Shown here: positions 1 through 64,000 of the stretch, piece by piece | How the letters are laid out: each line of letters starts with the position of its first letter | Position numbering within the stretch: the first letter of the stretch is position 1 | NCBI GenBank assembly: GCA_945882415.1 | Contig: CAMCWC010000007.1 | Span: forward strand, 1 to 64,000 | Direction of reading: 5' to 3' | Length of the DNA: 64,000 nt | Source of the DNA: Chthonomonas calidirosea | GTDB taxonomy: Bacteria > Armatimonadota > Fimbriimonadia > Fimbriimonadales > Fimbriimonadaceae | Program-made: the position numbers and the translations under genes | Notes under the pieces: model-generated | Databases searched by the model: none | Seen by the model: the letters and a program-made list of their open reading frames with translations, nothing else | What the model was told of the DNA's origin: nothing

Positions 1-75
1 CATCTCCTCGCCTTCCAAAAGGCGAGCCACGAACCTTAATCTTTCTTCCATCACCGAACACTCTTTCCAAGGCAT
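1..75 (-). CDS. IS481-family transposase, N-terminal fragment (runs off window)
   Basis: Reading leftwards from an ATG at 75 gives 25 codons beginning MPWKECSVMEERLRFVARLL, a start very characteristic of IS481-type DDE transposases, which use an N-terminal helix-turn-helix to bind the element ends. A strong ribosome site (GGGAGGGAG) lies just upstream. The frame is open at the window edge, so the element presumably continues to the left and whether it is intact cannot be judged. It is transcribed away from the AbiE genes. Confidence rests on the leader sequence only. Confidence 0.75.
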   Translation of the reverse strand, partial: MPWKECSVMEERLRFVARLLEGEEM

Positions 76-146
76 CACTCCCTCCCCTTAGAAAGCAAGT
101 GTTACCTATGTGTCCGGAATAATCTGTAACCCATGTGTCGGCATGT
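1..146 (-). mobile_element. End of an IS481-like insertion sequence
   Basis: Upstream of the transposase start are two near-identical 15-mers, TGTTACCTATGTGTC (100-114) and TGTAACCCATGTGTC (125-139), spaced 25 bp apart. Such repeats are what the terminal region of an IS481-type element looks like. The exact tip and the target duplication cannot be fixed because the other end is outside the window; the boundary near 146 is an estimate. Confidence 0.55.
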
Positions 147-152
147 ACATTC

Positions 153-193
153 AAGAAGAGAGATCACCAGTTTTGGTGGTCTCTCTTCTTTTT
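153..193. terminator. Strong hairpin terminator between IS end and abiE
   Basis: A stem of about 17 bp (AAGAAGAGAGATCACCA against TGGTGGTCTCTCTTCTT, one G-T pair) with a 4-nt loop is followed by a T run on the + strand and preceded by As, so it could work in both directions. It would insulate abiE from the insertion sequence. Confidence 0.7.
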
Positions 194-202
194 GCAGAGT
201 AA

Positions 203-250
203 GGTTAGATTATGCATACAATAAAGCTCAAATGTATGCATAATCTAACC
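203..250. promoter_or_regulatory. AbiE operator: perfect 18-bp inverted repeat overlapping promoter
   Basis: GGTTAGATTATGCATACA (203-220) is perfectly repeated in inverse at 233-250 with a 12-nt spacer. Each arm contains the 8-bp palindrome TATGCATA (211-218 and 235-242), so two palindromic half-sites lie 24 bp apart. A weak promoter, TTGCAG (192-197) and TACAAT (217-222), overlaps the left arm. AbiEi antitoxins are known to repress their own promoter by binding inverted repeats, so this is the expected operator. It also argues that translation starts downstream of it. Confidence 0.8.
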
Positions 251-274
251 GTGGGAAACACCTGGGTGAATGTG

Positions 275-850
275 ATGGAGCTAGCGCAGCGCCAAGGTGT
301 CATCACACCCGGCGATGTGCGAGCACTTGGTCTTGCACCGGAAAATCTGAACAAGCTCGTGAAGCTGGGCAAGCTAGACAAGATTGGAAGAGGACTTTAT
401 CAGCATCCGGACTTCGAAACGACGAAGCATCACAGCTACGTCGAAGTAGCAAAGTCAGTGACCGACGGCGTGATCTGTCTGCTATCCGCACTCAGCATTC
501 ATGAAATAGGAACCCACATGCCTTGGGAGGTTTGGGTAGCCATACCGCGCGGTCGACGAATCCCGGAAGCTCGTCAGACCCGAATTCGAGTCGTCACCAT
601 GATCGGCGCAAGCTTCACTCTCGAAACACAGGAAAGATCGTTCGAGGGCGTGAGCGTAAAGGTCTTTAGCCTCGAGAAGACAATTGTCGACTGTTTCCGC
701 CTCCGACGTCTGGTCGGTCATGACGTTGCCATTGAAGCGCTACGCGAAGCGCTGAACGGTCAAAAAATCAACGTGTCCAAATTGATGTACCTTGCGGATC
801 AGCTCCGATCAAGGCGCCTGATCCAGCCCTACGTCGAGGCGCTGCTGTGA
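275..850 (+). CDS. abiEi: AbiEi-type antitoxin / transcriptional regulator
   Basis: Antitoxin of a type IV AbiE toxin-antitoxin system. The N-terminus is a winged helix (GVITPGDVRALGL, then a KLGKLDKIGRGLY wing) that binds DNA; the C-terminal half (VKVFSLEKTIVDCFRLRR) is the AbiEi_4-like domain. It is known in the family as an autorepressor that counteracts the toxin without stable binding to it. The frame is open from ATG 212, but that codon lies inside the operator left arm. ATG 275, directly before the winged helix (or GTG 251), is preferred; this is not certain. The stop overlaps the toxin start by 4 nt, indicating coupling. Confidence 0.85.
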   Translation: MELAQRQGVITPGDVRALGLAPENLNKLVKLGKLDKIGRGLYQHPDFETTKHHSYVEVAKSVTDGVICLLSALSIHEIGTHMPWEVWVAIPRGRRIPEARQTRIRVVTMIGASFTLETQERSFEGVSVKVFSLEKTIVDCFRLRRLVGHDVAIEALREALNGQKINVSKLMYLADQLRSRRLIQPYVEALL

Positions 851-1722
851 CGAGCGAAGGAAAAGCTGCGTCCGCCAGACAGCGCCTCCTCAACCTCTCT
901 CAATCAAACGGCGAGGATTACAACCAAGTATTGATCCGCTACGTCGGTCTACGATTCCTCGCCCGTTTGGCTGCGTCCGAACACGCCTCTCAATTCCTGC
1001 TAAAAGGGGCCACGATGTTCCTTGTCTGGCGCGGCTCGATGCCTCGTCCAACAAGTGACATCGATCTCCTAGGTTTTGTGGCGGACGAGGAAAAACTGGC
1101 CGAAACCGTCAGAGCCATTTGCATTCAAGAAGTGGAGGACGATGGAGTCCTGTTCGACCTTAAATCTGTGAAAGTCGAAAAGATTCGATCGGAAACAGTC
1201 TATGGTGGACTCCGATGCCTTTTCGACGCTACGCTCGGTTCCGCGAAGCTCAGAGTTCAGCTGGACGTCGGGTTTGGCGATGACGTCACGCCTGAGCCAG
1301 ATGTAGTTGAAGTCCCGAGGCTACTAGACGACGAGGTGCGACGAGAGCTACGAGCTTACACACCCGAAACGGTAATTGCCGAGAAGTTCGAAGCCATCGT
1401 CAAACTGGGCCTTGGAAATAGCCGGATGAAGGACTACCTAGACCTTGATCTGCTCCTGAGCAGCGGCGAGATTGATCGAACCATGCTTGCGAACGCGATA
1501 GCGCGTACATTCAGGCGCCGCCGCACACCGATTCCTACTGCTCTCCCGATGGGTCTCACCCAAGAGTTTTGGAATGATGAGATGGCCCTGCGTCGTTGGC
1601 AAGCATTTTTGAAACGAAATCGACTTAGCTCCTGTCCGCTCGACGAAATCTGCCTGCGTATCGGAAAAGAAGTGCTCGCAGCGTTGACCCTCATTCCCGA
1701 TGTGGAAGCACAACAGTTTTAA
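847..1722 (+). CDS. abiEii: AbiEii-type nucleotidyltransferase toxin
   Basis: Toxin partner of the AbiE system, a nucleotidyltransferase of the DNA polymerase beta superfamily; characterised homologues (MenT/AbiEii) act on the tRNA acceptor end or bind GTP. The GS motif followed by DID appears in KGATMFLVWRGSMPRPTSDID, and later motifs KFEAIVKLG and RMKDYLDL match the family. It begins with GTG at 847 inside the antitoxin stop (GTGA overlap). Length of 291 aa is normal. Next to an insertion sequence, consistent with an accessory locus. Confidence 0.88.
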   Translation: MTSEGKAASARQRLLNLSQSNGEDYNQVLIRYVGLRFLARLAASEHASQFLLKGATMFLVWRGSMPRPTSDIDLLGFVADEEKLAETVRAICIQEVEDDGVLFDLKSVKVEKIRSETVYGGLRCLFDATLGSAKLRVQLDVGFGDDVTPEPDVVEVPRLLDDEVRRELRAYTPETVIAEKFEAIVKLGLGNSRMKDYLDLDLLLSSGEIDRTMLANAIARTFRRRRTPIPTALPMGLTQEFWNDEMALRRWQAFLKRNRLSSCPLDEICLRIGKEVLAALTLIPDVEAQQF

Positions 1723-1757
1723 TGACCTCATGAAAGGCCGCGGTTGGAGTGATTACT

Positions 1758-2774
1758 TCACCGATCGTCCCAAGCGCTAGGTAGCGTGAACCTTCGGTAG
1801 TCCTCTACGGCGAACCGGTCTGTCATTCCCGCGACATAGTCAATCGCCCCGAGCACTCCTTCGTAGCCTTCCGGCAGCCGACCTGGCTCCAGGTACATCC
1901 GGAAAAGTTCGGCCACCAGTCTTTTCGCCTTGCCAATCTCCGGAAACCGAACCGGATATTCCAAGTACACATTAATAAATAACCACTCTTTGAGCGCGTT
2001 CAGAATCTCCAGCATCTCCGCCGAAAGCCGAATGTCATCGCTGTCCAAGCTGTTGTAAATCAGGTCTTCAACCATCACGCCGATGCGGTCCGAGTGCGTC
2101 TGGCCGATCCTAAACTCGCCAGGAATCACCTCGATCATCCCGCTTCGGAGCGCATCATCGAGGTCGTGATTCAGATATGCGATGCGGTCACAGATTCGCA
2201 CCACCGCCGCCTCCATGGTGGACTTCACTTCCCCGTCCGCCGCCGACAGGTGCGCCCGACCTTTGCTGTGACCGTCGATACCGGCCCGCGTTTCGTGACT
2301 CAGGTTCAGGTCCTCAAGGACATCAACAATCCGCAGTGACTGCTCATAGTGCCGAAACCCGGTAGGGCCATCTTCCAGGTTCAACGCGCCAACCGCCTCG
2401 TCCAGCGCATTCTCACCCGCATGTCCAAAAGGGGTGTGACCCAGGTCATGCCCTAGCGCGATGGCCTCGATGAGATCCTCGTTGAGCTGTAGAGCGCGAC
2501 CAACGGTGCGGCCGATTTGGGCGACTTCAAGGGTGTGCGTGAGACGGGTCCTGTAATGATCGCCCAGCGGATCAATAAACACCTGTGTCTTGTGCTTGAG
2601 CCGGCGGAACGCCTTGCAATGCAAAATCCGATCTCGGTCGCGCTGAAAACAGGTGCGCACCGCGTCTTCTTCTTCCGTCCGACGACGACCCGCGCTGTTT
2701 GCTGCCAGAGCCGCCCGCGGGCTCAAATGCTGCGCTTCTCGTTGTTCAATGCTTTGGCGGACGTGGGTCAACAC
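1758..2774 (-). CDS. dgt: Deoxyguanosinetriphosphate triphosphohydrolase-like HD protein
   Basis: HD-superfamily dNTP triphosphohydrolase that would cleave dNTPs to nucleoside and triphosphate, affecting the nucleotide pool. Visible motifs: RDRDRILHCKAFRRLKHKTQV, the metal site H in RLTHTLEVAQIGR, HD in ALGHDLGHTPFGH, and the distal D in CDRIAYLNHDLDDA. At 338 aa it belongs to the shorter dGTPase-like type rather than the 500-aa E. coli enzyme. It starts with GTG (2774) 15 nt after the glycosyltransferase stop, so DUF2993-GT2-dgt probably form one leftward operon. Confidence 0.88.
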   Translation of the reverse strand: MLTHVRQSIEQREAQHLSPRAALAANSAGRRRTEEEDAVRTCFQRDRDRILHCKAFRRLKHKTQVFIDPLGDHYRTRLTHTLEVAQIGRTVGRALQLNEDLIEAIALGHDLGHTPFGHAGENALDEAVGALNLEDGPTGFRHYEQSLRIVDVLEDLNLSHETRAGIDGHSKGRAHLSAADGEVKSTMEAAVVRICDRIAYLNHDLDDALRSGMIEVIPGEFRIGQTHSDRIGVMVEDLIYNSLDSDDIRLSAEMLEILNALKEWLFINVYLEYPVRFPEIGKAKRLVAELFRMYLEPGRLPEGYEGVLGAIDYVAGMTDRFAVEDYRRFTLPSAWDDR

Positions 2775-2789
2775 GAGGAACTTGACGAA

Positions 2790-3497
2790 TCAGGCCCGCG
2801 GTTTGCCGCGCCAGAACCGGTAACGGAACAAGGTTGAGAAAGCCTCAGGGGCGTCCGTCCAACGAATCTTCTTCCCCGCCGCCTTATTCCTTGGCTCGTA
2901 CGAAATCGGGATCTCGATGATCTTCTCGCCGGACCGCAGGGCCTTTGCCGTAACCTCAGGGCAGAACTCGAACCGCTGGCACTGCAAATCGAACCCCTGA
3001 ATCAGTTCGGTACGAAAAGCCTTGTAGCAGGTGGCTTCATCGGTCATTGGCACTCCATACAAAATCCGGACCGAAAGCGCCAAAAGGACGTTGACGATCT
3101 TGTTCGGAATCGCCATCCCTTTCGGAAATCCATTTTTGAAGCGCGTGCCGTAAACCACGTTCGCTTTCCCATCCAAGATCGGTTGGATTAGGGCAGGAAT
3201 TTGCTCGGGCACATACTCGAGGTCGGCATCCTGAATAATAGTCGCCGTGCCAGTTGCAAGCGGAAGCGCTTTGCGGATTGCGTTCCCCTTTCCGCCGGGT
3301 CGTTCGTTCCGTAGCACCTGCAATCGGTCTCCGAATCCTCGAAGAATCTCGCTTGTGCCGTCCGTGCTGCCGTCATCAATCACGATCAGCTCAACTCGGA
3401 GTGGAATCTCTAAAACTCGATTCACAACATCGGCAATCGTGTTCTCTTCGTTCAGGGCTGGCACCAGCACCGTCACCTGAGGCCGCAGGTCACTCAT
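2790..3497 (-). CDS. Family 2 glycosyltransferase (polyprenyl-phosphate sugar type)
   Basis: GT-A fold glycosyltransferase with the DPM1/Alg5-like pattern: TVLVPALNEENTI at the N-terminus, VIDDGSTDGT, then the metal-binding DAD in IIQDADLEY, and GTRF. It likely transfers a sugar from a nucleotide donor to a lipid carrier or glycan at the inner membrane; no transmembrane segments are evident. The start at 3497 (MSDLRPQVTV) is chosen because the family begins here; it overlaps the upstream DUF2993 stop by 8 nt (ATGAGTGA). A longer frame to 3545 has no support. Confidence 0.85.
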   Translation of the reverse strand: MSDLRPQVTVLVPALNEENTIADVVNRVLEIPLRVELIVIDDGSTDGTSEILRGFGDRLQVLRNERPGGKGNAIRKALPLATGTATIIQDADLEYVPEQIPALIQPILDGKANVVYGTRFKNGFPKGMAIPNKIVNVLLALSVRILYGVPMTDEATCYKAFRTELIQGFDLQCQRFEFCPEVTAKALRSGEKIIEIPISYEPRNKAAGKKIRWTDAPEAFSTLFRYRFWRGKPRA

Positions 3498-4293
3498 TGC
3501 CGACCGCCTTTGGCCGAACTGGAATCGTTGCGGGTCCCTCCGCAATCATTGTCGTCCCAAGAAACGAAACTTTCGAAAGTTGCAAGGCACCGAAAAGCTG
3601 CAGATCGCGCTCCAAATCGAGAATCGGATTCAAAGTCTTGAGGAGCGCTTCGCGAGAGAGTGGATCAGCGCGTTTTCCGTCAAAGTCAATCACCGCATCG
3701 GCGAGATGAAGCTGATTTGCGCCGCGAATCTCGAGTCGAGCGTCAACTTCAAACTCGGTCGCCACCACAAGGAATTCGCCATATCCGGTCACCTTGACCC
3801 GATCACCCGCAAACGTAATCGCTACACGCTTGATCTCGGAGAACTTCTGCAAAACAAATTGCTCAAGCGCGGCCGCATCAACTTCGACCCGTCCAACACC
3901 AATTCCACTCCGACTGAGCCGAATCTTTTTCTTCGCCAAAGCCAAAGCAGGGTCGAACCGGCAGTGCGGAATTTGGGCGGTTAATCTCTTCACGCGCAAC
4001 TGCTTCAACCGGAAGTCGGTCAGGTCCAGTTCCAACCGGTGCAAGATGCCTTTCTGCGATCGTTCCGGTTCCGTGAAGAGCGGAAGTGATTCGGCGGAAA
4101 AGTTCTTGGCACGGATTTTTGCCGAGCCGATTTCTTGCCAAAGGCCGCTTAATCCAGCGCGGGTGCTCACGTTTACCACGGCTGGTCCCTGGAGTTGGGC
4201 TTTCACATCGCGGGCCGCCGACACTTCGAATTCTCGCACCAATCCGGCCGATGCGATCAGACCACCGAAAAGCCAAACAAAAATAGGGCTCAT
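3490..4293 (-). CDS. DUF2993 / LmeA-like lipid-binding protein
   Basis: Begins MSPIFVWLFGGLIASAG, a short membrane anchor or signal, followed by a beta-rich domain of the LmeA/DUF2993 kind (VSAARDVKAQLQGPAVVNVSTR; later IRGANQLHLADAVIDFDGKRAD). Known relatives bind phospholipids at the cell envelope; that role is inferred here. The start 4293 is preferred to the upstream in-frame 4416 because the signal-like segment begins here and 4416 would run into the divergent ygfZ gene. First gene of the operon with GT2 and dgt. Confidence 0.72.
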   Translation of the reverse strand: MSPIFVWLFGGLIASAGLVREFEVSAARDVKAQLQGPAVVNVSTRAGLSGLWQEIGSAKIRAKNFSAESLPLFTEPERSQKGILHRLELDLTDFRLKQLRVKRLTAQIPHCRFDPALALAKKKIRLSRSGIGVGRVEVDAAALEQFVLQKFSEIKRVAITFAGDRVKVTGYGEFLVVATEFEVDARLEIRGANQLHLADAVIDFDGKRADPLSREALLKTLNPILDLERDLQLFGALQLSKVSFLGTTMIAEGPATIPVRPKAVGNE

Positions 4294-4399
4294 GCTGTGA
4301 TACCGTGCGCTTGCCGGTGAGCGTAATTCATAATCGTAAGCGTCCTTAACCAAACCACACGAATCGGTTTTGGGACGCATTACTGCTAACGGTATCCCG

Positions 4400-5395
4400 A
4401 TGTCCGACCTACTCAACTACACAACCGCCGAGGTTGTGGCAGATTATGACCGCCTCCGCGACGATTGCGCCCTTATCGAGCTCGCGGATTTTGGCCTCTT
4501 CGAACTCACCGGCGAGGACCGCAAGGGCTGGCTCCAGGGCCAAGTCACTCAGAACCTTCGCACCTTCGATGAAGGCACCTCCACGGCATTCTGTTTTTGC
4601 GAGCCGACCGGCCATCTGATGTCCGTTTGCGACGGCTGGGCAGTTCAAGGCAAGATCCTTTTCACCGCACCAGTCGCGACCGTCGAAAATGTTTCGAGTC
4701 GGATTGAGCAGATGGTCGTGCTTGAAAGCGTTGAGCACCAAGTCGTAACCAAAAAGTACAAACTTCTCAGCATTCAGGGCCCGAGGGCAACGGCCGTCCT
4801 CTCCGAGTTTGTCAACTTTCCGAACCTAGATTCCGGCGTTTCCGAACTTGATGGAGCCGAGATCTTTGTTCTCCGATCAAATCGGACCGGGATGGGTGGC
4901 TGGGATCTTTGGATTCCCGCCACCAAGCGAAAGGCGATTAGCCGAATTCGAACCGCATTCCGCACCGTTGGTGAAGCGGCGTACCGCCTTGCCGCGCTAG
5001 AAGCCGGAAGACCCCGATTTGGAGTGGACATGAACACCCGCACTCTGCCGCTGGAAATGGGTGCCGCTTTCACTGCCCGCCATGTAAGCCTCAACAAAGG
5101 TTGTTACGTTGGGCAAGAGGTGCTCCAGCGCATCCACAGCCGCGGGCACACGAACCGAACTTGGGTCGGCCTCGTAGCGGGCTCCCCTATTCAGGCAGGC
5201 CAAGCCGTCGGACATCTTCGAAAGGACGATGTTGGGACCGTCACAAGCGCTGGGTTCTCGCCAGACTATGGTCACATTGGTGCGGCCATGTTGCGAAACG
5301 AGGCAGCATACGAGCGCGAAGTCGTCCGAGTACAAACCGACTCCGGCTGGGTGGAGGCGGAAGTTCGGCATCTGCCGATCCTCCGGCTCGACTAA
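4400..5395 (+). CDS. ygfZ: YgfZ/GcvT-family folate-binding protein
   Basis: Tetrahydrofolate-binding protein related to GcvT, known to help Fe-S cluster assembly or repair. The diagnostic YgfZ signature is present as KGCYVGQEVLQR with the conserved cysteine; the N-terminal folate-binding part has LADFGLFELTGEDRKGWLQG. Start ATG 4400 (MSDLLNYT) is preferred to 4370 because the homology begins there. Divergent from the DUF2993 operon, so 4294-4399 must hold both promoters. A genuine gcvT lies at 17.7 kb, so the two paralogues are distinct. Confidence 0.85.
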   Translation: MSDLLNYTTAEVVADYDRLRDDCALIELADFGLFELTGEDRKGWLQGQVTQNLRTFDEGTSTAFCFCEPTGHLMSVCDGWAVQGKILFTAPVATVENVSSRIEQMVVLESVEHQVVTKKYKLLSIQGPRATAVLSEFVNFPNLDSGVSELDGAEIFVLRSNRTGMGGWDLWIPATKRKAISRIRTAFRTVGEAAYRLAALEAGRPRFGVDMNTRTLPLEMGAAFTARHVSLNKGCYVGQEVLQRIHSRGHTNRTWVGLVAGSPIQAGQAVGHLRKDDVGTVTSAGFSPDYGHIGAAMLRNEAAYEREVVRVQTDSGWVEAEVRHLPILRLD

Positions 5396-6354
5396 TCGAA
5401 AAGAAGCAACTGTTCGGCACCCTCGCACTCCTAAACGTGCTGTGGGCGCCGGTCAACTTGCTCGTCAGCCTAGCCGTTAAAGACGGAGCGTCGCCGGTCG
5501 CGATCGCGGCGACGCGCTGGTGCAGCCTTGCCATCCTGCTCGGCCTTTGCCTTTCCGTTCCCAGTTTTCGTCGCTTCACGAACGCACGTTGGCCGGTCAC
5601 CAAAGACCGCGTAGTGGCAGTGACCCTCGGCTTCTGTTTTTTTGGTCCCGCTCACGCGATCTACTATTACGCCATCACTCGTACCTCTACTTTTGAGGGA
5701 AACATTCTCGGCACTACCGCACCGCTCTGGGTGGCCGTGCTGTCCTTCGTCCTACTCCGGGAAAGAATAAGCCGCGTTCGGGTGATCGCAATTGCCCTCG
5801 GGTTTGCTGGGGCCTATGTGGTGAGCGTCGGATTTGCGGCGCCAAGCCTCAACCAAGGCCACACCTTCGGTAACTCGCTCTATCTCGGCGCGGTCGTGAT
5901 CGAAAGCATCTGCGGTGTCCTTGCCATCCAAATTGCCAGACGCTCATCCGGGATCACAACGCTCTGGCTCCAAGTTGTCGGAGCCGCCATTTTTCTAAGT
6001 GCGGCACCATTCGTGTTGCCCGGCGTGTTTCCCTACACTTTTAACGGCTCTGGAGCGACGACGGCGTTTGTCCTTACTTACCTAGTGCTGATCAGTGGGC
6101 TCGTCACGTTCGGCATTTGGTACACGCTGGCCGAGAAGGCTCCGCTGTCGTTGATGGTCATCACCCTTCTGCTTCAGCCACCGCTGGCAACGGGCCTCGG
6201 CATGCTCTTCCTCAACGAAAAACCGAACCTCCAGACCGCAATTGGTTCTGCCCTAATCCTAGTTGCGCTTCTGATCGGAACGTTGGAGAAAGGTTCAGCT
6301 CCGGTAAGTGTTGAGGGAGTGACCGACCGCGAGACCGATGAGCGAAACGGCTGA
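5395..6354 (+). CDS. EamA/DMT-family membrane transporter
   Basis: About ten hydrophobic segments in two EamA halves (first begins LFGTLALLNVLWAPVNLLVSLAV; second VVIESICGVLAIQIARRSSG), the drug/metabolite exporter fold. Substrate unknown. The start is odd: between the ygfZ stop (5393-5395) and the first helix there is no in-frame ATG, GTG or TTG. The first GTG (5437) would remove half of helix 1. ATC at 5395 or CTG at 5410 may be used, or a base is wrong. The gene abuts ygfZ, suggesting coupling. Its 3' end overlaps the convergent TMEM14-like gene by 60 nt. Confidence 0.8.
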   Translation: MEKKQLFGTLALLNVLWAPVNLLVSLAVKDGASPVAIAATRWCSLAILLGLCLSVPSFRRFTNARWPVTKDRVVAVTLGFCFFGPAHAIYYYAITRTSTFEGNILGTTAPLWVAVLSFVLLRERISRVRVIAIALGFAGAYVVSVGFAAPSLNQGHTFGNSLYLGAVVIESICGVLAIQIARRSSGITTLWLQVVGAAIFLSAAPFVLPGVFPYTFNGSGATTAFVLTYLVLISGLVTFGIWYTLAEKAPLSLMVITLLLQPPLATGLGMLFLNEKPNLQTAIGSALILVALLIGTLEKGSAPVSVEGVTDRETDERNG

Positions 6355-6645
6355 AATGATCACCATGATGCCCGCTGGATACAGCGCGCCTTCGGTGAAA
6401 AACGGTCCCGCAAAGCGCGCAATGAGCCCAATGCAGACCAATCCGCAAAGTCCGTAGCCCGCCAACGTATTCTTCTTGCTGATCTGAACCCCGGCGAGAA
6501 TGAGTCCAGCGGAAAGGAACCCGGCGACCATCGAGATCAGACTCGCCTTTCCGGTTCCAGTGATCATCGGCCCCAGATAACCTGCCGTCCCAATGCTAGC
6601 CGTGAGGAACGCATACACGAACAGAAGGGGATTTAACCAAGGCAT
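6295..6645 (-). CDS. TMEM14-like small membrane protein
   Basis: 116 residues with four hydrophobic helices and glycine-rich turns (AFLTASIGTAGYLGP, GAGYGLCG-like region, ALYPAGIMVIISA), the size and pattern of the TMEM14/UPF0136 family. Function in bacteria is unknown. Its C-terminal 20 codons overlap the end of the convergent EamA gene. The stretch 6646-6804 upstream holds no gene I can support. Confidence 0.65.
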   Translation of the reverse strand: MPWLNPLLFVYAFLTASIGTAGYLGPMITGTGKASLISMVAGFLSAGLILAGVQISKKNTLAGYGLCGLVCIGLIARFAGPFFTEGALYPAGIMVIISAVSLIGLAVGHSLNTYRS

Positions 6646-6804
6646 ATGGGTAGCGTACCGTTTCCGTGCTTGAACCTAAAAAACAGGCTGCCGAATTGCT
6701 TAAGCTCGACAGCCATGCCACTTCCCTACTTTTGTAGGTTTGTTCGGCCATCCGTAGACAATGCTCAGATGCGCCTTCAGGTGTAATTCCAAGGAGTAGA
6801 GGGG

Positions 6805-6921
6805 TTGAAGTACGCTATTCGTTCGGATCCCAAGCATCTTTACGTAAATTTTGACTTAAGTGGTTCCGAAGTCCCAAAACTTGGAACGTCCGAGGGCCCG
6901 ACGTCGAAGATCAGTCGATGA
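6805..6921 (+). CDS. 38-residue small protein, coupled to the downstream membrane gene
   Basis: TTG at 6805 is preceded by an excellent ribosome site (AAGGAGTAGAGGGG) and opens a 38-codon frame reading MKYAIRSDPKHLYVNFDLSG and ending at 6921, where the stop overlaps the ATG of the next gene (ATGA). The product is soluble and polar with no recognisable domain. The site plus the coupled overlap are the evidence; it could instead be a leader peptide whose translation delivers ribosomes to the 139-aa gene. Confidence 0.5.
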   Translation: MKYAIRSDPKHLYVNFDLSGSEVPKLGTSEGPTSKISR

Positions 6922-7337
6922 ATCTCGGGACCATTGTCACCATCGCGATCGTCGCCGCCATCCTTTTGGCCGCCGTTGCTTGGGTCTGTCAGGTCTACCA
7001 ATATCCGCGTTTCTACACCGTGCCCTTGGCCGACTTTAGGGCCTTTCACGACTACCACTGCCTTGTGGTTGGGCTCATTGTCGGGATTCCACTGCTTGCT
7101 GCGCCGATGGCTTCCGGTTACGCCGCGGTCATCACCCGCGATCCAATTGCTTGGGCCGCCTTGCTCTTCGGGTTGGTCGGACACGGGATTACGTTCTTGC
7201 ACTCTGCCGGTTGCCATGCCTCGCTCAGCGCGGCTTGGAACCGGGAAGTAATCGACCAGCTTCTCGCAAGCAATCTCTGGCGAAGCATCGCTTGGTCTCT
7301 TCAAGCTGTTCTGAGTTTTTGGCTCTTGCGACGATAA
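6918..7337 (+). CDS. Hypothetical four-helix membrane protein
   Basis: 139 residues with four predicted hydrophobic segments (IVTIAIVAAILLAAVAW; VVGLIVGIPLLAAPMA; AWAALLFGLVGHGITFL; SIAWSLQAVLSFWLL). Not recognised as a known family. It overlaps the preceding 38-codon ORF by 4 nt and precedes the MFS gene by 13 nt, so the three may be cotranscribed. Confidence 0.6.
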   Translation: MNLGTIVTIAIVAAILLAAVAWVCQVYQYPRFYTVPLADFRAFHDYHCLVVGLIVGIPLLAAPMASGYAAVITRDPIAWAALLFGLVGHGITFLHSAGCHASLSAAWNREVIDQLLASNLWRSIAWSLQAVLSFWLLRR

Positions 7338-7350
7338 CTGCCACACTGAA

Positions 7351-8571
7351 GTGATGGCGCGCTGGAGAATTGAACTTCCTCTCATCGTTGCCATCTTTGC
7401 CGACCTCTTTGGATTCGGCATGATCATCGCCGGGATCCAGCTTCGCGCGGAATCTCTCGTGCCCGCGCATTGGCCAATCGGCACGGTTGTCGGCGCGCTC
7501 CTCGCCTCTACGTTCGTCATCCAAATCCTTGTCTCTCCACACTGGGGCGGGCTAAGCGACCGAATCGGCCGAAAGCCCGTGATTCTGTGGTGCCAAGGTT
7601 TGAGTGCAGCGGCAATGTTCTGCTATGCCGGGCCAAACGACCTTTGGCTGCTGGTAGCTAGCCGATTGCTCAGCGGCTTTGGCGCGGCAAATGTGGCGGT
7701 GGCCCAGGCGCAAATTGCAGATGCCTATCCGTCCGAGCAACGCGCCGGGCCATTAGGCAGGCTCAGCGCCGCCATGAGCGCTGGCCTCGTTCTCGGGCCG
7801 CCCCTTGGGGGACATCTTGCAAACTTGCCCAACGGGCATCAGATGGTCGGCTGGATCGCCGGAGCAGCTTCCGTCGTTGGCGTACTTCTAATCGCTTTTT
7901 TGATTCCTGCCGGAAAACCGTCCGAGTCCCGGAGCCCCGGCAAAAAGCTCATCATCTTCGACCTCACGTTGCTCCGAGACTTTCCGGCCGTCGCCTCCTA
8001 TGCGACCATCGCGGCCGTTGCCTGGTTCTCCCTCGCAACCCTGGAAGGCACCTTTGCGCGACTGATTAAGCGGTTGTACGGTTACGGCTCGGGTGAATTC
8101 GGCATCATCTTTGGCTACGAATCACTCCTGGCGGTCCTCATTCCCGGAGTCTTCCTTTTGGCGCTCACGAATCGGTTCTCGAGTCGAGGGCTCTTGCGTG
8201 CGGCGTACGTATGCCAAGGTGTCGGGCTTGCCCTGAACCCTTTGGGTGCCCAATTCCCAGTTTGGCCGATGGGTCTGCTGTTGGTCGCGAGCACGCTGTA
8301 TGCCTTCGGAAGTGGGGTCGCAAACCCGGTCATCAATGGCATTGTCAGCGAGCTCACACCAGCCGAGCGGCAGGGCGAACTGTTCGGGGTCCTGCAAGGC
8401 GCACGCTCCATCGGGTTTATCTTCGGCCCTATCTTAGGCGGGGCGATGTTTGACTGGCTTCCGGTTGCGCCGTACTTCTTTGCCGGTGGGGTGTGCCTAG
8501 TTGCAGCGCTGCTCGTGCCGATCAGTCATTCGCCCAAAGGGCGTCATGAAACTTCGACCGAAACGGAATGA
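7351..8571 (+). CDS. MFS transporter (TetA/DHA1-like)
   Basis: Twelve hydrophobic segments with the MFS loop 2-3 motif GGLSDRIGRKPVI and the proline/glycine motif C region (GLVLGPPLGG), typical of DHA1 drug-proton antiporters. Substrate not predictable. Start is GTG 7351 or ATG 7354. The last 50 bases overlap the end of the convergent beta-lactamase-like gene. Confidence 0.85.
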   Translation: MMARWRIELPLIVAIFADLFGFGMIIAGIQLRAESLVPAHWPIGTVVGALLASTFVIQILVSPHWGGLSDRIGRKPVILWCQGLSAAAMFCYAGPNDLWLLVASRLLSGFGAANVAVAQAQIADAYPSEQRAGPLGRLSAAMSAGLVLGPPLGGHLANLPNGHQMVGWIAGAASVVGVLLIAFLIPAGKPSESRSPGKKLIIFDLTLLRDFPAVASYATIAAVAWFSLATLEGTFARLIKRLYGYGSGEFGIIFGYESLLAVLIPGVFLLALTNRFSSRGLLRAAYVCQGVGLALNPLGAQFPVWPMGLLLVASTLYAFGSGVANPVINGIVSELTPAERQGELFGVLQGARSIGFIFGPILGGAMFDWLPVAPYFFAGGVCLVAALLVPISHSPKGRHETSTETE

Positions 8572-9622
8572 TCTTCGTGTTTTGCGCAGTCGGATGAACT
8601 CGGTTGGTTAGCAGGACCGCCCAGTTTCCTGTGTCAGGATCAATCCAAACGCTAGTGCCGGTGTAACCCGTGTGTCCAAAGCTTCGCGGGCCCATCAGCG
8701 TGCCGGCCGAACTTCCCTCGGGCGACTTCGTATCCCAACCGAGCGCGCGGGAACTCAGATTCGATTGTCGGGCCGTCCAAGTTTGCACCGTCTGGGTCGA
8801 GACAATCTCTCCTGACAGAAGCGCGACGATGAATCGCCCGAGTCCGCCAATGCTGCCAAACAGCCCAGCGTGTCCAGCGACGCCGCCAAGAACCGTCGCC
8901 GTAGGATCGTGGACTTCGCCTTGAATGAACTCGCCGGTTTCGTTCGCGGGCCCGTAGCTCGCCCGGCGAAATGTTCCGCGCTGCTCGCGAAGCTTCCTGC
9001 GCCAATCCTCGGCCCGCTCGGTGGTTACATACCGAGATAGATCCTCTCTTTCCAAAGCACCTTGCCGGTAATGCAGGTCCTCGACGCGCACTCGCGACAT
9101 GAGCTGAGCGAACACCCGATCCAACGCAGTTTCAGACGTGCGCTCAATGATCTCCTGCAGGGCGATCATGTTTAGGTCACTGTAAACCATCTTGGACCCC
9201 GTCGGATAGGTCAGCGGCTCAGACCAAATTGCAGCGCGGACGGTGGCGGGCTCGGTGTGTGACAGATGGTAGGGCCGAAATGCGATCAGCCCAGAGTCAT
9301 GGACCAGCAGGTTGCGAACCGTGATTTTCTCTTTCCCGGCTTGCCCAAACTCCGGCACGTACTTGGTAACTGGCTGGTCAAGTTCGAACTTTCCCACTTC
9401 TGCCAAATGCATCGCGCACGTTGTGGTGGAGACAACTTTGCTCACCGAGGCAAGGTCGAAAAACAGATCGGGAGTCATCGGGGCCGAATCGGGACAGTAA
9501 GTCACGTGGCCAACGGCGCGAGTCTCGATCGCACCATTCATTGACACAGCAAAGACGGCGCCCGGAAAGGCGCCGTCTTTGATTGCCAGCTTAATATGTT
9601 CGGTTGCGCGTTGAATACCCAC
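8522..9622 (-). CDS. Serine beta-lactamase-like hydrolase (class C fold)
   Basis: Beta-lactamase/DD-peptidase superfamily: SVSK (SxxK nucleophile and lysine) within FDLASVSKVVSTT, a Tyr motif YSDL and a HTG box (FGHTGYTGT). No signal peptide is visible, so it may be cytosolic, and activity on beta-lactams cannot be inferred; many such proteins are esterases or peptidases. The start is taken as GTG 9622, 7 nt after the nuoD stop; the longer frame to 9691 would overlap nuoD. Confidence 0.78.
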   Translation of the reverse strand: MGIQRATEHIKLAIKDGAFPGAVFAVSMNGAIETRAVGHVTYCPDSAPMTPDLFFDLASVSKVVSTTTCAMHLAEVGKFELDQPVTKYVPEFGQAGKEKITVRNLLVHDSGLIAFRPYHLSHTEPATVRAAIWSEPLTYPTGSKMVYSDLNMIALQEIIERTSETALDRVFAQLMSRVRVEDLHYRQGALEREDLSRYVTTERAEDWRRKLREQRGTFRRASYGPANETGEFIQGEVHDPTATVLGGVAGHAGLFGSIGGLGRFIVALLSGEIVSTQTVQTWTARQSNLSSRALGWDTKSPEGSSAGTLMGPRSFGHTGYTGTSVWIDPDTGNWAVLLTNRVHPTAQNTKIIPFRSKFHDALWAND

Positions 9623-9629
9623 CGCTGAT

Positions 9630-10850
9630 TTAGCGGTCGATTTCGCCGAGCACGATGTCGATTGATCCGATGATCGCAACAAGGTCGGCAATCATTCGGC
9701 CAATCGCGAGAACTTCTAGCGACTTGAGGTTCATGAAGGACGATGGTCGCTCGTGCCAGCGATAAGGTCGGTTTGAACCGTCGCTGATGATGTAGAAACC
9801 AAGTTCGCCCTTCGAGCCTTCGATGCCCGCATAAGCCTCTCCGACTGGCGGTCGGAAACCTTCGGTGTACAGCTTGAAGTGGTGAATCAGCGACTCCATC
9901 GAGTTGTCCAATTCAGCTCGTGGTGGCGGCGAGACTTTTCGATCCGAGGTTCGGAATCCGCCCTCGGGCAGTCCGTCCATCGCCTGCCGAATGATCTTCA
10001 GCGACTCGCGCATTTCGGCCACGCGGACCAGATAGCGATCGTAAACGTCGCCGGTATGGCCAACCGGAATCATGAAGTCGAAATCTTCGTAGCTCGAGTA
10101 CGGATTGGTCTTGCGTAGGTCGAACGCGACTCCCGAGGCGCGGGCGATCGGGCCGCTGCAACCAATCTCAAGAGCTTGTCGGGCGGTGAGAACACCAACG
10201 CCCATGGTGCGTTCCTTGAAGATCGGGTTCTCCGTCAACAAGCCTACGATCTGGTCTAGCTCGGCAGGGAACGCGGCGAGGAAAGCATCCAGTCGCTCGG
10301 CAAAGCCTTCTGGCATATCGCCTCGAAGTCCGCCTGGAACGATCCAAGACGGCATCATGCGCACGCCGGCGAACATCTCGAACAGATCCAAAATCTTCTC
10401 GCGCTGCGACATGCAGTAGAAGAACGGAGTCATGGCGCCAAGGTCGAGCGCGTGGGTACCGAGCCAAACCAAGTGCGACGCAACTCGGCTAAGTTCCGCC
10501 AGGACGACGCGAAGGTACTGCGCACGCTTCGGAATTTCGCACCCGAGCAACTTCTCTACCGCGAGCGCGTGGGCAAGGTTGTTGCCGTTCGCGTTCAGGT
10601 AGTCCATGCGGTCGGTCATGACCACGCATTTGCTGTATTGCTGGTATTCGGCTTCCTTCTCCATTCCGGTGTGGAGATAGCCGATGACGCACTTGCACTG
10701 GACAATCGTTTCCCCTTCTAGCTCGCAGATCACGCGGAGCACGCCGTGGGTGGAAGGGTGTTGCGGCCCCATGTTGACGACCATCGTGTTTTCGCCAATG
10801 CGCTGAAACACGGTTTCGGTCGAGGGCATGAACGTGCTTGGTGCACTCAT
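9630..10850 (-). CDS. nuoD: NADH-quinone oxidoreductase subunit D
   Basis: 49-kDa subunit of respiratory complex I, part of the quinone-binding Q module. Family hallmarks: MGPQHPSTHGVLRV near the N-terminus, HTGMEKEAE, the RMDYLN stretch and a C-terminal SIDIVLGEIDR end. Normal length. In most genomes it directly follows nuoC; here nuoC and nuoA are 5.8 kb upstream, separated by the prepilin array and several terminators, so it needs its own promoter in 10851-10892. Confidence 0.95.
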   Translation of the reverse strand: MSAPSTFMPSTETVFQRIGENTMVVNMGPQHPSTHGVLRVICELEGETIVQCKCVIGYLHTGMEKEAEYQQYSKCVVMTDRMDYLNANGNNLAHALAVEKLLGCEIPKRAQYLRVVLAELSRVASHLVWLGTHALDLGAMTPFFYCMSQREKILDLFEMFAGVRMMPSWIVPGGLRGDMPEGFAERLDAFLAAFPAELDQIVGLLTENPIFKERTMGVGVLTARQALEIGCSGPIARASGVAFDLRKTNPYSSYEDFDFMIPVGHTGDVYDRYLVRVAEMRESLKIIRQAMDGLPEGGFRTSDRKVSPPPRAELDNSMESLIHHFKLYTEGFRPPVGEAYAGIEGSKGELGFYIISDGSNRPYRWHERPSSFMNLKSLEVLAIGRMIADLVAIIGSIDIVLGEIDR

Positions 10851-10892
10851 AGAAACATTCTACGTGAAAGCCGATTTAGGTTGCAAAACGCA

Positions 10893-10930
10893 CAAAAAAA
10901 CCGGGCCGACCTCGTGGTCGACCCGGTTCG
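10893..10930 (-). terminator. Terminator of the small lipoprotein gene
   Basis: Leftward hairpin CCGGGTCGACC / GGTCGGCCCGG with a 4-nt loop followed by seven Ts. It lies between the lipoprotein and nuoD and would stop transcription from the prepilin array entering nuoD. Confidence 0.8.
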
Positions 10931-10939
10931 TTGTTTGCT

Positions 10940-11110
10940 TTAGTCCGCAAGCTGAGCGTTTGCGTTGCCACCTGCACCAGCAGCTGGACGCTCACCCTTC
11001 GGGGTCGCTTTCGCGTCGGGAGCTTCTCCTGACGCAACGCCTTCCTGAGCACAACCTGCGACGATAGCCATCACTAGGACAATGGCGAGATACCAAGCGG
11101 ACTTCTGCAT
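10940..11110 (-). CDS. Small lipoprotein, array copy 1
   Basis: Begins MQKSAWYLAIVLVMAIVAGC, a short lipoprotein signal with lipobox ending at Cys20, followed by a low-complexity Gly/Ala/Pro tail (SGEAPDAKATPKGERP). Similar in signal and tail (SG.PPDPKAIPK..RP) to the lipoprotein at 14065-14262, so the two are paralogues. Each stands downstream of two prepilin-like genes. Function unknown; a periplasmic accessory to the pilin-like products is inference. Confidence 0.65.
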   Translation of the reverse strand: MQKSAWYLAIVLVMAIVAGCAQEGVASGEAPDAKATPKGERPAAGAGGNANAQLAD

Positions 11111-11461
11111 GTTTATCAAAACCTCCAATCGGCCAGAAACTCTTCCAGCCTAGCGGATTAGCATTATACCCGCAACTAAAGAACTCGCCAAGAACGTTCT
11201 TCTCCGTTGTCGCTCCCTTGTCCGCAATTTGCTTGGCATTTCCCGCAACGAGAGTGGAGGATGTGCTTACTGTCCTGCGCACTCCGGGAGCATGAGAGCA
11301 AGCCATGGGATACGGCATAAAGTCGAAATTTTGACGAACGCTTTGCTTCAAACTCCAGAAGTTGAAATTGAATCTCGGGGAGGATTCAGAGAGCAGAAAT
11401 GAAGCTGGGCTTACAAGGGACCACAATCTCTGCGATAAGGGCGATGACACACTAACCACAA

Positions 11462-11527
11462 CAAAAACGCCCCCATTCCCAAAGGGAACAGGGGCGAAGG
11501 ATCTAAACCACTAAGCGTGATTTAGAT
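11462..11527 (-). terminator. Double hairpin after prepilin copy D
   Basis: Directly after the stop, ATCTAAA/TTTAGAT (11501-11527) forms a small hairpin; next comes GCCCCTGTTCCC/GGGAATGGGGGC followed by GTTTTTGTT, a good leftward terminator (11462-11495). The rest of 11111-11533 shows only the ribosome site of the lipoprotein (GGAGG near 11122) and no other gene. Confidence 0.75.
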
Positions 11528-11533
11528 TAGGTG

Positions 11534-12433
11534 TTAGAAACCGCCAGCTGGGTAGAAGTTTCGGAGAACAGGCTGAGTTCCGACGAAGGCGACTTCCATC
11601 AGTCGGCCTCGGTAGTTGATCGACTTAGCCGATCCGTCGGTAGCAACGTAGGTGCTGATACCGTTACAGATAGCGAGTCGAAGACCGGTTCGGTTGTCTA
11701 CAGCTCGCTTTCGGGAGTGTGGGCCAGCCATCAGGTATTCGGTGCTTCCACCAAGGTTGTACTGAGCTTCTGGAACCCACTTGACGCCGTAAGCGAGAGG
11801 GTGGTTGATGCCGTCGAGCGATCCGGTCCAAAGATCCCACATGCCGCCTTCAGCAACCATGACGGTTCCGGAAACGTTGTCGATCTGGGTGTTGGAGAGC
11901 GAAGCGACAGCAGTGGTCGTTCCATTGGTCCAAGCCTGCTGAGTTCCAGGGCCGGTACCGATTCCGAAAACGCCTTCGTATCGTGGCAAGACGCCGCCGA
12001 GTGCGTTCGAGAAGCCAGAAGCAAACGCCTGGTAGAACGAGGCACCTGGGGTGGTGATGGCAGCTCGGGTGAAGACACCGAAGTGCAGGTTTCGCTGCCA
12101 AGCAGCAAGTGCTGGGTCGGTTGGCAGAGCCGTGTTCTTAGCGTGAAGCATTACGCCCCAGCTCTTGGTGTAAGGCTGAACGTCAACCTGCCAGGTCGAG
12201 ATGCCGAAGAGGGCAGCGTTGGCTGGCTCGTTTCGGTGGGAGAGAGCGAACACGTCATCGTAGTCCGAAGAGTAGATGAGGTTCGAGAGACCCGTCTGCT
12301 TGAGGTTGCTGAGGGTCTGGGTGTCCTTCGCGGCTTCCTTCGCCTGAGCGAAGACTGGGAACAGGATGGCGGCGAGGATCGCGATGATGGCGATAACGAC
12401 GAGGAGTTCAATAAGCGTGAATGCTTTCTTCAT
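11534..12433 (-). CDS. Prepilin-like protein (DUF1559 type), array copy D
   Basis: Starts [20 protein letters not shown], a type IV prepilin leader with Ala rather than Gly at -1, Phe at +1 and Glu at +5, then a hydrophobic helix and [12 protein letters not shown]. The C-terminal domain carries the [14 protein letters not shown] and [23 protein letters not shown] regions (H...DG type). Such pseudopilins are processed by a prepilin peptidase and exported. Start is ATG 12433, although a TTG at 12442 has a better-spaced AGAGG site. About 90% identical by eye to copy C, indicating a recent tandem duplication. Confidence 0.85.
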
Positions 12434-12500
12434 GGGGGCCAAATAACCTCTGAATCAATGCTGCAAGCCTGGAGTAGCCTCCGGACATTGCGTGAGAAGC

Positions 12501-12530
12501 ATTGTAAGACAAAGGTCCCAAAATTGGGCA
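12501..12530 (-). promoter_or_regulatory. Putative promoter/operator of prepilin copy D
   Basis: On the minus strand, TACAAT (12501-12506) looks like a -10 box; 10 bp upstream is the inverted repeat CCCAA-AA-TTGGG (12517-12528). The same arrangement precedes copy C (13754-13782), and copy A has the -10 and part of the repeat. Conserved between copies, so probably functional. Confidence 0.5.
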
Positions 12531-12733
12531 CCTTAACATGAACTTATAGCAAAAATACCAGTATTTTTCTGAACTTTTTCTCGATTGAAGCCACTTTTGA
12601 CAGATTTTTCTACGGCAATTGTCCTTGGCAATCATTTCTGAACGCTGCTTCGTTAACAAATCGGTGTTCCGGCTTAGTCAGTTTTGTCTGATTGCGCACT
12701 CCGATTGACGAGAGGGTTTGTTCAGTTCATCGC

Positions 12734-12759
12734 TAGGTCCCGGCAGATGCCGGGACCTA
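12734..12759 (-). terminator. Hairpin downstream of prepilin copy C
   Basis: Perfect 11-bp stem TAGGTCCCGGC/GCCGGGACCTA with loop AGAT, about 30 bp after the stop. No T run follows, so it may stabilise the 3' end of the transcript rather than terminate by itself. The remainder of 12434-12786 carries the copy D promoter and no gene. Confidence 0.55.
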
Positions 12760-12786
12760 TGAGTGATCGTCAACTCACTGAGCGAC

Positions 12787-13686
12787 TTAGAAGCCGCCAG
12801 CGGGCCAGAAGTTTCGAAGAACAGGCTGAGTTCCGACGAAGGCGACTTCCATCAGTCGGCCTCGGTAGTTGATCGACTTAGCCGATCCGTCGGTAGCAAC
12901 GTAGGTGCTGATACCGTTACAGATAGCGAGTCGGAGACCCGTTCGGTTGTCTACAGCTCGCTTTCGAGCGTGTGGACCAGCCATCAGGTAGTCGGCGTTG
13001 CCGCCTAGGTTGTACTGCGCCGTTGGAGTCCAGCGAACGCCGTAAGCGAGTGGGTGGTTGACTCCGTCGAGCGTTCCGGTCCAAAGATCCCACATGCCGC
13101 CTTCAGCAACCATGACGGTTCCGGAAACGTTGTCGATCTGAGTGTTCGAGAGCGAAGGAACAGCAACCGTGGTTCCGTTGGTCCAGACTCGCTGAGTTCC
13201 TGGGCCAGTTCCGATTCCGAAAACGCCTTCGTATCGTGGCAAAGCGCCGCCGATCGCGTTAGACCAACCGGAAGCGAACGACTGGTAGAAGCCCGCGCCT
13301 GGGGTGGTGATCGCAGCTCGGGTGAAGACACCGAAGTGCAGGTTTCGCTGCCAAGCAGCAAGTGCTGGGTCGGTTGGCAGAGCCGTGTTCTTAGCGTGAA
13401 GCATTACGCCCCAGCTCTTGGTGTAAGGCTGAACGTCAACCTGCCAGGTCGAAGCGCCAAAAAGAGCAGTGTTAGCTGGCTCGTTTCGGTGAGAGAGAGC
13501 GAACACGTCATCGTAGTCCGAAGAGTAGATGAGGTTCGAGAGACCCGTCTGCTTGAGGTTGCTGAGGGTCTGGGTGTCCTTCGCGGCTTCCTTTGCTTGA
13601 GCGAAGACTGGGAATAGGATGGCAGCGAGGATCGCGATGATGGCGATAACGACGAGGAGTTCAATAAGCGTGAATGCTTTCTTCAT
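12787..13686 (-). CDS. Prepilin-like protein (DUF1559 type), array copy C
   Basis: Same architecture as copy D: leader [11 protein letters not shown], hydrophobic N-terminal helix, FPVFAQAK, then a globular beta-rich domain. Long stretches of identical DNA with copy D (for example around 13320-13445 versus 12060-12185) show a recent duplication or gene conversion; the differences cluster between residues about 120 and 230. Start ATG 13686. Confidence 0.85.
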
Positions 13687-13753
13687 GTGGGCCAAATAAC
13701 CTCTGAATCAATGCGGCAAGCCCGAAACAATCTTCGTGCATTGCATGTCATGA

Positions 13754-13782
13754 ATTGTAAAGGAAATTCTCAAAATTGAGAA
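13754..13782 (-). promoter_or_regulatory. Putative promoter/operator of prepilin copy C
   Basis: TACAAT (13754-13759, minus strand) preceded by the 7-bp inverted repeat TTCTCAA-AA-TTGAGAA (13767-13782). The repeat letters differ from copy D (CCCAA/TTGGG) while symmetry and spacing are kept, which points to selection on the symmetry. Confidence 0.5.
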
Positions 13783-14008
13783 GTTTCTAGAAAATTTATA
13801 GTAAATTTGCTTGGAAATTTAGTGAACAATTTCCACTTTGAACCTAGCGATCGGTCACATTTCCCGGCAGCGGAGGGTGATGAAGTTTCGGACGTGAACA
13901 TTCAACGCCGGAACGGAACGCAGAATCCATGCTTCAAGGTGACTACGGCCCTCATCTTTCATAGTCACGAACAAGCACTGCGATCGAACTTGGGACCCCG
14001 CCTGACAA

Positions 14009-14046
14009 CAAAAAAGGGCCAACCCGAAATCGGGTTGGCCCTTTTT
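14009..14046. terminator. Bidirectional terminator after lipoprotein copy 2
   Basis: AAGGGCCAACCCG-AAAT-CGGGTTGGCCCTT flanked by A and T runs on both sides: an ideal intrinsic terminator 19 bp after the lipoprotein stop. The stretch 13783-14008 contains no gene I can support. Confidence 0.88.
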
Positions 14047-14064
14047 ATCCACTCAGCTGCTTGT

Positions 14065-14262
14065 CTAGCTTCCTAGCTGAGCGTCGTTACTCTTAGCCTT
14101 CTCAGTAGGTGCTGGACTGCCTGCACCACCGATGCCAGGGCGCGGGTACTTCGGAATCGCCTTTGGATCCGGTGGCGGTCCGCTCACGGTTTGCTCTTGC
14201 GCACAACCAGTTGCGACCGACGCCACAACAACGACGAACATCAACCAAGCGGACTTTTTCAT
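14065..14262 (-). CDS. Small lipoprotein, array copy 2
   Basis: 65 residues: MKKSAWLMFVVVVASVATGC is a lipoprotein signal with the lipobox Cys at position 20, then a polar Pro/Gly-rich tail (SGPPPDPKAIPKYPRPG). Starts 5 nt after the stop of prepilin copy B, so they are cotranscribed. Paralogue of the gene at 10940. No known domain. Confidence 0.72.
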   Translation of the reverse strand: MKKSAWLMFVVVVASVATGCAQEQTVSGPPPDPKAIPKYPRPGIGGAGSPAPTEKAKSNDAQLGS

Positions 14263-14267
14263 CTTTC

Positions 14268-15164
14268 TTAGAAGCCTCCAGCTGGCCAGAAGTTCTTCAG
14301 GACCGGCTGGGTTCCAACATACCCGACTTCCATGAGTCGGCCCCGATAGTTGATTGACTTCGCCGATCCATCGGTGGCGACGTAAGTGGTGATTCCGTTA
14401 CAAACCGCCAGCCGAAGTCCGGTCCGGTTGTCTACCGGGTTCTTCCGCGCGTGAGGACCTGCCATGACGTAATCCGTAAGTCCACTAAGGTTGTACTGAG
14501 CAGTTGGTTCCCACCGAACGCCGTATGCGAGAGGGTGGTTGACGCCGTCTAGCGTTCCTGTCCAGAGATCCCACATGCCGCCCTCGGCAACAAGAACCGT
14601 GCCCGAAACATTGTCGATTTGCGTGGTCGAAAGCGAAGGCACGGCAATCGTCGTGCCATTTGTCCAAACGCTGTTTGTTGGAGAAGTGCCTAGGCCAAAG
14701 ATTCCCTCGTATCGCGGCAAAATGCCACCAATCGCATTGGACCATCCTGAGGCGAACGCTTGATAGTGCGAAGCTCCTGGCGTAGTGATGGCAGCTCGAG
14801 CGAAAACGCCAAAGTGAAGATTCCGTTGCCACACGGCAAGCGCGGGATCGCTAGGTAGCGGTGGATTCAAAGGATGCAACAACACATCCCAGCTCTTCAA
14901 GTAAGGCTGAACATCGACTTGCCACGTTGAGATGCCGAACAGTGCCGTGTTCGCAGCTTCGAAGCGGTGCGACAGCGGGAAGAAATCGTCGTAGTCCGCC
15001 GTGTAGATCAAGTTGCCGAGACCGGATTGCTTGTGATTGTTAAGAGACTTTGTTTGCTTCGCTGCAAGCTTAGCTTGCGCAAACACCGGGAATAGGATAG
15101 CAGCCAGGATCGCGATGATGGCGATAACGACAAGAAGCTCAATAAGCGTAAATGCTCTTTTCAT
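14268..15164 (-). CDS. Prepilin-like protein (DUF1559 type), array copy B
   Basis: Leader [11 protein letters not shown], hydrophobic helix, then [20 protein letters not shown]. This is the most divergent of the four copies ([13 protein letters not shown] where the others have [13 protein letters not shown]) but keeps the same C-terminal [14 protein letters not shown] and [15 protein letters not shown] regions. It is the only copy fused into a transcription unit with a lipoprotein directly downstream. Start ATG 15164. Confidence 0.85.
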
Positions 15165-15383
15165 GGGTTTAGTACCAAGATTAACAAATGACTAAAACCA
15201 AACAGCTTTACACATCATTTGCTCTCCAAACTCAAGACGCTCAATTTCAGAGGTACGTTCATTTGCACCTTAGGTAAATTTACTAGAAGGGCTTCAGCGA
15301 TTCAGAACGATCCTTTCTGATCGTTTACGCCAAGTTCCAGCCAGGCAAGGCCCCGGACAATCGATGAGAGAGGAGCAGAGAAA

Positions 15384-15464
15384 CGCAAAAAAGCCCCCGC
15401 TCCGGTCCGCTAGAGACCAAGAACGAGGGCGATTGATCTACATCACTGAGAGGTGATGTAGATC
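15384..15464 (-). terminator. Twin hairpins after prepilin copy A
   Basis: First a perfect 12-bp stem GATCTACATCAC/GTGATGTAGATC (15435-15464), 8 bp after the stop, then a longer hairpin GCCCTCGTTC.../...GGAGCGGGGGC followed by six Ts (15384-15430). The second is a standard terminator; the first resembles the small hairpin after copy D in position. The remainder of 15165-15471 has no gene. Confidence 0.75.
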
Positions 15465-15471
15465 GGTTTTC

Positions 15472-16368
15472 TTAGAAACCGCCAGCTGGGTAGAAGTTCT
15501 TCAGAACAGGCTGGGTTCCAACGAAACCAACTTCCATGAGTCGGCCTCGGTAGTTGATCGACTTAGCCGATCCGTCGGTAGCAACGTAGGTGCTGATACC
15601 GTTACAGATAGCAAGTCGAAGACCCGTTCGGTTGTCTACAGCGCGCTTTCGAGCGTGTGGGCCAGCCATCAAGAACTCGGAGCTTCCGCCGAGGTTGTAC
15701 TGAGCGGTTGGAGTCCACTGAACGCCGTAGGCGAGAGGGTGGTTGATGCCGTCGAGCGATGCGGTCCAAAGATCCCACATGCCGCCTTCAGCAACCATGA
15801 CGGTTCCGGAAACGTTTTCGATCTGTGTGTTCGAGAACGATGGAACTGCCGTGGTGGTTCCGTTGGTCCATGCTACGGAGCCAGGAGCGGTTCCGATTCC
15901 GAAAACGCCTTCGTATCGTGGCAAGACGCCGCCGATTGCGTTCGAGAAGCCAGAAGCAAACGCCTGGTAGAACGAGGCACCTGGGGTGGTGATGGCAGCT
16001 CGGCCGAAGACGCCGAAGTGCAGGTTTCGCTGCCAAGCAGCAAGCGCTGGGTCGGTTGGCAGAGCGGTGTTCTTCGCGTGAAGCATAACGCCCCAGCTCT
16101 TGGTATAAGGCTGAACGTCAACCTGCCAGGTCGAAATACCAAAGAGAGCAGCGTTGGCTGGCTCGTTTCGGTGGGACAACGCGAACGAGTCGTCGTAGTC
16201 TCCAGCGTAGATGAGGTTGGAGAGACCCGTCTGCTTGAGGTTGCTCAGCGTCTGAGTGTCCTTTGCAGCTTCCTTCGCCTGAGCGAAGACTGGGAACAGG
16301 ATGGCGGCAAGAATCGCGATGATTGCGATAACGACGAGAAGTTCGATGAGTGTAAATGCTTTTCGCAT
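15472..16368 (-). CDS. Prepilin-like protein (DUF1559 type), array copy A
   Basis: Leader [11 protein letters not shown], helix, [19 protein letters not shown] as in copies C and D. First gene of the leftward array. A TACAAT box on the minus strand at 16458-16463 lies about 90 bp upstream in the same context as for copies C and D. The products are probably pseudopilins that differ in the central loops; whether all are assembled together or vary in expression cannot be read from the sequence. Confidence 0.85.
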
Positions 16369-16579
16369 CAGTATGGGCCACTACCTAAAAGGTTAAGGAA
16401 CGCAACGGAGGGTCTGCCGCCCGTTTCGGGACCTAAGGCCCGCCGCTGCTTGGGACCATTGTAAGACAGATTTCCCAGATTAAGAACCCATTAAGATAAA
16501 AGCAGGTATTTTTGCTTGCTTTTCCGGGAACGATTCGAGCACGTAAGGTTGTCACCTAGCGGTTTACAATCGGGATGAA

Positions 16580-16615
16580 GCGTCTAAGACGCACGGATAC
16601 CCGGACCTTCCGGGT
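16580..16615 (-). terminator. Hairpins after nuoC
   Basis: ACCCGGA-AGG-TCCGGGT (16599-16615) and GCGTC-TTA-GACGC (16580-16592) follow the nuoC stop within 50 bp. There is no strong T run, so termination is only probable. Confidence 0.4.
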
Positions 16616-16627
16616 GAAATCCGCAGC

Positions 16628-17218
16628 TTAGCGTCCGCTGACGTCGTGAGAGCCGGTCTTTCCTTCGAAAGACTCACCGGCGTGCGGGACCATGAGGTCT
16701 TCCACGGCCGGACCACGGTCTCCGCCATCGAAGAGGACATCTTCCCCGCCGAGCGGATACTCCTTTCGGAGCGGATAGCCAACCCAATCATCGGGCAGGA
16801 GGAATCGAGTGCTCTGCTCGTTTCCGGCAAAGTGAACGCCAAAGAGGTCATTAACCTCGCGCTCGGGATATTCCGCGCCCATGAAGACGTTCTTCAAAGT
16901 CGGAATCGACTGGCCGTCGTTTACCGACACCTTCAAGAAAATCCGGGTCGTTCGCGTGGTGGACATCAGGTTGTAGATCACCTCGAATCGTCCATCCAGG
17001 TCTCGCGGGTGCTCCCACCGGCTGTAGTCCGCGCCGACGCACTCGACGAAGTAGTCGAACGCCAAATCCTCGTCGTCTTTGAGGAACTGCACGATCTCCA
17101 CGAGTTTGTCGCGGTTCACGCAAACGTACAAATCGCCTCGATTATCCTTCGCGCTGAGGATGGCTTCGCCAAATTTGGCCGTCAGCTTAGTGACTTCAAC
17201 GGTTTCGGCAGCGATCAC
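16628..17218 (-). CDS. nuoC: NADH-quinone oxidoreductase subunit C
   Basis: 30-kDa subunit of the complex I peripheral arm. The diagnostic C-terminal region is intact: YPEREVNDLFGVHF, RFLLPDDWVGYPLRKEYPL. Length of 196 aa fits the unfused form. It overlaps nuoA by 4 nt. nuoB, which normally sits between nuoA and nuoC, is absent from this pair and is nowhere in the window. Confidence 0.93.
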   Translation of the reverse strand: MIAAETVEVTKLTAKFGEAILSAKDNRGDLYVCVNRDKLVEIVQFLKDDEDLAFDYFVECVGADYSRWEHPRDLDGRFEVIYNLMSTTRTTRIFLKVSVNDGQSIPTLKNVFMGAEYPEREVNDLFGVHFAGNEQSTRFLLPDDWVGYPLRKEYPLGGEDVLFDGGDRGPAVEDLMVPHAGESFEGKTGSHDVSGR

Positions 17219-17697
17219 GACGTTGCCTCCATGGTTGCAGGTACTGGCACCGGCATCGAAAGTGTAGAGATGGCCTCGGTTCGAGCCTTCACCGGCTCCG
17301 CCAGCTTCTCGGGGGCAAGGGTCGCACTTTCATCCCAGTCGATGGCGCCAACTCGAATGGCGTAAACGTAACCGAGAATCCAAGTCGACATGTAAACCAA
17401 GAATTCGAAGAAGCTGAAGATCATGAATTCTCGTTCGCTTCCCTTGAACGCGGCGTACCAGCCCCAGAGGAAAACGGCTTCGATGTCGAACAGGATGAAG
17501 ATGATTCCGACGAGATAGAACTTGACCGGGAACCGCTCGCGAGCGTTTCCGACTGGCTCCACGCCGCACTCGTATGGAGCCGACTTGTATGGCGTTCGAT
17601 TTTTCGGACCGAGCAACCAGCTCAAAGTCACGAGCGCACCGCAAAGAAAAGCGGCGACGCCAACCATCACAAGGATCCCGAGGTACGACTCTCGCAT
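17215..17697 (-). CDS. nuoA: NADH-quinone oxidoreductase subunit A
   Basis: Three-helix membrane subunit of complex I: YKSAPYECGVEPVGNARERF followed by VKFYLVGIIFILFDIEAVFL, the conserved PYECG and FDIE signatures. At 160 aa it is longer than the usual ~120-140 aa because of a polar C-terminal tail. Translationally coupled to nuoC. Divergent from gcvT with only 38 bp between starts. Confidence 0.94.
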   Translation of the reverse strand: MRESYLGILVMVGVAAFLCGALVTLSWLLGPKNRTPYKSAPYECGVEPVGNARERFPVKFYLVGIIFILFDIEAVFLWGWYAAFKGSEREFMIFSFFEFLVYMSTWILGYVYAIRVGAIDWDESATLAPEKLAEPVKARTEAISTLSMPVPVPATMEATS

Positions 17698-17735
17698 CTT
17701 AGGTTGATCATACCGCGACGGGTAACTTCAATCAA

Positions 17736-18806
17736 ATGATGCTGAGAACCCCTCTGTACGATGCCCACGTTCGACTGAATGCGAAAATCGTTCCCTTTGC
17801 GGGATACGACATGCCCGTGCAGTACGCCAGCGTCATTCACGAAGCCAAAGCCGTTCGCCATCGGGCCGGAATGTTCGATGTTTCCCACATGGCGCGACTC
17901 CGACTGGTCGGCTCTACGGTTCTTGCCGATCTGGAAAATCTGACCACCAACGACGTAAGTGTTCTCGAAGATGGCGTGGGCCAATATTCCCTCCTTCCGA
18001 ACGCAACCGGCGGAGTTGTGGACGACATCATCGTCTATCGCCTGAGCGCGTTCGAATTCTATGTTGTGGTGAACGCGGCGAACCACGAGAAGGACGTGGC
18101 TTGGATCACCTCGCACCTTGACTCCTCGGTCCACTTTACAGACGAGACTGACGGCACCGCGATGATCGCCGTCCAAGGTCCATCAGCCGAGGAAATCGTT
18201 GCCTCACTATCGGAGGAAAGGGTCGTGCATCTTCCGCTATTCGGAGTAGCAAATGTCACCGTTGCCGGAATTCCCTGCTTCATTGCCCGAAGCGGCTACA
18301 CCGGAGAGGACGGATTCGAGATCATCTGTCCGGCCGAGCAAGCCGATGCGCTCTGGACCGCGCTGCATGCGGCGGGAGTCGAGCCTTGTGGCCTCGCCTC
18401 GCGAGATACCCTTCGCGTCGAAGCCGGACTTCCCCTCTATGGACACGAGCTCACGGACGAAACCAGTCCAATCGCGGCCGGGCTCGGCTGGGTCGTTAGT
18501 AAAAAGAAGTCATTCATTGGCAGTGAGCACGTCAATCAAGTCCGCGCCGACGGCCCGAGCACGAAGTTACAGGGGATCCGGCTCGAAACCAAACGCCTCC
18601 TGATGCCAGGAATGGCGGTGAACCTTGACGGCGAGCAGATCGGAGAAATCACCAGCGGCGTCTACTCACCGATGCTCGATTGCGGAATTGCCTTCGCATA
18701 TCTGCGCAGCGATGTGAAGCTAAAAACAAACGTGACCGTTGATATCCGCGGAAAGCAAGAGCCCGCTACCGTGGTCAGCAAGCGCTTCTACAAACGCGAA
18801 TCGTAA
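17736..18806 (+). CDS. gcvT: Glycine cleavage system aminomethyltransferase (T protein)
   Basis: Transfers the methylene group from the aminomethyl-lipoyl H protein to tetrahydrofolate. N-terminus matches the family (PLYDAHVRLNAKIVPFAGYDMPVQY, GMFDVSHMARLRLVG), followed by SGYTGEDGFEI and SRDTLRVEAGLPLYGHE. Full length at 356 aa. Start ATG 17736 or the next ATG 17739. The other gcv genes are not in the window. A short gap to pyrF suggests cotranscription. Confidence 0.92.
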   Translation: MMLRTPLYDAHVRLNAKIVPFAGYDMPVQYASVIHEAKAVRHRAGMFDVSHMARLRLVGSTVLADLENLTTNDVSVLEDGVGQYSLLPNATGGVVDDIIVYRLSAFEFYVVVNAANHEKDVAWITSHLDSSVHFTDETDGTAMIAVQGPSAEEIVASLSEERVVHLPLFGVANVTVAGIPCFIARSGYTGEDGFEIICPAEQADALWTALHAAGVEPCGLASRDTLRVEAGLPLYGHELTDETSPIAAGLGWVVSKKKSFIGSEHVNQVRADGPSTKLQGIRLETKRLLMPGMAVNLDGEQIGEITSGVYSPMLDCGIAFAYLRSDVKLKTNVTVDIRGKQEPATVVSKRFYKRES

Positions 18807-18829
18807 CAAGGCGCACAATAACAGGTGAT

Positions 18830-19534
18830 ATGAACCATCACGTGATTTGTTCTCTCGATACGGGCAACCTGCAACACGCCAAGGAAACCGTGACTCGTCT
18901 GGCACCCCACGTGGGCGCGTTCAAAATTGGCCATGCCCTGACCTTGGGTAACGGCCTTCACGTGGTCGAAGAACTACGCGAGGCTGGGGCAAAGAGAATC
19001 TTCCTTGACCTCAAGTTTCACGACATCCCAAACACCGTCGCCCTTGCCGTCCATGAAGCGGCCAAATATGGCGTTTGGATGATGACGGTTCACATCTCGG
19101 GCGGCCCAGCCATGTTGCAGGCGGCGGTCGAACAGGCACGGTCCTTTGGCGAAGATCAGCGCCCGCTTCTGGTCGGCGTCTCCGTGCTTACTTCGCTCGA
19201 CGAAGAAACCTTGCACCGCGACCTCGGCATTAATCGCCCGCTAGAATCGCAGGTGCTGGAGCTCAGCAAAATGGCCATCGACAACGACCTTGACGGCGTG
19301 GTCTCAAGCCCGCATGAGGCCGCAGCGATTCGAAATGCCGTTGGGCACAGCCCGATCATCGTGACTCCGGGCATTCGGATGGCCGACGCGGCCACTCACG
19401 ACCAGAAGCGAGTCGCCGATGCCAAAACGGCGCTGGCGAACGGCAGCAGCTACCTTGTCATCGGACGCGCGCTGAGTGAATCCCAAGATCCGCTGGCGAC
19501 CTTAGCTCAGTTCGGTTTGATGCCGGAAAACTAA
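18830..19534 (+). CDS. pyrF: Orotidine 5'-phosphate decarboxylase
   Basis: Last step of UMP synthesis. The catalytic array DLKFHDIPNT (Asp60, Lys62, Asp65) is intact, the phosphate-binding end reads VTPGIRMADAATHDQKR and GSSYLVIGRAL. 234 residues, the ordinary length for the E. coli-type enzyme. Start ATG 18830, in the rightward series gcvT-pyrF-nuoE-araD-HD. Confidence 0.95.
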   Translation: MNHHVICSLDTGNLQHAKETVTRLAPHVGAFKIGHALTLGNGLHVVEELREAGAKRIFLDLKFHDIPNTVALAVHEAAKYGVWMMTVHISGGPAMLQAAVEQARSFGEDQRPLLVGVSVLTSLDEETLHRDLGINRPLESQVLELSKMAIDNDLDGVVSSPHEAAAIRNAVGHSPIIVTPGIRMADAATHDQKRVADAKTALANGSSYLVIGRALSESQDPLATLAQFGLMPEN

Positions 19535-19553
19535 GCGGGTACCCTTCAGATTC

Positions 19554-20177
19554 ATGAGCGAGCTACTCAAACTCGGTGCCCCAAACGAACGGCCTCGCGC
19601 GCCCAAACCCGGCGAAGTTGAACTCAATTTCACCGAACAAGGCGTTGCAGAACTTGAAGCACTCGTTTCGCACTATCCGAACAAGAAAGCCTGCATTCTT
19701 CCGGCTCTTTGGCTCGCTCAGCGTGAATACGGCGGTTACCTCAACGGACCCGCGATTGCAGAGGTCGCCTTCCGACTCGGCCGTGCCTATGCCGAAGTGG
19801 AAGGCGTCGCAACCTTCTACACTCTGTACAACACCGCTCACCAGCCGGGCCGACACAAGCTGGAACTCTGCACCTGCCTTAGCTGCATGGTCAACGGAGC
19901 CTTCGACCTGCGCGATTACATCCGAGAGAAGCTCGGAGTCGGTCACGGCGAGACCACCGCGGACGGCGAATTCACCTTTGAAGAAGTCGAGTGCCTCAAC
20001 GCTTGCAACCGCGCGGTCGTGATGCAGGTTGGCGACGAGTATTACGGTCCGCTCGACAAGCCTGGCATTGACGCTTTGCTCGAAAAGCTCCGCACCTCGC
20101 CCGAGAACACCGTCATCAAGTACGCGAACGCCGTTGTGCGAGTTCAGCTTCGCAAAGACGAAGCACCGACGGCCTGA
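19554..20177 (+). CDS. nuoE: NADH-quinone oxidoreductase subunit E
   Basis: 24-kDa thioredoxin-fold [2Fe-2S] subunit of the NADH-oxidising module. Ligand cysteines are visible as C106-x4-C111 and C147-x3-C151 (VECLNAC). It stands apart from nuoF and nuoG, which are not in the window, and lies on the opposite strand from nuoA, C and D. Its TGA overlaps the next ATG. Confidence 0.92.
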   Translation: MSELLKLGAPNERPRAPKPGEVELNFTEQGVAELEALVSHYPNKKACILPALWLAQREYGGYLNGPAIAEVAFRLGRAYAEVEGVATFYTLYNTAHQPGRHKLELCTCLSCMVNGAFDLRDYIREKLGVGHGETTADGEFTFEEVECLNACNRAVVMQVGDEYYGPLDKPGIDALLEKLRTSPENTVIKYANAVVRVQLRKDEAPTA

Positions 20178-20881
20178 TGAGTACGACCTACTCTTGGATT
20201 CAGGAAGAAGCTTGGGCCGCAAACCAGCGTATCGGTGCGGAGAAACTCGCCGCGCTGACGTGGGGCAACGCGAGCGCGGTTGAGCGAACCTCGGGCGTTT
20301 TTGCCATCAAGCCGTCCGGCGTACCCTACGAAAACCTGAATGTCGAGGACATGGTCATTTGCTCGATTGAAGATGCCTCGGTTGTTTACGGCAACAAGAA
20401 GGCCTCCAGCGATGCAATCACCCATGCGGCGCTGTACCGAGCGTTCCCCGAGATCGGCGGAATCGTCCACACGCACTCGCCCAAGGCAACCGCTTGGGCG
20501 CAAACCGGTCTTGACCTGCCGTGCCTTGGCACCACGCACGCGGACCACTTTGCGGGCCCAGTTCCCTGCACCCGCCCGCTAACTCCCGAAGAAATCAACT
20601 CGGCCTATGTGTTGAACACCGCGGTCGTGATCATCGAAACTTTCGAAAAGCGCAGCCTGAACCCAGCGGCCATTCCAGCTGTTTTGGTTGGACAACATGG
20701 TCCGTTTACTTGGTCAGAATCAGCCACGGGTGCGGTGGATAATGCCATCGCCCTCGAGGCTTGCACCGCGATGGCCTTCGATATGTTCAACCTCACCGGG
20801 AATCTCGTCCCGATTCCCGACGCGCTGCTTCGCTATCACTACGAACGAAAGCACGGCCCCAAGGCGACCTACGGTCAGTGA
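20177..20881 (+). CDS. araD: L-ribulose-5-phosphate 4-epimerase
   Basis: Class II aldolase-fold enzyme interconverting L-ribulose 5-phosphate and D-xylulose 5-phosphate. Zn ligands and substrate motifs are complete: TWGNASAV, IKPSGVPY, GIVHTHSPKATAWAQ, GTTHADHF, and GQHGPFTW. Length of 234 aa is normal. There is no araA or araB nearby, so substrate is assigned from motif match. Overlaps nuoE and the next gene (GTGA). Confidence 0.9.
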   Translation: MSTTYSWIQEEAWAANQRIGAEKLAALTWGNASAVERTSGVFAIKPSGVPYENLNVEDMVICSIEDASVVYGNKKASSDAITHAALYRAFPEIGGIVHTHSPKATAWAQTGLDLPCLGTTHADHFAGPVPCTRPLTPEEINSAYVLNTAVVIIETFEKRSLNPAAIPAVLVGQHGPFTWSESATGAVDNAIALEACTAMAFDMFNLTGNLVPIPDALLRYHYERKHGPKATYGQ

Positions 20882-21411
20882 GCAAACTCGACGCCGCCAT
20901 CCGCTTTGCCGCCGAAAGGCATGAGGGCCAATGGCGGGATGGGGAGTTTCCCTTGCCTTACATCACGCATCCGGTGGAGGTGCTTCTCAACCTACGCAAC
21001 GTTGGCCAGGTGACCGACGAAGACATGCTCGTAGCAGCCGTGCTGCACGATTTGCAGGAAGAAACTCCAACTACGAACGAAGAGATTTGCTCCATTTTTG
21101 GGAATAAGGCCGCCATCCTGGTGAGTGAACTCACCCGAGTCGAACCCCTTGAGATCGAAATTGCGAGCCTAAGAAAGGAGCAGATTTTCGAACTGAGAAC
21201 GCAGTACTTGCTCCAGGGAATCGAGGAGATGAGTTCAGAAGCGAAGGCCATCAAACTTGCGGATCGACTGTCAAACCTTCGCGAAGCCAAACGTACGCGC
21301 AGCGAAGGGCGCGTGGAGCGTTACAAAGTCCAAACAAAACGGATTCTGAAATTCATTCCAGAATCCGTTAATCCCGCCCTGTGGCGAGCCGTTCGAGCGG
21401 AACTACGCTAG
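20878..21411 (+). CDS. SpoT/MESH1-like HD-domain hydrolase
   Basis: 177 aa with the (p)ppGpp hydrolase pattern: RFAAERHEGQWRDGEFPLPYITHPVEV, the HD in AAVLHDLQEE, and KLADRLSNLREA. Only the hydrolase domain is present, no synthetase, as in small alarmone hydrolases. Start GTG 20878 within the araD stop. The HDLQEE variant (family HDVVED) keeps the metal-binding HD. Activity on ppGpp is inferred. Confidence 0.8.
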   Translation: MSKLDAAIRFAAERHEGQWRDGEFPLPYITHPVEVLLNLRNVGQVTDEDMLVAAVLHDLQEETPTTNEEICSIFGNKAAILVSELTRVEPLEIEIASLRKEQIFELRTQYLLQGIEEMSSEAKAIKLADRLSNLREAKRTRSEGRVERYKVQTKRILKFIPESVNPALWRAVRAELR

Positions 21412-22928
21412 CCGCCCGGTCCTCGGCGCATCGTCACCTGACCGACGTAGCCACCGATGATGAACGGGAACTTGCCCGGCGTGACGTGATAATGCACCCC
21501 CCGATCCTTGTCTTCGTGCGCATTGAAGCCATTGAGCGGATTGGTCTTTGAGTCTTTCGCCATCACTCCATCACCCTCGTACGGCCCATAGACCGGAATG
21601 CCGTCGAAACCAAAGCCGATGATTGGGGAATGCTCGTCGCCGTTGTCGGCAAAGGGCGTGTTCACGCAGATTGGATATTTGTGATAGTGGTACTGATAGT
21701 TCGGCGCTGGGTGTCCGCAGCAGCGATCCATCAGGTCCACCGCCCACTCCATGTTTCCATCGAACGGGTTGAAGAACACGACGCCGTTCACTGCAAGGCC
21801 AACTGGGCCCATTGGAAGAGCCCGGTTTCGGTTGTCTTGCGTCATCGGAACCGCGCTTGGATTCAGCTTCGGCTCGATTGCGAGGCGAAAGTTGCCGGGG
21901 AATTCTTGAATGTAGTTCGGGTCATACCCTTGGGTTCCGTACGTGTCCGGAAACTTGGCCGTGGGATGGTTTGGCACGTTTCGGTTTGCGAAGCGGAACG
22001 TGCTTGACCCATCGAAGGTCAGGACAACGTTGTCGGGCACAAACTTTGTTTCTTTGACCAACTGCCCGTTTGCGTCCAGGAATCCGGGCTTGAGCCAAGA
22101 AGTCATCGCGCCTAGGAACGGAGTTTCCCAGCGGCCAGCCTGATAGAACAGGCGGTCGGCATTCTTGTAATCAATCTTGAGCGGCGCCGCCGCGCTTGGC
22201 TGGACGACTTCGCCCGGCTTGGCCTGGAAGTACCATCTGCCGCCCAGGTGCACTAAATTCTCGGGTGCCGGAGCTTTTTCGGCGGTCGGCTTTGCCTTCG
22301 GCTCCTTCAGCCCCCGCAGCGATCGCGAGTACTGCGTGAGCTCGAAATCGTCGATGAAGAAGTACGAGCCCTTCTTATCCTTCGAAGCGCCGTTTTTGAA
22401 CTCGACCGAGATATTCACCGAGTCCACCTCGGCAAAAGGCAGAAGTTCTTCGAAGTCATAAGTCCGCCAAGCTTCGGCTCCCTGCTTCCCTTCCTTGCCA
22501 TTGATAGCGAGGTCGGCGCGGGCTTTGGTGACCTCGCGGTAGATGAATCGTTCCGCCGTATCCAAGGCGTTGCTGCCGTTCTTCGAGAGGAAAGTGATCT
22601 TCATGATCAGCGTGTCCTTGTCGACTTTGAAGCCATCTTCCGCGAGTCCGCGAAAGGCGAATCGGATCCATTTCCCTTTCGCTTGATCGAGCCCAGTCAC
22701 CATCGCGGAGACCTTTCCTTCGGGCTTGCTGGAGTTGAACGCGATTCCAGGTGAGGAAATTTCGTCCTGATAGCCGGCAAACAGGTACTCGGCCTGCCCG
22801 GAGAGTTCGAATCCAGACGGGGCGGTTTTCGCCGCGTTTGCCGCGTCGAAGGAGCCGTTCGGAACCAGATTGGCCACCGTTTCATCCTTTGCCGAAAGTG
22901 CGCATATGAGTAACAAGGTGTTGATCAT
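21408..22928 (-). CDS. Secreted YHYH-domain protein
   Basis: Signal peptide MINTLLLICALSA, an N-terminal carbohydrate-binding-like beta domain (NLVPNGSFDAANA ... YFFIDDFEL) and a C-terminal YHYH domain with PNYQYHYHKYP, GFGFDGIPVYGPY and GVHYHVTPGKFPFIIGGYVGQ. The YHYH family has no established function; the histidine clusters suggest metal binding. Start 22928 has a good AGGAG site. Convergent with the HD gene, overlapping by 4 nt. Confidence 0.8.
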   Translation of the reverse strand: MINTLLLICALSAKDETVANLVPNGSFDAANAAKTAPSGFELSGQAEYLFAGYQDEISSPGIAFNSSKPEGKVSAMVTGLDQAKGKWIRFAFRGLAEDGFKVDKDTLIMKITFLSKNGSNALDTAERFIYREVTKARADLAINGKEGKQGAEAWRTYDFEELLPFAEVDSVNISVEFKNGASKDKKGSYFFIDDFELTQYSRSLRGLKEPKAKPTAEKAPAPENLVHLGGRWYFQAKPGEVVQPSAAAPLKIDYKNADRLFYQAGRWETPFLGAMTSWLKPGFLDANGQLVKETKFVPDNVVLTFDGSSTFRFANRNVPNHPTAKFPDTYGTQGYDPNYIQEFPGNFRLAIEPKLNPSAVPMTQDNRNRALPMGPVGLAVNGVVFFNPFDGNMEWAVDLMDRCCGHPAPNYQYHYHKYPICVNTPFADNGDEHSPIIGFGFDGIPVYGPYEGDGVMAKDSKTNPLNGFNAHEDKDRGVHYHVTPGKFPFIIGGYVGQVTMRRGPGG

Positions 22929-23031
22929 TCTTTTCTCCTGCGCAACATCCTGCCGGTTGGCGGTGAGGATTTCGTGAGCAAACCGGCCCATTTGACTTGG
23001 CGCAGAAATCGCGAGCGGTTACGATATGCGC

Positions 23032-23160
23032 ATGGCCAAGAAGAAAGTCCTTCCGCGCGAGAAGCCAACGCCGGTCGCAACCCCGCCTCACCTTCAAGTT
23101 TTCGGCTGGCTCGCCGGGAAAAAGCCGGTGCCGCACCAGGTGGAAGACAACAAAAAGTAA
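23032..23160 (+). CDS. 42-residue Lys/Pro-rich small protein
   Basis: Reads MAKKKVLPREKPTPVATPPH and ends VEDNKK. No ribosome site precedes it, but TACGAT about 10 bp upstream could be a -10 box, which would make the message leaderless (or ATG 23026 may be used). Basic, disordered. Supported mainly by clean coding-like composition; no homologue recognised. Confidence 0.4.
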   Translation: MAKKKVLPREKPTPVATPPHLQVFGWLAGKKPVPHQVEDNKK

Positions 23161-23164
23161 ACCT

Positions 23165-23284
23165 TTAAAAATGGGCGAAACCTGTTTCTGGTTTTCGCGT
23201 CATACAGGTGTGGGAAGCGAAAGCGACTCACATGTTCCTCCATACTCCCTCATAAACAGGCGCCCTCCCCCAGGGCGCCTTCTT
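23165..23284 (+). ncRNA. Candidate structured RNA or 3' UTR ending in a terminator
   Basis: Successive hairpins can be drawn: GCGAAACC/GGTTTTCGC, then GTGTGGGAA pairing with TTCCTCCATAC around an inner GCGAAAGC mini-loop, then the perfect terminator stem AGGCGCCCT/AGGGCGCCT (23258-23280) with TCTT after it. No protein frame fits. It could be a small RNA (some resemblance to the 3' part of 6S-like RNAs) or only the structured tail of the 42-codon gene. Confidence 0.35.
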
Positions 23285-23331
23285 AATGTGCGCCTTCTCT
23301 ATTCGCGGCTCGCCGGTACACTCCCGAAACC

Positions 23332-24066
23332 TTGACCGAAGTGTTCTTGAGCGTGGTCATTCCCGCTTATAACGAGGAGGACCGCCTGCCGCGAACCTTG
23401 GCCCGATTGCAGGAGTATTACGGTGCGCAATCCTACACCTTTGAAGTCATCGTGATGAGCGATGGCAGCAAGGACCGCACGGTGGCCCTGGCGCAGGCTT
23501 TTGCCGCGAATGATTCCAGGTTCCGCGTGGTCGATAGTCAGCCGAACCGTGGCAAAGGGTACGTGGTTCGAACCGGCATGCTGCAGGCTCGGGGGCAGTA
23601 CGTTCTGTTCTGCGATGCCGACCTTGCGACGCCTCAAGAGGAGACCGAGAAGCTCTTGCCGAAGCTGGAAGCCGGGTTTGACGTGGCCATTGGCAGCCGT
23701 CCGTTGCGAGACAGCAACCTCGAAGTTCGCCAGCCATTTTATCGAGAAGCCCTTGGCCGGATGGCGAACAAGCTGATTCAGATCGTCGCCGTTCCGGGCA
23801 TTCGCGACACCCAGTGCGGGTTCAAGATGTTTAACGCGAAGTCGAATGCCGACATCTTTTCCCGCAGCAAGCTTGATGGATTCAGCTTCGACTTTGAGGC
23901 ACTGATGATTGCGCGAGACCTGGGTTATCAGGTAGCCGAGGTGCCGATTCGGTGGATGAACCAGGAAGGCAGCAAGGTCAACATTTGGCGCGACTATCCG
24001 CGGGTTTTCCGCGACCTTTTCAAGCTGCGGCTGATGGGCAAGGCCCGCCGACTGGCCAAAAACTAA
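23332..24066 (+). CDS. Family 2 glycosyltransferase (Alg5-like)
   Basis: LSVVIPAYNEEDRLPRTL, EVIVMSDGSKDRT, PNRGKGYVVRTGM, the DAD metal site in LFCDADLATP, then DTQCGFKMF: the pattern of dolichyl- or undecaprenyl-phosphate glucosyltransferases. It would load a sugar onto a lipid carrier at the inner membrane. Start TTG 23332 (or GTG 23341). Followed after 4 nt by a methyltransferase, likely a pair. Confidence 0.85.
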   Translation: MTEVFLSVVIPAYNEEDRLPRTLARLQEYYGAQSYTFEVIVMSDGSKDRTVALAQAFAANDSRFRVVDSQPNRGKGYVVRTGMLQARGQYVLFCDADLATPQEETEKLLPKLEAGFDVAIGSRPLRDSNLEVRQPFYREALGRMANKLIQIVAVPGIRDTQCGFKMFNAKSNADIFSRSKLDGFSFDFEALMIARDLGYQVAEVPIRWMNQEGSKVNIWRDYPRVFRDLFKLRLMGKARRLAKN

Positions 24067-24070
24067 GCTC

Positions 24071-24802
24071 ATGAATCCCGGCGAATACGACAAAATGCGC
24101 CGTCTGGAGGACGAGTATTGGTGGTTCGTCGGTCGCCGCGAGCTTGCCCTGAAGCTAGTTTCCGAATTCAAAATTGGCCCTTTGGATGTGCTGGACCTTG
24201 GTTGCGGCACCGGGGTGGTGATGGCGGAGACGGCCAAGTTTGCCAACTCCGTTACCGGGCTCGATATGAGCGAGTTTGCGCTGCGGTACTCGGTTGAACG
24301 CGGGATCAACGAGGTTGTTCAGGGCGACGGAACGGCGATTCCGTTTGCCGATGGTTCGTTCTCGGCGATAATTGCCCTCGATATTTTTGAGCACATCGAG
24401 GATCACCAGGCGGCCTATCGGGAGGCGTTTCGCGTCCTCCGGCCCGGCGGGATTTTGGTGCTGAGCGTTCCGGCGTTTCGGTCGCTTTGGAGCAAGCATG
24501 ATGTTGCGCTACACCACTTTCGGCGGTATACGCGGTCCGAGGTTCGGGCTTGTTTAAGTTCGGCTGGATTTTCGCCGGAGGTGTTGTCTTACGCGGTGTT
24601 CCTGCTCTTCCCTTTGGTCGTGCTGTCCCGCGTGCTCGAGCGGTTCCGCCCGGGTCCGGCGGCGGCTTCGCTTCCCACGGTTCCTGCTTGGCTGAACCGG
24701 CTGCTCATTTGGCTGCTGCGAAAAGAGGCCCGCCTCATCTGGAAAGGCACCGCCCTCCCCTGGGGCAGCAGCGTTGTCGCCGTAGCCCGAAAACCCCGCT
24801 AG
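24071..24802 (+). CDS. SAM-dependent class I methyltransferase
   Basis: SAM-binding motif I is DVLDLGCGTGVV; acidic motif II follows in SVTGLDMSEFAL, then IPFADGSFSAIIALDIFEHI. The C-terminal part carries a hydrophobic stretch (YAVFLLFPLVVLSRV), so it may be membrane-associated; pairing with the GT2 gene suggests modification of a lipid-linked glycan. Substrate unknown. Confidence 0.82.
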   Translation: MNPGEYDKMRRLEDEYWWFVGRRELALKLVSEFKIGPLDVLDLGCGTGVVMAETAKFANSVTGLDMSEFALRYSVERGINEVVQGDGTAIPFADGSFSAIIALDIFEHIEDHQAAYREAFRVLRPGGILVLSVPAFRSLWSKHDVALHHFRRYTRSEVRACLSSAGFSPEVLSYAVFLLFPLVVLSRVLERFRPGPAAASLPTVPAWLNRLLIWLLRKEARLIWKGTALPWGSSVVAVARKPR

Positions 24803-24823
24803 GTACACTCTTTTTCCCCGCGT

Positions 24824-24899
24824 GGGGATATAGCTCAGTTGGTAGAGCGCTGCAATCGCACTGCAGAGGTCAGGGGTTCGAATCCCCTTATCTCCACCA
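24824..24899 (+). tRNA. tRNA-Ala (anticodon CGC)
   Basis: Complete cloverleaf: acceptor GGGGATA/TATCTCC, D arm GCTC/GAGC, anticodon arm CTGCA-ATCGCAC-TGCAG giving CGC, T arm AGGGG-TTCGAAT-CCCCT, and encoded CCA at 24897-24899. Its 3' 32 bases are repeated with three mismatches at 28591-28622. Confidence 0.95.
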
Positions 24900-24939
24900 A
24901 AACAAAGAATGGCTCATGTTTCCATGAGACAATCTTAGT

Positions 24940-25575
24940 ATGCGGCATAGCGGAAAGATGAATTCCTATGGGTTCGTACCGCCGTTGGCAACCGAGTATG
25001 AGTCAGCATACGTCACCGGGGAAGGGCAAACCCCAATCTGCGCCGGTATTTTAATCGAGAAATTTGTTCCATCCTTCCGCTTCAATCCTCTGCAACTTGA
25101 CGTAGAACAACAAATGACAGTTATTATTCACCACGTACTTCCCAAGTACCAGTCAAGCGGACTTCAGACAAACTTCGATCCCGCCCAATATATCCCAGCA
25201 ATTCTGGCTTATATTGAAAGGTGGAAACCGTTGACGGTCATAGTTACTCAAGAAGACTCTAACGATGAACTGTATGAAGAATTGCGGACAAAGGCTACAT
25301 TTACGGCCATTTGGAGGTGGCATCACTTTTTTGATTCTGTTCGTGATAATGAGATCGCAGACCAGTTAGGGGTATACCAAAGCGACTTAGTCGAAACCTA
25401 TGTGAATAACACGAGGTTTATGAGTGTCATTCAACCTTGGATGAAAAACTTAGAGAAGGAGAACGTTATTGTGCTCGGCGGTTTCCGGACGGAATGTGTT
25501 GAAGGACTGACTGATGGCCTATGTCAGTTAGAAGTCGACTATCACTGCCATTCAGATTTGATGTATCCGCGCTAA
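24940..25575 (+). CDS. Unknown 211-aa protein in the island
   Basis: Not recognised. A predicted mixed alpha/beta protein; the segment KPLTVIVTQEDSNDE and the C-terminal NVIVLGGFRTECVEG look like Rossmann-like strands, and the latter faintly recalls cysteine hydrolases of the isochorismatase type, which I do not claim. Start ATG 24940 or 24958; neither has a good ribosome site. Convergent with the Mrr-STAND gene with 21 bp between stops. Confidence 0.55.
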   Translation: MRHSGKMNSYGFVPPLATEYESAYVTGEGQTPICAGILIEKFVPSFRFNPLQLDVEQQMTVIIHHVLPKYQSSGLQTNFDPAQYIPAILAYIERWKPLTVIVTQEDSNDELYEELRTKATFTAIWRWHHFFDSVRDNEIADQLGVYQSDLVETYVNNTRFMSVIQPWMKNLEKENVIVLGGFRTECVEGLTDGLCQLEVDYHCHSDLMYPR

Positions 25576-25596
25576 AACATTCTGGCTAGAGAATAT

Positions 25597-28002
25597 CTAG
25601 AGACCCGCAAACATTTCTTCCACAAGGTCCACCGATTCTGAGAATGGTGGAAATCTATCCAGATCTTGACCGTCCTCCTCTGCTCTAAACAATGCCTCAT
25701 ATTTTTCTTCCTCTTGCCAGAGCTCAAGGTCGGCATCAAACCTTCCAATCTCCTTGTCGAGAGCATCACATTGCTTCGCAAGGGTCGGAAACTGAATCCG
25801 AATAAGATTACTCATCTCGCGAATATAATAGAAACTCTCAAAATCCTCTGACGGCCTGAACTTTTGGAATCCGCGCACGAGCAGTTTTGTGCCGATTCTG
25901 GCTAACTTCTGGCTGAAAGCTGAGTTTGTCATTTGGTCCTCAAAGCACTCTGGGTGATCAAGAACTATCTGTCGAAGTTCTAACCATTCGTTGAACTTTG
26001 ACACAAAGGATGATCTCCTTGAAGAACCTTTGTACCACCACACCATGCTGTCCCAGAGTTCACTTCGACGCTCACGAAATACCTCTCCAGCCGGAAACAC
26101 TGTGGGATTTTCTATGCGAATTGCCAACTGTACGTAGGTAAATACCTCGAGGTTTGTAGGCTGTGGCTCGTAATAGTCGCGATTGGACGTTAGAGCTTCC
26201 GAAGCCAACTCCAAAATCTGCCTTACGAATTGCATGAATCCTGGAAGAAAATTCCCCTTCGCATCGTAAAGTTGCACGATGCTGTTGAGGACCGAAGACC
26301 ACTCTCTAGTTCTTGTGTTGGTTGATCGTTCCTTTAGGTTTTCCAGAATGGGTTCGTAGTCCTCCGCACTTAAAAGCAATGGAGCAAATTTATCTCCAGC
26401 CGCGCCGCCCCCAATTGCGAACGCAAGTCCAATTCCTCGAAATCCGCAATAACGGAGAAATTTATGACGAAGTCCTTTCTGATCCGCAAGATATGAAATT
26501 AAGAGGTCGCGCCACGTCGGATGAGCCAATTCGTAAGTGGCTTCGCTCGGCGTTCGGTACGGCGACAATCGTAAGTAGTGGTCCTCCAACGCCTCCCAGA
26601 TTCTGGCTTTTGACGGCCGGTTTTCCGGCGGACCAAGCTTCTCGAACAGGTTCGACAGTTCATCAAATGAGAACCCAAAATCAAAATCTAAGGTTGAGAT
26701 CAAAAAGAGCCGATAGGCTTCATCTAGCTGCTCGAATGACTTTCTCATCTGTTCAGTTGGATTACTTATGAATCGTGCCACTAAGTCCCGTCCAACAGTT
26801 TGGGCGTCGGACGCTTCCTCTCTAACAGAGGAAAGTGCGTCAATGAATCGTTTGACCCTAAGCGGCGTGAAGTTATCACTCCAAATGACACGATGTGCGC
26901 TAGCTTTCATTACTTCCTTTTGGAACGTAGTGAGAGCCTTGTCTTTGGCATGATTGAGAACCATCCGGGAACGAACGGTTTCATTTAATTGAGAAATGTC
27001 GACAACGACTTCACCTGTCTTCGGAAAGCTACCGACTTGAGGTTGCAGATGTATCTGGTTTAAAGCAATCTTTAGGGGTGCGGTACGGGAAGTGAAGATA
27101 ATTTGCTTTGTTGGTCGTAGAAGTCCGAAGACTAGATGTAAGTCCCTCGACCAGGCCTCTCCGTAGTCCGGAACGTAGGCGTTTGAGCCAAAAAAGTCAT
27201 CGGCAAGGAATATCGTAGAGGTCTCGTCGGCCAGCATCGTGAAAAAGGCATCGTCGGGTTTTCTAACGTGAACGACTTCATATCCCTGAGAAGCCCGTTC
27301 TAACGCCAACACATAGCTCATTGCAGTCTTACCAGCTTCTGGAGGGCCAGAAAGTACAACGTAGTTTGACCTATCCAATGCAATATTCGCTTTGTGATAT
27401 GCTTCTGTTTCGACAAACACTTTGGCGATGTCTTGAGCACTCTCAAGAAGCACTTTTGATCGAACTTCGACACCTTTGAGAAGAGAGGAACCGAGAAGAA
27501 CTTCAAGATCTTCAAGTCCCATTATCCGAGGAAAGGCCTTCCTAATGGCTGGGTATTTTCGAAGCCTGGTGACAATATCTAGACCGCCCCAAACTTCGAC
27601 TTTCGCACTTGGATAGAGCGACTTAATCCTTTGTGCGATTTCTTCTCTTTGAGTTGGCTGTATTGGAACATTAGTCATCAAAACATATGAACCCGGAGCT
27701 TTCCCGTCTTTGGCGGTTCGAGTTTCGATCCTGATGATCTCTCGGTCCACTGCACTTCTCAGAGCCGCGGCGGGCCTTGCTTGAGCTGCACTGGCATTGC
27801 TAACAAACTTTGCCTGAAATACTACTGGTCCGGGAAGAAAGTCTTGCTCGAGTTTTAGGTCGGACTCACTGTAGGCATCACGTCCAAGGTCACCAGTTCC
27901 ACCCCAGGCTTCAATACCTGAACCGAACATCGCGAATAGCAGAGATTGGCAAAGATGCTCAAAGTCTGCCCAGCCAAGTCCATCAAGTCGAGCAACTTCC
28001 AT
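25597..28002 (-). CDS. Mrr-type nuclease fused to STAND NTPase (Avs-like)
   Basis: 801 aa. Residues 1-150 are a PD-(D/E)xK restriction-type nuclease: LGWADFEHLC with Glu15, GDLGRDAY with Asp42, and QAK with Lys65. From about 200 comes a P-loop NTPase: Walker A GPPEAGKT (219-226), Walker B TIFLADDF (Asp268/269), sensor IIFTSR (302-306). The remaining ~400 residues are helical, as in sensor domains of STAND proteins. The layout nuclease-STAND-sensor matches antiviral Avs-like and nSTAND3 proteins, where sensing a phage protein triggers DNA cleavage. All key catalytic residues are present, so it is likely functional. Confidence 0.8.
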   Translation of the reverse strand: MEVARLDGLGWADFEHLCQSLLFAMFGSGIEAWGGTGDLGRDAYSESDLKLEQDFLPGPVVFQAKFVSNASAAQARPAAALRSAVDREIIRIETRTAKDGKAPGSYVLMTNVPIQPTQREEIAQRIKSLYPSAKVEVWGGLDIVTRLRKYPAIRKAFPRIMGLEDLEVLLGSSLLKGVEVRSKVLLESAQDIAKVFVETEAYHKANIALDRSNYVVLSGPPEAGKTAMSYVLALERASQGYEVVHVRKPDDAFFTMLADETSTIFLADDFFGSNAYVPDYGEAWSRDLHLVFGLLRPTKQIIFTSRTAPLKIALNQIHLQPQVGSFPKTGEVVVDISQLNETVRSRMVLNHAKDKALTTFQKEVMKASAHRVIWSDNFTPLRVKRFIDALSSVREEASDAQTVGRDLVARFISNPTEQMRKSFEQLDEAYRLFLISTLDFDFGFSFDELSNLFEKLGPPENRPSKARIWEALEDHYLRLSPYRTPSEATYELAHPTWRDLLISYLADQKGLRHKFLRYCGFRGIGLAFAIGGGAAGDKFAPLLLSAEDYEPILENLKERSTNTRTREWSSVLNSIVQLYDAKGNFLPGFMQFVRQILELASEALTSNRDYYEPQPTNLEVFTYVQLAIRIENPTVFPAGEVFRERRSELWDSMVWWYKGSSRRSSFVSKFNEWLELRQIVLDHPECFEDQMTNSAFSQKLARIGTKLLVRGFQKFRPSEDFESFYYIREMSNLIRIQFPTLAKQCDALDKEIGRFDADLELWQEEEKYEALFRAEEDGQDLDRFPPFSESVDLVEEMFAGL

Positions 28003-28325
28003 TGATATTCGACATTACCTGCTAGGATGAGCCATTTCTTGATTTCGTGCGGTGAACAATTTGGCTGCATCTACAGTGCCACTGGAGTCTCTTCCGAACA
28101 TGGGTTTTGTTCGAGATTCCCAGTGCCAAAAATTATTACTCCAAGCTGCTTAAAACATCTTCTGAGACTCCAGTCGGCAGGTTCGAGGCGTCCGGGAATC
28201 CGGCTACATTACAACTCTTCTGCTGTTTAATGATAGAAGCATTTTTATTAATATCTTCGAATTTCCCAAACGCTCGAAGGAAGCCATGTTGCGAAACCGG
28301 CATTGTAGTCTCCACCAAACACCAC

Positions 28326-28568
28326 ATGTGGTTCGTATATATTTTGCGGTGGGAGAGAAACGGTCGTGACTACGTTGGTAGCACCAACAACATGATTCGT
28401 CGTCTCCGAGAGCCCAACTCCGGGCACAATCCATCTACTAGGGGGGAAGGAGCCGTGGGTTTTGGCCGACTCCGAAAGCAAGGAACGAGGCTGAGGCACG
28501 CCAGAGAGAACATGAATCGAGGGCCTGGATGTCTCGAAACCTGATCGAGAAGCAAATGTCGAGGTAGA
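28326..28568 (+). pseudogene. GIY-YIG endonuclease pseudogene
   Basis: Begins MWFVYILRWERNGRDYVGST, a GIY-YIG domain (VYIL and YVGS), then NNMIRRLREPNSGHNPSTRG. The expected continuation appears in other frames: EPWVLADSESKERG and then EAEARQREHESRAWMSRNLI ending in a TAG at 28566-28568. At least two frameshifts break the gene. The final codons run directly into a tRNA-like 3' half. The stretch 28003-28325 upstream holds no supported gene. Confidence 0.75.
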
Positions 28569-28622
28569 GCGCCCCGATTGCCATCGGGAAGGTCAGGGGG
28601 GCGAATCCCCTTATCACCACCA
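28563..28622 (+). pseudogene. Degenerate tRNA 3' half with CCA end
   Basis: GGTAGAGC (D-stem end), an anticodon-like arm CCCGA-TTGCCA-TCGGG (6-nt loop), then GGTCAGGGGGGCGAATCCCC and TATCACCACCA. It has a T arm and CCA end but lacks the 5' acceptor and D-arm sequence, which are replaced by the GIY-YIG gene. The final 32 bases match the tRNA-Ala end at 24868-24899 with three differences. It cannot give a mature tRNA. Confidence 0.7.
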
Positions 28623-28775
28623 CTTCTCAGTTGCCTGGTTTTTGAGAGTTTTGGCATCCAGGAATCGCGACCAGACTCTCAGCCTTGAGTCCCTTAAATC
28701 TCGAAGTCACACCCGCGAAGCAGTACCATTTTCATTGGCGATTCTTCGCCCGCTATTCATCAGTATAATCCGCGC

Positions 28776-31325
28776 ATGTCGGCTGAGCCAAAGAATCGAA
28801 CCCTTCAGTGGAGTGTTTCGGTGGCTGCGTGGCTTACGGCGATCTACGCGACCGTGGCCGCTACGACTCAGAGCGGGCCGATAACCGCTACGCCCGCGCA
28901 AGCGGCGCATTTCGAATCCAAAGTTCGACCGGTCTTCATTTCGAAGTGCATTGCCTGCCATGGCGATAAGCAGCAGATTGCCGGTCTTCGGCTGGATCGG
29001 CCGGTCTCGCCCGCGATGGCAAAAAAGGTTGCGGCGGCGGTCGAGTACCACGGCGCAACCAAGATGCCACCGGGTGGCAAGATGGGGGCTCAAGACATTG
29101 CCGCCATCTCCGCATGGGGCAAAGCTGGCGGGCCCTGGCCGGCGAAGGTAGCGGTTAAGACAAAAGAGCGATTTTGGGCATTTGTTCCCCCGACGGTTCC
29201 GAGTCTGCCCAAAGTGAAGAATACGTCCTGGGCGAAGTCGCCGCTTGACTTGTTTGTTCTTGCCAAACTCGAGGAAAAGGGACTCAAACCCGCTCCAGCC
29301 GCCGACAAAACGACGTTGATTCGGCGAGCGACCCTCGACCTCACTGGACTACCGCCGACACCTTCGGAGATTGATGCGTTTACCGCCGACAAATCACCGA
29401 ATGCCTTTGAGAAAGTTCTGGACCGGCTACTCGCGTCGACCGCGTACGGGGAGCGGTGGGGCCGTCACTGGCTGGATGTTGCGCGGTACTCCGACTCCAA
29501 CGGACTCGACGAAAACCTGGTCTACGTCAATGCTTGGAGATACCGAGATTGGGTGATTGGCGCAATCAATCAGGATATGCCGATCAATAGATTTATGCGG
29601 GAGCAGGTTGCCGGAGATCTGCTACCCGGAGCTGGCGATAGCCAGGTGGTTGCGACCGGTTATCTCGCATTGGGCGGAAAAATGCTTGCGGAAGACGATC
29701 CGCAGAAGCAGGAACTCGACATCATTGACGAGCAAGTAGACACCTTAAGCAAAGGAATGCTGGCGATGACGGTTGGGTGTGCGAGATGTCACGACCACAA
29801 GTTTGATCCGATTTCGGCGAAAGACTACTACTCCCTCGCGAGCATCTTTAAGTCTACTAAGACGATGGATAAGTTCACGGTTGTTGCTGAATGGCAGGAG
29901 CGTATGCTTGGGCCAAAGGAGCAGCAAGAGCGGCTTAGGAAGATTGAGCTAAGTCTTAAAGAGAAGTCCGAGGCGCGGGACAAAATTCGGCAGAAAGAGC
30001 GGGCCGAACTTCTGGCGAAGATCGAACTCGAAAAGGAAGCATATATTTCCGCAGCCAAGCTTCTGATTGAGTCCGAGAAATCGAAAAACTCTGGGCCCTC
30101 GGTGAGCGAACAAGGCGATGGGCAAAGTTCAAAAGTACTCATCAAAGAAGTTGTAGCTGGCGTTGCGGCGCGAGTTAAGTCAGGTGCGCCAGTCAAGCTT
30201 GAATTGCCTGAGAACGCGGATCACCTGTTCCCGGCTCCGAAAGCTGCCGAACTAAAGGCTTTGAATGACGAAATCAAGGCACTGAACGACTCCAAACCAA
30301 CGATTCCTAGAGCTATGGCGGTCAGCGACGCGCCGGTCAAGGACCTTCAGGTTCATCTCCGTGGCAGCTACTTGACCCTTGGCGAGAAGGCACCTCGCGG
30401 TGTGCCGGCAATCATGTCGACAAATGCTCCAGTGGTGGTTCCAAAGGACAAGAGCGGTCGGTTAGAGCTTGCCAACTGGATCGCAAGTGCTAAGAATCCG
30501 CTCACCGCCAGGGTTTTTGTGAACCGAGTGTGGCGGTGGAAGTTTGGCAAAGGTCTCGTTGGTTCGGTAGACAACTTTGGAATTCTTGGCAATCTTCCGA
30601 CGCATCCAGAACTTTTAGATTGGCTGGCCAAGAGCTTTGTTACTCAAGATCAATGGAGTCTCAAGCGGTTTCAAAAGCGGATTATGCTGACCAGCACGTA
30701 CCAGATGAGCACTCGATACGATGCGAAGTTTGCGAACCTCGACCCCGAGAATCGGTACCTTTGGCGCTTCAATCGGCGACGCCTCGAAGCGGAAGCCATT
30801 CGCGACAGCATCTTCTTTGTATCCGGAATGCTAGACCGGAAGATGGGTGGGACCATGATGAATCTCCCCCCGCGGGCATACGTTACTAACGACCAAAGTG
30901 CAAACCCTATCCAGTACGATAGCCCACGCCGAGCGGTCTATCTCCCGGTCATACGCGCCAATGTTTACGATGTCTACACTGCGTTTGACTTCGGAGACCC
31001 GACCGTGATGAACGGAGACCGAGCCAGTACAACGGTGGCTCCGCAAGCTCTCTTCATGCTTAACGGAAAGGTTGTATTGACGGCGACAAAGGCGCAGGCT
31101 ACCAACCTCCTTGCTCGAAAGGACATCGACGACAAGGCAAGAATTCAGTCGCTGTTTCGAACCTGCTTTGGTCGCCCGGCGAAGCCAAACGAAATTGTTC
31201 GGTCCCTAAGCTACCTCTCCAAATTTGAGCAAGCCTATGCCAAGGCAAAAGAACCCAAGCTGAGTGCATGGCAAAGTCTTTGCAAGACCTTTATCGGATC
31301 AAACGAGTTTATTTATGTGGAATAG
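28776..31325 (+). CDS. DUF1549/DUF1553 (PSD1) protein with cytochrome-like CxxCH
   Basis: 849 aa. N-terminal signal or anchor, then a PSCyt1-type haem motif CIACH in VFISKCIACHGDK, DUF1549 (LDLTGLPPTPSEID ... WGRHWLDVARYSDSNGLDEN), a second CARCHDHKFDP motif, a coiled-coil stretch about 370-440, and DUF1553 (LANWIASAKNPLTARVFVNRVW ... FNRRRLEAEAIRDS). The family is abundant in Planctomycetes and related phyla and is thought to take part in polysaccharide degradation. Overlaps the DUF1501 gene by 11 nt. Confidence 0.9.
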   Translation: MSAEPKNRTLQWSVSVAAWLTAIYATVAATTQSGPITATPAQAAHFESKVRPVFISKCIACHGDKQQIAGLRLDRPVSPAMAKKVAAAVEYHGATKMPPGGKMGAQDIAAISAWGKAGGPWPAKVAVKTKERFWAFVPPTVPSLPKVKNTSWAKSPLDLFVLAKLEEKGLKPAPAADKTTLIRRATLDLTGLPPTPSEIDAFTADKSPNAFEKVLDRLLASTAYGERWGRHWLDVARYSDSNGLDENLVYVNAWRYRDWVIGAINQDMPINRFMREQVAGDLLPGAGDSQVVATGYLALGGKMLAEDDPQKQELDIIDEQVDTLSKGMLAMTVGCARCHDHKFDPISAKDYYSLASIFKSTKTMDKFTVVAEWQERMLGPKEQQERLRKIELSLKEKSEARDKIRQKERAELLAKIELEKEAYISAAKLLIESEKSKNSGPSVSEQGDGQSSKVLIKEVVAGVAARVKSGAPVKLELPENADHLFPAPKAAELKALNDEIKALNDSKPTIPRAMAVSDAPVKDLQVHLRGSYLTLGEKAPRGVPAIMSTNAPVVVPKDKSGRLELANWIASAKNPLTARVFVNRVWRWKFGKGLVGSVDNFGILGNLPTHPELLDWLAKSFVTQDQWSLKRFQKRIMLTSTYQMSTRYDAKFANLDPENRYLWRFNRRRLEAEAIRDSIFFVSGMLDRKMGGTMMNLPPRAYVTNDQSANPIQYDSPRRAVYLPVIRANVYDVYTAFDFGDPTVMNGDRASTTVAPQALFMLNGKVVLTATKAQATNLLARKDIDDKARIQSLFRTCFGRPAKPNEIVRSLSYLSKFEQAYAKAKEPKLSAWQSLCKTFIGSNEFIYVE

Positions 31326-32715
31326 CGATCAACTTTCCAGACGCGAACTACTGCGGGCCAGTGCACTTGGCTTTGGCAACCTTGCGTTTCTTGGGCTACT
31401 AGCGAACGAGGCCAACGCGCAGTCGAAGAATCCCCTTGCGCCAAAGTCGCCGATGTACCCGGCTCGGGCAAAGAGAGTCATCTTCGTATTCCTCCACGGC
31501 GGCCCTTCGCAGGTGGACACGTTTGATCCCAAGCCGCTGCTCACCCGAGACCACGGCAAGCCGTTCACCGGTGAGATGCCGCGCATCGTCTCCTCGCCGA
31601 CCGGCAACCTACTCAAAAGCCCCTGGGAGTTCAAGCACTACGGCGAAAGCGGAATCGAGGTCAGCGACCTATTCCCCCACGTCGGTAGCTGCGTTGATGA
31701 CCTCTGTTTCATCAACTCCATGTATGGCTCAAACTCCCGCCACGGTGCGGCGCTGTTGGAACTCCATACCGGCTCCGACACTTTCGTCCGCCCGTCGATG
31801 GGCTCTTGGGTCACCTACGGACTAGGTACCGAGAACCAGAATCTTCCCGGATTCCTCACGATCTGTCCGACTTTGGGTCACGGCGGAGTGAACAATTGGA
31901 GCTCGGCTTTCCTCCCCGCCTTCACCCAAGGAACCCCGATTGGTAACGCGGGAATCGAGGCTCCTAATGCCAGAATTCCGTTTATCCACAACGACGAAAC
32001 CCCGGCGGAGGCACAACGGCTCGAGATCGAGCTGATGCGCAAAATGGGCCTGGATCAGCTGAGTCACCTGGGTCCCGATCCCGCGCTGGAGGGCCGAATC
32101 AATTCCTACGAACTCGCCTTCCGTATGCAGCTCGCCGCTCCCGAGCTGCAAGAGATCGCCGGAGAGTCGGAGGAAACCAAGAAGCTTTACGGCCTAGACG
32201 ACCCCAAAACCCGGAACTTTGGTCACCAATGCCTCCTGGCCCGCCGCTTTAGCGAAAAGGGAGTGCGGTTCGTCCAAGTCACTCACTCCTACAAATGGGA
32301 CCAACATGACGCCCTGCGCAAGGAACATGAGAGCAATGCGAGGGAGGTTGACAAACCGATTGCTGGCCTCATCAAAGACCTCAAGTCTCGCGGGATGCTG
32401 AAGGACACGCTCGTCGTCATCAGCGGTGAATTCGGACGAACTCCCGTTGCCCAAGGAACCGACGGTCGCGATCATAACCCGCACGGATTCACCACCATCC
32501 TCGCCGGCGGCGGAGTCAAAGCCGGGATCAAATATGGCGCGACCGACGACTATGGCTTCTTCGCGGTGAAGGATAAAGTGCACATCCACGACCTCCACGC
32601 CACGATGCTCCACTTGCTCGGCATCGACCACACCAAGCTCACGTACTTCCACGGCGGCAGAAACTATCGACTGACCGACGTCCACGGAAACATCGTCAAA
32701 GGGATCCTGGCTTAA
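31315..32715 (+). CDS. DUF1501 protein with Tat signal
   Basis: Starts MWNSDQLSRRELLRASALGF, a twin-arginine signal, followed by KRVIFVFLHGGPSQVDTFDPKP, the family N-terminal signature; ISGEFGRTPVAQGTDGRDHNP and HIHDLHATMLHLLG at the C-terminus resemble alkaline phosphatase/sulfatase-like folds. It is the usual partner of PSD1 proteins and would be exported folded. Start ATG 31315 lies inside the end of the PSD1 gene, showing coupling. Confidence 0.9.
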   Translation: MWNSDQLSRRELLRASALGFGNLAFLGLLANEANAQSKNPLAPKSPMYPARAKRVIFVFLHGGPSQVDTFDPKPLLTRDHGKPFTGEMPRIVSSPTGNLLKSPWEFKHYGESGIEVSDLFPHVGSCVDDLCFINSMYGSNSRHGAALLELHTGSDTFVRPSMGSWVTYGLGTENQNLPGFLTICPTLGHGGVNNWSSAFLPAFTQGTPIGNAGIEAPNARIPFIHNDETPAEAQRLEIELMRKMGLDQLSHLGPDPALEGRINSYELAFRMQLAAPELQEIAGESEETKKLYGLDDPKTRNFGHQCLLARRFSEKGVRFVQVTHSYKWDQHDALRKEHESNAREVDKPIAGLIKDLKSRGMLKDTLVVISGEFGRTPVAQGTDGRDHNPHGFTTILAGGGVKAGIKYGATDDYGFFAVKDKVHIHDLHATMLHLLGIDHTKLTYFHGGRNYRLTDVHGNIVKGILA

Positions 32716-32722
32716 GGTTCCC

Positions 32723-32747
32723 CGGCCGCTCAGGTTGGCCGTCTTTG
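32723..32747 (+). terminator. Weak terminator after DUF1501
   Basis: CGGCC/GGCCG with a 9-nt loop followed by TCTTTGT, 8 bp after the stop. Weak stem; probable end of the PSD1-DUF1501 transcript. Confidence 0.4.
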
Positions 32748-32810
32748 TGGGTTCTGTCACTTGTCGGGGACGGCGGATTTCCCGCGGCTTGTCGCGCCGA
32801 AAAATTTATT

Positions 32811-32846
32811 ATTTATGTTTTCTCCCTTAGGGGCGAAAACATAAAT
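32811..32846. promoter_or_regulatory. Perfect 12-bp inverted repeat upstream of the TIR gene
   Basis: ATTTATGTTTTC (32811-32822) and GAAAACATAAAT (32835-32846) with a 12-nt centre that itself pairs (TCCC/GGGG). AT-rich arms in GC-rich surroundings. Could be an operator or an element end; the 32716-33020 gap holds no gene. Confidence 0.45.
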
Positions 32847-33020
32847 TTTGGGTTTTGCAGGCTGATCGGCCCCATCTATAGTGCGCGGAGACGGGGAAAA
32901 GTCAACCTGGATTTTGGGGGTTTGGCGGTGCGTGGCGGAAGAAATCGATTTCGGAGTCGATTTTAGCAGGCAAAGGACTCGGGCGGAACTTCTTTGCTAT
33001 ATCATCTAGCTGACCATCCC

Positions 33021-35426
33021 ATGAGCACGAGACGCTTCCGCATCGCCTTCTCCTTTGCCAGCGAAATTAGAGATTTCGTCGAAGAGACCGCAGGCATTCT
33101 TGCGGATCGGTTCGGTCAGAAAGCCATTCTTTACGATAAGTACCATGAGGCGGAGTTCGCGGTCTTTAACCTAGGAATCAAATTGCCGAAGCTCTACGGC
33201 GAGCAATCCGACCTAATCGTTCCCGTCCTTTGCCCAAAGTACGACAAGAAGCGGTGGACCGGGTGGGAATGGGTCCACATCTATGGTCTTCTCACCGGAG
33301 ATGACGGCCATCGGGTTATGCCTAGTCGGTTCGACTTCGCAAACGTCGAGGGCTTGAGCCTGGCCTCGGGATTCATCGAACTCGACGACAAAACACCGCA
33401 GCAGTTTGCGGCCCTCATCCTCGAACGCCTCGCTCTCAACGACGGCCATCCCAAAGACCACTACACCAATCCCGTTGTAGTAACCACTGCAACCCTAAAG
33501 ACTTCCATCCCGCACAACCTCCCCGCGCTGCAGCCTTTCTTTGGCCGCGAGGAGGAGCTGAGGAAAATCGCCGACGCCCTTGACCCGGATTCCCGCACTT
33601 GGGGGGCGTTGATTGATGGGCCGGGTGGGATGGGCAAGACCTCGCTTGCCGTCCGCGCTGCCTACAATGCTTCACCGGAGTTCTTCCATCGCATCGTCTT
33701 CATCTCTCTCAAAACCCGAGAGCTGGACGACGACGGAGTACGCGACCTTAGCGGCTTTCTCATTACTGGTCTCTCAGAGTTGTTCGGTGAACTTGCCCGC
33801 GAACTCGAACGGGACGAAATCGTAAAGGCCGCAGAAGATGAGCGCCCGCGCCTGCTGCTCGACGCCCTGCGCGGCACGCAGACCTTGCTGATCCTCGACA
33901 ATCTCGAAAGCCTGCTGAAGCGAGAGCGCGATACCGTTTTCACCTTTGTCAAAAAACTGCCTTCCGGCTGCAAGGCCATCCTTACAAGCCGGGGACGCAT
34001 TGGCTCGGGGGCGGAAGAACTCATCCTCGACAAGCTCAGCGAGGATGCCGCTCTGGAAACCCTCGCCGAGCTCGCCACCCACAATCCGCTCCTCGCGCAA
34101 ACCAGCGAGGCCGAGCGCATGGTCCTCTACCGCGAGACAGGCGGCAAGCCGTTGCTGCTGCGCTGGACCGCCGGCCAACTCGGCCGCGGCCACTGCCTCA
34201 CCTTCACCGATGCGCTAGATTTCATCCGCTCTTGCCCTAAAGATAATGACCCGCTGGAGTTTATCTTCGGCGATCTCGTCGAGGACTTCGAAGACGACGA
34301 AACAATAGCCCTTTGCGCGCTTACTTACTTCACCCTCCCGGCGGAGGTGAAACACGTCGCCGCCATCGCCGGGCTAACAGAGCCAGACACTGACCTTGCC
34401 GTTCGCAAGCTCACCGTCCGCTCCCTCGCCATCCCATCTGATGAGTTGAAGACCTTCACCCTTATCCCGATGGTTGCGGACTTCTTACGGAAGAAGAAGC
34501 CCGAAGTGGTCGCAGAAACCGGCGACCGGCTGGAGAAGCGAGCTTGCGCTCTCATCGTCGAGAACGGCTTCAACAAGTACGACCGCTTCCCCGCCCTCGA
34601 AGCTGCCTGGCCAGGCATCGCTCCTGCATTTGCGCTCTTCCTCGCGGGGGATAATGCGCGCCTCCAGCAAGTATGCGACGCTCTCTCGTCCTTCATGGAA
34701 TTTCAAGGACGCTGGGATGAGTGGCTTGCGCTCTGCGAGAAAGCCGAAGCCAAGGCAGTTGCCGCCAACGATCAGAAGAATGCCGGCTGGCGTGCGTATT
34801 ACGCGGGCTATATTCACCAACTGCGACAGCAGGCTGATGCCGTGCTCTCATGTGCCGCCCGCGCTACGGAGTATTGGGAACGGGCGAGGGCGGGCACTCG
34901 CGAGCGTGCCATCGCCATACGGTTGCGAGGCACCGGCCATCTCCGGAAGAAGGATTACCCCGCTGCCATCGCCGCCTTCCGCGACTCGCTCGAACTGGAT
35001 CGTAGCCTCGCCGCCGACAGTGTGGACACGGCTACTGGCCTTAATGATCTCGGCACGGCTGAGCAGTTATCTGGTGATCTCGATCTGGCAGAGGAGCACT
35101 ATCGCGAAGCTCTACGCGTTGCACGTACCATTGAGTACGCCGAGGGCGTGGCTACCTATACCGGCAATTTGGCTGGTCTTGCCCTTCACCGGGAGAACTG
35201 GCCAGCTGCGGAGACTCTGGCGCGCCGGGCGCTTGCATTGTCCGAAGAGATCTCCCGTCAGCAACTGATCGCAAGCAACAGCAGCCGTCTGGCTTTCGCC
35301 CTGAAGCAACAGGGCAGGGCCAACGAGGCCGTGCCCTACGCCGAGCGAGCGGTGGAAATTTTCACCCGTCTCGGCCACCCCGATCTTGCGATAGCCCAAG
35401 CCGTTCTCACTGAGTGTGATGGCTGA
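33021..35426 (+). CDS. TIR / NB-ARC / TPR protein (bacterial NLR-like)
   Basis: 801 aa. Residues 1-130 form a TIR- or SEFIR-like domain (RRFRIAFSFASEIRDFV, then RWTGWEWVHI with Glu83 in the place of the TIR catalytic glutamate). NB-ARC follows: FFGREEEL, Walker A DGPGGMGKTS (199-208), Walker B TLLILDN (288-294), AILTSR, and GGKPLLL. The last ~250 residues are TPR-like helices. In characterised bacterial TIR-STAND proteins, infection triggers NAD+ depletion; that role is inferred. Start ATG 33021. Codon use (many CGC, CTC) differs from neighbours, suggesting transfer. Confidence 0.82.
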   Translation: MSTRRFRIAFSFASEIRDFVEETAGILADRFGQKAILYDKYHEAEFAVFNLGIKLPKLYGEQSDLIVPVLCPKYDKKRWTGWEWVHIYGLLTGDDGHRVMPSRFDFANVEGLSLASGFIELDDKTPQQFAALILERLALNDGHPKDHYTNPVVVTTATLKTSIPHNLPALQPFFGREEELRKIADALDPDSRTWGALIDGPGGMGKTSLAVRAAYNASPEFFHRIVFISLKTRELDDDGVRDLSGFLITGLSELFGELARELERDEIVKAAEDERPRLLLDALRGTQTLLILDNLESLLKRERDTVFTFVKKLPSGCKAILTSRGRIGSGAEELILDKLSEDAALETLAELATHNPLLAQTSEAERMVLYRETGGKPLLLRWTAGQLGRGHCLTFTDALDFIRSCPKDNDPLEFIFGDLVEDFEDDETIALCALTYFTLPAEVKHVAAIAGLTEPDTDLAVRKLTVRSLAIPSDELKTFTLIPMVADFLRKKKPEVVAETGDRLEKRACALIVENGFNKYDRFPALEAAWPGIAPAFALFLAGDNARLQQVCDALSSFMEFQGRWDEWLALCEKAEAKAVAANDQKNAGWRAYYAGYIHQLRQQADAVLSCAARATEYWERARAGTRERAIAIRLRGTGHLRKKDYPAAIAAFRDSLELDRSLAADSVDTATGLNDLGTAEQLSGDLDLAEEHYREALRVARTIEYAEGVATYTGNLAGLALHRENWPAAETLARRALALSEEISRQQLIASNSSRLAFALKQQGRANEAVPYAERAVEIFTRLGHPDLAIAQAVLTECDG

Positions 35427-35659
35427 TAGCCCCAGCCACCTTACAATCATTTGGCGAGTTCAAGCGGCTCGCCTTAGAAGAACTGCGCGCTTTGCTGATG
35501 CGGCTGACCGGTTACAGTTTGGGGTGGGAGCTGGCGTTCGGCAGTTGGGCGATGCTCCCGCCGGAACGAATCAACGCCTGCGGAGCAGTGCTTCAAGATT
35601 CTCTCACCGACTCCAAGGACCACTACAACCACAGCGGCCCTACCGATTCCTCTGACTAA
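35423..35659 (+). CDS. 78-codon ORF coupled to the TIR gene through a CTG start
   Basis: In the frame that begins at CTG 35423, whose last two bases are part of the TIR stop (CTGA), runs a coding-like sequence: FGEFKRLALEELRALLMRLT, then GWELAFGSWAMLPPERINAC and a hydrophilic end. No ATG, GTG or TTG is available before the TTG/ATG near residue 30. The helical composition and end-to-start overlap suggest a real small partner, either with a non-canonical start or as a product of frameshifting. No homologue recognised. Confidence 0.4.
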   Translation: MIAPATLQSFGEFKRLALEELRALLMRLTGYSLGWELAFGSWAMLPPERINACGAVLQDSLTDSKDHYNHSGPTDSSD

Positions 35660-35777
35660 AGTGTTCAAGGGCATCCCGAGAAGGACTAGCAACCAATCAG
35701 GAGCCGGAAACTCTCACACTCTTGGCTGGTCAAGAAATGGGGACTGGCCACTGTCAAGTTCGGATCGAACAGATTTC

Positions 35778-36128
35778 TTAGAGGATCGCCCGATCGCACT
35801 TGGCCCGCTTCAGGTAGCGATCCGATGACGCCTCGTTAAAGCCCTCCTCAATCCAGCCGAACATCTGCTTCGGAACGGTAAGACGCTTGAGCACGTCCGA
35901 AAATGCTTCCGTGATCTTCGCTTTTGAAATGTCCCAGCGGCCACTCTCTTCCCTTCGCTCGCCCATGCAGTGGTGGTAAACGCATTTGCTTTTCCTTAGC
36001 ACGCCTTTCATCACCTTGCCGCATTGACAGCGAGGCTTGCCCAAGTTGGTGAACTCCATGCTTCCGTAGCCGGTGTTGTTTTGGTAACACAATCTATTCT
36101 CAGCTATACCGCTTACGCCAAAGAAGCG
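35778..36128 (-). pseudogene. Serine recombinase C-terminal remnant
   Basis: Reads PRCQCGKVMKGVLRKSKCVYHHC, the zinc-ribbon of large serine recombinases (CxCG...KGxYVYYxC), followed by ITEAFSDVLKRLTVPKQMFG and a helical tail as in that family. The catalytic N-terminal domain is missing and the frame closes upstream at 36129. A dead mobile-element remnant marking this accessory region. Confidence 0.65.
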
Positions 36129-36142
36129 CTATTATTAGAGTA

Positions 36143-37597
36143 ATGTCCACAGCAGACCACCTAATAATGCTCCGAGAGGGGCAAATGGTTCAAGGAAGTA
36201 GCCAACAGGAGACCCGGCGGATTCTGAAGCTGGCCGCTGCCGATTCCAAGAAGCATCTTGCTATTTTCTTTCATGGTGGCCTGGTGAGCGAAAAGGGTGG
36301 GCTTGAGACGATGGAGAAGCTAATCGGCCCGTACTCGGACAATAGCTATCCGCTCTTTTTCATCTGGCACAGCGGCTGGAACGAAGTTTTGATCAACGCT
36401 TTGCCTAAGATCGTCGACAACGCTGTCGGGTATCAGCAGTTGATGCAGTACCTCAAGCAGATGGTTGCAAAAAAGCTTGGTGCCGAACTTGGAACTAAAA
36501 GCCTTGAGGACCGCATGCCACCCCTCGCTATCGCGCTCGAGGTGGTAGCTGCAGCAGATTCCGCCGGACAGAAACCGCAAACGAAGCTTAATGCGGAAGA
36601 CGAAAGGGAGTTTGTTGATGCCCTCGCCGGCGACGCCAAGTTGCAACAGCTTTTTAATGCGCCAGTGCAGTATGACGGAAATCGCGGAATTGCCGAAACG
36701 GTTCGGACGACTGACCCGTTTATGGATCCGCAATTGCTGAGCCGTGCTTCGACCACCGAAGAGGAAGAAGGTTTGAAGAGTTTTGGACCCGTTCAGTTCC
36801 TTTCCCCGGCCTTCCTGGGTCAGGCGGTTAAGGTTTTACGAAAGATTTTCATTCGGTTCGCAACCGGACGGGATCACGGAATACATCTCACGATATCGGA
36901 GGAAATCCTTCGCGCCTTTTACGTCGGCGCGATCGGCAAGGGGCTTTGGGACCAGATGAAGGAGGAAACACAGGCCGCCTTCGGCGACGATCCAGCGACA
37001 TTCGGCGGGACGGCCCTGCTTCAAGAGATCAAAGCCCTTGGTCCGGAGACGTTCGACAGGATTACTCTGCTTGGCCACAGCGCTGGTTCGATCTATATCT
37101 TCAGGCTGCTCGAGGCAGCCCATAGGCAGATGCCCGGGGCTAAGTTCGACGTCGTCTTCTTCGCCCCCGCGGCAACTTGCGATCTAGCGGCACAGCAGTT
37201 CGAACGTCGCCCCGATCAGATTAACCGGATTCGGACCTTTACGATGAAGGATCCGCTGGAACAGGCGAACAGCATCTTCGACAACCTCGCGGACGTGTTG
37301 CGTCCGATCTACCCATCTTCCCTGCTTTATGCGATCTCGGGTCTTCTCGAGGAAATGGCTGACGAGCCGATTCTCGGCATGGCCCGCTTTATTGAATCGT
37401 CCAGGTTCCGGAACCTCGATTCAAGCGTTGAACTGTGTGCGAAGCCTTTGGTGGACGGAAACTGCTCGGTCTTCTCAAAAACTGCCCCCCAAAGTCCCGC
37501 AGGCCGAGGGTCACAGGCCAGCACGCACGGAGGTTTCCCAACGGAACCCGAGACCCTCGACAGCACGAAGGATCTGCTCGCCGGGAACTGGGGATGA
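36143..37597 (+). CDS. Alpha/beta hydrolase, first gene of caspase operon
   Basis: 484 aa. HLAIFFHGGLVSEKGG (40-53) resembles a lipase oxyanion-hole loop and LLGHSAGSIY (309-318) carries the nucleophile elbow GHSAG with Ser313; the middle 130-290 is a large helical insert. The last ~80 residues are low-complexity. Lipase- or esterase-like, cytosolic (no signal). Its stop overlaps the caspase ATG (ATGA), so both proteins are produced in fixed ratio. The role is unknown; a toxic lipase effector or a processed partner of the caspase is inference. Confidence 0.72.
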   Translation: MSTADHLIMLREGQMVQGSSQQETRRILKLAAADSKKHLAIFFHGGLVSEKGGLETMEKLIGPYSDNSYPLFFIWHSGWNEVLINALPKIVDNAVGYQQLMQYLKQMVAKKLGAELGTKSLEDRMPPLAIALEVVAAADSAGQKPQTKLNAEDEREFVDALAGDAKLQQLFNAPVQYDGNRGIAETVRTTDPFMDPQLLSRASTTEEEEGLKSFGPVQFLSPAFLGQAVKVLRKIFIRFATGRDHGIHLTISEEILRAFYVGAIGKGLWDQMKEETQAAFGDDPATFGGTALLQEIKALGPETFDRITLLGHSAGSIYIFRLLEAAHRQMPGAKFDVVFFAPAATCDLAAQQFERRPDQINRIRTFTMKDPLEQANSIFDNLADVLRPIYPSSLLYAISGLLEEMADEPILGMARFIESSRFRNLDSSVELCAKPLVDGNCSVFSKTAPQSPAGRGSQASTHGGFPTEPETLDSTKDLLAGNWG

Positions 37598-38598
37598 GTT
37601 CACGCGCCCTCATCATCTCCGCCCAAGAGTACAAAACGTTTCCGGCTCTCAAGGGTCCTGACGCTGATGCGACCGCCTTCGAGAAATGGCTAAAAAATGC
37701 AGATCCGAGTTGCCAGATTGAGATTGTTAAGGGGCAGGCCGGAAACGCGGGAACGCCTACATTTAGCGAGGTGAATCTTGCAATCTCACGATGGGCAGCA
37801 GAAAAGCGGGCAAACAGGGGGCGGCCTATCGCGAAGAGGGGATACATCTATTACAGCGGTCACGGCATTGCACCCGCGCCCGACGACGCCCAGATGGTAA
37901 CCGCAGAAGCCAATCACGAAGCGCTCTTTGGCGTGTCGGGAAGAGCAATCGCAAATTACCTGGAGAAAGGAGGCTTTTTCGAGGAATTGGTGCTGATAAT
38001 GGACTGTTGCCGGGACGATTCACCCTCCGCGCCGATCCCTTTCCTCCTCACTCCGATTGACGATCCGTTGCCAAAAGGCACCAAGCGCTTTATGGCGTTC
38101 GCTACTTCGTTTCCGCTGAAAAGCAAGGAGCAGAAAGTTCCACCAAGGAATGACGTTAGGGGACTCTTCACCGTCGCGTTAATCGAGGGTCTAGAAGGAA
38201 AGGCCCCTCGGTCGAGCAGCGGGGCGATCACCGGCAAATCAATTAACGACTATGTTCTGAACCGACTGCCCGACCTAATCGCTTCGAACCCGGTCAATGG
38301 ATTGAACGCTCGGGCGCAGTCGCCAAAATTCGAACCAGCCGATAGCGACATGGCCTTTGGAACAACCGCAGTCCCTGGGCAAAAGATCGTCATCACTTTC
38401 CGCAACGATCAAGTCGGTCACCGAATTCGCGTGCTCTTCGGCGCAAACAGAGTCGTAGCGGAAACGACAGTCTTGGGCGCCACTTGGGAGGTTCCCCTTG
38501 ACTCCGGAATATACTTCGTGATCGACGTCGACTCGACGGACTTAGCTGACCAAAAGCCGGCACGCCTAGTGGGTGAGGATACTCATGTCATCTTCTGA
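37594..38598 (+). CDS. Caspase-like (C14) protease
   Basis: 334 aa beginning MSSRALIISAQEYKTFPALK with a p20-like fold. Catalytic dyad: His90 in YIYYSGHGIA and Cys139 (or 138) in LIMDCCRDD. About residue 280 onward is a separate beta-rich domain (KIVITFRNDQVGHRIRVLF ... GIYFVIDVDS). Bacterial caspases often act as death effectors in defence, cleaving target proteins after activation by a sensor; here the neighbours are a hydrolase and an LRR protein. Overlaps both neighbours, indicating one operon. Confidence 0.82.
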   Translation: MSSRALIISAQEYKTFPALKGPDADATAFEKWLKNADPSCQIEIVKGQAGNAGTPTFSEVNLAISRWAAEKRANRGRPIAKRGYIYYSGHGIAPAPDDAQMVTAEANHEALFGVSGRAIANYLEKGGFFEELVLIMDCCRDDSPSAPIPFLLTPIDDPLPKGTKRFMAFATSFPLKSKEQKVPPRNDVRGLFTVALIEGLEGKAPRSSSGAITGKSINDYVLNRLPDLIASNPVNGLNARAQSPKFEPADSDMAFGTTAVPGQKIVITFRNDQVGHRIRVLFGANRVVAETTVLGATWEVPLDSGIYFVIDVDSTDLADQKPARLVGEDTHVIF

Positions 38599-40648
38599 GG
38601 GAAAAGACTACACCCTGACCGTCGACCCTCCCAACATCATGGCGGAGGTCACAATCATTTCAGGCAACCTGGAAGCGGTAGCAAAAGGGGCGGGTTTCTG
38701 TCGTTTCCAACTCCCTGGTGGGATTTACATGGTGCGAATCCGTTCTGGGGAATCAATGATTGAGGAAGGTCCTTTGCTCCTTAATGCCGACCAGACCATC
38801 AGGCCTGATTGGAGCCCGATGACAACGGGGGACGCGCCCACCGAACGGAGCGCCAACCACCACGAGTATCAAATGGTTCCGGCGGAGCAGATATCCCGTT
38901 CGCCAATTGCTTTCGGCTCGGGAGCCGGGCTCCTTCTTTTCGTTCGTCGGAGCGAGGGCGATCAGGATTGGGAAACGCCCTCCATTTCGGTTCGAGACCG
39001 AAGAGGGAGAGAGATCGCGTCCCTTGATTCGCCTCATGCTGTAACGAACCCTCAAGCCCAATATTCGGCTTTGAGCCTGCTTCTCGATCCCGGCTACTAC
39101 AGAATCCACTCGGAAGCAGATCCGGCAACCGAAATGGGAGTTTGGCTCCCCAAACCGTCGTCCACGGAATGGCAGACGCAGGTCTTCATTACCGACTCGC
39201 CGGAAAGGCCTGGATTCGCGCTTGGGGAATGCAGCATGCTCATGAGTCCGCTCACTCTAGGCTTCGTCGCGTCGTCCCCAGAGGCCATGCTGGCAGAGCA
39301 AGCTCGGCAAGCGTTGTTGGATGGTCAAAGACGTATGCACGATGACTTCGTGAAGTCGGTGGCATGGGGTAAGGGAAACAACCCGCTGTTGGGCATCGCC
39401 GCTCTAATCATGCTGCTTCGGCAGTCGGAAAGGCAGCAAGACTCTATCGACGCGATCTTACGCAACACGACAGAGCTGTTAGGAGAAGATATGCCTGATG
39501 TCCAAGTACTCAGGGCGTTTGGCACAAATATTCCGATTAGCCAGGATCGACTGAAATTTCCGCCAATCTTTGCTGGCGTTTCAAGGCATCTGCCGGAGGC
39601 TAACGAGTCTAGAGTGGCGCTGATTGAGCGGCAGGGGCTCTTCGCGAAAGCGGCACCTTGGATGGTGCCGACTCGCCTTTGGACTGTCTGGCGGAAGAAA
39701 TTTGAAGACGATCAATCGACGGCCAACTCTATCGACTCTCGGGTCCGGGCAATGGCAAAAGAGATTGCCCGCAATCCGTCCGATGCTGGCCAGAATCTCT
39801 TTTTTGTTAACGCTTCGTCCGAGTCGACAGAAGCCGACGTAGCCTTTGCGCTAGCAAATACTCCAGAAATCCCCCGGGATTTGCGCGACCTCTATAGAGA
39901 GAGTGCCGACCATTTCCGATTTCCTCAACCGACCAAAGAATCTGCTCCCATCCTTGCCGCACTAAAGGAAGATCCTGATGTTCAAGAGCTAAAGCTCGTG
40001 GGCGGGAATGTTACCGACGCAGAGCTTCGCCACCTGGAGCGATTCACAGGTTTGAAGTACCTTTGGCTCGATGACACGATGATCACCGACAATGGTCTTC
40101 AATACCTGGAAAAGCTGAAGAGTCTGACCTTCCTTTCGCTGGATAACACTAGCGTCAGCGACGCCGGGCTGATCTACTTACAGGGGTTGACGGCTTTGAG
40201 ACTTCTGAAGCTTGAAAGCACTCAAGTCACCGACGACGGACTGACCTACTTGAAGCGGATGACAGGTTTAAAATTTCTCTCGCTTGATAACACTAGAGTC
40301 ACCGACGCCGGACTAATTCACTTACGGGGGTTGACGGCTCTGAGATTGCTAAAACTTGACAACACTAGAGTCAGCGACGCCGGGCTTATCCACTTAGAGG
40401 GGTTAAAAGCATTGAGGCACCTGAAGCTTGAAAGCACTCAAGTCACCGACGCCGGACTGACCTACTTGAAGCGGATGACAGGTTTAAGAGTCCTTTCGCT
40501 TGATAACACTAGAGTCACTGACGCCGGACTAATTCACTTACAGGAGTTGACTGGCTTATTAGCACTTGGGCTAAAAAACAGTCAAGTTACTGAAGCAGGC
40601 CAGGAGGAACTCTTAAGGTCGATTTCTGGATTAAGAATTGCCCCCTAA
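38585..40648 (+). CDS. Leucine-rich-repeat protein, third gene of caspase operon
   Basis: 687 aa. N-terminal beta domain (YTLTVDPPNIMAEVTIISGN ... GGIYMVRIRSGES) resembles in pattern the C-terminal domain of the caspase; a helical middle (about 220-450) and eight 24-residue LRRs (about 475-680) of the type LxxLxLDNTxVTDAGLxxLxxL follow. ATG 38585 has a TGAGGAT ribosome site and is preferred to GTG 38573. LRRs commonly serve as recognition surfaces, so it may be the sensor or substrate of the caspase. Function is inferred only. Confidence 0.75.
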   Translation: MSSSEGKDYTLTVDPPNIMAEVTIISGNLEAVAKGAGFCRFQLPGGIYMVRIRSGESMIEEGPLLLNADQTIRPDWSPMTTGDAPTERSANHHEYQMVPAEQISRSPIAFGSGAGLLLFVRRSEGDQDWETPSISVRDRRGREIASLDSPHAVTNPQAQYSALSLLLDPGYYRIHSEADPATEMGVWLPKPSSTEWQTQVFITDSPERPGFALGECSMLMSPLTLGFVASSPEAMLAEQARQALLDGQRRMHDDFVKSVAWGKGNNPLLGIAALIMLLRQSERQQDSIDAILRNTTELLGEDMPDVQVLRAFGTNIPISQDRLKFPPIFAGVSRHLPEANESRVALIERQGLFAKAAPWMVPTRLWTVWRKKFEDDQSTANSIDSRVRAMAKEIARNPSDAGQNLFFVNASSESTEADVAFALANTPEIPRDLRDLYRESADHFRFPQPTKESAPILAALKEDPDVQELKLVGGNVTDAELRHLERFTGLKYLWLDDTMITDNGLQYLEKLKSLTFLSLDNTSVSDAGLIYLQGLTALRLLKLESTQVTDDGLTYLKRMTGLKFLSLDNTRVTDAGLIHLRGLTALRLLKLDNTRVSDAGLIHLEGLKALRHLKLESTQVTDAGLTYLKRMTGLRVLSLDNTRVTDAGLIHLQELTGLLALGLKNSQVTEAGQEELLRSISGLRIAP
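40124..40555 (+). repeat. 216-nt super-repeat within the LRR region
   Basis: LRR units of 72 nt recur in a period of three: 40124-40339 and 40340-40555 are two copies of a three-LRR block. The second unit of each (STQVTDxGLTYLKRMTG) and the third (DNTRVTDAGLIHL) are almost identical at DNA level, pointing to recent internal duplication. Confidence 0.7.
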
Positions 40649-40948
40649 ATCCTACTTGATCTCCGCCGGTTAGAGCGCCAGAATATGTTACGTTGTCACG
40701 GCCTAGGGGGACTGATGGGAGTACAGCGATCGTGGATAATCGTTGATTAAAGCGGCTACTATGCTCTTGATTCAACGAGTAAATGGTGTCGGTTTCGCTT
40801 CGCTTTATCAGCCTTGCAGATATAGAAGAAGGCTTCCAGTTTCACACGGACGCAGGACCAACTCTTGTGCAAGGTGGACAGCAATCCTGTTTTCCAGATA
40901 GCCAATTCTCGGTATTTGTTTGGCAAACCCAAGTTCGCCAAACGACGT
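40649..40948. other. Intergenic, nothing supported
   Basis: Between the convergent LRR and SUKH genes. Short frames are open on both strands but none has a ribosome site or a recognisable sequence. No clear terminator was seen. Confidence 0.4.
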
Positions 40949-41635
40949 CTACAGTCGGTACATCTCAGCCAGCCGCTCACGAAGCCCCGGCAACATCTTT
41001 CGGGCTCGGGACAGGATGCAAGCAAAGTAGTTTCGGACGTGGATTTGTTCGCGGGTGAAGAGGTTCACGTAGGTCTCGTCGTCTACCATGCTGCCTACGA
41101 GGTCGTAGAGGGATTCGGCTTCGTAGGGGTCGGTGGCGGTGGGGGCGGAGGACATCATCGCCGTAACAACCTCAAGCGTTGAAGCCTCGGGCGCACCGGC
41201 AAAGAGGGGGCTTGGGTCTTCTTCGTCGAAGAACTCACCAATAGCAGAGCTAGTAGCAAGCCAACCAATAAACGCCTCCAGAGACTGAGCGATCATGCGG
41301 TCGCTGCCGTCGTGGCAGTTTTGCATGACGTAGCCGGTGCCGGGGCCGCGGACGATGAGGCAGACCGGGTCGGACGAGTAGCCTTGAACCTCGAAGAACG
41401 GCCAGGGGAAATAGACGGTGTGGGCGAGGGGTTTGTATTGGACGATCCGTGTCGCCGTCTCGAGGGTCAGGATTTCCCCCGGAACGCTGGGCAGCTTCGC
41501 GCCATCGCCGCGCTCATAGAGTGCCCGCAGCGGGCCGGGGACTTCGAAGCCGACTTTCGCCGCCGTCGCGTCAAGGATCGCCAGATCGGCGGGAGGTCCG
41601 AGTTGGGGTTCTAACCGTTCAAGCGCTTCATTCAT
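40949..41635 (-). CDS. SMI1/KNR4 (SUKH) family protein
   Basis: 228 aa from ATG 41635 (MNEALERLEPQLGPPADLAI). Pattern DLAILDATAAKVGFEVPGPLRALYERGDGAK and later YSSDPVCLIVRGPGTGYV, QSLEAFIGWL matches the SUKH fold common among immunity proteins of polymorphic toxins. The longer frame to 41734 would overlap the AAC(3)-like gene. First-listed of four leftward genes at 40.9-43.7 kb. Confidence 0.7.
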   Translation of the reverse strand: MNEALERLEPQLGPPADLAILDATAAKVGFEVPGPLRALYERGDGAKLPSVPGEILTLETATRIVQYKPLAHTVYFPWPFFEVQGYSSDPVCLIVRGPGTGYVMQNCHDGSDRMIAQSLEAFIGWLATSSAIGEFFDEEDPSPLFAGAPEASTLEVVTAMMSSAPTATDPYEAESLYDLVGSMVDDETYVNLFTREQIHVRNYFACILSRARKMLPGLRERLAEMYRL

Positions 41636-41646
41636 TGACAAGACCC

Positions 41647-42351
41647 CTACTCCGTGATCAGCCACGCGGGGTCTTCTTGCAGCTGACGCACCAGGCGGTC
41701 GTGGGCGATGCGGGTTTGGAGGAGGCAGCCCCACTCAAGTTCGATCAGGGCTTCTTCTTGCAGCCAGAGGTCGCGGAGTTTGTCTCGGTAGCGGCAAATC
41801 AGGTCCGGGTTTCGCGGTTTGAACGGACTCGCTTTGGCTTTCCCATCGGCCGTGATGACCTTTACCGATACTTCGGATGCCTGTAATGCATAAGGAACGC
41901 GGGCATTTTCTTCGGCGGCTTCGATGACGGTGGAGTACATCATGTCCATGCCGAAGATGAATTCGAGGCTAGAGAAGTTGGTGATCTCTGGCATGGGAGA
42001 GCCCATACCGGATGGCGACATGGCGTAGAGGTTTCCGGGGATCATGATGGCGGCGCTTCGGCCGGTCACCATCCATGAGTGGGTGGGATGCAGGGTTCGC
42101 GCCTTGGCCCCTAGCACTTGGAAGGCGGCTTGGGAAATTTCGCCGTTTAGAATGGGGGCGGTTGAGACATCGAAGGTGTCGGACGGCGTCGAGAATGTCG
42201 GGAAATAGTTGACCTGCTTGCCTCTTCGAGACAAGACGAAGTTCACGAGGTCGGTGGCGGTTTCGTCGTAGGCTGCCGGGACTCCGCCATGAATCACCAC
42301 CGGACTATCGCGGTTTAGGAGTGGTTCGATGAGTTCTAGCAGCTTTGCCAT
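41647..42351 (-). CDS. AAC(3)-fold acetyltransferase-like protein
   Basis: Resembles aminoglycoside 3-N-acetyltransferases: VVIHGGVPAAYDETATDLVNFVL, NYFPTFSTPSDTFDVSTAPILNGEIS, and GAKARTLHPTHSWMVTG. At 234 aa it is shorter than typical ~270-aa enzymes, and the usual N-terminal HSSL and G-x-G-T acetyl-CoA features are altered (HGGV; RRGKQVN). Substrate unknown; resistance activity should not be assumed. Confidence 0.65.
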   Translation of the reverse strand: MAKLLELIEPLLNRDSPVVIHGGVPAAYDETATDLVNFVLSRRGKQVNYFPTFSTPSDTFDVSTAPILNGEISQAAFQVLGAKARTLHPTHSWMVTGRSAAIMIPGNLYAMSPSGMGSPMPEITNFSSLEFIFGMDMMYSTVIEAAEENARVPYALQASEVSVKVITADGKAKASPFKPRNPDLICRYRDKLRDLWLQEEALIELEWGCLLQTRIAHDRLVRQLQEDPAWLITE

Positions 42352-42394
42352 GGTCGCAAGAATCCTACCTTAGCGGTTCTTGCGGCCCAAGGCT

Positions 42395-43039
42395 TTACTC
42401 CAAGCGGTAATCGCCCGGGTCGAACTCGTATTCCTGCGTGGCTTTGGCTCCGGCCATGAGGGAGCCGCCGGTGGAGGTGAGCTCCAACATTCCGCCCGCG
42501 GCAAGAACCTTATCGTTCCACATAATGATTTCGATTCCGTGGTCCATGTCCCAGGCGGTCTGGAAGTTGTAACCCACGATCCATTCATTCTCTGGCTCGC
42601 CGCGCACGATGCTGATTCCGGTGAGTTTGAAGAACCGATTCAGCTGCTCGGATGGCTCGCCGCCGAGTTCGCTCTGGATGAATTCCCAGTGCTTTTGCCA
42701 GACGGGCATGCCGGGGAGATTGTCTTCTTGAAGCTCAACGAGGCACCGCGCATGGATTGCCGCGAGCTTGACTTTAAGGGCGCTTTCGATCGCTTCGAGG
42801 TTGGATTGGATGAACTCCCAGGTGGGCAGGTAGCTTTCGTCGGGAACGTAAACGCAGAGCGAGATAACGTCGCCCGGCTCGCGGCAAGAGGTGCAGCAAG
42901 GGTCTAGCGGGGCTGGGTCTTTGGTGAGTTCCCACGTATGGAAAGTCTCGTCGTAAACCGAAAATGGCACATAGAAATCGCGCAGAAACGGCTTCGGCTC
43001 TTCCCAAATTCGCGGATTGTCAAAGTCCTGCTCAACCAC
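42395..43039 (-). CDS. Hypothetical cytosolic protein, immunity-like
   Basis: 214 aa, acidic, Trp-rich and beta-containing (FYVPFSVYDETFHTWELTKD; YLPTWEFIQSNLEAIESALK; NEWIVGYNFQTAWDMDHGIE). Recalls DUF6985-type or other immunity proteins by composition and setting, not by clear motif. Same strand and close spacing as the SUKH and AAC(3)-like genes. Confidence 0.55.
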   Translation of the reverse strand: MVEQDFDNPRIWEEPKPFLRDFYVPFSVYDETFHTWELTKDPAPLDPCCTSCREPGDVISLCVYVPDESYLPTWEFIQSNLEAIESALKVKLAAIHARCLVELQEDNLPGMPVWQKHWEFIQSELGGEPSEQLNRFFKLTGISIVRGEPENEWIVGYNFQTAWDMDHGIEIIMWNDKVLAAGGMLELTSTGGSLMAGAKATQEYEFDPGDYRLE

Positions 43040-43069
43040 GGGACGACGTTACCCGAGGTGCGGAGGGGC

Positions 43070-43744
43070 TTAGGAATCGATACGGGCGTACCACATGGCG
43101 TTTGCGGCTTTCAGTCGGCCGATGTAGTTTAAGAGTTCGGTTGACTCCAATTCAGACTCGCGTTGGCGCTCTTCGATCGAGTCAAAAACGTCGGACGATT
43201 CGATCTCATAACTCGGCAGTCGCTTTTGAAATTCCAATAGATCTTGCTGGAGCGCTTCGAGCTGTTGGGTATCCAGCATGGCGTGGGTGGGCCAGTAGAT
43301 GCGATCGTAGGGCTCGGCCGACTCGATTTCCGGGGCGAGGCGGTGATAGCGGTAGGGAGTCATGCGCAGCATTTGGTGGTTGGCGCGGTCGCCTTCGAAC
43401 ATCTCCTCCGCGAGATCAAAAATGTGTTGTTGGATGGCCCCGTGTTCAGTTTTTTTCACGGTAGTCGACGGCTTGAACTGGGACCACATGCTGCCGATCG
43501 CCGAGTCCCAAGCCAGGGCTTCCCCTTCGGTGAGATCGCCGTACCAATCGTCACTCGCTAGTCGTTTTGTCACCCAGCCGATCGGGTCAGTTTGCCAAAC
43601 GGGCGGGACTTCTTCGAAGAAATCGTTTGCGTCTTCGTTCGAAGCGAGTGCCTTTAGGAACTTGTCAAGAAGGGTTGAGGAAGGCGCTTCGATGAACGCC
43701 AAGAACGCTTCTTGATCGATTGCAATTGTTTGGTAGGCCGCCAT
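43070..43744 (-). CDS. Hypothetical DUF1877/DUF7691-like protein
   Basis: 224 aa, highly acidic: FLAFIEAPSSTLLDKFLKAL, DPIGWVTKRLASDDWYGDLT, YRYHRLAPEIESAEPYDRIY. Not firmly recognised; the pattern suggests small uncharacterised families seen next to SUKH genes. Divergent from the fucosidase with 96 bp between starts. Confidence 0.5.
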   Translation of the reverse strand: MAAYQTIAIDQEAFLAFIEAPSSTLLDKFLKALASNEDANDFFEEVPPVWQTDPIGWVTKRLASDDWYGDLTEGEALAWDSAIGSMWSQFKPSTTVKKTEHGAIQQHIFDLAEEMFEGDRANHQMLRMTPYRYHRLAPEIESAEPYDRIYWPTHAMLDTQQLEALQQDLLEFQKRLPSYEIESSDVFDSIEERQRESELESTELLNYIGRLKAANAMWYARIDS

Positions 43745-43840
43745 TGGTTTCCGTTGCTGATGATACTTATAAGGCGTTCCTTACATCCCGAAGCTCCGTG
43801 CGCCGGTGCAGGTCCCGACCCGGCAGTACACTCTGCGACC

Positions 43841-45157
43841 GTGTCTGAAGAACGACTTGACGTCATTGCGCATTCGACTTCCCTTGCCCATGAGAAGCCG
43901 GAATGGCTGCGCGAGAGGCTGGAGTGGTTTCAGGATCAGAAGTTTGGGTTGCTACTGCACTGGGGTCCCTATGCGCTTTGGGACTGCTGCGAATCTTGGC
44001 CGCTTTCGCCGGGGGATGAGTGGGCGCGGAACGACGACATGGAGTGCTGGACCAGCCGCGGAAAGGACCTGGCGCGGTTTCAGGCCGACTATTGGGCTTT
44101 GAATCGGCAGTTCAATCCCGCCAAGTTTGATCCCGAATCTTGGGCAGCGGCGGTGGCGGATTCGGGGATCCGCTACGTCTCGCTGACGGCGAAGCATCAC
44201 GATGGGTTCTGCATGTGGGATACCCAGGAGACGTCCTACAAAATTACTAGCCCGGAGAGCCCTTATCCGGTGGATGTTTACAAGGGCTTCTGCGACGCTT
44301 TTCAACAGCGTGGGCTTGGGGTTTCGGTTTACTTTTCGAAAGCCGACTGGCACTCGCCGGCCTATTGGTCTCCCGAAGCGCCGGTGGTCACGCGCCAGGC
44401 GAACACGGTCGGAACGCCGCTTTGGGATGAGTTTGTTCGGTTTACCCACGCGCAGATTCGGGAGCTGATGACGGGCTATGGCAAGGTGGACGTGCTCTGG
44501 CTGGATGCGGGTTGGGTGAAGGCGGAGCGCGGCGAGGACTTGGACATGGCGGGCATGATCGGCATGGCGCGCGAGCTGCAGCCGGGGCTGATTGTCGCGA
44601 ACCGGACGGTCGGCGACGAGTTTGAAGACTTTATTACGCCGGAGCATCAGATTCCGGACGAGCCTTTGGATCAGCCTTGGGAATCGTGCCTCTGCATGGG
44701 GACCAGTTGGAAGTATTCCGGGCCGGAAACGTTCCGCTCAGTCGGCGAGATCTTGCGGATGCTCATCGAAATTGTCTCTAAGGGCGGCAACTTCCTGATC
44801 GGTTTTGGCCCGACACCCGAAGGTGAGTTTCCGGCTGGGGCCGTTGAGCGACTGAAAGAGATCGGCGCTTGGATGAAGATTAATGGCGACGCGATTTACG
44901 GGACTCGGGCGATTGCGCCGTACTTTGAGTCTGGGATTAGGTTTACGCAAAAGGATAACCGGGTTTTTGCGTTTCTTGTGGATGAGTCGGCGAATAGTCT
45001 TGTGTCTCTACGGCCGGGGCTCGGAGAGGAGTTGAGGCTCCTTGGGTCGTCGGTGGCGGTGGAGTGGACCGAAGTAGACGGCGCTTGCGTGTTTAGTTTG
45101 CCGGCTAATGTCGAGTCCCTTCCCCGCCCTTTGACGCTTTACTTTGATCGCGGTTAG
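43841..45157 (+). CDS. Alpha-L-fucosidase (GH29)
   Basis: 438 aa from GTG 43841. GH29 fold: KFGLLLHWGPYALWD, YVSLTAKHHDGFCMWD, and VDVLWLDAGW with the nucleophile Asp. It would release terminal L-fucose. No signal peptide from this start; a frame open to 43712 overlaps the divergent gene and does not add one, so it is probably cytosolic. The C-terminal beta domain is present. Confidence 0.85.
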   Translation: MSEERLDVIAHSTSLAHEKPEWLRERLEWFQDQKFGLLLHWGPYALWDCCESWPLSPGDEWARNDDMECWTSRGKDLARFQADYWALNRQFNPAKFDPESWAAAVADSGIRYVSLTAKHHDGFCMWDTQETSYKITSPESPYPVDVYKGFCDAFQQRGLGVSVYFSKADWHSPAYWSPEAPVVTRQANTVGTPLWDEFVRFTHAQIRELMTGYGKVDVLWLDAGWVKAERGEDLDMAGMIGMARELQPGLIVANRTVGDEFEDFITPEHQIPDEPLDQPWESCLCMGTSWKYSGPETFRSVGEILRMLIEIVSKGGNFLIGFGPTPEGEFPAGAVERLKEIGAWMKINGDAIYGTRAIAPYFESGIRFTQKDNRVFAFLVDESANSLVSLRPGLGEELRLLGSSVAVEWTEVDGACVFSLPANVESLPRPLTLYFDRG

Positions 45158-45206
45158 AAAGTAGCATCAGCAGACTGCAAGCTCAAATGAGCTCGTTCTG
45201 AGCACT

Positions 45207-46556
45207 TCACTTAGTGAGGCTGATTGACTTGATCCGCACCGAGGCACCTGGCTCGCCGCCCGGAACTGGGTCCCAGCGGAAGGCGACGATGGACCCGCGG
45301 TATTCGGGCGAAGCGGCCAGATTCACGGTGTACTTTCGGAACTTGCCGTCGCCAATGATCGCGAGCGGCAGGCTGCGCTCCTCACTGAAAGACTGCGCAT
45401 CCGTGCGTGCCCAATAGATGCGCCCTTCCGACTGGTTGCCTTGAAAGGCAGCTTCGATTTCTAATCGCGGGGCGGCCGCTGCGGGCCAAAAGCCGGTTGG
45501 GCTGAGCAGTTGCGGGTCCGATTCGCTGAGAGAGACTTTCAATTCGTCTTTAATCGGCCAGCCTGCATCCTTCGCATTCCCGTACCACCAATGCTGGCGA
45601 TCTCGGGCGAAGCGAAACCGAGGGAGTGCTGGTCCGCGTCGCTGAGCATAAACCGTTCGGCGAATCTCTTCCAGGCTTCCAACGATCAGGGCGTAGCGGT
45701 ACTCATAGGTGATGTTGTGGTCAAGAATCTCTTGGCGCAAGGGGGCGATGTAGCCGGTCGGAAAGTCTTTTTCACCGCCCGCGCCGGGCTTTCCGGCGAA
45801 ACCGCCAAGGAAAGTGGTTACGCCCGGTTGCCAAATGCCGAGGCCCTCGTTTTTGTCGTTCAGCATAGCCGCCCAGTTCTCGGTAGCTTGCCACCGAGTC
45901 CACGGAAAACTCGCCGGAATTTGATCGACTTTATCGTTGGTAAATGGTTGACTTCCCTGGTAAGAAACCAGCCTATGCCATGGTGCATTGGTGTAAACCG
46001 CCGGCAGTTCCTGATCTCGTCCGGCGTATTGCACGGGGTCCGACCGTCGATTTGTAAGCCGGCTGCGCACATTAACGGTGTTCCCGGATAGCGTGATCCA
46101 ACTCTCGAAGGTGCACTCGCCGGGCTCGTTGTCCAACGGCCATTGCATCGGAATGCACTTCACGTAGATGAGCTTGCCGGTATTTCTGTAGGCGAGCAAT
46201 TTGGAGCGATGTCCATAGCAGTCGCCGGATTGGATGGGGTTCCACCCTAGCCCGGCCCAGCTTTCCTGCGGCTTCTTTCCGTTCGGGGCAAACGGGATGG
46301 GGCCCGAGTAGTGCGACATCTGCACCTGCCGCCCCCAGTCGTAGCTGTTAATCATGTTGGCGGCGCCGCCCGACTTAGCAAGAAAAGTGATAGCGCCGCC
46401 AAGGTCAAGATTCACGCCGACCTTCACGCGGCCGTTGTCGAGGTAGCCATTTCGGCCCGCGGCAATTGGCTTCCGGCTTTGGTTCAAGCCAAGGGTTTCA
46501 GCGCGTGCGACGATACCACTAGAAAGCGCCAGAACCATCATCCCGGAGACCAACAT
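45207..46556 (-). CDS. Secreted hypothetical protein, mutarotase-like
   Basis: 449 aa with signal MLVSGMMVLALSSGIVARAE. The first ~300 residues (KVGVNLDLGGAITFLAKSGG ... VRSRLTNRRSDPVQYAGRDQ) resemble galactose-mutarotase-type beta folds; the C-terminal part (PRLEIEAAFQGNQSEGRIYW ... GASVRIKSISLTK) looks like a carbohydrate-binding module. Possibly a glycan-binding or degrading protein together with the fucosidase. Upstream 46557-46854 shows no gene. Confidence 0.55.
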   Translation of the reverse strand: MLVSGMMVLALSSGIVARAETLGLNQSRKPIAAGRNGYLDNGRVKVGVNLDLGGAITFLAKSGGAANMINSYDWGRQVQMSHYSGPIPFAPNGKKPQESWAGLGWNPIQSGDCYGHRSKLLAYRNTGKLIYVKCIPMQWPLDNEPGECTFESWITLSGNTVNVRSRLTNRRSDPVQYAGRDQELPAVYTNAPWHRLVSYQGSQPFTNDKVDQIPASFPWTRWQATENWAAMLNDKNEGLGIWQPGVTTFLGGFAGKPGAGGEKDFPTGYIAPLRQEILDHNITYEYRYALIVGSLEEIRRTVYAQRRGPALPRFRFARDRQHWWYGNAKDAGWPIKDELKVSLSESDPQLLSPTGFWPAAAAPRLEIEAAFQGNQSEGRIYWARTDAQSFSEERSLPLAIIGDGKFRKYTVNLAASPEYRGSIVAFRWDPVPGGEPGASVRIKSISLTK

Positions 46557-46854
46557 TGGAGTCAGCCTACCGCTTCGCGATCTGACCGAGATCAGTTTAA
46601 ACAGAGCTTACATTCTCCTGCTGGTGCTCGCCGATTCCCTAGCAAGACCACCAACCAGACTCACACGAAATGTCCAGGCTCCGATAGGCTCTCGCGCTCA
46701 GAGTTACGCTGGATACGCTTCGCTAAACACACTGCCGAACAACAGGGATTCATAGGCATCAACCAGCTATGATGTGATAGCTTTCAAAAAATGTGATTGT
46801 AAAGAGGGACTCCGAAATCGCTGTGGAAATTCCCACTCGTTGGACCAAATATGA

Positions 46855-49770
46855 ATGCGGATGAACTTGCTTCTCGCACTAGCAGTGGTGGGAATGTCTC
46901 CATCAGCGGCTTCGAGTGATACTCTCGAAAACCACCCGGAGCTCAAACTCGCGCTTTCTCAAACTCAACGGCAAATCCAGTCAGTAGACGGATCTTTCTC
47001 AGGCGCACAGCCCGGGCGATACCAGTTTGGGCTGTCGGCTTCCGGACGCCTCACGGTCGGAGATCTCTCCATCCGGACCGTAGCTTTCGGTAACGGGGAA
47101 AAGGCTGTGGCGACCGTCCGGCCGTCTTCGGCGCTTGGCAAAGACGAGCTTGGATTCAGCAAGTTGACGTTCAAGCGACCGGGTATTTCCGAGTGGTACG
47201 TCAACGAAGCCGAAGGCCTGCACCACTGGTTCCAGGTAGACAAGAAGGTCGGCGAGGGCAATCTTTGGGTCAAGCTCGCCGCTTCTGGGGCCGACGGCAT
47301 TCAAGTGAACGAAGAGAAAATTGACTTCGACACCAGCCAAGGGAATCTTAGCTATGCCGGACTTAAAGTTTGGGATGCAACCGGCAAGCAACTTTCCGCC
47401 AGCATGCAGCTTCGCGGCTCCGAAATTGTAATTGGCATCGAAGACGCCAGCGCAACCTACCCAGTTACCATCGACCCTACATGGACCGAAGAAGCAGTTC
47501 TGAGCGCAAGCGACAAGTCAGCACAAGCCCATGTCGGCACTTCTGTGAGCGTAAGCGGCGACACCGCGATTGTCGGCGGACCGGACGCCGATCCAGATGG
47601 CCTTCTTAATGCCGGACAAGCGTACGTCTATACTCGCTCCGGAAGTACATGGACTCAGCAAGCCATCCTGAGCGCAAGCGACAAGTCGGCACAAGCCTGG
47701 TTCGGCTGGATTGTCAGCATAAGCGGCGACACCGCGATAGTAGCGGCATACCAAGCAGATCCTGGCGGGACGTCGAACGCTGGCCAAGTGTATGTTTACA
47801 CACGCTCCGGGAGTACATGGAGCGAGCAAGCCATCCTGAGCGCAAGCGACAAGTCGGTTAGCGGCGAATTCGGCTATTCCGCGATTTTGAGCGGCGACAC
47901 CATCATCGTTGGTTCACGCTCTGCCGATCCCGGTGGCACGACGAACGCCGGTCAGGCGTACGTTTTCACTCGCTCTGGCAGTGTATGGAGCGAGCAAGCC
48001 ATCCTGAGCGCAAGCGACAAGACAACAACTGCCAATTTCGGCGTTTCTGTCAGCGTAAGCAACAACACCGCCGTCATCGGGTCAACTGGCGCAGATCCTG
48101 GTGGCACGACGAACGCCGGTCAAGCGTACGTGTTCACTCGCACTGGCAGTGCATGGACCCAGGAAGCCATTCTGAGCGCAAGCGACAAGACAGCATCTGC
48201 CAATTTCGGCGTTTCTGTTAGCGTGAGCGGCGACACCGCAGTCGTCGGGTCAAGCTCCGCTGATCCAGGTGGCACTACAAACGCCGGTCAAGCGTACGTT
48301 TTTACTCGCTCGGGCAGCGCATGGTCGGAGCAGGCCATTCTAAGCGCCAGCGACAAGTCGGCAAGTGGCAGTTTCGGCGCGTCCGTCGCGGTGAGAGGCG
48401 ATACCGCCGTCATCGGGGCAACTGCGGCAGATCCAGGTGGCACCAGTAATGCCGGACAAGCGTACGTATTCACTCGCTCCGGAAGCAGTTGGACCGAGCA
48501 ACAGATCCTGATTGCAAGCGATAAGGCTGCAAGCGCCAATTTCGGCCGTTCAGTATCGATCGACGGCATCAGCGGCATCGTTGGCGCGCACTTTGCACCC
48601 TCTAGTAGCTTTAGTGGTGCCGGACAAGCGTATGTGTTCCGACTCCCATCAGACATTGCAGCCTCCGTAGCCTTTGGATCCGCTGGAGTTTCCGGTGGCA
48701 AAAGCATCACTGGCACGGTGACGCTCGCAAGCGCACCAACCGCCGGCACCGTTGTCAGCCTCAGCAGCAACGACGCCTCGCTTACCGTCCCGGCAAGCGT
48801 CACCGTTGCCGCCGGTTCAACCACCGCATCGTTCACGGCTACCAGTTCGGTTGTCACCAGCGACACCCTCGTCACCGTCACTGCTTCGGGAACGGGCGTC
48901 ACCTCAGGCAACGGGCAGATCACGGTGCGAACCCCGCGAGTTGGCGGCATTACCTTCAGTGTAGATGCCGTCAAGCAGGGTCAATCTGCGACGGGAACCC
49001 TCGTCCTTCAGTCGGCTGCTCCCGCCGGGGGAACGCTAGTAAGCCTCGCCAACGGCAACTCTGACGCCTTAGATTGCCCCGCAACGGTCACGGTGCCGGC
49101 CGGACAAAGTCGAGTCACCTTCTCCGTCACCGGAAAGCCTGTCGGAATCGCCACAACGGTCAAGGTCGAGGCCACCCCGAGCTTCAACGAGAAGTCGGAC
49201 ACGATCACCGTCCAGCCCAGCGGCTTAGAGGCAGTCTCCGTTTCGGACTTTGTTCTTGGCGGCACGGGGCAAGGCTCTGTCACCCTTTCAACGGTCGCAC
49301 CGGCGGGCGGAGCGGTGGTGAGCCTTTCGGCAACATCGGCCAAGCTATCCGTTCCGGCCACCGTCACCGTGCCAGCCGGAGAATCCACCGCGAGCTTCTC
49401 GGTGAGCAGTACCGGAGTGGTGCAAAACGCGACCGTGCGGGCAACCTACCTTGGATTGAGCCAGACCGACTCCGTGTCGGTTTCGAGCACCTACATCGCT
49501 ACGGTGACGAGTTCAGCCACGTCGGTGTCAATGGGCGGAACGGCAACCGTCACGGTGACGCTGAATGCCGCGACCCCGCAAAACCTACCCATCACCATCT
49601 CGTTGCAAAAGGCTGGAGTCGTCTCCGCACCTATGCAACTCCTGATCCCCGCCGGAAGTAATTCGGGCACCTTCGAGGTAACCGGGCTTGCGCCGGGAGT
49701 GACGAACGTTTACGTGAGACTGATGAGCCAAGGCACGAAGTCTGCGAAGATCACCGTTACTAACCCTTAA
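46855..49770 (+). CDS. Large secreted repeat protein (FG-GAP-like propeller + Ig-like)
   Basis: 971 aa with signal MRMNLLLALAVVGMSPSAAS. About 210-600 holds seven 56-residue repeats (ILSASDKSAQAWFGWIVSI; GDTAIV...ADPGGTxNAGQ; YVFTRSGSxW), matching FG-GAP/integrin-like beta-propellers. From about 600 follow Ig-like or Calx-beta-like repeats (GTVTLASAPTAGTVVSLSS; VPASVTVAAGSTTASFT). Probably a surface adhesion or binding protein. Start is 46855 or ATG 46861. Confidence 0.8.
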   Translation: MRMNLLLALAVVGMSPSAASSDTLENHPELKLALSQTQRQIQSVDGSFSGAQPGRYQFGLSASGRLTVGDLSIRTVAFGNGEKAVATVRPSSALGKDELGFSKLTFKRPGISEWYVNEAEGLHHWFQVDKKVGEGNLWVKLAASGADGIQVNEEKIDFDTSQGNLSYAGLKVWDATGKQLSASMQLRGSEIVIGIEDASATYPVTIDPTWTEEAVLSASDKSAQAHVGTSVSVSGDTAIVGGPDADPDGLLNAGQAYVYTRSGSTWTQQAILSASDKSAQAWFGWIVSISGDTAIVAAYQADPGGTSNAGQVYVYTRSGSTWSEQAILSASDKSVSGEFGYSAILSGDTIIVGSRSADPGGTTNAGQAYVFTRSGSVWSEQAILSASDKTTTANFGVSVSVSNNTAVIGSTGADPGGTTNAGQAYVFTRTGSAWTQEAILSASDKTASANFGVSVSVSGDTAVVGSSSADPGGTTNAGQAYVFTRSGSAWSEQAILSASDKSASGSFGASVAVRGDTAVIGATAADPGGTSNAGQAYVFTRSGSSWTEQQILIASDKAASANFGRSVSIDGISGIVGAHFAPSSSFSGAGQAYVFRLPSDIAASVAFGSAGVSGGKSITGTVTLASAPTAGTVVSLSSNDASLTVPASVTVAAGSTTASFTATSSVVTSDTLVTVTASGTGVTSGNGQITVRTPRVGGITFSVDAVKQGQSATGTLVLQSAAPAGGTLVSLANGNSDALDCPATVTVPAGQSRVTFSVTGKPVGIATTVKVEATPSFNEKSDTITVQPSGLEAVSVSDFVLGGTGQGSVTLSTVAPAGGAVVSLSATSAKLSVPATVTVPAGESTASFSVSSTGVVQNATVRATYLGLSQTDSVSVSSTYIATVTSSATSVSMGGTATVTVTLNAATPQNLPITISLQKAGVVSAPMQLLIPAGSNSGTFEVTGLAPGVTNVYVRLMSQGTKSAKITVTNP
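47482..48657 (+). repeat. Seven tandem 168-nt repeats
   Basis: The motif CTGAGCGCAAGCGACAAG recurs at 47501, 47669, 47837, 48005, 48173, 48341 and 48509 (last two slightly altered), an exact 168-nt period encoding 56 residues. DNA identity between copies is high, so recombination between them is likely. Confidence 0.9.
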
Positions 49771-49786
49771 CCGGGCTCAATAGAAT

Positions 49787-49830
49787 GGCCGAGGGTTTGG
49801 TGCAAGCCAAGCCCTCGGCCCTTTTTGTTT
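49787..49830 (+). terminator. Strong terminator after the repeat protein
   Basis: GGCCGAGGG-TTTGG ... CCAAG-CCCTCGGCC stem with CTTTTTGTTTT after it. Confidence 0.9.
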
Positions 49831-49846
49831 TGCACCTCAAGGGCTC

Positions 49847-50320
49847 TCACTCAGGGTCGAAATCGATTACCATGTATTGTTCTGAACCCGGCTCCTCGTA
49901 GTACATTTTGATGCGAGTTTTAATGACTTCAGCGAGAATGGCGGGGCCGTAATAGAACTCTTTCGGCGGCACGCCTGGGATCCAAAAGAACACGATGGCC
50001 TCCTGATCGGCAAGGCGCTCACCTTTCGCGGATGAATCGGCGAGGAGGCGGAGGATGGCTCTCGGGATTGGGTCGTCCCCTTGTCCCTGAATCCAGGCAT
50101 TCAGTTCCGGAATGAATTCCTCGCGCAACCGATCGGCCAGCATCGTTTGGTCATCCAGCCGAATCAGCGGCAACAGTTCGTTCGCCTCACCCGGCTTCGC
50201 GTCGCCGGTGACGGCAGCCCCGACCGGCACATCATCCCCCTCTATGCGCCCTTGAAACCGAGCGACGATCTTAACTTCCGGCGGAGTGGAAGGTTTTCGA
50301 AACTTCTTCAGCCAATCCAT
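49847..50320 (-). CDS. Hypothetical 157-aa protein
   Basis: Acidic cytosolic protein (MDWLKKFRKPSTPPEVKIVA ... MVIDFDPE). No recognised domain. Starts ATG 50320. The 136 bp between it and the VapC-like stop hold nothing identifiable. Confidence 0.5.
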   Translation of the reverse strand: MDWLKKFRKPSTPPEVKIVARFQGRIEGDDVPVGAAVTGDAKPGEANELLPLIRLDDQTMLADRLREEFIPELNAWIQGQGDDPIPRAILRLLADSSAKGERLADQEAIVFFWIPGVPPKEFYYGPAILAEVIKTRIKMYYEEPGSEQYMVIDFDPE

Positions 50321-50456
50321 TCCGCAACAATATCAGATCGGAGTCATCCATTGAATGCTTCGGTTGGATTCATCAAAAGCAAACGACTAACTGCAAAAGG
50401 ACGAACCTTCACGCATGAGTGCTACACCGATGCTGATCCTTGAATGCCGCTCAGCT

Positions 50457-50822
50457 CTACTTCAGATCGATTGGAAAGATCCTAATACCCGGTACATTTG
50501 CGAACGCTCTGTCCAAAGTGATAAGTTCGGCGTTTGAGACGATGGCAGTCGCAGCAACAATTGCATCTGGAATCCGCAACGTTGTGCTTCGCCGAAGCTC
50601 GATTACCTTCTCGACGATGGTCTCGTCCAGCCCCACGATCGTCACTTCAGCAAGAACCTTTCGAATAGCTTGCTCCTCTTGCTCGCCTAAGTTACGCCAA
50701 CCGAGAAGCTCAATTTGCGAGATCACGCTGACTAGAAACCCTTCCGCTGGCAGACTCGTTGAGAGTCGGTCGTTGACGAGGTAGATAATAGCGTTTGTAT
50801 CTAGTACCTTCACCGATCCCAT
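50457..50822 (-). CDS. vapC: PIN-domain toxin (VapC-like)
   Basis: 121 aa: MGSVKVLDTNAIIYLV carries the first PIN Asp, VSVISQIELLG the conserved Glu, and RIPDAIVAATAI and ITLDRAF the later Asp residues. Mg-dependent RNase; VapC toxins cut tRNA or rRNA. Overlaps the antitoxin end by 3 nt or more. Confidence 0.82.
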   Translation of the reverse strand: MGSVKVLDTNAIIYLVNDRLSTSLPAEGFLVSVISQIELLGWRNLGEQEEQAIRKVLAEVTIVGLDETIVEKVIELRRSTTLRIPDAIVAATAIVSNAELITLDRAFANVPGIRIFPIDLK

Positions 50823-51022
50823 TCCGCGCGCTGAGCAATTTGCCACTCCAAGCCATCAACAGGGATATGGGCGGTGCCAGCGAACTGATTCAGGTCCACA
50901 ACGCGCACCTGAGAGCTAGAGCTGTTAACTCCGTGAATGAGCAACCCAGCGAGTTCCAATTTCTCGGCTCGGTTCAAACCCTCCAGCTCCTTCCAGATTG
51001 CCTCTACCTTTGAATTCGGCAT
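50810..51022 (-). CDS. Antitoxin partner of the PIN toxin
   Basis: 70 aa from ATG 51022 (MPNSKVEAIWKELEGLNRAE), helical with a hydrophilic C-terminus. The stop lies 13 nt inside the toxin reading frame, the usual coupled antitoxin-toxin order. Sequence family is not clear (not an evident AbrB or RHH), so it is called from context. Confidence 0.65.
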   Translation of the reverse strand: MPNSKVEAIWKELEGLNRAEKLELAGLLIHGVNSSSSQVRVVDLNQFAGTAHIPVDGLEWQIAQRAEWDR

Positions 51023-51062
51023 GTGCTCCACTTCTCGCTTGAATATTACTACGCCGAGAGCT

Positions 51063-51091
51063 CATGGCTAGCCCAACGCGAGCTAGCCATG
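51063..51091. terminator. Inverted repeat after the xylanase gene
   Basis: CATGGCTAGC/GCTAGCCATG, 10-bp perfect arms with a 9-nt loop, 9 bp after the xylanase stop. No T run, so either a weak terminator or an mRNA-stabilising hairpin. Confidence 0.4.
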
Positions 51092-51099
51092 CTGGAGCC

Positions 51100-52275
51100 T
51101 TATTTCCCGACCGCTTCCGCGGCTTTCTGGATCGAGAAGAACGCCGGCTTCGGTTTCAATGCACGGTCGAACAGCAACGGATAGTCCGTTCGCCCTCGGA
51201 CCGGGAAGTTGTTGAGCCAGGAGTGGCCGTCGTTGACGCCCCAGAGCGTAACGCGGCCGATGTTCTTTCGGTATTTCAGGAACAGGTCAAACGCCTCTTT
51301 GAGCTTCTCGCCGTGCTTCACCGCGACCTCGTCGGGCAGGCCCTTGGTGTATGGGTTCATCACCGCCATCTGTTCCGGCGTCATCGCCTCTCGGCGAGAA
51401 ACGTCGGCCCCCTGATAGCGGGTCGGCAATACGCCCATATCGAGCTCGGTGATCATCACCTTCAGTCCGAGCGCCGAGAACTCCTGAATCGCCTTTTCCG
51501 TTTCGGCAAGCGGAGGATTCTCGATGCGCCAGTGAGATTGGATGCCTACCGCGTGGATTGGTACCTTTTGGTCGAGCAACTTTTTCACCAGTTCCAGAGC
51601 CTTGGGTCGCTTGTAGTCCAACTCGATGTTGTAGTCGTTGTAAACCAAAATCGCGTCTGGGTCGGCCTCGTGGGCGGCGCGGAAGGCTTCGGCCAAGTAG
51701 TCCTCACCTACCGCTTTCAACCACGGGGTTTGGCGCAGCAGACCTGGGCCATCGTTGATGGCTTCGTTCACGACGTCCCATTCCTTAATGCGTCCCTTAT
51801 AGCGACCGACGACGGCTTTGATGTGCGCTTGAAGTCGGGCGAGCGCGACTTCCCGGGTAACCGGCTGGCCGTCTTTGCCTTGGAAGAACCAACCTGGCGT
51901 CTGGGAGTGCCAAACCAAGGTGTGTCCTACAACCGAACCGCCACTCTGTTCCGCGATCTCAACTAGCTTGTCCGCATTGGCAAAAGTGAACTCCCCTTCT
52001 CGCGGCTGAATCTCCGCCGGCTTCATCGCGTTTTCTGCCGTGACCGAATCGAAGTGTGTCTTCACAAGCTGCGTGGACCCATCGTCCTGACCTTGCAGCA
52101 TGGCGGTGCTCACGGCAGCGCCGATTCGGAATTTGCCCTTGAAGGCGTTCTTGAGTGGGGTGACGGCTTGGGTTTCGGTGACTTCAGACATAGGGGTGGT
52201 GGAGTTGCGACTCATGGCCAGAGGCGCCGCGACCACAACAATGGGGACTGCGAGCAAGAGAATGCTTTTGTTCAT
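51100..52275 (-). CDS. Endo-1,4-beta-xylanase (GH10)
   Basis: 391 aa with signal MNKSILLLAVPIVVVAAPLA. GH10 TIM-barrel with acid/base Glu171 in EWDVVNEA and nucleophile Glu277 in MITELDM; HTLVWHSQTPGW and ENAMKPAEIQ are conserved. It hydrolyses internal xylan bonds outside the cytoplasm. A 14-bp palindrome lies 50 bp upstream of the start and probably controls it. Confidence 0.93.
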   Translation of the reverse strand: MNKSILLLAVPIVVVAAPLAMSRNSTTPMSEVTETQAVTPLKNAFKGKFRIGAAVSTAMLQGQDDGSTQLVKTHFDSVTAENAMKPAEIQPREGEFTFANADKLVEIAEQSGGSVVGHTLVWHSQTPGWFFQGKDGQPVTREVALARLQAHIKAVVGRYKGRIKEWDVVNEAINDGPGLLRQTPWLKAVGEDYLAEAFRAAHEADPDAILVYNDYNIELDYKRPKALELVKKLLDQKVPIHAVGIQSHWRIENPPLAETEKAIQEFSALGLKVMITELDMGVLPTRYQGADVSRREAMTPEQMAVMNPYTKGLPDEVAVKHGEKLKEAFDLFLKYRKNIGRVTLWGVNDGHSWLNNFPVRGRTDYPLLFDRALKPKPAFFSIQKAAEAVGK

Positions 52276-52324
52276 GGGACTCCGAGGGGTGCAACTGCAG
52301 GCTGCTGACAGCCAGCGTAATCTA

Positions 52325-52338
52325 ATTTACCGGTAAAT
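52325..52338. promoter_or_regulatory. 14-bp palindromic operator of the xylanase gene
   Basis: ATTTACCGGTAAAT is a perfect palindrome of the general form bound by LacI-family sugar repressors. The position 50 bp upstream of the ATG fits a repressor site. No LacI gene is in the window, so the regulator is elsewhere. Confidence 0.55.
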
Positions 52339-52383
52339 ACAAGCGCATTAGTTCCAGGACTCTCGAACTCTTGCCTGGGAAAC

Positions 52384-53253
52384 TTATCGACTGTATGCCT
52401 GAACGCGCTGCTCCAACGAAACACCAAGCAAGATCTTGGTCGTGGCTTCAACCGTTGCTAGTTCCTCCCCAAGGGTGCGTTTGAGGACCCGCAGCCCAAG
52501 CTGGCGCCCTAAAAGTAGGCCCGCGGCGGCACCAACGGTGTCGCAATCTCCCGGCAAAACGTGGGCCACGCGGAGCAAGCGGTTGGGGTCACCCTGTGCA
52601 AATGCAAGAACGGCGACCGTTTCATGCCATTGCCGGTCTGGATGGAATGGCCATTCCCATTGTCTTGTTTCGCTACGCAGTTGATAGAGAAACTCGTGTT
52701 CTGTCCTGGGTACGTCTCGGTCCGGAATTGCTCCGGCAAATCGCGCTAGCGAATTCGTCGGGTCAAGCCGAGAGAACGATTCTAAATCTGGCGCGCTTTC
52801 GTGCAAGATCAAGCTGCCATAGAAAAACTGGCCCCAAGCGGTGTCAAGGCCGGGCGAAAAGAACCCGTAAGGCCGATTGCGCTCTTGAGCTTTCCAAGTT
52901 TTTTCGAGAATGCGGGCAAGTCGAGGAGCTACCGGATGAGCGAATTTCGCGGTTCGGAGCCAAGACCGGAAGCTGGGTTCAGACACCTCCTGGGTATCTC
53001 GAAGCCATGGCTCTAGGAGATGGATTCGGAACGACGTATCGTCGGTAACGACCCCGCGCCGCCCGCGAGTCTCCCGCTTGCGGGCCCAAAGGTTCCACGC
53101 ATTGGCTTTGGACTCTCGGAACGGTTGAACTAGAGGTAGCAGCGGCGACGCAGGATCTCCAATTTTGCCCGCCAAGCCGTGTGGTTCATGGGCAAACCCG
53201 GCTGCATCCGCAAGCGCACTGAGGGCCAAAGCACCCGCAATTCGATCGTGCAT
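52384..53253 (-). CDS. ADP-ribosylglycohydrolase-like protein
   Basis: 289 aa from ATG 53253 (MHDRIAGALALSALADAAGF). Metal-binding motifs of the DraG/ARH family: GVVTDDTSFR and LPGDCDTVGAAAGLLLG. It would remove ADP-ribose from proteins or nucleic acid, or act on related glycosides. The middle segment is less conserved. The longer frame from 53370 is not supported by the family start. Confidence 0.75.
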   Translation of the reverse strand: MHDRIAGALALSALADAAGFAHEPHGLAGKIGDPASPLLPLVQPFRESKANAWNLWARKRETRGRRGVVTDDTSFRIHLLEPWLRDTQEVSEPSFRSWLRTAKFAHPVAPRLARILEKTWKAQERNRPYGFFSPGLDTAWGQFFYGSLILHESAPDLESFSRLDPTNSLARFAGAIPDRDVPRTEHEFLYQLRSETRQWEWPFHPDRQWHETVAVLAFAQGDPNRLLRVAHVLPGDCDTVGAAAGLLLGRQLGLRVLKRTLGEELATVEATTKILLGVSLEQRVQAYSR

Positions 53254-53372
53254 TTGCTGAACGTTACACCAAAGGGTCCTGCTGTAACGACAAGCCGATT
53301 CATGCCAAATGGTTTGCGGAAGCCGAGCCCCGATCGATCCTGCGGGCTGAGCATGAACCCAACAAAGCAATC

Positions 53373-53404
53373 GGGCCGTAACGGTGAAATCACCGTTACG
53401 GCCC
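53373..53404. terminator. Perfect 15-bp hairpin after the lipoprotein gene
   Basis: GGGCCGTAACGGTGA and its inverse with an AA loop. Follows the lipoprotein stop by 16 bp on the minus strand; the following T content is only moderate. Confidence 0.65.
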
Positions 53405-53420
53405 TGAGGTCCTTTACGCT

Positions 53421-54383
53421 TTAGCGCCAGAACGCGTTGTCGTAGAGATCGAAGTCGGCCTTCGTGCCGTCAACAAAGGTGATCGTTCCTTTGCCATCGA
53501 TGCCATAAGTACCGGTCGCTGGGCAAAGCGGATCGTTGGTGTTTTCAAGTTGGAACTCTCCAGATCCGTCCGCATTGCTGGTCCAGCGAATCGTGTATCC
53601 CGCCGTGTTGACCCAAACCATCTCGAGCCGACCGTCGAAGTAGTAGGTGCCAGAGGTGCTGAACTGGACGCCACCCTGCTGCGACTCGCTGGAGAACGTG
53701 AAAGGCTGACCAAAGCCCAAAGTTTCCCAACGGGTTGAGTATCTGTAATCTCGAAACTCACCCGGAGCAATTTCCTCTCGGCCGGAATCGACGGACTGTT
53801 GGAATATTCTTCCGGTTTCAAAGTTGAAGATCGACGAGCTGCTTAGATCTCGAGGAGCGTACTTGCCCTTGGTGAACTTGCTTTCCAAGGTGTTGGTGGT
53901 TTCGGCTCCAACGGTCCGATTCTTCGTGTTCTGATATCCGACCAGGCTTGTATGTGCCGCGTCGTCAAAGATGTCGAATTTCAGGAGCGCGATATCGCGG
54001 AATCCGCGGACTTCGGCGTACTCAACCGCCGTGACTTTGCCCCAAAGGTCGTCTGAAACGGCGATTGGCGAGCCGACCGTAATGTCGCCTTCATCGAGGC
54101 GTGCCACTTTCGCCGCATCTGCCGGACGGGCAACACCGGGACGGCCCGGAAGAACGGGAGAAATGGTCTGCCGATCCGCTTTTGTGCGGGCTCGGTCTGG
54201 CGAACCCTCTTTGATTGCGGTCGAGCTTGAAGAGGCTCCCTTAATCGATGCGGCAATCGCAGCCCGGTTTCCGCTCGGAAGCGGCGATCCGCTCGAAGAT
54301 GAAGACCCGCCGCAACCTGCGGAAATGACGCAAAGAATTGCGGCAAAAGGAATGAGGTAGGAGAATTTTTGTTTCGTGATCAT
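53421..54383 (-). CDS. Hypothetical lipoprotein
   Basis: 320 aa beginning MITKQKFSYLIPFAAILCVI with lipobox ISAGC, then a Ser/Gly linker (GGSSSSSGSPLPSG). The rest is polar and beta-rich, including TTNTLESKFTKGKYAP and WTSNADGSGEFQLENTNDPL. Not recognised. Divergent from the fifth prepilin-like gene. Confidence 0.6.
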   Translation of the reverse strand: MITKQKFSYLIPFAAILCVISAGCGGSSSSSGSPLPSGNRAAIAASIKGASSSSTAIKEGSPDRARTKADRQTISPVLPGRPGVARPADAAKVARLDEGDITVGSPIAVSDDLWGKVTAVEYAEVRGFRDIALLKFDIFDDAAHTSLVGYQNTKNRTVGAETTNTLESKFTKGKYAPRDLSSSSIFNFETGRIFQQSVDSGREEIAPGEFRDYRYSTRWETLGFGQPFTFSSESQQGGVQFSTSGTYYFDGRLEMVWVNTAGYTIRWTSNADGSGEFQLENTNDPLCPATGTYGIDGKGTITFVDGTKADFDLYDNAFWR

Positions 54384-54645
54384 GGCCAGCGTTAGTCCAG
54401 TTCTTTTTTGACCAGCGCTCGAGCCAGCCAGAAACAATCTACGCAACTCTGGGGCACGTGTAGGCGCTTCGTATCAACCTTGCGCGGCTATCTTGGACCA
54501 AAAGGGACTTCTTGGTCCATTTTAGTTTGCAGATTTTTTGTGAAGGGCTTTGGTGAGCCTCTTCGCTTCCAAGCCACGATCGTTCGAACCATCACAAACT
54601 TTCCGAGCTATGCTGAATACTCCGGGCGGGAGAAGGAAGAAGAGA

Positions 54646-55341
54646 ATGAAGGATTGTGCCAATTCCAAGATTAACAACGGCGGCTTTACGCTGATTGAGT
54701 TGCTGGTGGTGATCGCGATTATTGGAATCCTCGCCGCGCTGCTCTTTCCTGTTTTTGCCCGAGCCAAGGCTGCCGCCCAAAGCGCGACTTCTATTAGCAA
54801 TGTTCGGCAGCTTGTAATGGCGAGCCTTATGTATGCCGAGTCGTCCGATGATCGACTGCCGCTGGTCACCGAGGGACCCTTTTCTGAGGGCCTAGCTGGC
54901 GGTTACACGATGGTGCTGGAGTTCGGCCAAAGCGGATCTGGCAGGTTCGACCCGGCCCAGGGCAGCCTCTACCCTTACGTCAAATCTGGCGGAATCTACG
55001 GTTCCGCGGCCGACCCGACCGTTCGCGAGAGTCGCCAGAGCTTTGCCATGAATGGCTGCCTGGCCGAGTTCCCCCCACAACGCGGAATCCTGGCCAATCG
55101 TGCCCTGACCACAACAGAACAGCCCTCGCGGCAGTTCATGTTTGGCGAGGAACTCTGTGGGCGCGAAGGCACGAACGACGGCTTCTTCCATCCACTCTAC
55201 GACGAACTAGCGACCTGGCACAACAACCGCAACGCCATGGCCTTCGTCGACGGCCACGCGAAGTTGACGTTGGTTGAGGGGCGTTACCCTGAAGTTGTCG
55301 ACGCTTCTGATACTCCCTGCTGGCCGTCCGATCCTTGGTAG
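54646..55341 (+). CDS. Prepilin-like protein, isolated fifth member
   Basis: From ATG 54646 (site GGAAGAAGAGA): MKDCANSKINNGGFTLIELL, a classical leader with Gly at -1, then FPVFARAKAAAQSATSISNV. The C-terminus has the H-x9-DG element WHNNRNAMAFVDGHAKLTLV. 231 aa, shorter than the array copies and only distantly similar. Shares the family but not the array's Ala-type leader. Confidence 0.8.
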   Translation: MKDCANSKINNGGFTLIELLVVIAIIGILAALLFPVFARAKAAAQSATSISNVRQLVMASLMYAESSDDRLPLVTEGPFSEGLAGGYTMVLEFGQSGSGRFDPAQGSLYPYVKSGGIYGSAADPTVRESRQSFAMNGCLAEFPPQRGILANRALTTTEQPSRQFMFGEELCGREGTNDGFFHPLYDELATWHNNRNAMAFVDGHAKLTLVEGRYPEVVDASDTPCWPSDPW

Positions 55342-55351
55342 GTGCTCCGGT

Positions 55352-55412
55352 GAGGCGATTAGGTTCGCTATTCGCCTCATTCCTTGAGGCGAATAGCTGA
55401 TATAATCGCCTC
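55352..55412. promoter_or_regulatory. Nested palindromes with promoter before fic
   Basis: An inner perfect 13-bp inverted repeat GCTATTCGCCTCA/TGAGGCGAATAGC (55367-55379 and 55385-55397) sits inside an outer 10-bp one GAGGCGATTA/TAATCGCCTC (55352-55361 and 55403-55412). TATAAT (55401-55406) overlaps the outer arm. GAGGCGA-type half-sites occur four times in alternating orientation. A likely autoregulatory operator for the Fic protein, which has a C-terminal winged helix. Confidence 0.7.
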
Positions 55413-55424
55413 AGGCGGCGACCG

Positions 55425-56534
55425 ATGTACATCCACGAACTTCCAAACTGGCCGAACTACACCTACGATTCGGCCGCTTTGTTGCCGAAGGTTGAAGCGG
55501 TGAACCTTAGCCGTGGGCGGCTCTTCGGTCTCCTAGATTCCATCGGCCTCGATCAGGCCCAAGAACCTCAGCTTGAGGCATTCGCACAGGAAATCATCAA
55601 GTCCAGCGCGATTGAAGGCGAAAATCTGGATACCCAGACGGTCAGAAACTCGGTGGCGCGGCGCTTGGGATTGAGCGCCAGCGGCAATCCAGACCCCAGG
55701 CACTACATTGACGGACTTGTGGAGATGGCGCTAGACGCCGCGCAAAGATACGACCAGCCGCTGACGGCGGAGCGGATATTCAACTGGCACGCTGCGCTAT
55801 TCCCCACCGGTCGCACCTTGTACGGACCCATAACCATCGGCCAATGGCGGACCGATGAAAGAGGACCGATGGTCGTTGCTTCTCAAAAGCGTGGGATGGA
55901 GATCATTCATTACGAAGCACCCGCGGCGGAGCGACTGCCAACCGAGATGAAATTGTTTCTGAATTGGGTGGAAAGCGAGAATGAAGCCAGCTTGGTCATC
56001 AAAGCTGGCGTTGCCCACCTTTGGTTCGAAACTCTTCACCCATTGGATGATGGCAATGGTCGCGTCGGGCGAAACATCATGGACCTGTTGCTTGCTCGTG
56101 CCGACCGAAAGCTCGTTCGCCCGTACAGCTTGGCAAGCCAAATTCACCAGCAAAGAAATGCCTACTACGACGCGCTGGAGACCTCCCAGAAAGGATCGCT
56201 CGACTATACAGCTTGGCTCGCGTGGTACCTCGACACTCTCAACCTCGCCGTAGACGACGCCAACCAAACGATCGAACATGCGGTTGCACGGACGCGGTTT
56301 TGGCAGCGTCACGAAGACACGAGCATAAACGATCGCCAACGTAAAGCAATTTCGAAGATGCTGATGGGTTGGGAGGGCAAGCTCACGAACAAAAAGTATG
56401 CAAATCTCACGCGCTGCTCCGACGCAACCGCAACCCGAGACCTCGTAGATTTGGTGGTCAAGGGGATTTTGCGGGCAGATGGATCCGGCGGACGCAGCAC
56501 CGGTTATGAATTGCAAGACTGGGCCGGAGCGTGA
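55425..56534 (+). CDS. Fic-domain protein (DUF4172-Fic-wHTH)
   Basis: 369 aa. N-terminal DUF4172-like segment (WPNYTYDSAALLPKVEAVNL), the inhibitory helix SAIEGEN (61-67), the catalytic HPLDDGNGRVGR (205-216), and a C-terminal winged helix (RKAISKMLMGWEGKLTNKKY). Fic enzymes AMPylate proteins; class II enzymes carry the inhibitory motif upstream. All catalytic residues are present. Starts ATG 55425. Confidence 0.9.
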   Translation: MYIHELPNWPNYTYDSAALLPKVEAVNLSRGRLFGLLDSIGLDQAQEPQLEAFAQEIIKSSAIEGENLDTQTVRNSVARRLGLSASGNPDPRHYIDGLVEMALDAAQRYDQPLTAERIFNWHAALFPTGRTLYGPITIGQWRTDERGPMVVASQKRGMEIIHYEAPAAERLPTEMKLFLNWVESENEASLVIKAGVAHLWFETLHPLDDGNGRVGRNIMDLLLARADRKLVRPYSLASQIHQQRNAYYDALETSQKGSLDYTAWLAWYLDTLNLAVDDANQTIEHAVARTRFWQRHEDTSINDRQRKAISKMLMGWEGKLTNKKYANLTRCSDATATRDLVDLVVKGILRADGSGGRSTGYELQDWAGA

Positions 56535-56597
56535 AGCTTCTTATCAAGTCAGGCACTTCACTCGATCAACCACATAACTCTCGACAGGTAAGATTCT

Positions 56598-57221
56598 ATG
56601 GTGAAACAATCACGATATCTGTCTGTTTTGGCTCTCGGACTTGCTGTCGCCGTGACCGTTGGGTTTGCTCCGCAGGCCAAGTTGCTCAAAGTTTTCATTG
56701 AAGGAAAACTCGTCTCCAGCTCGGCCCGCGTGATTGACGGAAAGGTGTACGTTCCAGTCGACGAAGTTCTGAAGCCGTTCGATTACAAGGGCGTGCAGAC
56801 CAACAACGGCGTGAACCTAGTGCCGATTTCTGGTGTTCAGCAGCGCGATGGCGCTTCGGGTGCGATGTCAGTTTGGCTCCAGGGCAAGCTGGCCAAGTTG
56901 CGAGTTGACAGCATTGGATCGGTGGAACTCTACAGCCAAGAATATTGGGAAGTTAAGGGCAAGCTGCAGAGCGCGGTCGCCGCGACGTTCTCTTTGGGTT
57001 CGGCGGTGCTGGTGTATGCCGATGGTAAGCAGGAGGGGTATTCGCTGAGTGCCGCAGAAATGGCTGGCGGCTCCTACATGGCACTGCAGAAAGCCGAAAC
57101 AGGCGAGATGGTGATTCAGTTCAAGAAGAACGGTGAATTCAAGCCAGAACGCGTGGTCATCACGATCAAACGAAATGATTCGGACGTTGAAGACGTTTAC
57201 CGAATCCGCCTGACCGAATAG
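56598..57221 (+). CDS. Secreted hypothetical with copper amine oxidase-like stalk domain
   Basis: 207 aa with signal (MVKQSRYLSVLALGLAVAVT). KVFIEGKLVSSSARVIDGKV and VPVDEVLKPFDYKG fit the CuAO_N1-like/stalk domain found in many cell-wall proteins. Remaining half is unrecognised. Followed by a strong terminator. Confidence 0.55.
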   Translation: MVKQSRYLSVLALGLAVAVTVGFAPQAKLLKVFIEGKLVSSSARVIDGKVYVPVDEVLKPFDYKGVQTNNGVNLVPISGVQQRDGASGAMSVWLQGKLAKLRVDSIGSVELYSQEYWEVKGKLQSAVAATFSLGSAVLVYADGKQEGYSLSAAEMAGGSYMALQKAETGEMVIQFKKNGEFKPERVVITIKRNDSDVEDVYRIRLTE

Positions 57222-57233
57222 GACGCCCAGATC

Positions 57234-57275
57234 ACGTCCCAGCCATCGTTGGCAGGCTGGGACGTGCCCTTCTGC
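57234..57275 (+). terminator. Terminator after the stalk-domain gene
   Basis: CACGTCCCAGCC/GGCTGGGACGTG, 12-bp perfect stem, with CCCTTCT after. Confidence 0.65.
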
Positions 57276-57303
57276 CAAGCTCGGCAGGCCAATCTCAGTT
57301 CGA

Positions 57304-58281
57304 TCAGAGTCGTTCCAAGCGCGACAACATTTCTTTTGGCGTGACGGTACCAACGACCTTGCCATCCGGCGAAATCAGCAACGTGGTTGGATAGGCTTCA
57401 ATTCCAAATGCGCGCTGGGTCTTTCCCGTTTTGTCAAAGAACAGAGGAAATGGCGGCTTTGTACCAGCCCAGTTCCGCTTCACGATTGCGCCGACACTTG
57501 ATTCAGTAGCGGCATAGCTGGCTCCATCGGGACTGTGAAAAGCGATGATTTCAAATTTGTCTCGCTTGATTTTCATCGTCTCATAGAGCTCAAACCACTC
57601 TGGCATTTTCTGAATGCATGGGCCACACCAGGTAGCCCAAAAATCAAGAACGATCCACTTGCCCTTCAAGCTACTTACTTTAAATCCGGGTGTAGTATCG
57701 GTAGGTGTAATGCTAGGTGCTTTGCGTCCGATAAGTTTCGCCCATTCGGCGGCAAGTACGGGCAGCCGGAGTTTGCCATTCTGAATATTGCCCGATGCCA
57801 TTCGCGATCCGGCCGCGATGACGGTAACTCCCAACTTTGAGGCTGGAACTTGTATTCGGCTCAAACCCCATTGCCCGGAGAGGTACCCAATCACATTTTC
57901 GTTAAAGGTTACAGAAACCGAAGGATCTTTAGTCGGCAGCCGGTCTTGGTTTACAATATCAAGCGACACTTTTTGAAGCGGCTTCAACCGTAGAGTTACC
58001 CTCCTTGTGCTTGAACCAACTTCCACCAAACCAGCCAGATTTTCCTTTACTGCCACCAGCGTTTTGTTGTAAAGAACTGATGAGTCCAACGTGAACCGGC
58101 CATTGATATCCGTAACGAGAGGCGCCTCTCCGTATCCGATTTGAGCTTTGGGGGCGTTTGAGGAAATTACAAACGTGTTGCCTACGGCAGCGCCCTGCAC
58201 CGGACGACCCGAGGGATCCAAAACGACTCCTTCGATCGGAGCAACGGCGATCATACTCACGATAGAAAGAAGCGCAACCAT
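57304..58281 (-). CDS. TlpA-like thiol-disulfide protein with carboxypeptidase-like domain
   Basis: 325 aa. Signal peptide, then GVVLDPSGRPVQGAAVGNTF, a carboxypeptidase-regulatory-like beta domain, and a C-terminal thioredoxin fold with VLDFWATWCGPCIQKM (Cys219, Cys222) and GIEAYPTTLLISPDGKVVG (cis-Pro). Periplasmic redox protein. Start ATG 58281. Confidence 0.85.
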   Translation of the reverse strand: MVALLSIVSMIAVAPIEGVVLDPSGRPVQGAAVGNTFVISSNAPKAQIGYGEAPLVTDINGRFTLDSSVLYNKTLVAVKENLAGLVEVGSSTRRVTLRLKPLQKVSLDIVNQDRLPTKDPSVSVTFNENVIGYLSGQWGLSRIQVPASKLGVTVIAAGSRMASGNIQNGKLRLPVLAAEWAKLIGRKAPSITPTDTTPGFKVSSLKGKWIVLDFWATWCGPCIQKMPEWFELYETMKIKRDKFEIIAFHSPDGASYAATESSVGAIVKRNWAGTKPPFPLFFDKTGKTQRAFGIEAYPTTLLISPDGKVVGTVTPKEMLSRLERL

Positions 58282-58509
58282 AATGCTGTTTCTTGCTACG
58301 CAAGTTCCAATCTCAAAAGTTGCCGCATCTCGATTTGCTCGGAAGCTTTGAAACCGCTACTGGCTGTCTTTTTTCACTGGCAACAATTGCGTTACAGACA
58401 CCACCCTGGATCTCAATAGGTGGTCAAGAAAGTAATCGTTATCGATTCCGAATCCTCTTGCCGCTGAATCGCGTCCATTCACTACGCTCGAAGTTGAGCG
58501 CATACCATC

Positions 58510-58989
58510 ATGAGCGTCCCCCGAATCGATCGACTTCACGTCGCCCTACTCGCCGTTCTCCTAACCGGCGCCCCTTTTGTGCCGCAGCCGACCGAGAAAC
58601 TTGACGCCGCGGCGTTAAAGACCATGACCGAGGGGCTTGGCTACACCACCAAGGTGCTGAACAGCGAAGCCGGCAAGGAGAAGTACGAAATCAGCCTGTC
58701 CGAGGGTGGATTCAATATTCCTGTCAGCCTGGAAATTGCCCCGAGCAAGCGCTATATATGGCTCGTCGCCAATCTGGGCAAGGCTCCCGCCTCAGGTTCG
58801 CCCAAGTTCGAAGCCTTGATGAAGAACAACGCGAAGACGCAGCCCGTTTTTACTTGGATCACGGAGAGCGGTAACTTGCACATGGGCATGGCGGCAGAAA
58901 ACCGCTTCCTCACCCCGGCGGATCTTCGGTTTGGCGTAACCAAAGTTGCCGCCGACGTGGCGAAATCGGCCAGCATTTGGCAGAACTAG
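58510..58989 (+). CDS. Hypothetical secreted protein, YbjN-like
   Basis: 159 aa, signal at the N-terminus (LHVALLAVLLTGAPFVP). The pattern EGLGYTTKVLNSEAGKEKYE, ALMKNNAKTQPVFTWI vaguely follows YbjN/type III chaperone-like folds. Function not assigned. Confidence 0.5.
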   Translation: MSVPRIDRLHVALLAVLLTGAPFVPQPTEKLDAAALKTMTEGLGYTTKVLNSEAGKEKYEISLSEGGFNIPVSLEIAPSKRYIWLVANLGKAPASGSPKFEALMKNNAKTQPVFTWITESGNLHMGMAAENRFLTPADLRFGVTKVAADVAKSASIWQN

Positions 58990-59022
58990 CAGGCAATCCC
59001 TAGGCTCGGCTAGACTCTCGGC

Positions 59023-59502
59023 GTGTCTAGCCAGCCCTTCACCGTAATTCCTGCCGGGATGCCCAACGAGCGCGTCCTGAATATCTTTGGCGACCTCGTG
59101 ACGATCAAAGTCTCGGGTGAGCAATCCGGCGGTAAGCTGACGGTCATTCACGGAGAAACCCCGCCCAAGGGCGGCCCGCCACTCCACTGCCACCTGACGG
59201 ACAGCGAAACTTTCTTCGTACTTGAGGGCGAGTTTCTCTTCGTGCTTGATGGCGAAAGAATCACTGCCTCGGCGGGAAGCACCGTGTTTATTCCCGCCGG
59301 CGTTGTGCACCAGTACCAGAATATCGGCGAAGCGTTCGGAAAGCTCCTTCTCGTCGTAGAACCCGCCGGACTGGATGAGTTCTTCATCGAACTAGATGCC
59401 CTGCTCAAAGCGAGCGAAGAGCCCAACATGCCCGCCATCGCGGCTCTGCACGAAAAGTACCGTATGGAACTCCTGGGTCCGCCACTTGCGGCTCTTGGTT
59501 AG
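59023..59502 (+). CDS. Cupin-domain protein
   Basis: 159 aa from GTG 59023. GGPPLHCHLTDSETFFVLEG (cupin motif 1 with His/His/Glu) and PAGVVHQYQNIGEAFGKLLL (motif 2). Small-molecule role cannot be predicted. Polar tail after the domain. Confidence 0.82.
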   Translation: MSSQPFTVIPAGMPNERVLNIFGDLVTIKVSGEQSGGKLTVIHGETPPKGGPPLHCHLTDSETFFVLEGEFLFVLDGERITASAGSTVFIPAGVVHQYQNIGEAFGKLLLVVEPAGLDEFFIELDALLKASEEPNMPAIAALHEKYRMELLGPPLAALG

Positions 59503-59527
59503 TTCAGCCTCTTTTCCTAAGAATTGA

Positions 59528-60061
59528 ATGCGCTTCTTTACTCCCGAACTGTACGGCCGCTCAGAGTTTCAAGACTCAGATGTCGAATCTGACTGGACGC
59601 AGGGGCTATTGGGGCTATTGGGGCTAGATGGCGCGATGGCCGCATACTTGGACCACCGCTCCAGGCTAGCCCATCAGCTCCAAACCGTGGACCATATCTC
59701 ACATCCGTTCTTCGTAAACGATGGACTTCTGGTGAGGTTGGAATCAAACCCGGACGCGGAGTATCTCGCCTTAACCTTCAGGATCGGCAAACTCATCGTC
59801 GGCTATGCCGACCTGACTTTGACCTACAGCGGCCCGAGCATCTCACAAGAGGACCTTGAAACCCTCGCAAAGATTCGCAATACGACGATATCAGATCGAC
59901 AATACGAGCACAAGCTTTACTGTCATGAATTTGATGTTTCTCCTGACGGAATGATAATCCACTCCTTGCTTTTTAGCTGGGATGCGCTAACCGTATCGAT
60001 CTCTTGCAAAACTGTCTGGCCGACAATGGAAGCAAAGCCAGACCGAGATCTTGGCCGTTAG
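59528..60061 (+). CDS. Hypothetical DUF4085-like protein
   Basis: 177 aa starting MRFFTPELYGRSEFQDSDVE, which resembles DUF4085 openings (MxYFTPELY); the rest is unrecognised. It ends in a 4-nt overlap with the convergent ankyrin gene. The repeated GGGGCTATT (about 59602-59620) encodes GLLGLLGL. Confidence 0.5.
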   Translation: MRFFTPELYGRSEFQDSDVESDWTQGLLGLLGLDGAMAAYLDHRSRLAHQLQTVDHISHPFFVNDGLLVRLESNPDAEYLALTFRIGKLIVGYADLTLTYSGPSISQEDLETLAKIRNTTISDRQYEHKLYCHEFDVSPDGMIIHSLLFSWDALTVSISCKTVWPTMEAKPDRDLGR

Positions 60062-61734
60062 ATTTCTTGATTTGTACTTTCCAGACTCTCGATGTCAAGC
60101 CAGACGTGATGCTCAGTATCAAAAGTTGCCGGCGGACTCGGCGTTCCATAGGCGATACCATTAGCACAGAGCTTGCCATCTGAAACCTCAATGTATCGCT
60201 CTCCTCGCAATATCGCGCGATGCCTACAGATCCGACCAGGGTCCTTCCCGGTTGTCGCGACCTGTTCAATGTGAAGATTATCGATATTCAATCGATACAC
60301 CGGACAGACGTTTAGCGTCCGATCTTCCCGATAGCCTATCGAACCGATGAGATAGATCCAATCGCCAACGAGGGTTGCCGAATGGAAGTCGGTCGGGGGA
60401 AACACTTCCCTTGGATAGAGGAATATCTGCGGAAGCTTTCCAGGCTCATGAATGATGACATCGTTGTAGATGCAGAAGTTCGAGTCGTAGAAATCTTCAT
60501 GCTCCCCACCAATCTCAATGCACCGCCCGTCATCAAGCCAGGTGATGGACTGACCAAATCGGTCCGCACACCATGTTGGTCCATCGCTTCTCTGAATCCA
60601 GTCCTTCTCGTCCGTATCCTTCTCGAACCGTTTATTGGCAGCGTATGCAACTGCCCGCTCAACGATCATCGCTTGCCAATAGGACTCGTTGCACTTCTCC
60701 GGATTACTCGTACCGGATCGAGGCTTACGTGCCAGTAAGAACTGATCTTTTGTGATTTGTGCCAATCGATAGTCAACATGTGCCGAAGGGTTCAACTTTT
60801 CTCGAAGCTCCGGTCTCATCGCATTGAAATTAGCACCATGTTTAAGTAACCAACGCGCAATTTCAGGTGAACCACAAGAGCTCAGGGCATCGTCAAGCAG
60901 TGCATAAGGTACGTCGCTATCTGAGACTTGTTCAAAAAGATACTCAACGATTGACTCTCCAGTCCCAAAGTTTTTCGACGCATGCTCGGATTGCAACGCC
61001 GTCGAAATGGCCGAGTGCTTGCGGAGGTCAAGGGTGCGCAAGTCACCTCCGTTCTCATGTACCAATTTCACTGCTTCTATCACTCCCGATCCAGCGGCGA
61101 GATGCAGCGCAGTAAGGCCCTCGCAATCTCTTGGTTCGAGCGATGCTCCCATCTCGAAAAGCGCACGTGCTGACTGAACATGACCCGCTTGCAAAGCAAG
61201 CAGAAGCGGTGTACGTTCGTAGTAGTCAATTGCTTCTAGAGCATCATATCGCTCGATAATTTCTTCGATCGAAAGTTGATCCCCGTAAACAATACTAAAG
61301 TGCAGCGCGCCTGCTTGCATCTCGCCTCTCGGCCCTCCGATTTCTAGAAGATATCGAACCAATGATAAGTTACAAGCGCGGTATGCACTGTTCAGCGGAG
61401 TTTCGAAATACTTAGTTGGACGTGGATAGGTTGCACCATATTGCACCAGCATCTTCACTTGCTCCACGTTCGATGCGTATAGCATCGCCGTATATCCATC
61501 CGCGTCCACGTCGTTAGGATTTGCCCCAGCCTCAAGCAGAACCTTCAAAAATTCAGGATTTGTTTGCATTGCCGCGAGCATAAGCGGGCTGTATTCCGAA
61601 CCAAAGTCTCCGATCAAGGGCGTGTTCGGATCGGCACCCTGCGCAAGAAAGTTCTCAATCCCTGCAACTGTGCATTCTGAAGATCTGAGGTGCTCAGAAA
61701 ATCTTACGTTCAACGAGTCCTCAAAAGTATTCAT
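60058..61734 (-). CDS. Ankyrin-repeat protein with kelch-like C-terminus
   Basis: 558 aa. Residues about 25-330 contain eight or nine ankyrin repeats (FLAQGADPNTPLIG, LLEAGANPNDVDADGYTAML, LTALHLAAGSGVIEAVKLV, WLLKHGANFN). The C-terminal ~200 residues look like a kelch/galactose-oxidase propeller (ATLVGDWIYLIGSIGYRED; RYIEVSDGK). No signal peptide. Interaction protein; partner unknown. Confidence 0.75.
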   Translation of the reverse strand: MNTFEDSLNVRFSEHLRSSECTVAGIENFLAQGADPNTPLIGDFGSEYSPLMLAAMQTNPEFLKVLLEAGANPNDVDADGYTAMLYASNVEQVKMLVQYGATYPRPTKYFETPLNSAYRACNLSLVRYLLEIGGPRGEMQAGALHFSIVYGDQLSIEEIIERYDALEAIDYYERTPLLLALQAGHVQSARALFEMGASLEPRDCEGLTALHLAAGSGVIEAVKLVHENGGDLRTLDLRKHSAISTALQSEHASKNFGTGESIVEYLFEQVSDSDVPYALLDDALSSCGSPEIARWLLKHGANFNAMRPELREKLNPSAHVDYRLAQITKDQFLLARKPRSGTSNPEKCNESYWQAMIVERAVAYAANKRFEKDTDEKDWIQRSDGPTWCADRFGQSITWLDDGRCIEIGGEHEDFYDSNFCIYNDVIIHEPGKLPQIFLYPREVFPPTDFHSATLVGDWIYLIGSIGYREDRTLNVCPVYRLNIDNLHIEQVATTGKDPGRICRHRAILRGERYIEVSDGKLCANGIAYGTPSPPATFDTEHHVWLDIESLESTNQEI

Positions 61735-61791
61735 CCTTAGGGCCTAACAGTTCTTCAATCGTCGATCAGTATCGTCAAAGCGCGATGAGAA

Positions 61792-62760
61792 TTATTTCAA
61801 CCGGAGCAAGAACGGACGGGTCGCTTCGCCGTTCTTCTCAATCACTACAATGCTTCCGTTCCGGTTGATGCCCTGAGCATCGGTTCGAATCCATCCGGCG
61901 TCGGTCGGTGCGACGGCATTCAGATCGTACGCCTTGCTGCCGATCCACACGGCCGCCTTCCCTTGGCTTCGGCCCACGATCCAGCCATGGTCATTGATGG
62001 CGTTGCAAGCGGCATCTTGGATTATTCGAACCTTTGAAGAGCCTTTCGTCCATACAAGTCCCTCACGCCTTACCACTGCATCCTCGCCCCAGACCGCTCG
62101 GCTCGTAACCACGGTTCCACTTGTGTTCATATCCGTTATCGAAATCTCAAAACTCTCAAACTCAGAAGGCAACCAAAAGTACTTACCCTTGGAATAGATA
62201 AATGGGCTTGATTCGAATTTTTTGAACCTGGAGGAGAGTCCTAGAAACTCTCCCTTCGAATTGATTGCTAGGAGCTTGCTTATATTCCCGTTTGGCCAGT
62301 TCGTAACCGGCTTCCATATCGTCTTTCGACCTCGCCGTAGGATGAACCCACGCCAACTAGAACTGCCAATGATTGTCCCGTCACGAGCGATGTCGGCAAC
62401 TTCTCCAGATCCACCCGTATCCTTGAGAATGGTCAACTTTCCGTTCTTGAGTAGGGCAGCGTTCGACATCTCAAGTCCCGACATAAAGAGGGGACTTCCG
62501 TTTCCGTATGAGCCACCAATGGTCCCGTCATCCGCAACAACACGGATGCCGAATCCGCTTTCATCTTCGTACTTGACAAACTTCCCTTGGGTCGCGCGCC
62601 AACGCACCTTTCCGCCCTGCCAAACGTAAACAAACCCCTTCGCGGCAATGGCTACATAGCCGGTATCCGATATCTGGACCCTCATAGCATTGCCCTTCAC
62701 TTCGTTGAGTGGGACCGACACGAAGCTTGGGGCAGAGACGAGGAGCAGAGCCAGCACCAT
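61792..62760 (-). CDS. Secreted protein with HAF-like repeats
   Basis: 322 aa with signal MVLALLLVSAPSF. Recurrent units such as INDHGWIVGRSQGKAAVWIG and MNTSGTVVTSRAVW recall HAF (probable extracellular) repeats. Function unknown. Start ATG 62760. Confidence 0.6.
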   Translation of the reverse strand: MVLALLLVSAPSFVSVPLNEVKGNAMRVQISDTGYVAIAAKGFVYVWQGGKVRWRATQGKFVKYEDESGFGIRVVADDGTIGGSYGNGSPLFMSGLEMSNAALLKNGKLTILKDTGGSGEVADIARDGTIIGSSSWRGFILRRGRKTIWKPVTNWPNGNISKLLAINSKGEFLGLSSRFKKFESSPFIYSKGKYFWLPSEFESFEISITDMNTSGTVVTSRAVWGEDAVVRREGLVWTKGSSKVRIIQDAACNAINDHGWIVGRSQGKAAVWIGSKAYDLNAVAPTDAGWIRTDAQGINRNGSIVVIEKNGEATRPFLLRLK

Positions 62761-62977
62761 ATCGCGAAGTATGTATGAGTCGCGGCGAGTTGCTTGGGCA
62801 CTCGTACGATCCTCGTCCGAATCCCGTCAGCCCAGCGCTGATGCCAGCCGGAGTTGTTTCGTCCAAGCAATTTTCGGGAGTAGGTCCATCTCGAGAGAAG
62901 TTGTTGTATAAAGGGATTCAACCCAGCAAGGCGCCCAACGAGACGGCCGCGCAAGGGTGACGTTGAGACCAGAATCA

Positions 62978-64000
62978 ATGAAGATTTACGCTCCCGTTCT
63001 AGTTGGTCTGCTAGTGGTGCCCGGTTTCGGATGTCGACCCGATCCCGCTGTTTCTCCCGAGGTCGTCTCAGTCCCAACCAGTTCTCAGGGCCAAATCGGC
63101 ACTCAGGCAAAGCCGCTTTTCCTCAATGGCATCTTCCCGATTGGTGTCTTTTCTCAGCCGCAAGAGTCCTTCGCAAAGTGGAAGTCGCGCGGAATCAATA
63201 CCATTCTTGAAGTGCCCCAAGGACACGACCCGGTGAGTTGGGACAAAGCGGCTCGAGCCGCGGGCTTGTTCACCATTCGGCGACCAATGGCTGATCCTAA
63301 GCAAGACATCGGCCGCAAGGACCTCTTGGCTTGGTCTCACTGGGACGAACCCGATGCCGCTGGCCGTATTGCGCAATGGACGCCGATGTTTGAGAAAACG
63401 GCTAAAGAGTGGCGTGCCATCGATCCCAACCGCCGAATCTTCATTAACTTCGCCGGCCCCGATCTCAGCTGGTTTACCACCCAACGCGACGCATATTCGA
63501 CCAACTACGCTTCCCACTACCCGCGTTTGTTGGCTACGGCAGACTGGATAGCCAATGACCTGTATCCTTGTGGCGGCTGGCTGAACCAAGCTCATGCCCG
63601 CCGACGTGGAGACATCACCCTGCTCGGGGAGCCCATCAAAATCCTGAAGCGGATGACGACAAAGCCCCAGTTCGCTTTCATTGAAGCCAGCGAAATCGAA
63701 CGCGGAAACGTCGAGGGTGCGCGTTGTCCAACGGCGGCGGAGTTCAGAGGTGAGCTCTGGTACGCAATCACCCAGGGTGTTCGTGGTTTGTTCTACTTCC
63801 CTGCCGTGGTCGGCAAAAGTGGCTTCTCATTCGATGGCGCTCCGCCCGAAATCGTCGCGGAAATGACGAAACAAAACGCGATCATCCAGAAGATCGCTCC
63901 GCTGCTTCAAACCGAGATTGACCCGCCCGGGTTCGGCGCGGAAGTGCCAGAGGGGATCGCCGTTGGATGGCGGGTGAGCAATGGAAAGGTGCTTGTGATT
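62978..64000 (+). CDS. Secreted lipoprotein, glycoside-hydrolase-like (cut by window end)
   Basis: ATG 62978 opens a frame still open at 64000. MKIYAPVLVGLLVVPGFGC is a lipoprotein signal with Cys19. The mature part reads like an agarase- or GH-type TIM barrel (PLFLNGIFPIGVFSQPQESF; AWSHWDEPDAAG; YAITQGVRGLFYFPAV), with a candidate acid in HWDEPD. Family not fixed. It probably continues beyond the window. Confidence 0.65.
   Translation, partial: MKIYAPVLVGLLVVPGFGCRPDPAVSPEVVSVPTSSQGQIGTQAKPLFLNGIFPIGVFSQPQESFAKWKSRGINTILEVPQGHDPVSWDKAARAAGLFTIRRPMADPKQDIGRKDLLAWSHWDEPDAAGRIAQWTPMFEKTAKEWRAIDPNRRIFINFAGPDLSWFTTQRDAYSTNYASHYPRLLATADWIANDLYPCGGWLNQAHARRRGDITLLGEPIKILKRMTTKPQFAFIEASEIERGNVEGARCPTAAEFRGELWYAITQGVRGLFYFPAVVGKSGFSFDGAPPEIVAEMTKQNAIIQKIAPLLQTEIDPPGFGAEVPEGIAVGWRVSNGKVLVI

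Follow-up and report, generated by a model that had tools for sequence, protein, structure and literature searches.

An Mrr-nSTAND3 protein with a divergent C-terminus on a tRNA-borne insert in Chthonomonas calidirosea: a candidate single-gene immune receptor

Mrr-STAND proteins and their described counterparts

Avs4 (AVAST type 4) is built, in order, of a nuclease, a STAND NTPase, a winged helix and a large, TPR-rich helical sensor; activation by portal (or terminase) and oligomerisation upon ligand binding are further criteria for this type. In a published Avs5 (AVAST type 5), nSTAND3 follows a SIR2 effector and precedes a helical sensor that is divergent, and the structure predicted for this protein is similar to that of a SAMD-family member (PMC12931631). 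Proteins in which Mrr_cat, SIR2 or TIR is joined to a STAND module were reported from P4-satellite hotspots (PMC9122126). Mrr-STAND proteins were thus already known from these hotspots, and PADLOC contains the PDC-S73 family, a phage-defence candidate with the Mrr-nSTAND3 architecture; no experimental test of a PDC-S73 or Mrr-nSTAND3 member was found in the literature searched.

Here, we analysed a stretch of 64,000 nucleotides of Chthonomonas calidirosea DNA (referred to as the window, to which all positions refer unless a locus is named). The initial annotation had reported an Mrr nuclease fused to a STAND NTPase at 25597–28002. The reading frame was confirmed at these coordinates, is encoded on the minus strand (which had been left unstated), is uninterrupted and specifies an intact protein of 801 aa with the following parts:

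25597–28002, minus strand: whole gene, open frame for the 801-aa Mrr-nSTAND3-sensor protein
27523–28002, minus strand: Mrr-type PD-(D/E)xK nuclease domain, residues 1–160, with E15, D42, Q63 and K65 (conserved residues; nuclease profile of relatives; Mrr_cat sub-threshold)
26944–27417, minus strand: nSTAND3 NTPase, residues 196–353, with Walker A at 219–226 and Walker B at 264–269 (Pfam PF20720, 1.9e-28; pLDDT mostly 75–94)
26479–26805, minus strand: winged-helix-like segment, residues 400–508, with an invariant HPT at 494–496
25690–26475, minus strand: putative sensor, residues 510–771, all helical in the model
25600–25626, minus strand: tail peptide, residues 793–801, ending VEEMFAGL

Relatives of this protein were encoded in approximately 173 stretches of GTDB genomes. 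Briefly, an alignment-based scan was run with two N-terminal patterns, which biases the sample towards one clade; 80 of the 173 loci were kept, and 77 full-length relatives were aligned. A contig scan with the single window protein as the query found no relative. Domain profiles (nuclease, NTPase, winged-helix and C-terminal) were cut from the relatives and then scored on the window protein, with the nuclease profile reaching 76.2 bits (1.6e-25, residues 6–170), the NTPase profile 102.9 bits and the winged-helix profile 14.4 bits (1.7e-06, hhalign probability 95%). In Pfam, nSTAND3 scored 99.6 bits relative to a curated cut-off of 27.2, and Mrr_cat scored 17.2 bits over residues 7–86, under a cut-off of 21 that several relatives passed. 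The PF20720 score and the nuclease profile together bear out the fusion of an Mrr nuclease with a STAND NTPase.

The Walker A (GPPEAGKT) and Walker B (IFLADD) motifs are intact, as the initial annotation had stated. Residues D42, Q63, K65, G224, K225, D268, D269, N350, H351 and H494-P495-T496 were invariant in the alignment with the 77 full-length relatives. The catalytic set proposed earlier (Glu15, Asp42 and Lys65) was present in full and contains two of these invariant residues, D42 and K65, but it omitted Q63, which completes a D...QxK core (Q63-x-K65). Since the position of E15 is occupied by Gln in 96% of the 77 relatives and by Glu in those sampled proteins of the second clade in which it is readable, E15 is the weakest of the three and is not diagnostic alone; Q63 is to be counted with the active site.

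The window protein has the order of nuclease and NTPase and the overall size in common with PDC-S73, whose model matched at 97.3 bits (2.6e-28) over residues 102–434 only and left the C-terminus uncovered. Relatives from both clades also matched this model. The window protein stands outside the two clades that were sampled, and it is probably a divergent member of this known, widespread candidate family. Avs4 has a nuclease, STAND NTPase and winged helix in the same order, but is 1534 aa in length, and no TPR match was obtained for the window protein. AVAST models are present in the PADLOC library, and none was among the PADLOC matches at E ≤ 1; likewise, no Avs chain in the PDB was matched by sequence. 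Among the PDB sequence matches that were obtained, haemoglobin was a chance match, the others were P-loops and coiled coils, and none was a true relative; NCBIfam and PHROGs gave no useful match. Like the window protein, Avs5 combines an nSTAND3 (PF20720) NTPase at its centre with a helical sensor at the C-terminus that is divergent; it differs in its effector, which is SIR2 rather than an Mrr nuclease. By description, the STAND proteins of P4-satellite hotspots are alike in the idea of an exchangeable effector on a STAND switch (PMC9122126).

An AlphaFold2 model of the window protein had a mean pLDDT of 72.6, with values of ~50–80 in the C-terminal helices. A Foldseek search of the PDB placed portal-bound Avs4 first (E = 2.4e-07), followed by SAMD9, Avs3, ZAR1, NOD2 and others, and the whole-chain TM-score relative to Avs4 was low (0.20). 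VIA aligned Avs4 over residues 1–528 (396 aligned, Z 12.4) in a list that, by Z, was dominated by AAA+ ATPases, many of which equalled the Z of Avs4. For L042, a canonical relative (mean pLDDT 83.7), Avs4 was again best (1.3e-09), ahead of Apaf-1; the AVAST5 filament and NLRC4 ranked lower. The earlier description of the protein as 'Avs-like' can largely be kept for its mechanism, as Avs4 was the best fold match and Avs5 also carries nSTAND3, but not for membership, given that no AVAST model or Avs chain was matched and that 801 aa compare with 1534 aa. Overall, the window protein likely works like an Avs protein, while its membership among the Avs proteins is without sequence support.

The C-terminal region and the tail peptide

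A helical C-terminus of ~400 aa, not obviously TPR, had been proposed as a possible new sensor. Its helical character was retained for residues 510–801, whereas residues 400–508 form the winged-helix segment, which is homologous to that of relatives; in agreement with the proposal, no Pfam TPR match was found in the C-terminus at E ≤ 1. Residues 510–801 scored 0.5 bits on the C-terminal profile of the relatives (hhalign probability 0.3%). In a control with nine relatives, each relative and all sequences at least 40% identical to it were withheld from the profile, and the C-termini of the nine still scored 110 to 228 bits; thus, the C-terminus of the window protein truly differs from its counterpart in the nearest nuclease-STAND clade. 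Seven second-clade proteins encoded on plasmids also scored <8 bits on this profile. When used as a query, residues 510–801 had zero matches in 291 phylum genomes, viral contigs and plasmids. What is new is that this region matches nothing in the collections searched, including the C-termini of the nearest relatives. In the AlphaFold2 model, ~290 C-terminal residues are helical (at moderate confidence), and the model suggests that these helices are paired in an alpha-solenoid-like manner; the predicted fold itself may therefore be ordinary despite the absent sequence matches, which qualifies the idea of a new sensor.

A second new feature is a short peptide at the end of the relatives, behind a variable linker. 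The pattern F-[DES]-D-[ILV] occurred within the last 40 residues of all 77 full-length relatives, with the consensus R-S-I-F-D-D-V/I-D, in which R was found in 73 of 77 and the second D in every one. Mean pairwise identity was 76% over this 8-residue tail, compared to 13% over the 30 residues before it. The tail pattern matched only two of 869 neighbouring ORFs, both of which were remnants of the gene itself. Because the scan patterns favour one clade, these statistics describe that clade. The window protein lacks both the RSIFDD[IV]D tail and the homologous C-terminal domain of this clade (alignment A4). Its VEEMFAGL end is of the other clade's type, fitting [LIV]xx[LM]Fxx[LF], a pattern also found in the tails of seven second-clade relatives; F798 was invariant in alignment A2.

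In the model of L042, pLDDT was ~33–46 in the linker and climbed to 81 at the very end of the chain, which hints at a docked tail; in the window protein, the corresponding values were 35 in the linker and ~60 in the tail. Mimicry of a beta-clamp motif or of an SSB tip was considered for the tail, and neither consensus fits. We tentatively propose, as an idea that we would sooner doubt than accept, that the family tail behind its disordered linker may serve in both of its forms as an intrinsic lock or as a tag for docking, which would bind either the folded part of the protein or a factor of the host and so keep the receptor inactive before the sensor is engaged, and that the window protein may represent a separate, third lineage with a sensor of its own.

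The insert at tRNA-Ala(CGC) and the genomic context of relatives

The gene was horizontally gained on a tRNA-borne insert, the parts of which are as follows:

24824–24899, plus strand: tRNA-Ala(CGC), the insertion site (ARAGORN and Rfam)
24867–24899, plus strand: left copy of a 33-nt direct repeat, equal to the tRNA 3' end, attL-like
24900–28622, no strand: inserted mini-island of ~3.7 kb (absent from the sister genome; composition)
24940–25575, plus strand: 211-aa ORF, convergent with the nuclease-STAND gene and the only other full-length ORF on the island
28107–28544, plus strand: putative GIY-YIG-like broken reading (VYIL...YVGSTNN), read from the translation
28590–28622, plus strand: right copy of the repeat (91%, three changes), attR-like, within a degenerate tRNA-like stretch

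In the sister genome G014, the flanking proteins are 96% identical and their genes are separated by ~250 bp that include the same tRNA. The DNA match to G014 breaks off at 24901 and starts again at 28737; thus, ~3.7 kb are present in the window but not in the sister, and are placed exactly at the tRNA end. GC content is 0.45–0.49 in the core of the island relative to ~0.56 around it. The ~95 bp to the right of the right repeat did not align with the intergenic DNA of the sister, so that the right boundary of the island may lie anywhere from 28622 to ~28720. The degenerate tRNA-like stretch (28560–28622) combines a D-arm-like GGTAGAGCGC with another anticodon-arm hairpin and the 3' end of tRNA-Ala, and was not recognised as a tRNA by Rfam. 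No integrase was seen within the 3.7-kb insert. The 211-aa ORF had one relative at 36% among the 291 phylum genomes (L118:9142-9660, minus strand) and none on plasmids.

In another species of the same genus (G011), the methyltransferase gene and tRNA-Ala(CGC) are followed by a gene for an 1840-aa DUF4011/helicase/REase protein (L123:1515-7037) that matched PDC-S37 at 1735 bits and Hhe at 655 bits. A candidate copy of the tRNA end downstream of this Hhe-like gene (position 7277 of joined L123/L129) had 5 mismatches in 20, near chance, and was discarded. Also new here is the low-GC insert at tRNA-Ala(CGC), a site that is empty in the sister and is followed by a different defence-type gene in another species; this tRNA is likely a hotspot for defence cargo, as judged from two occupied sites and one empty site, which are few.

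A second stretch, at 32925–41644, is likewise missing from the sister and can be viewed as a second immunity-like island. It holds a TIR-like/NB-ARC/TPR protein (32994–35426), a caspase-like protease (37435–38598) that overlaps an LRR protein (38573–40648), and a 484-aa ORF without an assigned identity. A strong inverted repeat at 32811–32846 (16-nt arms, 94%, 4-nt loop), ~80 bp before the sister match ends at 32925, is possibly a terminator. Elsewhere in the same genome, a second, weak nSTAND3-like match was found (G000:C8:94003-94338, 33.6 bits, above the cut-off).

The 80 kept loci came from Pseudomonadota, Actinomycetota, Bacteroidota, Acidobacteriota, Nitrospirota, Chloroflexota and others, and presence was patchy, with the protein missing from 60 relatives (19 of the same genus). 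Conjugative or mobilisable plasmids were among the carriers (37 plasmids with relatives, 17 of them conjugative), and several relatives were labelled 'restriction endonuclease' by annotators. In a quick tree of residues 1–395, in which branches were long, the window protein stood alone between two clades on a branch of 4.45. On two viral contigs, the gene was located downstream of an OLD-like AAA_15 ATPase with P2 GpU (tail) and Ogr/Delta genes nearby, in P2-like prophages; such a cargo position in a prophage is reminiscent of the P2/P4 hotspots (PMC9122126). A separate Mrr_cat nuclease gene (L033:8452-9477, 43.1 bits) was observed near an Mrr-nSTAND3 gene in a P2-like prophage. Among 101 neighbouring ORFs of relatives there were 8 LmuB, 7 AriA, 6 Old/GajA and 14 mad3 matches, which are raw counts with no background set and in which one protein can be matched by several models. 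This defence context supports the antiviral role that had been assigned to the protein. No conserved operon partner, fixed neighbour gene or antitoxin-like partner was found in the neighbourhoods of relatives.

Proposed mechanism and competing explanations

Our preferred reading, to which we assign a probability of roughly 0.7, is that the gene encodes a single-gene anti-phage immune receptor of the abortive-infection type. In the resting state, the nSTAND3 NTPase would keep the Mrr nuclease inactive, and the C-terminal helical domain (510–771) would bind a ligand made during phage infection. Binding would open the switch formed by the NTPase and winged helix, leading the protein to oligomerise, as Avs and NLR proteins do, so that nuclease domains could meet and cut DNA (that of the phage, and probably of the host too). 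We favour this reading because of the nSTAND3 and PDC-S73 matches, the invariance of catalytic and Walker residues across many phyla and the rank of Avs4 as best fold match, and also because relatives occur on plasmids and prophages with defence neighbours, presence is patchy and an Hhe/PDC-S37 gene is found at the same tRNA. Against it we counted the dominance of AAA+ ATPases by Z, the TM-score of 0.20, the moderate confidence of the C-terminal model, the literature without a tested member of the same architecture, and a sensor without a homologue, for which reason no ligand can be proposed. Terminase and portal, named in the initial annotation as the proteins sensed by antiviral STAND proteins with an N-terminal nuclease, were considered as ligands and gained no support.

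An unlikely alternative is a plain type IV-like restriction enzyme, in which Mrr would cut modified or foreign DNA directly, nSTAND3 would serve as a motor or DNA-sensing clamp and the C-terminus would bind DNA. The Mrr-type catalytic core, a P-loop resembling those of AAA+ motors among the structural matches and the 'restriction endonuclease' annotation of several relatives are all consistent with such an enzyme, but the NTPase is of the STAND type, Avs4 and NLR-type receptors led the fold search by E-value, and the C-terminus is divergent where the rest is conserved, as in ligand sensors. It is more improbable still that this is an addiction or maintenance gene serving the tRNA-borne element (by killing cells that lose it, or by blocking rival elements or plasmids), with phage defence secondary. 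Although the insert has just one full-length ORF besides this gene, and relatives of the gene reside on plasmids and in prophages, no antitoxin-like partner or conserved neighbour in an operon was seen, the other ORF is convergent and almost without relatives, and a different defence-type gene occupies the same tRNA in another species. That the gene is decaying and no longer functional on a degenerate island is very improbable, since, for all that the adjacent GIY-YIG-like fragment, the drifted right repeat, the very long branch and the missing integrase would suit it, the 801-codon frame is intact and all invariant catalytic, Walker and HPT residues are kept.

Mrr-nSTAND3 proteins span many phyla, yet the literature searched held no test of one. 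The gene described here represents a divergent lineage whose sensor has no match, is carried on a defined mobile unit for which the sister genome supplies a natural empty site, and belongs to a family with a sharply conserved tail. If the tail does act as a lock, it would be a control element to set beside the autoinhibition of Avs proteins and of NLR-type receptors in eukaryotes.
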